This document shows positions 1 to 36,301 of a DNA stretch of 36,301 nucleotides, one piece after another. A model generated the notes under the pieces. That model did not search any database. It saw nothing but the letters and a program-made list of their open reading frames with translations, and was not told where the DNA came from. Each line of letters starts with the position of its first letter. Positions within the stretch are counted from its first letter, which is position 1. The position numbers and the translations under genes were made by a program. The stretch is from NCBI GenBank assembly GCA_945877765.1, contig CAMDWQ010000015.1, forward strand, positions 1 through 36,301, read 5' to 3'. This DNA comes from Candidatus Omnitrophota bacterium (GTDB lineage: Bacteria; Omnitrophota; Gorgyraeia; 2-02-FULL-51-18).

Positions 1-396
1 GAGCGATTTAAGAGTTTTGATACGATTTGCGGGGCGACGCAGGACCGGCAGGACGCGCTTAGAAATTTACTGGAAAAGCCTTTGGATTTATTGATGATAG
101 TCGGGGGATTTAACAGCTCCAATACTTCTCATTTAGCTGAAATCGCAGATCCTTCGACGGGTCTAGGGCATCGCGTCGTGCCGTTTTTTCATATCGAAGG
201 CGAAAAGGATATTGTCTCCTCTCAAATGATTCGCGCGCGCGATCCCAAGACAGGTCAGGCGAAGGATTTTGAAAACTGGCTGCCTAAAAAATTAAAAAAT
301 ATAGGCATCACTTCCGGGGCTTCGACGCCGGATGTGACGCTTTTTGAGGTGATTCAGAAAATCTGCTCCATCGAACCCCCAAAAGTCTCTCCCTAA
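1..396 (+). CDS. ispH: IspH, 4-hydroxy-3-methylbut-2-enyl diphosphate reductase (C-terminal part)
   Basis: This is the last 131 codons of ispH; the start lies left of the window and the frame is open from base 1. IspH is the Fe-S enzyme of the last MEP-pathway step, reducing HMBPP to IPP and DMAPP in the cytoplasm. Family motifs visible are CGATQDRQDA (the Cys is a cluster ligand), GGFNSSNTSHL, and near the end the substrate-binding TSGASTPD. The CGATQ/ERQDA form resembles the cyanobacterial and plant-type branch, in which the protein is longer than E. coli IspH. The second-to-last enzyme of the pathway, IspG, is encoded near base 19553. The ATG at 82 is internal and should not be taken as the start. 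Confidence 0.93.
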   Translation, partial: ERFKSFDTICGATQDRQDALRNLLEKPLDLLMIVGGFNSSNTSHLAEIADPSTGLGHRVVPFFHIEGEKDIVSSQMIRARDPKTGQAKDFENWLPKKLKNIGITSGASTPDVTLFEVIQKICSIEPPKVSP

Positions 397-457
397 AAAC
401 ACCACAACTTACTCATCCTGAATAAGTTACATTAAATTAAGTATATATAATAAGTGC

Positions 458-484
458 TTGAAGATACATGATTTTTAGTATAAT
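458..484 (+). promoter_or_regulatory. Candidate promoter of the TPS exported protein gene
   Basis: TTGAAG (458-463) and a perfect TATAAT (479-484) are separated by 15 bases, shorter than the ideal 17. Transcription would start near 491, leaving an AT-rich leader of about 36 bases without a Shine-Dalgarno sequence before the ATG at 527. The rest of 397-526 holds nothing else I can identify. Confidence 0.4.
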
Positions 485-526
485 TTTATGTTATAAGCAA
501 TTATTGATAAAAATTGGTTAAAAATA

Positions 527-3500
527 ATGAAACTAAAAAATCTTAACAAAGCGATTAGTCTGATCGTGGTGGTGAGTTTTATATTCTCCAACCACGTGGC
601 ATTTGCCTTGCCTTCAGGCTATACGGTGGAGTCGGGAACCGCTGAGTTTGATACCAGCGATCCTTCGAGTCTAGTGATCCATGCTTCGGACCAAGCCATC
701 ATCAATTTTGATTCATTTTCTATTGGGCAGAATGAAACTGTTCGCTTCATCCAGGCTAGCGATACAAGCTCCCTTTTAAGCCGTGTCATCGGCGGCAGCG
801 CCACGGATATCTCTGGGTCTTTATTTAGTAATGGCACTTTGTTTTTGATTAATTCCAACGGAATTAATTTTCGTGAGGGCGCCAATATTCAAGTGAACAA
901 TTTGATTGCCTCCACCTTGAATCTTCAAAGCGCGATGTACTTAAGCGGCCAATACGCTTTCGAAAAACAGGTTGGTTCCAACCCTGGGAAAATTTTAAAC
1001 CAGGCTTCTATTAGCGGGCGTAACATTGCTCTTCTTTCGGAGAGCATTGAAAATCAGGGAGTCCTCGAAGCCAATTTGGGCTCGGTGGTTTTGGGAATCG
1101 GGGAAAGGCAAACCCTCTCTTTTGATTCCGATGGTTCGATTAGCCTTGTCATTGACCAGGGATTAGCAGATTCTCTGAATAAATCTATTCAGAATTCTGG
1201 AACGATTCAGGCGGATGGAGGCAAGGTGCTTTTGTCGGCTAAAACTTTTAATGACACCATGGATACGCTCATCAACAATACCGGGATTCTTCAGGCTACC
1301 AGAGCGGTGGAAAAAGACGGCAAGATCGTATTTGAATCCAACACGGGTAACGTAAACTCAGGGACCATCGACACCAATCTCTTCATCGAGGAAGGGTATT
1401 CCTTTTTTAATACACAGACTGCTTCGATCCTTGGCGGAAGTGCATTTTATGACAATATTGACGGAGCGGCGAACATCTCAGGAAGTATCGGCTCCAATCA
1501 GACGGATACGGGGGATTTGATTGTTGTCGGAAATATCATGCTCACGGCCGGCACCCTTACGTTTACGGCGGACTCGGACAACGATGGGGTGGGAAAATTT
1601 GATATGAACTCAGGGACTACGATAAATACGCTTGCTTCTTGTAACTTGACGCTTAAAACGGGAGAGAACTCAAATTTACGTGTCATCAACGTCACTGGGC
1701 TGACTCTGGACAGAGCTGGGTCGGCGTCTACGCCAACTTACACCATGAATGGTGAGATTACTTTTTCGCCTTTCGTGTCCCTTACGGTTGCCGCAAACAC
1801 GACCTTGAATGTGAATGGCCAAGCTCTAACAGGTTTATCATCAGGGTCTGTTGTCAACAATGGAACCATTAAGCTCATTGGAAGTGAAACGCTGACCGAA
1901 ATCAGCGATCTGGATATTGATTCGGGGACGGTGGAGTATATTGGCAACAATGATGCCACCGGAAACTTCTTCAATATTTTTGATTTCGGAGCGACTGATT
2001 ACTATAACCTTGTGATTAATGCTCCGGATACAGTAGATTCTTTTAGGGCGACCAGCGCGGTCAGCGTCGCTGGTGCGCTGACGGTTACTTCCGGCAAATA
2101 TGAGGTAAATGGGTCTTCTTTAACAGTTGCTGGGCTGACCACGGTGAATGGCGGCGAAATTTACGATTCTGCTCTCGGTGTGGGCACCAGGACTTTCAAT
2201 GGCGGGCTTACCTTATCTAGTGGTACTTATTATGGTAACAATGATACTTCGGATATCAATGGCAACTTAACTATCAGTGGTGGTTTGTTCGACGCCTCAA
2301 CAGGATCTACGACTGTTTCGGGAAATTTTAGCCACTCTGGGGGCACTTTTACTCACAATATTGGGACTGTCACCCTGGATGGAACGAACCAGACGATTTC
2401 GGGAAACACGACATTTTATAATCTAGCCAAAACAGTCACCACGGCAAGAACCCTGACGTTTGAAGCCGGCAGTACCACGACAGTTACTAACAACATCAAC
2501 CTTGCCGGAGCCTCAGGGCAACTTCTCTCTTTAAGGTCTTCTTCCGATGGTTCTCAGTGGCTCATCAATCTTCCCGGGCTAGGCGGGCAAACCTTCTCGT
2601 ATCTTGATGTGAAGGATTCCAACAACACTGGCACAAAACCAAGCACCATTACAGGGGTTGTCAACTCTCTGGGCAACACCAACTGGTTTGGCCTTACGCT
2701 TACTTGGACGGGGACTACTAATACCAATTTTGGAACGGCAACCAACTGGGACCTAGGGTCAGCGCCCACCTCTGCGGATGATGTCGTCATTGCCGATGTG
2801 GCAAACGATCCAATCTTTGGCGCTAACTTTACCCTGGGGAGCCTTACGATTAATTCTAGCGGAATCTTGGATATCGCTGGCTTCAACCTCACTGTATCTG
2901 GCGCTCTGTCAAACAACGGAACATTGAAATTACAAGGTAGCGAAACCGTCAGCTTTGGCACGATGGATACCAATTCGGGGACAGTTGAATACACGGGAGC
3001 CACAGGAACTAATTCCTACGCCACAGGCCTTGCGGCGGGAAATGCTTATTATAATCTGTCCTTTAGCGGAGCTTCTGATACCTGGATTTTGGGTGCCGCC
3101 TTAGACGTCAACAACAACCTCACCATTTCCAACGGCACTCTCGATGTCAAATCCGGCTCAAATTATCAAGTGAATGTGGCTAAAAATTTTGATTCCACTG
3201 GAGGCACTTTTCTTGCTAGAAGCGGAAGTGTTGTCCTTGACGGTACGAACCAGACGATTTCAGGCAACAATTCTTTCTACAATCTCAACAAAACCGTTGC
3301 TGTCGCCGATACTTTAACTTTTGCCGCTGGCTCCACCACGACGATCACGGGTCTTGCCACTCTCAAAGGCGCCGCTAGCAATCTTTTGACGCTTACCTCT
3401 GCGGGAGGCTGGAATATTGACCCTCAAGGGACTAAAGATATTCAGTATGTCGCGGTGGTGAACTCGACGAATCTATCGGGCGCTGTGATTGATCCGGCCA

Positions 3501-4723
3501 ACTCCACCAATGGGGGAGGGAACGTCAACTGGTTTAGCGTTGCGCCCATAGTCCCTGATCCGCGCAGGGGTTGCGTTGAGCTTGGAAACTGTCCAGAAAT
3601 AACTCCAAGGCCCATCATCCGGATAAAAGAGTGGTTCCCGGACCCCGAAACAAAGCATAAACAAAAGCCAGAGGACAAACCAAGGCCTATTCTTGACAAG
3701 GACCCCGAAGACGAAGAGATTACTTCTACGACGCATGTTTTTGAGGGAGCGGTCTATGTTGTGGGTGTAGACGGTTCTGAGGAAATGCTCTACGACGGCG
3801 AATCGATGTCTGTGTCAAAGCGCGGCGCCAGAATCCTTCGCCGTGGAATCTACGTCTCGAGTGTGGACGGCCTTCTGGCCTTAAGAGGAAAAACTTATGA
3901 AAAAATGAAGGAAATGAAACTTAAACAGAGACCCTCAGCGATTGCCGCATCTAAAAAAGGAGACAGTGTTTACGTTGCCCCGCCCGATTCTACGGGTCTT
4001 CTGCAGGTTGACACGGCTAGTTTTAATTCTAAGAATATCAAAGGTTTGAACGAGGGCGCCAATAACATTGCCCTCAGCGAAAAGGGCGACCGGGCTTTTA
4101 TCACCGACGGCAGGCATGATAAAGTGCAAGTGTTTGACACCGAGTCTCAGAACCTGCTGAGAGAGATCTCTGTAGGATCTTTACCCACACAAGCTGTCTT
4201 ATCCGCGGATGAAAAATACGTCTACGTCGTGGAAAGATTGGATGCGACGATTTCTAAATATGATGCCTCCACCGGAAAAAAGATCCTATCGGCGAAAGCC
4301 GGAATCTCGCCCTACGGGGTGGTTCTCTCCCCGGAGACGAATACGATTTATATTACCGACACCATGGGTGGTAAGGTGCTTGTGTTTAATGAGTCTCTAA
4401 AGAAACAGACAGAAATCAAGGTAGGCCAAAGCCCTCACGCGATTATCGCGGATGCCAAGGGAGGCAAGATTTATGTCGCCAATCGTTCGGAAGAATCAAT
4501 CTCAATGATTGATATTTCTAAAAATGAAGTACTCTCGACCATTGCTGTCGGAAAGCGGCCTTCAGGCCTTGCCGTTTTACCGGAGGGAAACAATCTCTAT
4601 GTGGCTAATGAGTTGTCCAATAATCTATCGGTTGTGGACACCCATCTGAGAAGATCGATTCAAGAAATTCCGACGGGCATGGCGCCTAATCAGGTGGTCA
4701 TTTCAAGCCCTAATAATTCTTAA
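527..4723 (+). CDS. Large exported TPS-family (filamentous-haemagglutinin-like) protein with C-terminal YVTN beta-propeller
   Basis: A 1,398-residue surface or secreted protein, the probable substrate of the transporter at 4734-6446. Residues 1-27 form a signal peptide ending AFA. Residues 28 to about 260 are a TPS/haemagglutination-activity domain with the hallmark LFLINSNGINF segment (NPNG-like). A beta-helical stalk rich in Asn, Thr, Gly and Ser follows, with repeats such as GTNQTISGN near residues 620 and 905. A Pro- and charge-rich linker (about 1008-1065) contains two Cys. Residues from about 1135 onward are YVTN/NHL-like propeller blades, seen as recurring units of the kind SPYGVVLSPETNTIYITD and IYVAN. 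The stalk and TPS domain are typical of adhesins; the propeller at the C-terminus is not usual. Its ligand cannot be read from the sequence. Confidence 0.85.
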   Translation: MKLKNLNKAISLIVVVSFIFSNHVAFALPSGYTVESGTAEFDTSDPSSLVIHASDQAIINFDSFSIGQNETVRFIQASDTSSLLSRVIGGSATDISGSLFSNGTLFLINSNGINFREGANIQVNNLIASTLNLQSAMYLSGQYAFEKQVGSNPGKILNQASISGRNIALLSESIENQGVLEANLGSVVLGIGERQTLSFDSDGSISLVIDQGLADSLNKSIQNSGTIQADGGKVLLSAKTFNDTMDTLINNTGILQATRAVEKDGKIVFESNTGNVNSGTIDTNLFIEEGYSFFNTQTASILGGSAFYDNIDGAANISGSIGSNQTDTGDLIVVGNIMLTAGTLTFTADSDNDGVGKFDMNSGTTINTLASCNLTLKTGENSNLRVINVTGLTLDRAGSASTPTYTMNGEITFSPFVSLTVAANTTLNVNGQALTGLSSGSVVNNGTIKLIGSETLTEISDLDIDSGTVEYIGNNDATGNFFNIFDFGATDYYNLVINAPDTVDSFRATSAVSVAGALTVTSGKYEVNGSSLTVAGLTTVNGGEIYDSALGVGTRTFNGGLTLSSGTYYGNNDTSDINGNLTISGGLFDASTGSTTVSGNFSHSGGTFTHNIGTVTLDGTNQTISGNTTFYNLAKTVTTARTLTFEAGSTTTVTNNINLAGASGQLLSLRSSSDGSQWLINLPGLGGQTFSYLDVKDSNNTGTKPSTITGVVNSLGNTNWFGLTLTWTGTTNTNFGTATNWDLGSAPTSADDVVIADVANDPIFGANFTLGSLTINSSGILDIAGFNLTVSGALSNNGTLKLQGSETVSFGTMDTNSGTVEYTGATGTNSYATGLAAGNAYYNLSFSGASDTWILGAALDVNNNLTISNGTLDVKSGSNYQVNVAKNFDSTGGTFLARSGSVVLDGTNQTISGNNSFYNLNKTVAVADTLTFAAGSTTTITGLATLKGAASNLLTLTSAGGWNIDPQGTKDIQYVAVVNSTNLSGAVIDPANSTNGGGNVNWFSVAPIVPDPRRGCVELGNCPEITPRPIIRIKEWFPDPETKHKQKPEDKPRPILDKDPEDEEITSTTHVFEGAVYVVGVDGSEEMLYDGESMSVSKRGARILRRGIYVSSVDGLLALRGKTYEKMKEMKLKQRPSAIAASKKGDSVYVAPPDSTGLLQVDTASFNSKNIKGLNEGANNIALSEKGDRAFITDGRHDKVQVFDTESQNLLREISVGSLPTQAVLSADEKYVYVVERLDATISKYDASTGKKILSAKAGISPYGVVLSPETNTIYITDTMGGKVLVFNESLKKQTEIKVGQSPHAIIADAKGGKIYVANRSEESISMIDISKNEVLSTIAVGKRPSGLAVLPEGNNLYVANELSNNLSVVDTHLRRSIQEIPTGMAPNQVVISSPNNS

Positions 4724-4733
4724 ACCAAAAGAC

Positions 4734-6446
4734 TTAAAAACCTACCATAGCCCCCAGATGAACCTGTGGATTATTTTTGTCGGAAGAGTCATCGCCTAAG
4801 GGAAAGCCCAGGTCAATCTGGGCTGAAATATAGTCATCGATATTTAGGCGCATCCCAAAACCAGTTCCCAGAAGAAATTTATCTTTAACGGTTGCTGGAA
4901 GAGCTCTTTGTCGTAAATAGGTTTTAGCGCTGTCCAGAAAACCGACCAAGCGCAATGAACTTTTCCACGTTTTTTGGGTATAAGGTACTTTCCATTCAGC
5001 GGGCAAAAGGGGCAGCGGCGAGCTGAATTCGGCACTGCTATTCCAACCATAGTCTCCCGCTGAATCCGATTCCGGATAACCCCGAACAGAATAGGCTCCC
5101 CCGGCGCGATATTGCTCTACGGAAGTCAGTGTGTCCGCAGTCCACTGGCCGCCGGCGCGCAAAATCAAAAGCCTCGATTTCGGCAAGCGCTGCAGGCGCA
5201 CGCCATTGAGGGTGTAGAAGGTAAATTCGCCGCCTGAATTTTGAACGCTTGCGTTGGAATCGATGTCTTTTAGGCCGCCGAGAAAATCGGGAAGACCCAC
5301 ATGGATTTGGGGATTGATGATGGTCCGCCCACCGGCATCCTGAAAGGTGAACTGGGGTCCCGCTTGAATCGCGCGTATTCTGTCGACACTGGTGCGGTTG
5401 CCGGCAAGAGTAGAAATAGAGTTGATATATTCCAATCGGATTTGAAAATCGATATTTTTTTGAGGGCTCTGCAGAAGGTGGTAGGTCAATCCTGGCGAGA
5501 CACTCAAAGATTCACCCTCAATTTGAGAGGATTTTAAATACCCGATCAGTCTGGTTTTAACGTAGCTGGCCGATAGACTCAGCGTCAGAGGCCATTGCTC
5601 CAGAGGGAACTCATAGGAAAACGAGCCCCCGTTGAAGGCACCTTCTTCTGTTGTGGTGAAGGCTGTATTTAAGGAATCATCGTAACCCAGGAAATTGTTG
5701 TGATCCACATGAAGACCATGACGGACCCGGTGGGTAAGTTTGGTGCCACGGTTGTTGACGTTGTAGTAAACGTGGAAAGGGTTCTTGTCTTTGACTTTGA
5801 GGATAATATCCGAAGAAGCCAGTTCCTCTCCAGGAATCAAAAAAGCTTTCGCCTGGCGGTCGGGGAGCTGATTTAAAAAATAGAGTTTGCTTTCAAGGTC
5901 CTGGTAGCGAAAAATCCGGTCGGCGGGAAATTTCATGCGCCGCTGGTAACTCTTGGTGCTGAAATAGCGGTTACCCTCGACAAAAACTTTACCTACTTTC
6001 CCCTCGACAATTTTGATTGTCACTGTTTCATCGTCAACTGTTTGCGGAGGCAGGTAGGCGCGGCTGGTGACGTAGCCAGCCCCGCGATAAACCCCGGTGA
6101 TGATGTCGCTAAACGAGCGCAAATGGCGAAAGGACACCTTTCGGTTTTCAAAGGCTGAGGTGAACGAATTAAAATCCTTGGAGGGGACGGCGGTATTTCC
6201 CTCGACAATAATTTTTTTGACAAAAAATACGGGGCCCTGCTCATCGTCTGTCTTTTCATCGTCTTTTTTGATTTCAATGACAGGTTTTTCTGTCAATTTT
6301 TGCCGAATATTCTTTTCTTGCTTGGCTAGAGAATTGGTTTGGGAGGAAAGTTCTCGTTGGGCGTCACCAGAAATGGCAGGCTCCGCCCCCAAAGGGCGGA
6401 TTAGAAAAAAAACCCCGCTGATTAATAGAAAAAGATTTCGCCTCAT
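4734..6446 (-). CDS. TpsB-family outer-membrane transporter (ShlB/FhaC-like)
   Basis: This is an outer-membrane pore of the two-partner secretion system, which would carry the TPS protein across the outer membrane. With the start at 6446 the product has 570 residues and begins with a signal peptide (MRRNLFLLISGVFF, cleavage near residue 21). Longer in-frame starts up to 6563 would bury this signal and overlap the divergent permease gene. Two POTRA domains follow (about 75-150 and 150-230), then a 16-strand-type barrel. The conserved VRGY loop-6 motif lies near residue 454, and the last residue is Phe, as expected for Bam-assembled barrels. Length is normal for the family. The gene is convergent with its presumed substrate gene, with 10 bases between the stop codons, instead of being co-transcribed upstream of it. 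Confidence 0.88.
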   Translation of the reverse strand: MRRNLFLLISGVFFLIRPLGAEPAISGDAQRELSSQTNSLAKQEKNIRQKLTEKPVIEIKKDDEKTDDEQGPVFFVKKIIVEGNTAVPSKDFNSFTSAFENRKVSFRHLRSFSDIITGVYRGAGYVTSRAYLPPQTVDDETVTIKIVEGKVGKVFVEGNRYFSTKSYQRRMKFPADRIFRYQDLESKLYFLNQLPDRQAKAFLIPGEELASSDIILKVKDKNPFHVYYNVNNRGTKLTHRVRHGLHVDHNNFLGYDDSLNTAFTTTEEGAFNGGSFSYEFPLEQWPLTLSLSASYVKTRLIGYLKSSQIEGESLSVSPGLTYHLLQSPQKNIDFQIRLEYINSISTLAGNRTSVDRIRAIQAGPQFTFQDAGGRTIINPQIHVGLPDFLGGLKDIDSNASVQNSGGEFTFYTLNGVRLQRLPKSRLLILRAGGQWTADTLTSVEQYRAGGAYSVRGYPESDSAGDYGWNSSAEFSSPLPLLPAEWKVPYTQKTWKSSLRLVGFLDSAKTYLRQRALPATVKDKFLLGTGFGMRLNIDDYISAQIDLGFPLGDDSSDKNNPQVHLGAMVGF

Positions 6447-6456
6447 ATTTGGATTT

Positions 6457-6465
6457 ATCATAGCA
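6457..6465 (-). promoter_or_regulatory. Extended -10 element just upstream of tpsB
   Basis: On the minus strand TGC-TATGAT forms an extended -10 whose last base is 10 bases from the ATG at 6446. Transcription would begin only a few bases before the start codon. No Shine-Dalgarno sequence is present. An in-frame ATG at 6461 overlaps the element. Confidence 0.4.
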
Positions 6466-6483
6466 TGAATGGACAAAATAATA

Positions 6484-6514
6484 TTGAATTTCCCGGCCCG
6501 CTTTGGTGTATAAT
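6484..6514 (+). promoter_or_regulatory. Promoter of the KimA-like permease, probably leaderless
   Basis: TTGAAT (6484-6489) and a perfect TATAAT (6509-6514) are separated by 19 bases. Only eight bases lie between the -10 and the ATG at 6523, so the start codon would fall at or next to the 5' end of the mRNA. There is no Shine-Dalgarno sequence. The promoter lies back-to-back with the tpsB -10 element. Confidence 0.55.
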
Positions 6515-6522
6515 CTTTTTTC

Positions 6523-8487
6523 ATGTCCTTCATCCAAAGAATCAAACGCGCCGTCATCGGCAAAGCTAAAAGTCCTCTAGATCAGGGTGTATTTCACAAC
6601 CTATCCCTGATTGCGTTCTTTGCCTGGGTAGGTTTGGGCGCCGACGGGCTCTCATCCTCCTGTTACGGTCCCGAAGAAGCGTTTTTGGCTTTGCAAGGAC
6701 ATAGCTACCTCAGCATCTTTGTTGCGATTGGCTCCGTCTTGACGGTGTTTCTCATCAGCGCCAGCTACATGCAAATCATCGAGTTGTTTCCGGCGGGCGG
6801 TGGCGGTTATCTGGTGGCCAGCAAACTTATTTCCCCCCGCGCCGGACTGGTATCGGGATGCGCTCTTCTGATTGACTATGTTCTGACGATCACGATCTCG
6901 ATTGCTAGCGGATCGGATGCTATTTTCAGTTTTCTACCCGCGCAGTGGCAGGCCTACAAATTAGCTTTCGCTGTTACCGGTATCGTCCTTTTGACGGTGA
7001 TGAATCTACGTGGGGTCAAAGAATCAGTGGTGATATTGATTCCCATTTTCATCGTTTTTTTGGTGACCCACGTGTTTGTGATTATTTACGCGCTTGTCGC
7101 ACACTCCGGTAATTTTTCGCATGTGGTTCAATCGACCGCCATGGATATTCAGGCTACCAAATCCCAGATGGGGCTGTTTGCGATGATCTTGCTCATTTTG
7201 CGGGCGTACAGCATGGGCGCGGGAACGTTTACTGGTATCGAGGCCGTTTCCAACGGCATGGGAATCTTGAGAGAGCCTAAAGTTGCCACGGGTAAAAGCA
7301 CGATGCGCTACATGGCATTTTCGCTCGCGTTTACCGTGATGGGGTTGATGCTGGCCTACTTACTTTTTGACGTAGCGCATGTGCCGGGCAAGACACTGAA
7401 CGCGGTGTTGTTTGGTGAAATTACAAAAAATTGGGGCTATTCCGGACATATTTTTGTTCTTGTAACCCTAATTTCGGAAGCGCTGCTCCTAGTAGCTGCT
7501 GCCCAGACCGGGTTTTTGGGAGGACCAAAAATTCTTTCCAATATGGCGCTGGATCGCTGGTTTCCTTCCAAGTTTGCGGTGCTCAGCGACCGCTTGGTGT
7601 CTCAGAATGGCGTTCTATGGATGGGGACTGCGGCGCTGGTGACGGTTATTTTGACGGGCGGCTCCGTGCGTTTTCTGGTGGTGCTTTATAGTATCAATGT
7701 GTTTATTACTTTTTGCCTTTCTCATTTGGGGATGGTCCGGCATTGGTGGCTTGTCCGTACATCCGTTCCTGGATGGTGGAAAAAACTATTGATCGCGGGT
7801 CTGGGTCTTGTGATGACCACGTTTATTCTGGTCTCGGTCGTGGTGCTCAAATTTCACGAGGGTGGTTGGATTACGATTGTGATTACGGGCGCACTGGTAG
7901 CGGTTGCTTTATTGGTTAAGCAGCATTATCTTCAAACCGCACAACTTCTAAAGCGCCTCAACAACCTGCTTCAGGAAGCCGCTGCCGTTGAAATCAAAAA
8001 AGAGGCTGTTTTGCAGAAACAACACGATCCCGATGCGAAAACCGCCGTGCTGATGGTGAATGGTTTCAACGGTCTAGGACTTCACACCCTTTTTAATGTC
8101 ATCCGCCTTTTTGGTAAAGAATTCAGAAACTTTGTATTCATCGAGATCGGCGTCATCGATGCTGGCAATTTCAAGGGGGCCGCGGAAGTGGGGCATTTGA
8201 AAGTCCAGGTCCATCGGGATGTAGACCGTTATGTTTCCCTGATGCAAAGCCAGGGATGTTATGCCGAAGGGCGCTCCTATATCGGCATCGACGTGATCAG
8301 CGAGGCGGAACAAATTGCACCAAAAATATTAAAAGATTATCCCAATGCAGTTTTTTTTGGGGGACAACTGGTTTTCCCCGAGGAAACTTTTCTGACGCGC
8401 CTTCTGCATAACCACACGGTTTTTGTGCTCCAGCGGAAATTTTACCAGCAGGGAATCCCCTTTGTTATTTTACCGATCAGGGTGTGA
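6523..8487 (+). CDS. APC-superfamily permease, KimA/KUP-like (probable potassium importer)
   Basis: A 654-residue integral inner-membrane transporter. The N-terminal 470 residues contain about twelve hydrophobic segments. The signature [15 protein letters not shown] in the first membrane segment and [10 protein letters not shown] about 50 residues later match the APC subfamily that includes the c-di-AMP-regulated potassium importer KimA. The remaining residues form a soluble cytoplasmic domain, as in KimA. An amino-acid substrate cannot be excluded, since the wider family includes amino-acid permeases. The ATG at 6523 aligns with the family N-terminus (short basic stretch before the first membrane segment) and sits directly behind a -10 box. 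ridA follows after 25 bases and may be co-transcribed. Confidence 0.8.
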
Positions 8488-8512
8488 CAATTTGAATATT
8501 AAGGAGGATCGA

Positions 8513-8893
8513 ATGTCTCGTCAGAATATTTCGACAGGCTCTAAGTGGGAGCCTATCATTGGTTATTCAAGAGCCGTCAAAGTAGGCGCGCAGATTTTTG
8601 TATCCGGCACGACAGCGACAACGCCGCAGGGGCTGGTGGGTAAGGGGGATTTGTATGCGCAGACCAAGCAAGCGCTTACGAATATTGAGGCGGCTTTAAA
8701 GCAAGCTGGCGCCTCGATGGAAAATGTGGTCCGCACGCGCTTGTATTTAGCGAACATCGCCGAATGGGAAAAAGCCGCCAAGGCTCATGGAGAATTTTTT
8801 AAAGACATCCGTCCCGCCACGACGATGGTGGAAGTTTCTAAGCTTATCGAGTCGGATATGCTCATTGAAATCGAAGCGGATGCGGTTGTTTGA
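8513..8893 (+). CDS. RidA/YjgF/YER057c/UK114-family protein
   Basis: A 126-residue protein of the RidA family. RidA enzymes hydrolyse reactive enamine/imine intermediates released by PLP-dependent dehydratases; other members have different or unknown roles. The C-terminal [10 protein letters not shown] segment carries the conserved Arg (about residue 100) that binds the carboxylate in active members, followed by the acidic strand typical of the fold. The start at 8513 is set by a strong AAGGAGG five bases upstream; the longer frame from 8423 runs inside the permease gene. The N-terminus ([16 protein letters not shown]) is closer to the YjgH-like branch than to E. coli RidA, so the substrate is uncertain. 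Confidence 0.9.
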
Positions 8894-8935
8894 TAAGCTG
8901 AGTCTTAAATAAGTCCTTTAAACCTGGGGGAAAAT

Positions 8936-9103
8936 ATGCAGTCACTCATTGGTCTAGTCATATTAGTTTTGGATATTTTGGCGATAGTCGAGATTGTACA
9001 AAGCGCTCTCACGACCGGTAAAAAAGTTCTCTGGATCGTGCTTGTTGTCCTGCTGCCTGTCGTTGGGTTGATTTTGTATTTTCTTCTAGGGCGTAAAAAA
9101 TAA
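8936..9103 (+). CDS. Small PLDc_N-domain membrane protein (55 aa)
   Basis: A 55-codon gene beginning ATGCAGTCACTC, preceded by a GGGGG stretch with a five-base spacer. The product has two hydrophobic segments (residues 3-22 and 31-51) separated by a short polar turn. It ends LPVVGLILYFLLGRKK, the typical signature of the phospholipase D-nuclease N-terminal domain (PLDc_N, Pfam PF13396) found at the N-terminus of cardiolipin synthases. As a free-standing protein it lacks any catalytic HKD domain, and its function is unknown. It lies 42 bases after ridA. Confidence 0.78.
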   Translation: MQSLIGLVILVLDILAIVEIVQSALTTGKKVLWIVLVVLLPVVGLILYFLLGRKK

Positions 9104-9206
9104 AAGCCGCGCGAAGTAAAAATTAGAAGATTTACAATCGATACAAGCTCTGCTAATATCTTGAGTCTTGCTTTAAAATCATAAATTTTTTCGCCACAAT
9201 TTTTTC

Positions 9207-9278
9207 GCCGAAGTAGCTCAGTGGTAGAGCGCTGCCCTGAAAAGGCAGGCGTGGGCAGTTCGATTCTGCCCTTCGGCA
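9207..9278 (+). tRNA. tRNA-Phe (GAA)
   Basis: Complete cloverleaf: acceptor GCCGAAG/CTTCGGC, D arm GCTC...GAGC, anticodon stem CTGCC/GGCAG with loop CTGAAAA (anticodon GAA, 9239-9241), T arm GGCAG-TTCGATT-CTGCC and discriminator A. The 3' CCA is not encoded (the sequence continues CA-TC). A terminator hairpin follows directly. Confidence 0.96.
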
Positions 9279-9285
9279 CATCATT

Positions 9286-9329
9286 AAACCGTCTATTGTG
9301 AGCTAAAACTCATGGTAGACGGTTTTCTT
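9286..9329 (+). terminator. Terminator after tRNA-Phe
   Basis: A ten-base stem (AAACCGTCTA at 9286-9295 with TAGACGGTTT at 9316-9325), plus an inner TGAG/CTCA stem, is followed by TTTTCTTT. It would end the tRNA-Phe transcript. Confidence 0.75.
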
Positions 9330-9367
9330 TGATACTTACCCATTACTATCAATTTTGATGAATTTAG

Positions 9368-9514
9368 ACCTCTTTTGAACACCCTAATGTCCCCAGCACC
9401 CGCCAGCGAGCAGATCTCGCGGCAATTCTCAAGGATTATGATGTCTACCACGCGGATCTGAAGCAGACTGCCGATGCGCTGTATGAACGGTTGTTTCAAG
9501 TGGACAGTCATTAA
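9368..9514 (+). pseudogene. Short remnant of an unidentified coding sequence
   Basis: A 48-codon open stretch without its own start, ending LFQVDSH-stop. Its codon use and amino-acid pattern (alternating hydrophobic and charged residues, helical, for example DVYHADLKQTADAL) look like the C-terminal end of a former gene. No family is recognised. It sits between the tRNA-Phe terminator and the nucleotidyltransferase cassette, so it may be debris from earlier insertion at this site. Confidence 0.35.
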
Positions 9515-9596
9515 TTTTGTAGGCTGAACGTCCCGTTAACAGCTTAATTCGTTACGCGTCTTTTCCCCTTGAAAAACAAAAAATTATACGGTACAC

Positions 9597-9636
9597 TTGT
9601 ATTAATAGATACATACTATTGTACTAATTAATACAA
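9597..9636 (+). promoter_or_regulatory. Palindromic control region of the nucleotidyltransferase cassette (candidate operator)
   Basis: An exact ten-base inverted repeat, TTGTATTAAT (9597-9606) and ATTAATACAA (9627-9636), brackets a possible -10 TACTAT (9614-9619). A third half-site-like ATACAA lies just before the ATG at 9657. The arrangement resembles an autoregulated operator over a promoter, as is usual for toxin-antitoxin operons. No protein-binding evidence is available from sequence alone. Confidence 0.5.
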
Positions 9637-9656
9637 TAAACGGGGTTAATAATACA

Positions 9657-10250
9657 ATGTCGAATTATAGACAAGGTAAAAGTGAGCTTATAAGCACGCT
9701 AGAGAAGTGGGATAGGCTTATGCCCGGCAGAGCCAAGATTCATCTTATCGCTTGTGGCGGCACAGCGCTTACTTTGCTCGGATACAAGGAGTCTACAAAA
9801 GATGTTGATTTTATAGTGCCCGTTGAAAAAGAGCATGATTCATTGATTCAATTTTTAAAGGATGCCGGTTACAGACAGACTTCGGACTCTGGCTGGATAT
9901 ATCCGGGTGAGAAAATTATTTACGATTTGTATAAGGGTAAGCGAGTATTTACGACGGAGCTTCTTAGCTCACCACTGGAGAAAGATGGAAACAGAAAAAT
10001 TCTTGAATTAAAGAAAATCTACTTGGGCGTACTAAATCCGACGGACTGGATTATTACAAAAATGTTTAGGGGCAGCTCTGTTGATAGAGAGGATTGTCTG
10101 GCTTTAGCAAAACACGAAGCCGTAGATCTTAAAAAATTGGAAAGCAGATTTAAGGAAACGGCCAAATACGATGTGAGTGAAGAGAGGGTGCTTAAAAATC
10201 TCGATTTGATTTTAAAGGATATAAAAAAGATTCGCGGGAGTAAGTCATGA
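9657..10250 (+). CDS. Nucleotidyltransferase-fold protein, first gene of a two-gene cassette
   Basis: A 197-residue soluble protein with the minimal nucleotidyltransferase signature: a GGT turn (residues 34-36, in CGGTALTLLGYK) followed by the metal-binding pair KDVDF (Asp49 and Asp51). This matches small polymerase-beta-fold nucleotidyltransferases of the AbiEii/DUF6036-like kind, which occur as toxins or accessory enzymes in toxin-antitoxin and phage-defence modules. The C-terminal half (VDREDCLALAKHEAVDLKKLE) resembles the helical tail of these proteins. The stop codon overlaps the ATG of the next gene (ATGA), so translation is coupled. The region is visibly more AT-rich than the flanking genes, suggesting transfer. 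The modified substrate cannot be predicted. Confidence 0.72.
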   Translation: MSNYRQGKSELISTLEKWDRLMPGRAKIHLIACGGTALTLLGYKESTKDVDFIVPVEKEHDSLIQFLKDAGYRQTSDSGWIYPGEKIIYDLYKGKRVFTTELLSSPLEKDGNRKILELKKIYLGVLNPTDWIITKMFRGSSVDREDCLALAKHEAVDLKKLESRFKETAKYDVSEERVLKNLDLILKDIKKIRGSKS

Positions 10251-10921
10251 CAAAGCTCACTAAAAATGAACTACTTGAGGCATTGGCTCAGTATGGATAC
10301 GAGCTAAACAAGCCATCACATCAATATAATGGCGAGGAAGTGCTTCTCGGGCTTCTTAAAGAAAATAATGCTCGTCTCTTAGAAGGCTTTCCTGTCGCCT
10401 ATGACAACATCCTCGATACCAAGAAGCACTTGAATCTTGATTTTCAAGCTCTCTCTGAGAAAGACAAAACAAAACTGCTCTATTTATTACTTTTAACTTA
10501 TGCCTTGCTAAAACTATTTGGCCAAGATCAATCAAAGCTGAATGAAACTCAAAATATGCTGTCTAAGCTGTCAAAAAAGTGGAAAGAGCTATTTAAAGAT
10601 GTTGAAGATAAATTTAATCAGTCTGATTCTGTAAGAGTCAATGGTGTCGCTCTGTCTACCGATAGGCTTAAAAAACAGTTTAGAAATTACGTTGTACATT
10701 TTGGAGAAAAAAATACAAACGAGCCTAAGCTGGATATGGAGCTTGAACTGCTCTTATCCGAATTCTTTACATCCAAGCAAAAAGATTTGCTTAAAAAGCG
10801 TTGTAGGCGGGAAGAGCTAACTAAGACGGAGAGAGAATACTTCTCTAGAGTCGTGAATAAAAGACTTAAAGCCCTAGGCAATGAGCAGCTTTATCAATTC
10901 GCGCATTCGATGGTCAAATAA
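10247..10921 (+). CDS. Unrecognised partner protein of the nucleotidyltransferase cassette
   Basis: A 224-residue, strongly charged, mainly alpha-helical protein without signal peptide or membrane segment. I do not recognise a named family. It overlaps the preceding gene by four bases (ATGA). The N-terminal 60 residues (LLEALAQYGYELNKP...LLEGFPVAYDNIL) and the C-terminal LTKTEREYFSRVVNKRLKALG form two compact helical units, the second resembling a DNA-binding or antitoxin-like helix bundle. By position and overlap it is the likely antitoxin, sensor or effector partner of the nucleotidyltransferase; which one is an inference. Confidence 0.65.
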   Translation: MTKLTKNELLEALAQYGYELNKPSHQYNGEEVLLGLLKENNARLLEGFPVAYDNILDTKKHLNLDFQALSEKDKTKLLYLLLLTYALLKLFGQDQSKLNETQNMLSKLSKKWKELFKDVEDKFNQSDSVRVNGVALSTDRLKKQFRNYVVHFGEKNTNEPKLDMELELLLSEFFTSKQKDLLKKRCRREELTKTEREYFSRVVNKRLKALGNEQLYQFAHSMVK

Positions 10922-10952
10922 ACGACTACTATTGCAGACCCGCTTATCTTCG

Positions 10953-11906
10953 CTAGCGCTTTTTAGCTCTCACTCCGGCTTCCGGCCTATTGATTTGTAC
11001 CAGCAGCATCCAAAACAGCCAGCCTGAGAGGATTACTCCAAAGAAGAACCCCGAATAGGATATCCATGCGGGAATATTTTTGGTCAACATCGAATATTCT
11101 GACATCCCGAAAATTCCCGCGATTAGATTGAGGGGGAGGAAAACAACGTTGATGAGCGTGAGATTTTTTAACAAGACGTTCATGTTGTTGTTGATGATCG
11201 CTCCGCGCGCGTCCATGAGACCGCTCATCATTGAACTATATAGGTGTGTTTGCCGCTCGCACTGATGGTTTTCGATAAGGACATCATCGAGCGTCGCTAG
11301 CTCCTGGGGTGTGAAATTCAGTTTCAAGGCGCAGCCGTGAAGTTTCGATAGGACGCCCGCATTAGCCTCGATCGCATTAAGATAATAAGCGAGGTTTTCG
11401 GAGAGGACAAATGTCTGGATTAGATAATTGTTTTCCATGGAGAGATTGAGTTTTGTCTGGATTTCAGAAGCTTGCTGCTTGATCACTTTGAGATGATCCA
11501 GGAAATGATGCGCGGTGTGCAGAAAAAACTTCATCAGCAAATCGTTGACCGATTGAATCTTTTGAAACTCCTTACCGCTAAACGCAGGGCAGAAGTCGCC
11601 GAGGATGACGGTCAGCCGGTCTTTTTGGATGAAGAGACCGACAGAGGAGACTTCAAATTTTAGCTGCTGCTGAAAAGTGACATCGTTGGGCCGTTTCCAG
11701 ATAATGTAAGTATCGTCTGACCCGAATTCGACACGCGACACCTCATCCGGATCCAGCGCCGATTCCAGATCGTGCATGTCGTGGCCTAGCGTTTCAAATA
11801 ACTGCTTTTTCTCCTCGTCATCGGGCATTGTATAAACGATGACGGGGGCTATTACGGAGTCGCTGTCAACCAGACGGCCGTCTACAATCTCATAAATATT
11901 TTTCAT
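10953..11906 (-). CDS. CorA-family divalent cation transporter (GMS-type)
   Basis: A 317-residue membrane protein of normal CorA length. A long soluble N-terminal domain (about 250 residues) precedes two C-terminal transmembrane helices: the pore helix ending LIAGIFGMSEYSML, then WISYSGFFFGVILSGWLFWML. The classical family motif at the end of the first helix is GMN; here it is GMS-E, as in a known branch of CorA homologues. Mg2+, Co2+ or Zn2+ transport (or efflux) is therefore possible and cannot be distinguished. AGGAG lies six bases before the ATG at 11906. The gene is separated by 77 bases from the upstream GT-C/TPR gene on the same strand. Confidence 0.88.
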   Translation of the reverse strand: MKNIYEIVDGRLVDSDSVIAPVIVYTMPDDEEKKQLFETLGHDMHDLESALDPDEVSRVEFGSDDTYIIWKRPNDVTFQQQLKFEVSSVGLFIQKDRLTVILGDFCPAFSGKEFQKIQSVNDLLMKFFLHTAHHFLDHLKVIKQQASEIQTKLNLSMENNYLIQTFVLSENLAYYLNAIEANAGVLSKLHGCALKLNFTPQELATLDDVLIENHQCERQTHLYSSMMSGLMDARGAIINNNMNVLLKNLTLINVVFLPLNLIAGIFGMSEYSMLTKNIPAWISYSGFFFGVILSGWLFWMLLVQINRPEAGVRAKKR

Positions 11907-11983
11907 AGAGGCTCCTATTCACAGTATTGTACGGCCTAGGGGCGTAATAGTTAAGTTTTTTAAGAAAGGCGTATTTTTTAAAA

Positions 11984-14326
11984 TCAGGTCTCCAAGCGTT
12001 TAAGTGCTTCTTTTGCCCGCTGTGCGATTGTCTGGGGAAAATCTTTTGAAGACCCAAGAAGTTGCCGATAGGCAGTGATTGCCTCTTGAACCCTGCCGAG
12101 TTTTTCCAATATCCAAGCCTGATTGAAGGACGCCTCCGTAAATTTTGAATTAAGCGCGAGTGCTTTTTGGTAATCGGCAAGCGCTTTATCATATTCGCCG
12201 GTTTCCTGATAGAGACTTCCGCGGTTGTTGTAGGCTTCGGCTAAAGTTGGGTCCAGAGCGATGGCGCGGTCAAAAGCGGGCAGGGCTTTATCTGACAAAC
12301 CCTGATCGGCGTAAAGAGTGCCGAGGTTGTAGTAGTGTTTGGCATTTTCGGAAGGACCAGGGCTCTTCTGAATCGCCGTCAAATTTTTTGTGATCTCCAT
12401 CGCGTGGATTCGGCGCAAATTATTTCTGGCGATATCGTGGCGGGGGTTCACTTGCAAGGTGCGACGATAATCGTCTGCGGCTTTTGAAAGATCGCCTAGC
12501 CTCTCGTAGCTAAGCCCGCGGCTATTCCATGTATTGCTCAGGCGCGGTTTTAATAGAAGCGCGCGGTCAAAATCAGCGATTGCTTTGTCATCCTGCCCTT
12601 GAATGCTGTACTCGTTGCCGCGATTGCTGAAAGCCTCTGAAAAATAAGGATCTAGCTCGATCGCTTGATTGAAATCGACCAATGCTTTTTGATGAAGACC
12701 CTGATAGCTGTATTGGATGCCGCGATTATTGTACGAAGGGGCGTGGTTGGGGCGAAGCCGCAAGGATTCATTAAAATCGATAAACGCTTTGACGTGGTCA
12801 CCGATGGCATTGTATTCATAGCCGCGGTTGTTGTGGGCTTCGGCGTAATTGGGTTTAATTTTAAGCGCTTCGGACAGATTCTCAATGGCTTTGTCATGCT
12901 GGCCCAATTGACTATAAGCAACGCCCCGGTTGTTAAAAGCCTCAGCGAACAGAGGCGCAAGTCCTACCGCGCGGTCCAGATCGGCAATCGCTTTTTTATT
13001 TTCGCCAACGGTAAGATAATAAAATCCACGGTTATTGAAGCCGGCAACAACCGCATTGTTAGCTTTGCCGTTCTTCTGAATCTGTTTGTCGATCGCTTCA
13101 TCCGTGTATTTGGCCAGGACGTCACTCCAAAGTGTCAGGCTATTTTTCCACACGCCGCAGCGCTTCCAAGTGGCTTGACAGAGAAATAAAATGATAAGTA
13201 ATGGCAGCAGCCACAAAATTTTTTTGATGATGGGTTTAGCGCGGGCCAAGAGATTAAGAAATATTTCAACAGCTAGATAAAAGAAGCCAATCGAGGAGAT
13301 ATAGGTGTAACGGTCAGCGGCCAAAAATGCGGAGGGCGCGATTTGCAAGGTGGGCAGGATAGCCGCCAGAAAAAATAGAGTCCCGAATACAATTTTTTGC
13401 TGAGGATAGCGCCATAGAAGTATCCCCGTCAGCAGTATCAATGAGATCGAGGGTAAAAAAGGAAATACAAAGCCTGGGGTGATGGGAAATGGATAGCAAA
13501 GCGAAAGATCCACAGGAAAGGCCAGTTTGGCCACATAAAATACAAGGGCGTCACCAATCAATAGGAGGTTTTCGGGAAATTTAAACAACCGGTTGGCTTC
13601 TATCGAAACGGGGATGCTAAGGAGGGTGAGCATTCCAAATAGAAGCGATAAAACAAAAAATGGAAGCTTCTCCAAAAAAAGCGGGATTCCAAGCGCTCTT
13701 TTTTTTTGGTAATCATAAAGGATTAGGATTAGAGGTAGGGTGACAGCCATCGGTTTGGATAGGAGGGAAAGTGTAAAAAGTAGGAGAGAGAGAAAATAAT
13801 ATTTTCGAATTTCACTCCTATCGTATTTGATGTAGCTGGCAAGCGAGGCCAGAAAAAAAAGTCCATACAGCAGGTCTTTTCGTTCGGTGACCCAGGCGAC
13901 AGATTCGACATGCATCGGATGGATACCAAATAAAATGGCAACCAAAAAAGCAAATACCGCCGTTTCCCCAAGAAGTAAAATCAGATAATAAACCAGCGCA
14001 CAATTGGCAAGATGCAGCGCCAGGTTGGTCGCGTGATAGATGCGCGGGTCTAGTTTAAAAAAATGAAACTCAATCGCATGGGATAAAAGCACCAGAGGTT
14101 TATACAGGTCCACACCCGCATGTCGTAAGTCGGAAAAAAAATAGGCAGTATTTTTCCAGGACAACTCACGAATGAGCGGATTGCTGGTGACGGACATGGG
14201 GTCGTCCCAGTTGGTAAAGCCGTTCGTAAGCGATGGGAGGTAGCAGATCGCCGTGAGTGATAGGATTAAAAAAATCCAAAAAAAATGGGGTCGTCTCAAA
14301 AGAGAATTTTTTTGGTTAGCAAGCAT
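11984..14326 (-). CDS. GT-C-type membrane glycosyltransferase fused to TPR repeats (TMTC-like)
   Basis: A 780-residue protein. The first 400 residues contain about ten hydrophobic segments and the early-loop motif NWDDPMSVTSNPLIRE, matching the GT-C-fold, PMT/TMTC-like glycosyltransferases in which an Asp-Asp loop is catalytic; HPMHVESVAWVTERKD is the second conserved loop. Residues from about 405 onward carry about nine 34-residue TPR units of the form NNRGxxYxxxGxxxKAxxDxxxAxxLxP, with one non-TPR interruption after the sixth. TPRs are commonly protein-docking surfaces, so transfer of a lipid-linked sugar onto exported proteins is a reasonable inference. Acceptor and sugar are unknown. A GAGGT stretch lies nine bases before the start. 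Confidence 0.85.
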   Translation of the reverse strand: MLANQKNSLLRRPHFFWIFLILSLTAICYLPSLTNGFTNWDDPMSVTSNPLIRELSWKNTAYFFSDLRHAGVDLYKPLVLLSHAIEFHFFKLDPRIYHATNLALHLANCALVYYLILLLGETAVFAFLVAILFGIHPMHVESVAWVTERKDLLYGLFFLASLASYIKYDRSEIRKYYFLSLLLFTLSLLSKPMAVTLPLILILYDYQKKRALGIPLFLEKLPFFVLSLLFGMLTLLSIPVSIEANRLFKFPENLLLIGDALVFYVAKLAFPVDLSLCYPFPITPGFVFPFLPSISLILLTGILLWRYPQQKIVFGTLFFLAAILPTLQIAPSAFLAADRYTYISSIGFFYLAVEIFLNLLARAKPIIKKILWLLPLLIILFLCQATWKRCGVWKNSLTLWSDVLAKYTDEAIDKQIQKNGKANNAVVAGFNNRGFYYLTVGENKKAIADLDRAVGLAPLFAEAFNNRGVAYSQLGQHDKAIENLSEALKIKPNYAEAHNNRGYEYNAIGDHVKAFIDFNESLRLRPNHAPSYNNRGIQYSYQGLHQKALVDFNQAIELDPYFSEAFSNRGNEYSIQGQDDKAIADFDRALLLKPRLSNTWNSRGLSYERLGDLSKAADDYRRTLQVNPRHDIARNNLRRIHAMEITKNLTAIQKSPGPSENAKHYYNLGTLYADQGLSDKALPAFDRAIALDPTLAEAYNNRGSLYQETGEYDKALADYQKALALNSKFTEASFNQAWILEKLGRVQEAITAYRQLLGSSKDFPQTIAQRAKEALKRLET

Positions 14327-14352
14327 CAGGAAATTACCTCACGAATAAAAAA

Positions 14353-14380
14353 GGCGCGGCTTTTTTGCCGCGCCCAGTCT
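14353..14380 (-). terminator. Intrinsic terminator of the 59-residue exported peptide gene
   Basis: A perfect eight-base GC stem (GGCGCGGC/GCCGCGCC) with a six-base A-rich loop is, on the minus strand, followed by TTTTTTATTC. It lies 28 bases after the stop of the small gene at 14402 and before the GT-C/TPR gene, separating their transcripts. Confidence 0.88.
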
Positions 14381-14401
14381 TACTTACTAATTTAGCAGTG
14401 T

Positions 14402-14581
14402 TTATTTACCCATCCAAGAACCCCAGTTCCAGGGCATCGCATTGTGAAAAAAACCACCGAGTGAATTCCAGAATCCGCTGCAAGCACCGGACATCGCGCA
14501 GCTTTCGCCGGCGAAGGCATTGGTACAAACAACTACTGTCAGGACTAAAAGGATACCAAGCACAACTGTATTTTTACGCAT
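14402..14581 (-). CDS. Small exported peptide, 59 aa precursor
   Basis: A 59-codon gene. Residues 1-25 form a clear Sec signal peptide (basic MRKNT, hydrophobic core VVLGILLVLTVVVC, cleavage after AFA). The mature peptide is only about 34 residues: GESCAMSGACSGFW followed by a Gly/Asn/Trp-rich tail ending WNWGSWMGK. Two Cys five residues apart could form a disulfide or bind metal; a Cys near position 18 within the signal makes lipoprotein processing conceivable but no proper lipobox is seen. AGGAG stands five bases before the ATG. It has its own promoter and a strong terminator, which argues that it is a real, independently expressed gene. No family is recognised. Confidence 0.72.
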   Translation of the reverse strand: MRKNTVVLGILLVLTVVVCTNAFAGESCAMSGACSGFWNSLGGFFHNAMPWNWGSWMGK

Positions 14582-14627
14582 TGTTACTCCTATAGATGAT
14601 GGGTGAAATAAATTAATAACGGTGATT

Positions 14628-14636
14628 ACTATAGCA
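14628..14636 (-). promoter_or_regulatory. Extended -10 promoter of the 59-residue peptide gene
   Basis: On the minus strand TGC-TATAGT (14636-14628) is an extended -10. The -35 region is poor. Predicted transcription start is near 14621, giving a leader of about 40 bases that contains the AGGAG ribosome binding site. Confidence 0.5.
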
Positions 14637-14664
14637 CAACAAAGTAAAAAGGTTGATACTTTAT

Positions 14665-15963
14665 TTATGTCCGATTGCCTACCGCAAATTGCCGGTTAAT
14701 TAAGAGAGCGGTTATTTCTTCTCGCCGGTTCCAGAGGAAAGGTAGTCCTTTCAGAGTCAAGACCATCAGCGCTAAGTGTTTGAGGGATAATCCATTATCG
14801 ATGAGGTCTCCGGCCAGGATGAGTTTTTTTAGCGGGTTGGTATCCTTGCCTATGATTTCAAAATCAGCCCCAACAAAAAAAGCGTCTGTCCCGAAGGGTT
14901 TGGCAAACCATTCCATGAGCGCCTGTGAATGGGCTGCGATGTGATGCGAATTGTCGGTAGACTCTCGGATTCCTTTTGTCGCGTCAAATCGAATGGTCCT
15001 CTGGTGGTCCGTTACCCGTATTTTTAGAGGCGGCAGCCAAAAAGTAATCCCAAAAAAATTTTTCTTAAGCAAGGTACAAAATTGATTGGCCGCTGCCATG
15101 AGCTCTTCCCAAGAGGCTGGCTCCGTGTGAATTTTTTCATCGAATGAGCGCTCAACGAGTGCCGGTATTTTTTTTCGAATGACCGTTTCTTGACCAGGAT
15201 TAAAAATAGCTTCATCGCCAAATCCAAGCGGCAAAACTCGTTTGTCCAAATTTGCTAAATCCACAGAGGACAGCATCGACGCATTTTGATTTTGCGAAGC
15301 AGGAGCGCGGTAGTAATGCATGGAGGCGAAGGGGATCACATTTTTTGGCCGGACAGCGTCAAGAATGGTGAGGAATCTTTTCTTGAGAGCCTCTTTCATC
15401 ACATCGGGGGCGATGGGGTCCAAAAGTTTGTAGGCGTGATTAAAATTAAGCAAAAGGACGTCGATGGGCCCGATTTTTTTGACAAGATTTATCAGCGCTT
15501 GGCGGGGAAGATTGCAATCATTTAAATTGAGCGTCGTCAGTCCGCCTGCGCGCAAAACCAACATATTATCAATGCCGGTGGCAGGGTAACGCGTGAGGGT
15601 GATGCCGGGCGCCATCGAGACGGTGCGCCTTTCGAAAAGAGCTTGGATTTTTTTAAAGCCTGCTTTCTCAAGCGCAGGACGCATATCAAAATTGGCTGAG
15701 ACATTCGCCAGCACCTGCATATTGGGTGACTGAGCGGCGATGCGGCGCAAAGTGGGAAGGTGAAGATGATCCCCGTGAAAATGTGAAATCCACAGATGCG
15801 TGCAGTCGCGCGCTTGGTCAAATGCCTCGGGATTATCATAGCGCAGTCCCCAGCCCCCGCGAAAGCAAGTGCCTTCATACCAGGGGTCAAATAAAAAAGT
15901 AGTATCGCCCGACCGCCAGATATACGAAGCGTGATTTAAAAGCGTGATGGAAATGGCGCTCAT
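14665..15963 (-). CDS. Metallo-beta-lactamase-fold hydrolase
   Basis: A 432-residue cytoplasmic protein. The N-terminus NHASYIW...FLFDPWYEGT and the metal-binding motif HFHGDH (His61, His63, Asp65, His66) are typical of MBL-fold hydrolases of the UlaG-like / CMP-Neu5Ac-hydroxylase-like group, in which the N-terminal strand pair precedes the HxHxDH loop. A later conserved histidine is visible in FASMHYYRAP. The C-terminal 150 residues have no recognised domain. The substrate is unknown; the neighbouring glycosyltransferase makes a role in surface glycan metabolism possible but unproven. GGGGAG lies three bases before the ATG. Confidence 0.8.
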   Translation of the reverse strand: MSAISITLLNHASYIWRSGDTTFLFDPWYEGTCFRGGWGLRYDNPEAFDQARDCTHLWISHFHGDHLHLPTLRRIAAQSPNMQVLANVSANFDMRPALEKAGFKKIQALFERRTVSMAPGITLTRYPATGIDNMLVLRAGGLTTLNLNDCNLPRQALINLVKKIGPIDVLLLNFNHAYKLLDPIAPDVMKEALKKRFLTILDAVRPKNVIPFASMHYYRAPASQNQNASMLSSVDLANLDKRVLPLGFGDEAIFNPGQETVIRKKIPALVERSFDEKIHTEPASWEELMAAANQFCTLLKKNFFGITFWLPPLKIRVTDHQRTIRFDATKGIRESTDNSHHIAAHSQALMEWFAKPFGTDAFFVGADFEIIGKDTNPLKKLILAGDLIDNGLSLKHLALMVLTLKGLPFLWNRREEITALLINRQFAVGNRT

Positions 15964-16263
15964 TTTCTCCCCTTAAGTCTGTGTGAATGATAGGACACAT
16001 CCTAACAAATAGTCTCAAAAAAGCAACCATTGACCGGCGAAATGGGGTTAACTAAGAATTAAAAAAAATATCTAATTATTACAAATTAGTAGATCTACAA
16101 GGCATATTAAGACTTAAATAGATTTAATACTACTTTTTAACTTTTTTTATAAAAAAGTATTGAAACTTGAATTTATCCAGCGTAGCATTGAGATACTAGA
16201 TGTGGCGCCGAACGAGAAACGGGCAACGCAAAATTAATTTTTTAAAAAATGCAGGGGAGATGA
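15964..16263. other. AT-rich divergent intergenic region
   Basis: Three hundred bases with no gene I can support. It contains an inverted repeat CTAATT-attaca-AATTAG (16072-16089), an adjoining perfect palindrome GTAGATCTAC (16089-16098), an imperfect AATACT/AGTATT hairpin (about 16125-16161) and the promoter described separately. The palindromes could be binding sites of a regulator for one or both divergent genes. Confidence 0.4.
16160..16188 (+). promoter_or_regulatory. Candidate promoter of the 1,037-residue exported protein gene
   Basis: TTGAAA (16160-16165) and TAGCAT (16183-16188) are 17 bases apart. Predicted start near 16195 gives a leader of about 70 bases. An alternative pairing TTGAAT (16167) with GATACT (16192) has a 19-base spacer. 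Confidence 0.45.
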
Positions 16264-19200
16264 ATGATGAGAAACGCTTTCGATAAAAAAATAAGCGCGG
16301 TACTGGTGCTTGCTTTTATTTATGCCCAACTATTCCCGGCGGTTGCCATGGCGGATACACTTTTGCCAACGGCAGGACAAAACACTCAAGTCTCCACTAT
16401 GACTTCGAGTCAATTACAAGCGGCTCAAGCGGCTGCCGAGGCCGAAGCTGATCAGCGCAACCAACCTCTCGCGCTTGCATCTGCCAGTTATGCCGTTTCT
16501 TATAACCTACAAGCACCCATCCTCGGCCCCTATTCACGTATCGACCTCTCCGTCGAAGGGGACAAGATGACAATCGTGGCAACCACTGCGTCTAATGACA
16601 CGGAAACATTCACGATTGATACAGTTCTCAAAACAGTTAATTACGAAAAGGTAGAGCAGGGCTACCTGGCCCGTTCGCTGGGCACCTCTTGGACGACGGG
16701 AAGTTTAATGTATGCAGCCATTCTGGAAGCGGCTCTGCAGGCTCTGGAAAGCGCCCTAAATAATGCTCCGATCAACAATCTTGAGAATGCTCAGATAAAA
16801 ACACGTATGGACCAAGCTCATACCGCAGTGGACCAGGCCCTGAAAGCTACTCACGTGGTGGTGGAATCCAAGGACGGAGCAACCACTGTCTACATCCAGA
16901 ATGTCAAAGTTAGCAAGAAGGGTAGTATCCTGACAATGATGCGCTTTTCCCTGGCGGGTCTGGATGGGACTGAAACGGCGACTATTGATCTCTCTATTCC
17001 GGGTCACGGGGTTGTGACTCAAAGCCTTGGTTTCGGAAATATTGGCACCGGTAGGGAAGATAGCGACCTCTATTTATTTTATAGCCTTTTTAACCAGGTG
17101 ATGGGGGTGGTTAGAAATATGTCGCAGAAGACAACCAGTGTGGACGCTGGCAAGGCCTCCAAAGAGATGCTTACTTTTCTGGAGACTTACGCCAATGGGA
17201 TTACTCACGCTTGGGGTTCTTCTCCCAATTTTAACCTGAAAGTGGATAAAGACGGTTGGATGACGTTTATCGACAAAACAAAAACAAGCACGCCAACGAG
17301 TACGCCTTGGAGCTTTGCGTTCAACCCAAGAACAAACCGCCTGGTCAATATGTATGGCAAACCCGTAAGATATGCGGTGGACCATTATCTCAATCCTGCA
17401 GAATGGAATGCTGCGATCGCTCGTATGATCGAGCAGGCCGAAAGTTTAAAAGGTGCTTCCACTTCGGACGTGAGTAAAGCTACGCTTCAGATTTTCATTG
17501 AAATTCTGAAACCAGCATTGATACCCGTGGATGTAAATGGGAATCATATCTTCCCCGGTGAGACTTTTAAGCTCTCCAACGGAATCACCGATGTCTATAT
17601 CAGAACAAGGTCATACGTTACAGGCTACGGTGCTGGAGGGTATCCGGCAACAGCGGATGATATCGTGGTTCTTCGAAACCGGGTTACCGGTCAGGAAATA
17701 GGGGTTGTGTACCTGGAGGATCATCGTCAATCAGGCGCCATTATAAAGAGTATTGCGTTTACTCCGGATGGGAAACACATCGCTGTGAGCACGGGATTTG
17801 ATTTGACGATCATCCGCACGGCTGACGCGGCGCGAGTGATCGCTTACGGAGATTTTTTTGACATTAAAAGTACTTCCAAGGCCACCGTCGTGGGCAACGA
17901 CGCGGTTTTATTGACTTATACAACCAAAAAAATCGATGGAACCACGGTGACGGTGACCGATACATTCCTGTTTGGAATAGTCAACGGCAAGGTCATTGCG
18001 ACGAGTCCTGACGGTAAAATAAAAGCTGTTTTGACCAAGCAATACAGTGAAGATTTTACACTCGGAAGAACCGTGATGAAGGAGTTTTTAACCTTGGTCA
18101 ATACGGTTGACGACACGGTCAAAAACACGCTGATCAACGAAGTGGTCTCGGTTCAAGGCGCCTCCTATTTACAAAAAAGCGACCACATCACTTCCGCTAT
18201 CTTCAGTCCTGACGGAAATCACGTGGGATTATTGACCCAATTTCCGGCTTTCGTCTACGAAGGGCCCGATAAATTTCACACCAATAATTTCGTGGTTGTG
18301 AACGTCCAGAGCGGTCTTAAGGTCCTGGATGTCGCCAAGAGTCTCGGAATGACGATCGTCATCACCAAGATGCCTGTCGAGCTGCGGGACGGTGCTTTCT
18401 CGATTACGTATCGTCAAATGACATCGGATCCTAACACTTATAGGACCATACTGGGCCCCGAGAAAACAGCCTCGTTTTACTTCAAGTCCGCAGACTTCCA
18501 TGCTTTCACCGACGGCGACGGCTGGGTGACGTTGGTCGACAAAACAAGCACTCCGTGGAGTTATACATACAACGCGAATGGCCGGCTCGTGAATATGCTT
18601 GCTGTGCCTCGGTATGCGGTTGATCCCATTCTGAATTCAAAAGAGTGGACCCAGACGATAACCGGCATGATCACTCAGGTTCTCAAGTTAAAGGATTCTC
18701 AAACTTCAGCGGCGAGTAAAGCAGCTCTTCAAACAGTCGCCGATAACCTGACCTATGCCTTGGGTGTGAGCTATTCCAATTCCACAGGCCGTATTAGCTA
18801 CGCCAGAAGAGGCGATTTGGTGATAGCGACTTTTATTTATAATACCGGTGTTGACGGGCCGCGATACGGGGAAAGATACAGCTACAATCTTAAAACAGGC
18901 AAATTATCCAAGGGATCTCTCACAGGGACCTTAACGCCCGTGACCATCGGATCTAATCCAGGGGGTTGGCTTGATGGATTGAATTCCATTCTTTACGTGG
19001 TCGAGGAAGGTGTAAAAAATAATCAACCCACTGCGGAGGCACAAAAGGAGCTTGCGCGGACTGCCGTTATTGTGAAATTAGATCTAGGCCCTCAGACTAA
19101 TATCGTCAACGGAATAAATAAAATCAAAGGCCTTATCTTGGTCAGCAACCCGGCTGGTTATACCGGGTATACGTTGAATCCAGAAACAAAAGTGGTCAGT

Positions 19201-19377
19201 GTGTCTGGTATAGGAGGGAAAAGTGTTTACTCCTTCGCGTCATCCAAGGCTGAGTATCAGGCTGCTGTAATCCGAATGATAGATCTAGTCAATGCAGCGA
19301 TTTCAAATAATCCCACCCCAGCGCAGCTTGAACAGCTCAAGCAGGTCACCGAAGTCTTGAGGAAAGCATTGGGTTAA
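16264..19377 (+). CDS. Large exported protein made of repeated modules, function unknown
   Basis: A 1,037-residue exported protein I cannot assign to a family. Residues 1-30 are a signal peptide ending AMA. A short Ala/Gln-rich helix follows (about 48-66). The rest is built from about six copies of a module of about 100 residues: two or three beta-strands with a YNxxTGRLVNM-like turn, then a long helix containing EWNAAIARMIEQA-like sequence, then a second helix. Approximate positions are 90-195, 205-312, 318-430, 745-840, 845-950 and 955-1037. Copies three and four share DGWxTxxDKTxTP and xRYAVDxxLN. Residues 440-745 form a beta-rich insert with WD40-like phrases (AFTPDGKHIAVST, IFSPDGNHVGLLT), probably a propeller. 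GGGGAG precedes tandem ATGs at 16264 and 16267. Confidence 0.75.
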   Translation: MMRNAFDKKISAVLVLAFIYAQLFPAVAMADTLLPTAGQNTQVSTMTSSQLQAAQAAAEAEADQRNQPLALASASYAVSYNLQAPILGPYSRIDLSVEGDKMTIVATTASNDTETFTIDTVLKTVNYEKVEQGYLARSLGTSWTTGSLMYAAILEAALQALESALNNAPINNLENAQIKTRMDQAHTAVDQALKATHVVVESKDGATTVYIQNVKVSKKGSILTMMRFSLAGLDGTETATIDLSIPGHGVVTQSLGFGNIGTGREDSDLYLFYSLFNQVMGVVRNMSQKTTSVDAGKASKEMLTFLETYANGITHAWGSSPNFNLKVDKDGWMTFIDKTKTSTPTSTPWSFAFNPRTNRLVNMYGKPVRYAVDHYLNPAEWNAAIARMIEQAESLKGASTSDVSKATLQIFIEILKPALIPVDVNGNHIFPGETFKLSNGITDVYIRTRSYVTGYGAGGYPATADDIVVLRNRVTGQEIGVVYLEDHRQSGAIIKSIAFTPDGKHIAVSTGFDLTIIRTADAARVIAYGDFFDIKSTSKATVVGNDAVLLTYTTKKIDGTTVTVTDTFLFGIVNGKVIATSPDGKIKAVLTKQYSEDFTLGRTVMKEFLTLVNTVDDTVKNTLINEVVSVQGASYLQKSDHITSAIFSPDGNHVGLLTQFPAFVYEGPDKFHTNNFVVVNVQSGLKVLDVAKSLGMTIVITKMPVELRDGAFSITYRQMTSDPNTYRTILGPEKTASFYFKSADFHAFTDGDGWVTLVDKTSTPWSYTYNANGRLVNMLAVPRYAVDPILNSKEWTQTITGMITQVLKLKDSQTSAASKAALQTVADNLTYALGVSYSNSTGRISYARRGDLVIATFIYNTGVDGPRYGERYSYNLKTGKLSKGSLTGTLTPVTIGSNPGGWLDGLNSILYVVEEGVKNNQPTAEAQKELARTAVIVKLDLGPQTNIVNGINKIKGLILVSNPAGYTGYTLNPETKVVSVSGIGGKSVYSFASSKAEYQAAVIRMIDLVNAAISNNPTPAQLEQLKQVTEVLRKALG

Positions 19378-19422
19378 CCACTTAAACCGTATTTAATTTT
19401 TAATAGTTTAGAGCGGATTCTA

Positions 19423-19467
19423 GAAACATCCTGTTTGGTTCAGTGGGACCAAACAGGATGTTTCTTT
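19423..19467 (+). terminator. Strong terminator after the 1,037-residue protein gene
   Basis: A perfect 17-base stem (19423-19439 with 19448-19464), eight-base loop, then TTT. The stem begins GAAACATCC and ends GGATGTTTC, so it can act on both strands; the T tract favours the plus strand. Confidence 0.88.
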
Positions 19468-19539
19468 GCGCGCCGGACGGCTGTTTTGTTATCGTTTTGT
19501 TATTGCAATAAATTTTCACCCCCGATAGATTTTTGGTAA

Positions 19540-19545
19540 GATAAT
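19540..19545 (+). promoter_or_regulatory. -10 element of ispG, probably leaderless
   Basis: GATAAT ends seven bases before the ATG of ispG. A weak -35 (TTCACC, 19515-19520) lies 19 bases upstream. There is no Shine-Dalgarno sequence in the seven bases between. Confidence 0.4.
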
Positions 19546-19552
19546 CCCTGCC

Positions 19553-20677
19553 ATGAACAAATTAACCCGTAAAATCAAAGTCCGTGATCTTGAAATCGGC
19601 GGCGATGCACCCGTGTCGGTGCAGTCGATGTGCGCCACGCACACGCAGGACATTGCGGCGACGCTTGAGCAGATTGCATCGCTTGAGAAAAAAGGCGCGG
19701 ACTTGATCCGGATCGCGGTGGACAACAAAAGCGACGTGGAAGCCTTGAAAGAAATTCGCCGCCAGACGAAAGCGCGCCTGGTGGTAGATCTGCAGGAAAA
19801 TTTCCCTCTCGCCGAAATCGTGGCACCTTTCGTGGACAAAATTCGTTACAACCCCGGACATTTACATCACCTGGAAAAAGACACGCCGATAGAAAAAAAG
19901 GTGGCGTGGTTGGTGAATATCGCCAAAACCCACGGTAACGCGCTTCGTATCGGTGTCAACTGCGGTTCGGTGGCGCCCGATTTTTTAAAAAAATACGAGG
20001 GAAATCACGTCCGAGCCATCGTCGAAAGCGCGGCGTGGCATTGCGAGCTGTTGGACAAGCTGCATTTTTCCAATTATGTCGTGAGCCTTAAGGATTCCGA
20101 CCCAAAAAAAGTGGTGACCTGCAACAAAGAATTTTCCAAACGCCGGCCGGATGTGCCGATTCATCTGGGAGTCACAGAGGCAGGGCTTTTGCCGGACGGC
20201 GTGATCAAGACGCGTATCGCGTTTGAGCAGTTGATTCCTCTGGGGATTGGCGACACGATTCGCGTGTCTTTGACTTTACCCAATGCGGAAAAATCCGAGG
20301 AAATTACCTGGGGCCGCCAGATTTTGAAGGATATCGCCGAAAAGCGCTTTGTCTCGGTGCCTGATTTTGGAAAAGGGCTGAATATTATTTCCTGTCCGTC
20401 CTGCTCGCGTGTGGAAAACGGAGATTTTGTGAAGCTGGCGATGGAGGTCAAGGCCATGACTTCCTATGCCAAAGCCCACCAATTTACGATCGCGGTGATG
20501 GGATGCCGCGTCAACGGGCCGGGGGAGACGGATGACGCGGATTTGGGTGTCTGGTGCGGGCCGACTACCGTTACTTTAAAGAAAAAGGCAGAGTCGATAG
20601 GCTCTTTTCGTTATCATGAAGTCTTGCCTGTTCTGAAACAGGAACTGGATTTTCTAATTGCCTCGAAAAAGGTCTAG
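19553..20677 (+). CDS. ispG: IspG (GcpE), 4-hydroxy-3-methylbut-2-en-1-yl diphosphate synthase
   Basis: A 374-residue enzyme converting MEcPP to HMBPP, the penultimate step of the MEP isoprenoid pathway. The N-terminal TIM barrel starts [20 protein letters not shown] and includes VVDLQENF and KIRYNPGHL. The C-terminal iron-sulfur domain has the three cluster cysteines, CPSC (Cys281 and Cys284) and [10 protein letters not shown] (Cys318), with the fourth ligand Glu325. The length matches the compact bacterial form. The next enzyme, IspH, is encoded at the left edge of the window. The start is fixed by the conserved N-terminus and the promoter directly upstream. Confidence 0.97.
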
Positions 20678-20682
20678 CAGGA

Positions 20683-20688
20683 TATAAT
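20683..20688 (+). promoter_or_regulatory. -10-like TATAAT before the desaturase gene
   Basis: A perfect TATAAT lies six bases after the ispG stop and nine bases before the desaturase ATG. It overlaps a GGGAG that could be a weak ribosome binding site, so either a near-leaderless promoter or co-transcription with ispG is possible. No good -35 was found. Confidence 0.35.
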
Positions 20689-20697
20689 GGGAGTTCA

Positions 20698-21612
20698 ATG
20701 TCGAATCAAACAATAGCTATCCGCAGATCTCAATTTTCAATGCCCGGCGACTGGGTCGTCATGGCGTGGATTGTTTTTATGCACGTTGGCGCCTTGGCGG
20801 CTTTTTTTACTTTTAGCTGGGCGGGTGTGGCGCTCGCGGTCCTTCTTTGGTGGGTTACCGGCGGGGTGGGAATCACGCTGGGGTATCACCGCTATTTTAC
20901 CCACCGCAGTTATTCGACTCCCAAACCCGTCGAATACCTTCTGGCGATTTGTGGCTGTCTGGCCGGGGAAGCGGGTCCTATCGGCTGGGTGGCGGCGCAC
21001 CGTTATCATCACGCCTATTCCGATGTTGAGGGGGACCCCCATAGCCCCAAGCAGGGTTTTTTCTGGTCTCACATGGGTTGGCTCTTTGGACGCGAGACTT
21101 TTTTGACGGATTATGAAAAATACAAACGCTACGCGCCCGATATGGCACGCGATCCTTTTTTAGTTTTCTTGGACAAATACCACATGCTCCCGGCGCTGGT
21201 CTTGACCCTATTGCTTTATGCGCTCGGAGGATGGAATTATGTGGTGTGGGGGATTTTTGTCCGCTCGGTCGTTGTGTATCATAGTACCTGGTTTGTGAAT
21301 TCAGCTTCCCATGTGTGGGGCTATCGCAGTTATCAGACCACTGACAATTCACGCAACAATTGGTGGGTGGCCGCTCTCTCGTTTGGGGAGGGATGGCACA
21401 ACAATCATCACGCGTTTGCGCGCTCGGCGCGGCATGGTTTTCGTTGGTGGGAAGTGGATATTACGTATCTCATGATCAAAATTTTGTGGATGTTTGGACT
21501 GGCGTCTGACATTCATCTACCAGTCAAAAGCGACGCTCATGGGTTGACGATTCCGGTGACGGATTTGACGAATAAACCTGAGGCTTTGCGACGTACTTCG
21601 GTTACGAGATAA
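20698..21612 (+). CDS. Acyl-lipid/acyl-CoA fatty-acid desaturase (delta-9 type)
   Basis: A 304-residue membrane-bound di-iron desaturase that introduces a double bond into fatty-acyl chains, adjusting membrane fluidity. All three histidine boxes are present: HRYFTH (64-69), HRYHH (101-105) and HNNHH (234-238). Hydrophobic segments at about 20-55, 78-98 and 180-210 give the usual four-helix membrane anchor. The GYHRYFTHRSY and DVEGDPHSP surroundings match the stearoyl-CoA / DesC-type delta-9 group. It follows ispG by 20 bases. Confidence 0.93.
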   Translation: MSNQTIAIRRSQFSMPGDWVVMAWIVFMHVGALAAFFTFSWAGVALAVLLWWVTGGVGITLGYHRYFTHRSYSTPKPVEYLLAICGCLAGEAGPIGWVAAHRYHHAYSDVEGDPHSPKQGFFWSHMGWLFGRETFLTDYEKYKRYAPDMARDPFLVFLDKYHMLPALVLTLLLYALGGWNYVVWGIFVRSVVVYHSTWFVNSASHVWGYRSYQTTDNSRNNWWVAALSFGEGWHNNHHAFARSARHGFRWWEVDITYLMIKILWMFGLASDIHLPVKSDAHGLTIPVTDLTNKPEALRRTSVTR

Positions 21613-21636
21613 ATACTGCCCCACACGTCCCACACC

Positions 21637-21706
21637 GTCATTCCCGAAATCTTTAATCGGGAATCAAATCTTAACATGATCCCCGATTAAAGATTTCGGG
21701 GATGAC
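21637..21706. repeat. REP-like intergenic inverted repeat
   Basis: Two 30-base arms (21637-21666 and 21677-21706) are inverted copies differing at two positions, both of which still allow G-U pairing; the loop is ten bases. Each arm also contains its own CCCGA/TCGGG hairpin. The form GTCATTCCCGAAATC...CGGGAATCA resembles dispersed repeats found between genes in many bacterial genomes. It may also stop transcription from the desaturase gene. Confidence 0.75.
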
Positions 21707-21758
21707 ACTGGGATGATATTTAGGATATTTAAAAGGTTTCTGGGACGACATTTATTTG

Positions 21759-21767
21759 TGATAGAAT
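21759..21767 (+). promoter_or_regulatory. Extended -10 promoter of the first SYLF gene
   Basis: TGA-TAGAAT is an extended -10 without a good -35. The predicted start is near 21774, giving a leader of about 46 bases to the ATG at 21820, with GGGAG six bases before it. Confidence 0.5.
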
Positions 21768-21819
21768 AAATTCCGTTTTTAATACCACTTTTATGGTCAA
21801 AAAACCGCGGGAGTTTCCG

Positions 21820-22557
21820 ATGAAAATTAAACTTTTGTCTTGGTGGGTATTGACGGCCTTGGCGGCTGGGTTGGTTTCTTGGACTCCGGAAGCATTTGCC
21901 GACGTTTCCTCGGCACGTCCTGATTTGGATGACCGAATTTGGAATGCCACACAAGTTTTGAATCAAATTATGCTTTCGCCGGACCAGAGTATCCCCGAAG
22001 AGCTTTTGGCCAAATGCAAGGCCATTGCCATTTATCCGAGTGTGTTGAAGGGCGCTTTTATTTTTGGCGCACGTTTTGGCAAAGGGGTGGTGGTGACCAA
22101 GGACGCCTCTGGGAATTGGGGCCCGGTGGCATTTTCGACGGTCGGAGGCGGCAGTTGGGGTTTTCAAATTGGGGGCTCTTCGACGGATCTGATCGTTTTG
22201 GTGATGAATGACGCTGGAATGGAAAGTCTTTTGAGAAATAATTTTACGCTGGGCGCGGACGCTCAGGTAGCCGCCGGTCCTGTGGGACGTGATTCGCAGG
22301 CGTCGACGGATCTTTTTTTGAAGGCCAGTCTTTTTTCCTATTCCAGGAGCATGGGGCTTTTTGCGGGAGTTGCACTGGATGGCACGGTGTTGACGCAAGA
22401 TAACAATTCAAACAGCGCCTATTACGGCCGGCCGGTTACTTCCAAGCAGATTCTTTTGGAAAATGCAGCCACGGTGCAGCCTACGTCGAGAGGATTGATT
22501 GATAAGCTGACGGAGTATTCTGCGCGGTGGTCGGCAAGGGTTGCGGCGAAGAGATAA
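21820..22557 (+). CDS. Exported SYLF-domain (Ysc84/DUF500) protein, copy 1
   Basis: A 245-residue exported protein. Its signal peptide is MKIKLLSWWVLTALAAGLVSW, cleaved near AFA. The SYLF domain covers most of the rest, with KCKAIAIYP, GARFGKGVVV, GNWGPVAFST and the hydrophobic-Ser-Arg segment FSYSRSMGLFAGVALDG. SYLF domains bind phosphoinositides in eukaryotes; bacterial exported members have unknown roles and are assumed to be envelope or lipid binding. The start at 21820 is preferred over 21793 because GGGAG lies six bases upstream and the signal peptide begins there. A paralogue sits at 26320-27042. Confidence 0.88.
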   Translation: MKIKLLSWWVLTALAAGLVSWTPEAFADVSSARPDLDDRIWNATQVLNQIMLSPDQSIPEELLAKCKAIAIYPSVLKGAFIFGARFGKGVVVTKDASGNWGPVAFSTVGGGSWGFQIGGSSTDLIVLVMNDAGMESLLRNNFTLGADAQVAAGPVGRDSQASTDLFLKASLFSYSRSMGLFAGVALDGTVLTQDNNSNSAYYGRPVTSKQILLENAATVQPTSRGLIDKLTEYSARWSARVAAKR

Positions 22558-22577
22558 AATTTGGTAAATAAATTTAC

Positions 22578-22650
22578 GCTGGAGTAGCTCAGCTGGTAGA
22601 GCAGCTGATTCGTAATCAGCAGGTCACCGGTTCAATCCCGGTCTCCAGCT
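22578..22650 (+). tRNA. tRNA-Thr (CGT)
   Basis: Complete cloverleaf: acceptor GCTGGAG/CTCCAGC, D arm GCTC...GAGC, anticodon stem GCTGA/TCAGC with loop TTCGTAA (anticodon CGT), T arm ACCGG-TTCAATC-CCGGT and discriminator T. No CCA is encoded. Its 3' half is duplicated 139 bases downstream. Confidence 0.95.
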
Positions 22651-22683
22651 CAGATTTAAAGTAGTGTGCAGTGCTTGGTAGAG

Positions 22684-22733
22684 GTCGCCAAGCCTCTGCT
22701 TGGCGACACTTCTCGGCGGCATTGATAGCCGCC
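22684..22733. repeat. Two GC-rich hairpins inside the duplicated tRNA-Thr segment
   Basis: The first hairpin is GTCGCCAAGC-ctct-GCTTGGCGAC (perfect ten-base stem). The second is GGCGGC-attgata-GCCGCC (six-base stem). Together they fill most of the 93-base spacer between the two copies of the tRNA 3' half and look like a small REP- or MITE-type insert. Confidence 0.65.
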
Positions 22734-22745
22734 TCGTCGCAGCTA

Positions 22746-22791
22746 GATTCGTAATCAGCAGGTCACCGGTTCAATCCCGGTCTCCAGCTCA
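22746..22791 (+). pseudogene. Duplicated 3' half of tRNA-Thr
   Basis: An exact 46-base copy of 22607-22652, covering the anticodon loop to the 3' end and two bases beyond. No 5' half (acceptor strand or D arm) is present upstream, so it cannot form a tRNA. Confidence 0.88.
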
Positions 22792-22827
22792 AGTTTTTTA
22801 AATGAAGACTCTACCTAAGGAGGAAAT

Positions 22828-23160
22828 ATGAGTGCGAATGTATTAAAAATTACCGATGCAAATTTTGACAGCGAAGTGGCGAAGTCTTCGATTCCGGTGC
22901 TGGTTGATTTCTGGGCCGAATGGTGCGGGCCTTGCCGTTTGATGGGACCGATTCTTGATGCGCTGGCGCCTGTTTATGCGGGAAAGCTTAAGATTGGAAA
23001 ATTAAATGTCGATGAAAATCAAGATTCTCCCGGCAAGCTTGGGATCATGAACATCCCGACGATGATTGTGTTTAAAGGCGGCAAAGAAGCACAGCGTTTT
23101 GTCGGAGCCACCAACCAGGCAGACCTCCAGGTCAAGCTCGATAAAGTCTTAGCGGGTTAG
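22828..23160 (+). CDS. trxA: Thioredoxin
   Basis: A 110-residue cytoplasmic thioredoxin, which reduces protein disulfides using electrons from thioredoxin reductase. The redox site is WAEWCGPC (Cys33 and Cys36). The cis-Pro loop is seen in NIPTMIVFKGG, and the C-terminus FVGATNQADLQVKLDKVL is also typical. The length is that of E. coli TrxA. A very strong AAGGAGG lies seven bases before the ATG. purN starts six bases after its stop, so the two are probably one operon. No promoter is seen between the tRNA-Thr copy and trxA, so transcription may come from the tRNA. Confidence 0.96.
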   Translation: MSANVLKITDANFDSEVAKSSIPVLVDFWAEWCGPCRLMGPILDALAPVYAGKLKIGKLNVDENQDSPGKLGIMNIPTMIVFKGGKEAQRFVGATNQADLQVKLDKVLAG

Positions 23161-23166
23161 TTTTAG

Positions 23167-23775
23167 ATGTCGCGTCGTTTACCTCATGACGGCGCAAGGC
23201 TTGCCGTTTTTTGTTCGGGATTTGGGTCTAATTTCCAGGCGGTTCTTGACGCTGTCCTGAGCAAAAAATTAAAAGCCGAAGTCGTGCTCATGGTCTGTGA
23301 TAATCCCAAGGCGTATGCGTTGGAGCGGGCCAAAAAAAATAATATTCCGGTTGTTCTGATCAGCCCCCATCTGTTCGCCGCGCGCGAAGCTTACGAAAAA
23401 ATCATCGTGCGCATTTTAAAAAGCCAGCAGATTGACCTTGTGGTTCTGGCTGGTTTCATGCGAATCCTTACCCCTTATTTTATTCACGCTTACCGCGGCC
23501 GCATTCTCAATATTCATCCTTCTTATTTGCCTCATTTCAAAGGAGCACACGCGATTCGTGATGCCTTCGAGTCCAAGGCAAAAGAAACCGGTGTGACTGT
23601 CCATTGGGTGACGGTAAAAGTGGATGCCGGACCCGCGATTTTGCAGAGGAAAGTAAAAATTAATCGTAATGATACGCTGGCGTCTCTAGAAAAAAAAATT
23701 CACGCGGTGGAACATGAGATTTACCCGAAAGCGATTCAGCGAGTGATACTGCGACTTCGCTCAGGACTTCGTTGA
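23167..23775 (+). CDS. purN: PurN, phosphoribosylglycinamide formyltransferase
   Basis: A 202-residue enzyme of purine synthesis that transfers a formyl group from 10-formyl-THF to GAR. The phosphate-binding loop is CSGFGSNFQA (about 16-25). The catalytic residues are in LNIHPSYLP (Asn115 and His117) and in KVDAGPAI (Asp153), in the usual order and spacing. The length is normal. It starts six bases downstream of trxA without a strong ribosome binding site of its own. The -35 of the eno promoter overlaps its stop codon. Confidence 0.95.
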   Translation: MSRRLPHDGARLAVFCSGFGSNFQAVLDAVLSKKLKAEVVLMVCDNPKAYALERAKKNNIPVVLISPHLFAAREAYEKIIVRILKSQQIDLVVLAGFMRILTPYFIHAYRGRILNIHPSYLPHFKGAHAIRDAFESKAKETGVTVHWVTVKVDAGPAILQRKVKINRNDTLASLEKKIHAVEHEIYPKAIQRVILRLRSGLR

Positions 23776-23800
23776 CTCTGGGAGACGATGACTTTATAAT
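23772..23800 (+). promoter_or_regulatory. Sigma70-type promoter of eno
   Basis: TTGACT (23772-23777) and a perfect TATAAT (23795-23800) are separated by exactly 17 bases, the best promoter match in the window. The -35 overlaps the purN stop codon. The predicted start is near 23807, giving a leader of about 77 bases. Confidence 0.78.
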
Positions 23801-23810
23801 TGCACAATTT

Positions 23811-23831
23811 CCTCCCCTTTCGAAGGGGAGG
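23811..23831 (+). repeat. Hairpin in the eno leader
   Basis: CCTCCCCTT-tcg-AAGGGGAGG forms a perfect nine-base stem at the very 5' end of the predicted eno mRNA. There is no T tract, so it is unlikely to be a terminator. The adjoining text (GTGCCGGAGGCGGAGGGG) suggests a dispersed intergenic repeat. It could stabilise the mRNA 5' end. Confidence 0.6.
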
Positions 23832-23883
23832 TGCCGGAGGCGGAGGGGTTGTAAGGTTCGAATAAACTTTTTAAGGAGAATAA

Positions 23884-25170
23884 ATGTCTAAATCATCAAT
23901 TAAAAAAATTATCGCACGTCAAATCTTAGACTCCCGCGGAAATCCCACCGTTGAAGCTGATTGTTATCTTGCGGACGGGTCGTTTGCCCGCGCGGCGGTG
24001 CCCAGCGGCGCCTCCACAGGGGAGTACGAAGCGGTTGAATTGCGCGACGGTGATAAAGGCGTCTATTCAGGGAGGGGTGTTTTGAAAGCGGTTCATCACG
24101 CGAACGCTGAAATTGCGAAAGCGCTAAAAGGCAAAGACGCTTTGGACCAGAAGGCCGCGGATAATCTCATGATTCGTTTGGATGGTACCGCTAATAAGGC
24201 AAGGCTCGGAGCCAATGCAATTTTGGCGGTCTCGATGGCGGTTTGCCGCGCGGCGGCTCAGGCGCAGGGGATTTCTCTGTGGAAACACATCGGAAAACTA
24301 CATCAAAATAAAAATTTCAATCTCCCTGTCCCGATGGCCAACATTATCAACGGCGGCAAGCACGCGGACAACAAAATTGATTTTCAGGAGTTTATGATCG
24401 CTCCGACGGGTGCCAAGGCTTATTCGGAAGGATTGCGCTGGATCACCGAGATATTTCACGGCCTTAAGACAATTTTGAAGAAAAAAGGCCATGTGACTGC
24501 GGTTGGCGACGAGGGTGGTTTTGCGCCGAATCTGGGCAACGAGGAAGCGTTGGGAGTCATCATGGAGGCGATCGTTGCTTCTGGGTATAAACCGAAGACG
24601 CAAATTCAGATTGCCTTAGACTGCGCTTCTTCGGAGCTTTTTGACGAGGGCGGCCGCAAGGGATACAAATTCTGGAAATCAAACCCGGGAAAATTATTTT
24701 CAGCGGATGAAATGATCGGGATTTATTCCGAATGGGTCAAAAAATACCCGATTTACTCTATTGAGGATGGTTTGGACCAGAATGATTGGGACGGTTATGT
24801 CCGATTCACCAAAGCTCTTGGCTCCAAAATTCAAATCGTGGGGGATGATTTTTTTGTAACGAACCCTGAGCGTCTCAAGAAAGGCATTCAGATGAAAGCC
24901 ACCAATGCGATATTGATCAAGGTCAACCAAATCGGCACTGTTTCCGAGACGCTTGAGGCTATCAAGATGGCTCAAAAGGCGGGCTACGGCGTCATTTCTT
25001 CTCACCGCTCAGGAGAGACAGAAGATGCGTTTATCGCCGATCTGGCGGTGGGTACCGGCGCCGGACAGATTAAAACCGGCTCGCTTTCGCGTACGGACCG
25101 CATCGCCAAGTACAATCAACTGCTTCGCATTGAAGAAGAATTGGGGACCAAAGCGAAGTACGGCTTGTAA
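23884..25170 (+). CDS. eno: Enolase
   Basis: A 428-residue cytoplasmic glycolytic enzyme that interconverts 2-phosphoglycerate and phosphoenolpyruvate. Visible signatures are the loop [17 protein letters not shown], the catalytic-site GDEGGFAPN, the metal ligands in [11 protein letters not shown] and GDDFFVTNP, and the family signature [13 protein letters not shown] followed by SHRSGETED, which contain the catalytic Lys and the substrate-binding His-Arg-Ser. The length is typical. AAGGAG lies seven bases before the ATG. ftsB follows after three bases, an arrangement seen in many bacteria. Confidence 0.98.
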
Positions 25171-25173
25171 CGC

Positions 25174-25482
25174 ATGGCGACCGCAAAAAAATCAATCACG
25201 ATTATTATTTTTTCGGTACTAGCGGTCTTATTTGTTGTTTTTATCACGCCCAAGCTGTTTCGAATCCGCGGTCTCCAGGAGCGCAGCAACAACCTTGATG
25301 CAGAAACAGCGCGCTTGAGGGCTGAGGGCGCAGCCCTCGAGGCTGAGCTTCGTCTGTTGAGGGACGACCCTGTCTATCTTGAAAAAGTAGCTCGTGAAAA
25401 GTTTAACAAAGCCAAAGAAGGCGAGATTGTCTACCGGGTAGTTCGCGAGAGCGACACCAACGCGGGTAAAAAGGCTAGCTAG
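25174..25482 (+). CDS. ftsB: FtsB/DivIC-type septum formation initiator protein
   Basis: A 102-residue bitopic membrane protein of the divisome. Residues 8-25 form the single transmembrane helix. A coiled coil rich in Leu, Glu and Ala (about 32-62) follows, then the conserved LLRDDPVYLEKVAREKFNKAKEGEIVYRV tail typical of FtsB/DivIC, here given in shorter pieces: DDPVYLEKVAREKF and GEIVYRV. The family bridges FtsL and FtsQ at the division site. It is three bases downstream of eno and surely co-transcribed. Its last four bases overlap the convergent protease gene. Confidence 0.9.
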   Translation: MATAKKSITIIIFSVLAVLFVVFITPKLFRIRGLQERSNNLDAETARLRAEGAALEAELRLLRDDPVYLEKVAREKFNKAKEGEIVYRVVRESDTNAGKKAS

Positions 25483-26195
25483 GTTTTTGGAAGCTCGTTA
25501 GGCCTGTTTTGTTCTAATATTAATTTGCTGCGCTTGTAATCAATTTTAAAATTATAGCGCGACAAAAAAGAGACCCCCAAAAGTCCATCCGCAAACGGAG
25601 TTTTTTCTCTCATTTTTGGCAGGATGGCTACCATCACATCGCGTGCTTCGGCTGTTCCTACGCGTACCGTTCGAAGGGTTGAAACTAACATTTTCTGGCT
25701 TCTTCCGTCGGAGGTCATGACTTGGGCGGCTAAACCTTTATTATCATTGGGAATCCCAAGCTTAGAGGCAATTTCCTGTGATAGGAAGGTGAAGGTGCTT
25801 CCAGTATCCAGAAGAAGCTTTGATTTGACGTGTCCGTTGAGAAGCGCTTGCACAAGGATGTGTCCCTGAAAAGTTTCAAACGGCACTTCTCGGGGTTTTT
25901 GATCGCGCGAGAGCAGCATTTGGTTTCTTTTTTGACGCTTGGTTTTTAATTCGGCGCTAATATTTTTTGCGGTCTGGCTGTCCGAGCGCAGGATGCGGAT
26001 AATTTTTTCTTTCTTGATGATGGCGATATCAAAACCAAGATCCAGCCACACCTGGTGTTTATTTTCGGCGATGATCAGCCCTTGCCAGGTGCGTTTGTCT
26101 CGTGTGTAGACGGTATCGGCACAGGCGGTCGTTGAAAAAATCAAGAAACTTAAAAAAAATGAGGCTAAAATAAAACAAGAGCTAATTTTATGCAT
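25479..26195 (-). CDS. Exported retropepsin-like aspartic protease
   Basis: A 238-residue exported protein with a signal peptide ending near residue 26 (STTACA). Residues 29-70 form a small beta-rich domain (TWQGLIIAENKHQVWLDLG). The protease domain has the catalytic motif LLLDTGSTFTFLS (Asp130-Thr-Gly) and the C-terminal hydrophobic-Gly motif GLLGVSFLSRYNFKID. A single DTG per chain means that it must work as a dimer, as in retroviral-type and TIGR02281-like bacterial enzymes. Periplasmic processing of envelope proteins is a reasonable guess. A GAGG lies about ten bases before the ATG. Confidence 0.85.
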   Translation of the reverse strand: MHKISSCFILASFFLSFLIFSTTACADTVYTRDKRTWQGLIIAENKHQVWLDLGFDIAIIKKEKIIRILRSDSQTAKNISAELKTKRQKRNQMLLSRDQKPREVPFETFQGHILVQALLNGHVKSKLLLDTGSTFTFLSQEIASKLGIPNDNKGLAAQVMTSDGRSQKMLVSTLRTVRVGTAEARDVMVAILPKMREKTPFADGLLGVSFLSRYNFKIDYKRSKLILEQNRPNELPKT

Positions 26196-26227
26196 TTAGG
26201 AAAAACCTCTCCTTGTTTTCTACGTTT

Positions 26228-26258
26228 ATTCTACACCGAAGCCCGCAAAAATACTCAA
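26228..26258 (-). promoter_or_regulatory. Candidate promoter of the protease gene
   Basis: On the minus strand TTGAGT (26258-26253) and TAGAAT (26233-26228) are separated by 19 bases. The leader to the ATG at 26195 would be about 27 bases and includes the purine-rich AAGGAGAGG. Confidence 0.4.
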
Positions 26259-26304
26259 GGCAAAGTATTCTTTTAAAACTACGCTACTCTCCATCCGGCA
26301 AGTC

Positions 26305-26313
26305 TGGTACTAT
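26305..26313 (+). promoter_or_regulatory. Extended -10 of the second SYLF gene, leaderless
   Basis: TGG-TACTAT is an extended -10 whose last base is six bases from the ATG at 26320. The predicted transcription start coincides with the A of the start codon. No Shine-Dalgarno sequence is present. Confidence 0.5.
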
Positions 26314-26319
26314 ACCCCT

Positions 26320-27042
26320 ATGATTAAATCTAAAATTTTGATTAGTGTGCTGGTGCTTGGTTTGGGTCTCTCATCTACCTCTTATGCGGATGTCGCGGAG
26401 CAGGACCGTATCATTGGGCAGGCCAAACAGGTGCTTGTTGAGATGATGGCCTCCCCCGACCAGAGCATCCCTGAAGAACTTCTGGCTAAATGTAAGGCGA
26501 TCGCGATCTACCCGTTTGTGCTCAAGGGCGGTTTTCTTATTGCCGGTCGTTATGGAAAGGGAGTTGTTCTCAAGCGCGATAAAAAGACGGGCGAGTGGGG
26601 GCCTGTGACTTTTTCGACGATTGCGGGGGCCAGCGCGGGGTTGCAGGCGGGCATACAAGCCACCGATTTGGTTCTTATTTTTTTAAACAACAAGGGGCTT
26701 GAGAGTCTTCTTAACAGCAAAATAACTTTAGGGGGCGATATCGCTTTATCGGTAGGTCCCGTCGGACGGGCCTCTGAAATATCAACGGATTTTTTTCTTC
26801 GATCGATGATTGTTTCCTATTCACGCAGCCGGGGACTTTTTGCCGGGTTGGCACTCAACGGCGCGGTGGTGATGCCCGATAACGGCGCGGATGAATCGTA
26901 TTATGGGAAGCGTTTGTCAGCCAGCGAGCTGCTTTCTTTGGATAGCACGTCCATCAAACCCACCTCGAAAGACCTTATCGACGCTCTTAATCAATATTCT
27001 TTGAATTGGCAGAAGCGTCAGAGTCTGAAAGTAAAAAAGTAA
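26320..27042 (+). CDS. Exported SYLF-domain (Ysc84/DUF500) protein, copy 2
   Basis: A 240-residue paralogue of the protein at 21820-22557, with its own signal peptide (MIKSKILISVLVLGLGL, cleavage near SYA). It shares long identical stretches with copy 1, for example SIPEELLAKCKAIAIYP, and has the same order of SYLF motifs (GRYGKGVVL, GEWGPVTFST, VSYSRSRGLFAGLALNG). The role is presumably lipid or membrane binding in the envelope. Unlike copy 1 it lacks a ribosome binding site and appears leaderless. Its last 56 bases overlap the end of the convergent PilZ gene. Confidence 0.88.
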   Translation: MIKSKILISVLVLGLGLSSTSYADVAEQDRIIGQAKQVLVEMMASPDQSIPEELLAKCKAIAIYPFVLKGGFLIAGRYGKGVVLKRDKKTGEWGPVTFSTIAGASAGLQAGIQATDLVLIFLNNKGLESLLNSKITLGGDIALSVGPVGRASEISTDFFLRSMIVSYSRSRGLFAGLALNGAVVMPDNGADESYYGKRLSASELLSLDSTSIKPTSKDLIDALNQYSLNWQKRQSLKVKK

Positions 27043-27406
27043 CGTTTACTCCAGTTCTAAAAATTTTTAAAAATATTGGAGCGATATTTTGGGGGGAATC
27101 AACAAATTTAATCCCAATGGAATATTGCTTTGATGAAGAACCCTCAACCGCCAGCTGATCGCAGCGTTTGATTTCACCTTTAAGTTTAAGAGTCCGCTCT
27201 TTGGCAAACTTAAACTTAATATCCACGGCGTCTCCCGGGGCTAGTTTTCTTTCAAAAACAATTCCAACCCCTTCCGCAGACAGGTCTCTTATAACCGCGT
27301 CCACGTAGGAATTTATTTCAGTTCTCTCTGCGGATTTTATTAATCGTATTTCGCACTTCACATATATTCTTAGGTAGCTTCTTTTTTCTTTGTATTTTCC
27401 CGTCAT
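26987..27406 (-). CDS. PilZ-domain protein (putative c-di-GMP receptor)
   Basis: A 139-residue protein with the two PilZ c-di-GMP-binding elements: an N-terminal Arg-rich EKRSYLRI (RxxxR-type) and DLSAEGVGIVF (D/NxSxxG). Beta-strands between and after these match the PilZ barrel, including the PGDAVDIKFKF and YSIGIKFVD strands. Start 27406 has AAGGAC four bases upstream and leaves the usual short lead before the Arg motif. A longer start at 27493 (168 residues) has AAGGAG only two bases from the ATG and encodes an N-terminus that does not look like the family, but it cannot be ruled out. The protein probably senses c-di-GMP and changes motility or surface-protein output; its target is unknown. 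Confidence 0.8.
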   Translation of the reverse strand: MTGKYKEKRSYLRIYVKCEIRLIKSAERTEINSYVDAVIRDLSAEGVGIVFERKLAPGDAVDIKFKFAKERTLKLKGEIKRCDQLAVEGSSSKQYSIGIKFVDSPQNIAPIFLKIFRTGVNVTFLLSDSDASANSKNID

Positions 27407-27534
27407 CGTGTCCTTTCCTATATATCTGCTAGCAGAAATCATATCAAAAATAGGTCCAAAATGAAATGATTCTAGAAATTTGGTAGCTTTCATGGCTCCT
27501 TAACAAAGAAGGGCCCAGAGCTGATTCCCCATTT

Positions 27535-27600
27535 CCGCTACAGGAAAGATACGTCTTTCTTATGGCGCAAAGCCATGGGAAAAGACGGTTGATCCAGAAT
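27535..27600. other. Structured RNA candidate between pilZ and the giant gene
   Basis: Two adjacent hairpins occur here: an eight-base stem AGGAAAGA-TACG-TCTTTCTT (27542-27561) with a UNCG-type loop, and ATGGC-GCAAA-GCCAT. On the minus strand they would lie in the pilZ leader. The plus-strand piece GCGCAAAGCCATGGG resembles half of the c-di-GMP-I (GEMM) aptamer, but the matching GGGCAAACC half is absent. Confidence 0.3.
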
Positions 27601-27618
27601 GTTAATAGAACAAATATT

Positions 27619-27647
27619 TTAATAGCTTCCGTTGTATACTTCAGCAA
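27619..27647 (-). promoter_or_regulatory. Candidate promoter of pilZ
   Basis: On the minus strand TTGCTG (27647-27642) and TATTAA (27624-27619) are separated by 17 bases. It overlaps the plus-strand promoter of the giant gene (27632-27660), so the two divergent promoters should compete or share a regulator. The leader would be long (about 120-200 bases) and structured. Confidence 0.45.
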
Positions 27648-27660
27648 AATCATATATAAT
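27632..27660 (+). promoter_or_regulatory. Candidate promoter of the giant exported protein gene
   Basis: TTGTAT (27632-27637) and a perfect TATAAT (27655-27660) are separated by 17 bases. Predicted start near 27667 gives a leader of about 124 bases to the ATG at 27791; the leader contains a short TCGGG/CCCGA hairpin and is otherwise AT-rich with only a weak purine stretch (AGAG) before the ATG. Confidence 0.55.
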
Positions 27661-27790
27661 TTTCATAGGTATTGGGAATCGGGTTTCTATCCCGAAGGTT
27701 GATTGAAATTTATTTTTTTTGGGTAACTTAAAAGTCTAGTTTTTATACATTTTTAATATGTCACTTCATAACTTCTTAATTAGAGAAAAT

Positions 27791-30700
27791 ATGGACATAG
27801 AAAAAACAGATACGCCAAAATCCGAATTAGCGGAAAATATCACAATCGAAACCCAAAAACGGTTTCGGTCGCGCTACGGATCGCTGTTGAGGTCTATGTC
27901 TGCGGTGTTGGTGTTTACGTTTCTTTTGCAGGATATCGTCCAAGCCCAAGGCGGGACCCCACTGTGGTCCCAGGTCATCGACACCAAAAATACTTCCACG
28001 GTTAAGCTCTCTGATCTGGAAAAAATAACCATTCCAAAAGATTCGGGCCTTACGCGCAAAGTCGCGGTGAACGGCACCAGTGATCTTATCATCAACATCC
28101 AAGACGCTCACTCCAAACTCGGCGCCCAGGAGAGCATCACCAAAATACTCGACAGCCTAGTCAAAAATTATAGTTTAAGTTTGGTGGCAGTTGAGGGCGG
28201 TACCGATTTGGTGGATACCTCCATTATCTCTAGTTTTCCTATCCAGGAGGTGAAAGAAAAGACAGCTTCTTATCTGATGAAAGAAGGCAAGATCTCCGCC
28301 GGCGAATTTTATTCGATGATTTCTAAGGACCCTGTCAAACTCTACGGAGTTGACGACCCGACGTTGTACCAAGAAAACGTGGACGTTTTTAAAGCACTCA
28401 TCGAAAACAAAGCGGTCATCCGCAAGGAACTCAAAAACCTTAAGAAAGCGGTGGCGGGCCTGGAAGCCAAAGTCTATTCTCCAGCACTTTTGGAGATGGT
28501 CAGTAAGAAGCTTCTTCACAAAACCGGTGACATCAAGTTTACCGAGTACTGGGAATATTATTCCAAGGCTGCCAAACAAAAGAATGTTGATATCACCCAA
28601 TTCGCTAACATCAAAAAACTCTCCGATATGGTCGAGCTTGAAAAAGAGATTGATTTTAAAAAGGCCAACCTTGAGCGCGAAGCCTTGATCGATGAGCTGG
28701 GCAAAAAGCTCCCCAAGCCGGCGCTCGAAAAATTTGTCCTGGAAGCTCTACGGTTTAAGCAGAATAAAATCACCCCGGGAGCTTTTCACTTTTCCTTGAG
28801 CCAAGCCGCCCATGGGATGAATATCAATCCCGCCGTGTACAAAAATGTGATTCTCTATTCCCAGTACGTGGTTTCGTATGAGAGCATCGATCTTATCGCC
28901 ATCTTTGACGAAGTGGAGAACTTTGAAAATCAACTCAAAGAGAAGTCCTTCACCCAAGACGATGAGCGGACCCTCTCAGAGACCGCCCGGTGCGTCAGCA
29001 TTCTTTCCGGTCTTTTAGACACGGCTCTTAGCAGCAAAGAGTACGAATTCTACGCCAAAAATATTGACCGCTGCGAAATTTCTTCAATTGAAAAAACTAT
29101 CCGGGAACTTTCTCTTAAATACGCGTTTGATGCCTCTTTTGTTAATTTTCAAGCGCTTGCTAAATCGGTGCCGGACGCCCGGAAGTTTTATGAATTGGCC
29201 GAAAAGAGAAATCACGCTCTTATGAAAAATACGATGAAGCGCATGAAGGAAGAAAACGTCCACGTGGCCGCCCTCATCACCGGAGGTTTTCACTCCGAAG
29301 GAATCTCTAAGCTGATGGATGATGAGAAACTTTCGTATCTTGTCGTCATGCCGCGTTTTGACGAGAAGTCTCCCAATAGGCCCTACATCGCCATCCTGAC
29401 TCAGAAACCCCGCGAATATGAAGATGCTTTTCGTGATGACCCTGATTTTTACGTGGCTCTGGAAGTTGCCGGAATGTTAAAAGACCCGCAAGCAACAGCT
29501 GGGCAGATCGCTAAATTGCGTGAGATCGGAAAGTCGAGGGTCCAAGCGCTTCTCTATCAGTATTGGAATTTTTCAAAAGAGACGAAGCTATCTCAAAACT
29601 GGATTGATCAATCGGCGGAGATTTATCAACGTCAATTCGATGCCCTAAAAAACCAAGGCAAGGAGCCCATTTTTTCCGTAGAAGAATACCGGCAACTTCT
29701 AAGCCAAGGCCATGTCGTCCAGAGAAGGGATGGTATTAGGGAAGTAAGTTTTGAGGATTTAAATCCCAACTCTTCAACCACAACACTGACTTTAAATGCT
29801 GCGCGGTTGGCGGAAAAGGAGATACGTTTAATTGATGATATTGATGATGCCGGTTTGGGGGCAATTGCGGATGCGGTGGTGGCGGTCGGAGTCAAAAATA
29901 AAATGCGTCAGCCCACCGAGGATGACGTACGGGCGATTGCTAACAGGCGTGGGGCGAGATTATCAGCAGACCAGGTGAGCTTGGTTCATGACATGGCTGT
30001 TACGCGGTGGGTCAAAGCCGGTCAAATCGTTGCAAGAGTAGTAAAGGCAGAGGAAGCGGGTCGGGCAACATCAATGACCACCGCCCGCCCTACTAAAACC
30101 AACCATGTAAATATCCAAGCCAAAACATTATTTGATGTTTTGAGCCAAGGCGAAGATCTTTCCAACGCTTTGAGTAATCTGACAAAAATCATCAAGTTTC
30201 TTGCCTCCGCTAAGAATAAGGGGGTGTCTGAAGAACAGAAGACAGAGCTAAAGAAACTTTTAAGTCTGATTGCAAAAATAGAAAGGCTTTTGGTTCATGA
30301 TTATGCCAGTCAGGCACTTTTCGATGTGCCACGCGCTGTCGTTCAAAAAGAGCTGAGACGTTATGGGATGGCAGAAGCAAAAATAAGTCAGATTACACAA
30401 AATCCACAGACGTCAATTTTTAGAAATAATCGTAGAAAAGCTTATCTTCGTGCGACCACCGAAGCGTTAGATGCAGAACTCAATGCAATGTTTTTAAAAT
30501 CTGGACAGCCGGCGCCCGCGCTTTTGTCCCAAGTGGAGGCTTTGAAAAAGAGAGCTCGTGTTCTTTTGGCAGTGTCGGAGGACGATAAAAAAGATTATGA
30601 GCTGTGGGTGGCGTCCGTTGAGAACGACAGCGGCGTGCGAAAGGCTAGAGAGGACATTCAAGTGGCGCAGACATTAAAGGCCGCTCAGGAAACTCAAAAA

Positions 30701-33700
30701 GCTCAGACCGAGAATGTAATTGCCCAGGCCGCGGGGGAGAAATTAGTGACTTCTGAAAAGAAGACTTGGTACCAGCAGCTGGCAGCGATACCACCATTTC
30801 TAGTAGCTTCAGCGCGGATATTTTTAAAGAATTTGTTTTCTAGGACGGTTTTACCCCTATTTTCCCCGGGGGCATCTGATCGCTTTAGCCGCAATCGAAT
30901 TGAGGCTAAGTGGCCCAACCAGATCAGTGAGATCAAAAACTCGCTAAAGATTAGAGGGATGGATGAATCCCAGATCGATGAATTTCTGGACAAGCGTTTT
31001 GACTGGACTCTGGCCTTAAACGATCTCGAAGCTGCCGATGAAAAAGCATACCGAGACAAGAATTATGGTAAGGACGTGGAGAAGCTTGGAGAATTTGTAA
31101 AAGCCAAGTACAAAGAGGTGCGTGAAAACCTGATTAAGCAAAAAATTATCAAGCTGGACACCTCGTGGTATAAGGTTGTGGGTTATTACGCAGGGCCTTC
31201 TTTTGCCTGGCACCTGTTTCGTGGCTTTTATTTGCGTCATCCAGGAAGCGCTTTTCGTTACCACTATCTGGGTAGCAGCGAGACAGCATCCTTGGATGTT
31301 CGGGATGCGCGGCGTGTATTGGGAGATCAAGTCGCTTCTCAACTCAACTTGAGTTCTCAACCGCGCTTTCGTACCGTTGTGAGGAACTTTGCTTTCAGGG
31401 CCATCGGGGTCCTAGGTTATTTGACTCGCGTGATTTTGGTGCGTGCTCATATAACTTTTTTAACAGAAAGATTTGGGCTTTATATTTATAGTTCAGTGCT
31501 AGTTGGTGGCGGTCTGACAGTGATATCGAGCGTGCTGGTGATGGGAGTCCCTATTTTGGCTGTCATTCCCCTAGGGTTATTCCTTTATGCAGCCATTCGT
31601 TACAGACCTGAAATTAATAATCGTGCGAAAACTTTATTCGGAAAGGATGTCAGCGCCAGGTCACTGCATGACCAGCGCATAGGTATTATTCTTGGAATTG
31701 TTATCATCGCCTCCGTTGTTTCGATTGGTTTTGGTTTGCCTCTAATGGCCGCCAATCTCTTGGCAAATTTGGTATTGCCTGGATATGTAACCACATGGCT
31801 AGGCTCGTATGCAATCACGAAAGTGTTTTTGGGGAGCTTTACTGTATCCCAGATGCTAAGCCCTTTTCTGACAACATTTGTCCGTGGATTTATCCAGAAT
31901 TCCTCACAAATGAGAGCTCAGATTTTAGCTCAGGGCGCTATCAGAAAAGACCAATTTAAATTTGAAACTCTTTTAGATTCTATTCTTGAAAAAAAAGAAA
32001 ATACCCGTGGGTATATCAACGCCAGAGGTGAGTTCATTGTTTGGAAGTGGGACGCGGCTACCGCCATTGATTTTTTAGAGAGCGCTGCTAAAAATGCTTC
32101 AGAGGGCCGTCTTGAGACTGCCAAAAAAGAAAATATTCTTAAACTTTTTTACGCCCTCCAAAAATATGACAGTAATCTCCGTGTGAGGTTGCGGCTGGCG
32201 CGTTTACTCCAGGCCGATAAGATCCAACGCCTTCAAATTGCGGATCTGGTAGGTCTTATTGCCAAACGAGGTCCCCCGTCAGCGGTGACAGAAGATGCGC
32301 CTGAAATCCAGGCTCTTTCTTTAGATATTTCTGTCTGGAGGAAACAGACCGGCTTCGAAGCCAGAAAAGAGGTATTTTCTGGCACGCGTTTTTGGCGTTC
32401 TCTTCCCGCGCGGTGGTTTTCGATGTGGTTTGTCAATACTGAAATCGCGGGCGTCTTGACCCAACTAGGCATTTTTGACTCTGTCATTGGTTGGATTTTT
32501 TCACAAGTTAGCTCAGTCAAAATCGAACTTCACTTTTTTGAACAGTTTGGTCAACTGATTGAAGGTGCTCACCCGGACCAGGGACATCCTGTCTCTACGA
32601 CAGGGTTTCGCATTTACGGCGGCCCCGATGCTCCACTTGGACCTTTTTCTCGCGCGCTTGAATACTTTGCTCAGGATATGGGCGGTATGTTGGGTGTATT
32701 CGGACATCTTGCCGAATGGTTGCAGAGCTGGATAAACGGCTTTCCTGTGATCGGGGAGGCGACATTCCGCGTAAGTCATCTGGCGGACATGGTAATGAAA
32801 CCAGAACAATTTAAGATGGCCGCGGAATCAAGAGACCTTCGTCGCGAGTTCGTCGAGGCCAGCGCTGGCATCAAAAAGCATTTAAATAGTTTAGGTCTTC
32901 TGGACTCCGACGAGAAAAAATCCAACCATCGGATAGAAGAGCTGGCGCAGGAAGCAATGAGCATGACGCGCCGCGAAATTAAAGATCTTGTCTTGCGGGA
33001 GTTCCCGGAGTTGGATCAAAAAGCGGTAAATTTTCTGGTCGTCGAGCTATCCGATGCTTCCAAGGCCCTAAGTGATATCACGCTTCTGGAGGACAAGTTG
33101 CGGGTCGGTGGTGCTACAGACAACGGTGATGGTCTCGTTTTAATTAAGGCCAATATTGCACATCTGGAGGCCCAGCAGACTGCCCTCCACGCCCGGGAAA
33201 AATTCCAAAGGGCGCAGGAAAATCTTTCTGTCTTAATGCCTGATTCGAATGAGGCAGTAAACGGTTTTCTTTCTGAAATTCAAAATAAAAATCTTATATC
33301 GACTTTAAGCCCAGCGCAGGTCCGCGCGCTTATTTTAAAAAGTGACGAAATTCTTTTGGCGTTGGAGGTTGATGATGAGGCAACTCAGGACGACGTTGAG
33401 CAGCTGACAGCGGCTGTTGTCGAATATATAAGCAGCCAGCAGGATTATCTCGAAGCTTCTCGTGTGGAAGCGGCGACAGGCGCTACAGCTTCTCTGCAGA
33501 AAATTTTAAATGGTATTGAGAACGAAAAAGATCCGAAGCAGCTAGCAATCTGGAAGATGCGACAAGAAATATTAGAAGCCACGGCCACCAAAAATACCTA
33601 TGAGAAAGAGATTGAGGCGATACGCGTGCGTCTTAGCAGCCTGCAAAGGGAAAGAGTGGCGAGCACAGATGACTCAATGGTTATGGATCTGGCGCTAGCG

Positions 33701-36301
33701 CTTTCGGAAACGAAAGCCACTTTGACCGCGCTTGAGGAAAAATTAAGCCAAACCGACCGCCGCCTAGCCGAAGCTTCTTTCCAGGCTCAACTTCTCACTC
33801 TGGAAGCCGAACAGGCCAAAGCAGAAGAGCCTATTCAAAAGAAAGTCCTTCAAGCGCAAATCACGGCCTTGAAAACAGCAGAGGAGGTGCGTCGGGTCCA
33901 AGTTCGCAGAGCCGATGTTGCACCTGATGCGGACCCGCAGGAGATAGCGGACCTTAATAAGGAATTGATGAAGGCTCAGCAAGATGCGCAGACAGCGGCC
34001 ACGGCTTACCACATTGAAGCTCTAAAAGCAGAGCAGGCCGAAGCTAGAACAAGTGATGAGAGAAAAGCACTTTTGACTCAAATAGAAGATTTGGAATCCC
34101 AAGCTTTGAAGCAGTCGATCGAATATGACCTCCATATCGCCAAAGCTCACAGAGAGCGCTTGCTGGCAAAGTTGGAAAGTGCTGACCCTGCTGGGAAACT
34201 CCTTCTTGAGGAAGAGCTTTTGAAAGTCGAAAAATCGGTGGCGGCGTTGGAAAAAACTCAAATTGAGCAAATGTTGATTGAGCTTAAGGAAGAAAAAATC
34301 CATGACGAAAAAGCTTTCGAGGAAGCCAAACAAGAGATGGCTATTTCTGATCGGACTGATGATGAGGACCTCTACGGTGAATGGATTAACCAACAGAGAA
34401 TTGCCGAATTAAAACTGGAGCTTACTAACAAACGTATTCAGTATTTTGAGTCGATCGTTATCGGCGGCGGGGGAGGCGGGTCGGGTGGTGAGGGCGATGC
34501 GGGCGGAAAACTAGAGAATATTTTGACAACTGCGACGCCGGCACTATCTGGCAATGATGATGACAAGGAGAAGCAGCTCCAAGAGATCCGCAAACTCGCA
34601 GAAGATCTCCAAAAGCTTCAAAGCGCCGCTACGGCTGCCTCAAAACAGTTGTCAACGCCCAAAATTGATGGTCTGGATAAGAGATCGGAACTGCGGGAAG
34701 CTCAGGCGGCTATGGCTAAAGCACAAACAACCCAAGATCCTCAGGCTTATTTCCAAGCCATGCAGAACTTGGAGAACGTTAAAAAAGCCTATCTTGCCGA
34801 TATCCGTGGTGAGTCTCTCCAGCAGCTGGAGGTCCCCTTGGCGCCGGAAGCGGTGGAAAAATCGCCGTTAGAAAAATTAGTTCAAGAGGCGGAAAAAAAT
34901 CCGTATGTTCCTACGGCACTCCCCGCTCAGGAGACAGTCGAGGGTCCGTCAATGCGGGAAAAAATAGTAGAAAATTTTTGGAAAAAAGTAGATCAGGGCT
35001 CCCAAATGCTCCGTGTGGCTTCGGAAACAGTAAAAGCGGCTAATGAAAAATTGCAAGTCCAGCAAGTCGAACGCACTAAGGCTATCGCCACCAAGGAAGT
35101 TCAAATCACAGGACTCCAAGAGGAGATTGCGGCCTTAAATTCCGAAGTGAGCGCGGCTCAAAAGAATTTCCTCAAAAAAGATGAAACTACTTATTACAGT
35201 CAGGATGAGATGAGGCAAAATTTAGATACCAAGTGGAATAAAACACCCGAAAGCGAAAAGAATTCACCCTATCAGGTTTGGAAGACTCGTTTTGAGAAAA
35301 GAGCCGCTGAGATTGAAAATCGCCAGAAGGCGATCCTTGGCGAAGTAGCCGCCAAGCAGGCCGAGATTACAAAGTTAAGGCAGGAAATCGGTGACTTGAG
35401 TTTGACGCGGGATAAAATCAATGATGTTTTAAAAGAGACTGATCAAGACCCAGCTCCGAATGAGGACAAGCTCGCGGAAGCTCGCGCCGAGCTCAAAAAA
35501 ACTGCGCTCAGTAATGCAACCCAACGTCTAGCCGCCATGAAATCCGATGCCCGCGAACTGCGGGGCATCCTCCCGGAAAGAGTACCGTTGACCGAGCCGA
35601 TGGACGCAGGTATAAAAAAAGACGTTTTGGATGAGTATACGGCAATACTTAAGTCCAGAGGCATGGCCCAGCAGGATCTGAACCGGGCGACGGACGAGCT
35701 CCAAAAGTTTCTGGACTGGGGCAACGGAGTACCCAGACCTATAACCATCAATCTGCCGCAGACTTGGGAGAAGGCTCGTAAGGAAATGTGGGACAGAGCC
35801 GATCGCCTGAAGCGCGAAGCTGTTCTTAAGGGACTGGCGGAAGCGCTCGATCGTGGAGATTCCATCCCTGATAAATTGCGCACCTTCCTCAGCAAGAAGA
35901 CTTTCGAGGCTGTTGAAAAGGCGCGGGGGGAAAGAGCGCTCGCTCCGCCCGTCGAAGCACCAATCGCGCAAAGTTTACCGAATGCGTCCACTGTGCAGAA
36001 AGCACCGTCCCCAGACTCTAAAGAGGCTCAGCGTGTGGAGAAGTCCTTAGATGAAAACCTCGCGGAAACTCGCGCCGAGCTCAAGCGCGTCACCCTCAAG
36101 AGAGATGCCCTCAGTGAGCTCGCCCAACATCTAGCTACCACGAATTCCAATTCCCCCGAATTGAGCAGATTTCGCTGGTCGGGAGCACCGTTGACCGATC
36201 CGATGGACGAAGCTATAAAGACAACTGCTTTGAATGAGCTGGAAGACCGTTTTAAGAAAAAACTCAAGTCAGGGGGAATTGCTGTAACTCCCACGATGCT
36301 G
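27791..36301 (+). CDS. Giant exported/membrane protein (first 2,837 residues; runs off the window)
   Basis: An uninterrupted frame from the ATG at 27791 to the last base, 2,837 codons without a stop. Residues 1-27 are charged; about 30-53 (LLRSMSAVLVFTFLLQDIVQAQ) is a signal peptide or membrane anchor, and ATG 27896 (residue 36) is an alternative start. Residues 85-560 look like one alpha/beta domain, with INIQDAH (His107), LVAVEGG (Glu135) and ITGGFHSEGI (His501), reminiscent of TraB/Tiki-superfamily hydrolase-like proteins. Residues 560-1200 are helical and charged. Hydrophobic segments lie at about 1234-1270, 1296-1333 and 1340-1367. From about 1750 on it is a long, charged coiled coil, broken by a Gly-rich linker (about 2225-2240). 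A unit of about 196 residues starts to repeat at the right edge. Function unknown. Confidence 0.85.
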   Translation, partial: MDIEKTDTPKSELAENITIETQKRFRSRYGSLLRSMSAVLVFTFLLQDIVQAQGGTPLWSQVIDTKNTSTVKLSDLEKITIPKDSGLTRKVAVNGTSDLIINIQDAHSKLGAQESITKILDSLVKNYSLSLVAVEGGTDLVDTSIISSFPIQEVKEKTASYLMKEGKISAGEFYSMISKDPVKLYGVDDPTLYQENVDVFKALIENKAVIRKELKNLKKAVAGLEAKVYSPALLEMVSKKLLHKTGDIKFTEYWEYYSKAAKQKNVDITQFANIKKLSDMVELEKEIDFKKANLEREALIDELGKKLPKPALEKFVLEALRFKQNKITPGAFHFSLSQAAHGMNINPAVYKNVILYSQYVVSYESIDLIAIFDEVENFENQLKEKSFTQDDERTLSETARCVSILSGLLDTALSSKEYEFYAKNIDRCEISSIEKTIRELSLKYAFDASFVNFQALAKSVPDARKFYELAEKRNHALMKNTMKRMKEENVHVAALITGGFHSEGISKLMDDEKLSYLVVMPRFDEKSPNRPYIAILTQKPREYEDAFRDDPDFYVALEVAGMLKDPQATAGQIAKLREIGKSRVQALLYQYWNFSKETKLSQNWIDQSAEIYQRQFDALKNQGKEPIFSVEEYRQLLSQGHVVQRRDGIREVSFEDLNPNSSTTTLTLNAARLAEKEIRLIDDIDDAGLGAIADAVVAVGVKNKMRQPTEDDVRAIANRRGARLSADQVSLVHDMAVTRWVKAGQIVARVVKAEEAGRATSMTTARPTKTNHVNIQAKTLFDVLSQGEDLSNALSNLTKIIKFLASAKNKGVSEEQKTELKKLLSLIAKIERLLVHDYASQALFDVPRAVVQKELRRYGMAEAKISQITQNPQTSIFRNNRRKAYLRATTEALDAELNAMFLKSGQPAPALLSQVEALKKRARVLLAVSEDDKKDYELWVASVENDSGVRKAREDIQVAQTLKAAQETQKAQTENVIAQAAGEKLVTSEKKTWYQQLAAIPPFLVASARIFLKNLFSRTVLPLFSPGASDRFSRNRIEAKWPNQISEIKNSLKIRGMDESQIDEFLDKRFDWTLALNDLEAADEKAYRDKNYGKDVEKLGEFVKAKYKEVRENLIKQKIIKLDTSWYKVVGYYAGPSFAWHLFRGFYLRHPGSAFRYHYLGSSETASLDVRDARRVLGDQVASQLNLSSQPRFRTVVRNFAFRAIGVLGYLTRVILVRAHITFLTERFGLYIYSSVLVGGGLTVISSVLVMGVPILAVIPLGLFLYAAIRYRPEINNRAKTLFGKDVSARSLHDQRIGIILGIVIIASVVSIGFGLPLMAANLLANLVLPGYVTTWLGSYAITKVFLGSFTVSQMLSPFLTTFVRGFIQNSSQMRAQILAQGAIRKDQFKFETLLDSILEKKENTRGYINARGEFIVWKWDAATAIDFLESAAKNASEGRLETAKKENILKLFYALQKYDSNLRVRLRLARLLQADKIQRLQIADLVGLIAKRGPPSAVTEDAPEIQALSLDISVWRKQTGFEARKEVFSGTRFWRSLPARWFSMWFVNTEIAGVLTQLGIFDSVIGWIFSQVSSVKIELHFFEQFGQLIEGAHPDQGHPVSTTGFRIYGGPDAPLGPFSRALEYFAQDMGGMLGVFGHLAEWLQSWINGFPVIGEATFRVSHLADMVMKPEQFKMAAESRDLRREFVEASAGIKKHLNSLGLLDSDEKKSNHRIEELAQEAMSMTRREIKDLVLREFPELDQKAVNFLVVELSDASKALSDITLLEDKLRVGGATDNGDGLVLIKANIAHLEAQQTALHAREKFQRAQENLSVLMPDSNEAVNGFLSEIQNKNLISTLSPAQVRALILKSDEILLALEVDDEATQDDVEQLTAAVVEYISSQQDYLEASRVEAATGATASLQKILNGIENEKDPKQLAIWKMRQEILEATATKNTYEKEIEAIRVRLSSLQRERVASTDDSMVMDLALALSETKATLTALEEKLSQTDRRLAEASFQAQLLTLEAEQAKAEEPIQKKVLQAQITALKTAEEVRRVQVRRADVAPDADPQEIADLNKELMKAQQDAQTAATAYHIEALKAEQAEARTSDERKALLTQIEDLESQALKQSIEYDLHIAKAHRERLLAKLESADPAGKLLLEEELLKVEKSVAALEKTQIEQMLIELKEEKIHDEKAFEEAKQEMAISDRTDDEDLYGEWINQQRIAELKLELTNKRIQYFESIVIGGGGGGSGGEGDAGGKLENILTTATPALSGNDDDKEKQLQEIRKLAEDLQKLQSAATAASKQLSTPKIDGLDKRSELREAQAAMAKAQTTQDPQAYFQAMQNLENVKKAYLADIRGESLQQLEVPLAPEAVEKSPLEKLVQEAEKNPYVPTALPAQETVEGPSMREKIVENFWKKVDQGSQMLRVASETVKAANEKLQVQQVERTKAIATKEVQITGLQEEIAALNSEVSAAQKNFLKKDETTYYSQDEMRQNLDTKWNKTPESEKNSPYQVWKTRFEKRAAEIENRQKAILGEVAAKQAEITKLRQEIGDLSLTRDKINDVLKETDQDPAPNEDKLAEARAELKKTALSNATQRLAAMKSDARELRGILPERVPLTEPMDAGIKKDVLDEYTAILKSRGMAQQDLNRATDELQKFLDWGNGVPRPITINLPQTWEKARKEMWDRADRLKREAVLKGLAEALDRGDSIPDKLRTFLSKKTFEAVEKARGERALAPPVEAPIAQSLPNASTVQKAPSPDSKEAQRVEKSLDENLAETRAELKRVTLKRDALSELAQHLATTNSNSPELSRFRWSGAPLTDPMDEAIKTTALNELEDRFKKKLKSGGIAVTPTML
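35471..36301 (+). repeat. Tandem repeat units inside the giant gene
   Basis: The DNA at 35471 (CTCGCGGAAGCTCGCGCC, continuing GAGCTCAA) recurs at 36059 with one change in 26 bases, and CCGTTGACCGAGCCGATGGA (35584) recurs near 36188 with one change. The period is about 588 bases (196 codons). Encoded shared motifs are LAExRAELK, then PLTxPMDxxIK. More copies may follow beyond the window. Confidence 0.75.

Follow-up and report, generated by a model that had tools for sequence, protein, structure and literature searches.

What kind of protein is encoded by a gene that runs off the end of its contig after more than eight kilobases without a stop codon? The window, by which we mean the whole stretch of 36,301 bp analysed here, is the complete contig G000:C15 (1-36301) of an Omnitrophota genome (G000; 1.65 Mb, 98% complete, 39 contigs), and its last part is occupied by such a frame. 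An earlier note, made from the sequence of the window, had described the gene as a giant exported protein with an anchor or signal peptide, a putative hydrolase-like domain, a cluster of membrane segments and an endless coiled coil, in an architecture that it did not recognise. The frame was followed into the rest of G000, from which the contig ends and the loci of the family described below were taken in, and into other Omnitrophota genomes. The features of the gene are as follows.

27758..36301, forward strand: giant open reading frame (ORF) with no stop before the contig ends; 5' portion of the gene, 2,848 codons counted from the upstream ATG
27845..29467, forward strand: head domain with a predicted TIKI/Ere/ChaN-like fold; conserved D (28103), H (28109), E (28193) and H (29291)
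27884..27940, forward strand: signal peptide or hydrophobic segment LLRSMSAVLVFTFLLQDIV (aa 43-61), then VQA; lies within the extended signal consensus of 28 heads
29798..29812, forward strand: AARLA motif (aa 681-685), the first punctuation mark after the head
29951..29965, forward strand: GARLS motif (aa 732-736), the second punctuation mark
30923..32728, forward strand: tail segment (aa 1056-1657), 28-34% identical to a 10,105-aa ORF in G005:C53, otherwise nearly orphan
31484..31780, forward strand: cluster of hydrophobic segments, probably transmembrane (aa 1243-1341)
32444..32500, forward strand: further hydrophobic segment (aa 1563-1581)
34463..34489, forward strand: glycine-rich linker GGGGGGSGG (aa 2236-2244) within a charged, Pro/Gly-poor region

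Extent of the giant gene and its genomic context

Read from the ATG at 27791 on the forward strand, the frame is free of stops for 2,837 codons up to 36301, just as the earlier note had claimed, and each of the other five frames has 93-190 stops along this stretch, so that chance does not account for so long a frame. No frameshift was found, the head aligning end to end with homologs of the same family at 57-65% identity. A weak purine-rich stretch lies upstream of the ATG at 27791 and none upstream of the ATG at 27758, which makes 27791 a reasonable start and the likelier of the two.

Since the window is a whole contig, the giant gene is cut by the assembly and its stop codon lies beyond it; 8.5 kb of the gene is present before the contig end, and orthologs of the same family measure 28 and 38 kb. 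The 3' end of C15 showed no DNA overlap with other G000 contig ends. Giant ORFs open at the 5' side at the ends of contigs C3, C6, C9, C21 and C22 are candidate continuations, none of which could be joined to C15, and the end of C4 reads N. Pairs of giant ORFs that enter different G000 contigs with the same first residues were observed at the starts of C13 and C27, at the ends of C9 and C21, and at the end of C22 and the start of C35; this indicates that the assembly broke at near-identical repeats common to different giants and that giant paralogs recombine or have duplicated recently. Two further ORFs led by a head, G000:C1:86-1678 and G000:C30:84-5978, lack the alanine ending described below and finish with identical residues, EFLALRILPASF, at a distance of about 85 bases from the starts of their contigs, which is probably a shared repeat or a contig-end artefact.

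The genes adjoining the giant ORF are ordinary. Elsewhere in the window, a TPS-domain exoprotein with a C-terminal beta-propeller (527-4723, forward strand) and a ShlB/FhaC-type transporter with a POTRA domain (4734-6563, reverse strand) are convergent and form a two-partner secretion system. Two Ysc84-domain proteins are encoded close together, at 21793-22557 and 26320-27042 (both forward strand), with 0.7 kb separating the second from the giant gene downstream.

A head shared across the phylum

The first ~560 residues of the window protein consist of a signal peptide followed by a domain of ~500 residues, together referred to as the head. Within G000, the head matches 27 places, counted as 24 loci, which are mostly the starts of long ORFs. 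It was present in 40 of the 59 searched genomes, and the search for homologues in Omnitrophota that the earlier note had proposed recovered it in 143 of 285 sampled genomes of the phylum, the longest ORF of this survey having 12,928 aa; the head also occurs there by itself, in copies of about 520-560 aa. Orthologs of the same family are 57-65% identical over the head, and complete giants with orthologous heads reach 9,348 aa (G001) and 12,700 aa (G010). When named genomes were scanned, all 79 loci found belonged to Omnitrophota, a result obtained with patterns drawn from Omnitrophota sequences that does not imply absence elsewhere; together with the placement of the genome itself, it agrees with the origin suspected earlier.

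Across 28 heads, the start follows a common extended signal consensus, R/K-x-IS..LV..FL.Q[D/E]...A, and most heads close this signal-peptide-like region with an Ala-x-Ala-like end. The window protein fits this family, carrying the signal peptide and a head with the conserved blocks in a giant ORF. These data show that the head marks a phylum-wide, multi-copy family of giant proteins in Omnitrophota. In G010:C1:1436000-1530000, four giant ORFs (6,545, 12,700, 6,449 and 1,732 aa) share one orientation in a stretch of 95 kb. The shortest of them bears a head, lacks the alanine ending and differs in frame from the 6,449-aa ORF, whose start it overlaps; this suggests that these two are one gene split by a frameshift.

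Fold and predicted site of the head

AlphaFold2 produced a head model with a pLDDT of 83.7, whose top Foldseek matches were weak but coherent: EreC (6xcs), BcR135 (3b55), HopBA1 (5t09) and ChaN (2g5g), with a best E-value of 0.03 (probability 0.91) and all fold E-values at 0.03 and above. These four proteins have been placed in the TIKI superfamily or linked to the Ere family, and a 2His/2Glu active site is described for the superfamily, its two Glu being separated by 30 residues (PMC6254334). Among the 28 heads, the conserved elements are IQDAH, E[GA]G and GG[FY]H, with an invariant D-x-H, an invariant E at +30 and a near-invariant GG[FY]H. The acidic residues of the window head are thus spaced 30 apart as in the 2His/2Glu pattern, the first being Asp rather than Glu. 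Model and pattern together suggest that the head belongs to the TIKI/erythromycin-esterase-like fold class, with a predicted Asp-x-His...Glu...His site. The hydrolase-like domain of the earlier note is supported at the level of this probable fold class, and the head would be a putative hydrolase.

The ChaN profile PF04187 reached E=0.018 in one of the 28 head members, PDB sequence profiles gave no meaningful match to either the head or the C-terminal domain, and a viral fold library gave no convincing match to the head.

Tails, C-terminus and cargo units

Beyond the head, the window protein contains two copies of a short motif, both just after the head, and none in the remaining ~2,100 residues. 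The hydrophobic segments at aa 1243-1341 and 1563-1581 bear out the membrane-segment cluster proposed earlier, as the hydrophobic, signal-peptide-like segment at aa 43-61 does for the signal peptide or anchor. The tail matches one other giant only, G005:C53, over the membrane region, apart from one marginal match, and Pfam and NCBIfam searches of the window protein returned nothing significant (Pfam 0 hits). The C-terminal half is charged and poor in Pro and Gly; a crude test found no sustained 3.5-residue periodicity there, and the glycine-rich linker at aa 2236 breaks the region, so the endless coiled coil is not supported. The architecture described earlier therefore stands for its signal, hydrolase-like domain and membrane cluster; it had missed the phylum-wide, multi-copy family, the alanine-terminal C-terminus and, in the G000 lineage, the cargo separated by GARLA motifs.

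Giants with orthologous heads hardly align beyond the head. Their ends are nevertheless alike: Ala is the last residue in 39 of 47 long family ORFs and in 32 of 318 other ORFs from these loci, an unselected count that may include a few ORFs twice, from different collections. Giants of different families also have in common a C-terminal domain of ~300-380 residues, whose model (pLDDT 47.7) was too poor for a fold search. These comparisons show that the tails turn over extremely while the C-terminal signature is kept. In G000, the family ORFs counted take up 13.6% of the genome with their roughly 75,000 residues, a figure that includes the 5'-open giant ORFs at contig ends, which have the motif and the Ala ending and whose heads lie off the contig.

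The cargo identified in paralogs comprises GH77, M23 peptidase, MBL-beta-CASP, PPDK/PEP-utiliser, DnaJ, FHA, HEAT/TPR, PfkB and methyltransferase units, and a giant of G010 contains a protein kinase. Tat-like signals stand at the start of three units that immediately follow a motif; TIGR01409, applied to two of them, matched one above and the other just below its cut-off, and the third had a marginal GH5 match (E=0.015). Units of this kind were located right after GARLA in G000 contigs C28 (aa 954 and 1868) and C3 (aa 1703) and in G005:C63 (aa 4174), so that the Tat-signal unit recurs in giants of two genera, and it looks like a glycoside hydrolase by the marginal GH5 match. GH77 was considered as a metabolic enzyme found solely inside a giant and was rejected, as a separate, better-matching GH77 ORF is encoded on C37 and the unit in the giant is a second, more diverged copy.

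A punctuation motif between units

An unbiased count of tetrapeptides in the G000 tails placed ARLA, GARL and AARL far ahead of all others. ARLA occurred 102 times against 2.8 expected (36-fold) in 49,335 tail residues from 20 proteins, and was absent from 23 other ORFs (14,257 residues). Aligned copies share five conserved positions only, [G/A]-A-R-L-[A/S], with Gly or Ala at position 1, Ala or Ser at position 5 and free flanks. Genome-wide, a degenerate DNA pattern for the motif was found at 169 places versus 30 for the reversed pattern, the excess lying in giant ORFs. The motif is also in excess in the near relatives G001, G002, G005 and G009. Other Omnitrophota families showed no excess of comparable size and kept head and C-terminus, which means that the architecture does not need the motif; a search for a comparable motif in their giants turned up only Pro/Ala-rich linkers.

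The positions of the motif are not random with respect to the units. None of 106 motifs in 12 proteins fell inside a Pfam domain, compared to 6.5 expected (P=0.0002), and the flanks are linker-like, with Pro, Ser, Thr and Gln abundant and aromatic residues scarce. Where two giants share a unit, 4 of 29 edges lay on a motif in both proteins versus 0.10 in shift simulations. Units often have a motif on either side: a PfkB unit (2220-2506) is situated between motifs at 2114 and 2529, and a methyltransferase unit (3261-3392) between motifs at 3224 and 3448. In places, neighbouring motifs are spaced as closely as 8-50 residues. Taken together, these observations show that the motif delimits units in the G000 lineage. 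At the DNA level the motif is varied, with 98 distinct 15-mers among 111 copies, and its codons are skewed: in G000, CGG accounts for 46% of motif Arg codons versus 15% locally and TTG for 48% of Leu codons versus 22%. The CGG bias is similar in G005, G009 and other relatives, and the preferred Leu codon is TTG in G000 and CTG in relatives. This bias beyond local usage hints at a DNA-level component.

Possible explanations for the giant proteins

The reading that we favour, and to which we give about an even chance, is that the window protein is an exported, polyprotein-like cargo carrier of an Omnitrophota-wide family, with GARLA as a processing or junction site. Its long members combine the extended signal peptide, the TIKI/Ere-like head, a long, fast-changing cargo region and, usually, a C-terminus that finishes with -[S/A]-A, often within the common C-terminal domain. 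The chain would leave the cytoplasm through Sec, head and tail would serve export, surface retention or processing, and the middle would carry enzymes, membrane parts and binding parts acting outside the cell. The [G/A]ARL[A/S] motifs between cargo units, in G000 and some near relatives, would most likely be sites of proteolytic processing, in which case the giant chain would behave like a bacterial polyprotein; the head itself is one candidate for the protease, and the cargo may be used against other cells. A bolder version, that giant polyproteins make up a large share of the exported proteins, that a dedicated protease cuts at the motif and that units are shuffled at it among the roughly two dozen giants of a genome, is advanced tentatively, at somewhat less than even chances. 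The literature on Omnitrophota giant ORFs (PMC10066038) and the hydrolase cargo of paralogs make predation or surface attachment a plausible role. Several findings weigh against such a carrier: many cargo domains are of usually cytoplasmic types (DnaJ, PfkB, FHA), the motif has its codon bias and is absent in most other Omnitrophota families, the window protein has two motif copies and lacks its 3' end, and the E-values for the head fold are 0.03 and above.

The same motif could instead mark an uncut giant surface fibre or adhesin in which GARLA is a linker or a docking motif for a scaffold or for the head of a neighbour, giving a coat or a cellulosome-like array. Among the roles proposed for Omnitrophota giants are an extracellular coat and adhesion (PMC10066038), the motifs lie in linkers between domains as docking motifs would, and conservation confined to five positions, the flanks being free, would suit a short binding motif; spacings of 8-50 residues are, however, odd for docking, and Tat-signalled units beside motifs fit better if the units were or become separate proteins, and we consider such a fibre rather unlikely. 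Motifs that coincide with the edges of shared units, codons biased towards CGG and TTG (the CGG bias extending to relatives) and near-identical stretches at contig ends, a sign of duplication between giants, would also follow if GARLA were a junction scar, left where recombination at a short GARLA-encoding DNA seed lengthens giants, the peptide having no function of its own. It is the peptide that is conserved and not the DNA, however, and the preferred Leu codon differs between genera, which makes a mere scar improbable. That the giants are cytoplasmic multi-enzyme proteins, with the N-terminal hydrophobic segment as a membrane anchor only, is more improbable still: DnaJ, PfkB, FHA, beta-CASP nuclease and 4-alpha-glucanotransferase cargo is of usually intracellular types, yet the signal-peptide-like start is conserved with its Ala-x-Ala-like end in most heads, some units have Tat signals or resemble peptidoglycan peptidases, and the GH77 unit duplicates, in diverged form, an enzyme encoded separately. 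Hardly credible, finally, is an assembly artefact or pseudogene read-through, which might be suspected from G000 contigs that break inside giant ORFs, the window ending inside one. Homologous heads lead ORFs of thousands of codons in independent assemblies, one of them on a 1.59 Mb contig (G010:C1), and the other frames are full of stops.

Comparison with known systems

An association of giant ORFs with predation or attachment has been described in Omnitrophota (Seymour et al. 2023, PMC10066038), and the consulted portions of the literature describe these proteins as poorly conserved and of unclear function. The known giants resemble those described here in phylum, great length, transmembrane segments, few annotated domains and poor conservation; the available portions of the published accounts name no common head, alanine-terminal C-terminus or punctuation motif. 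Processing of Omnitrophota giants into smaller proteins has already been suggested in a preprint (West-Roberts et al. 2023), according to the papers that cite it (PMC13104272, also PMC12057145). The literature searched, in which that preprint is represented by the citing papers, yielded neither a common head nor a C-terminal signature nor a candidate cleavage site, and we provisionally regard head, C-terminal signature and punctuation motif as new to Omnitrophota giants. These three marks make the giants a single, defined family, open to counting, unit-by-unit annotation and testing. Should the motif prove to be a site of cleavage, they would constitute a large-scale bacterial polyprotein system, which would help to explain why genes for 10,000 residues are kept in genomes of 1.5 Mb.

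Skillet-clade Lipocone giants of Omnitrophota (PMC12419801) are likewise gigantic and contain enzymes, methylases, peptidases and transmembrane segments; a Lipocone domain was not detected here, and that account does not mention TIKI or TraB. The window head is like the TIKI/Ere/ChaN/TraB superfamily, whose fold is built on a parallel beta-sheet with flanking helices, in its predicted fold class and in its acidic-x-His...Glu...His pattern. In contrast to TIKI, Ere and ChaN, it has Asp for the first Glu and a long all-helical insertion between the conserved halves, stands at the N-terminus of giant proteins and is barely detected by sequence profiles.

In its proposed way of working, the family may be compared to the MARTX toxins. 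Pfam detected neither RTX repeats nor a C80 protease domain in the window protein (3' part missing), the scanned paralogs and one relative, and, unlike MARTX, the Omnitrophota family has a Sec-type signal and a TIKI/Ere-like head. The proposed analogy lies in an exported chain of giant size whose ends are conserved and whose central effectors vary and are released by proteolysis. The MARTX protease domain cuts after Leu (PMC2780291), and a cut between the Leu and the final Ala of GARLA would likewise follow Leu.
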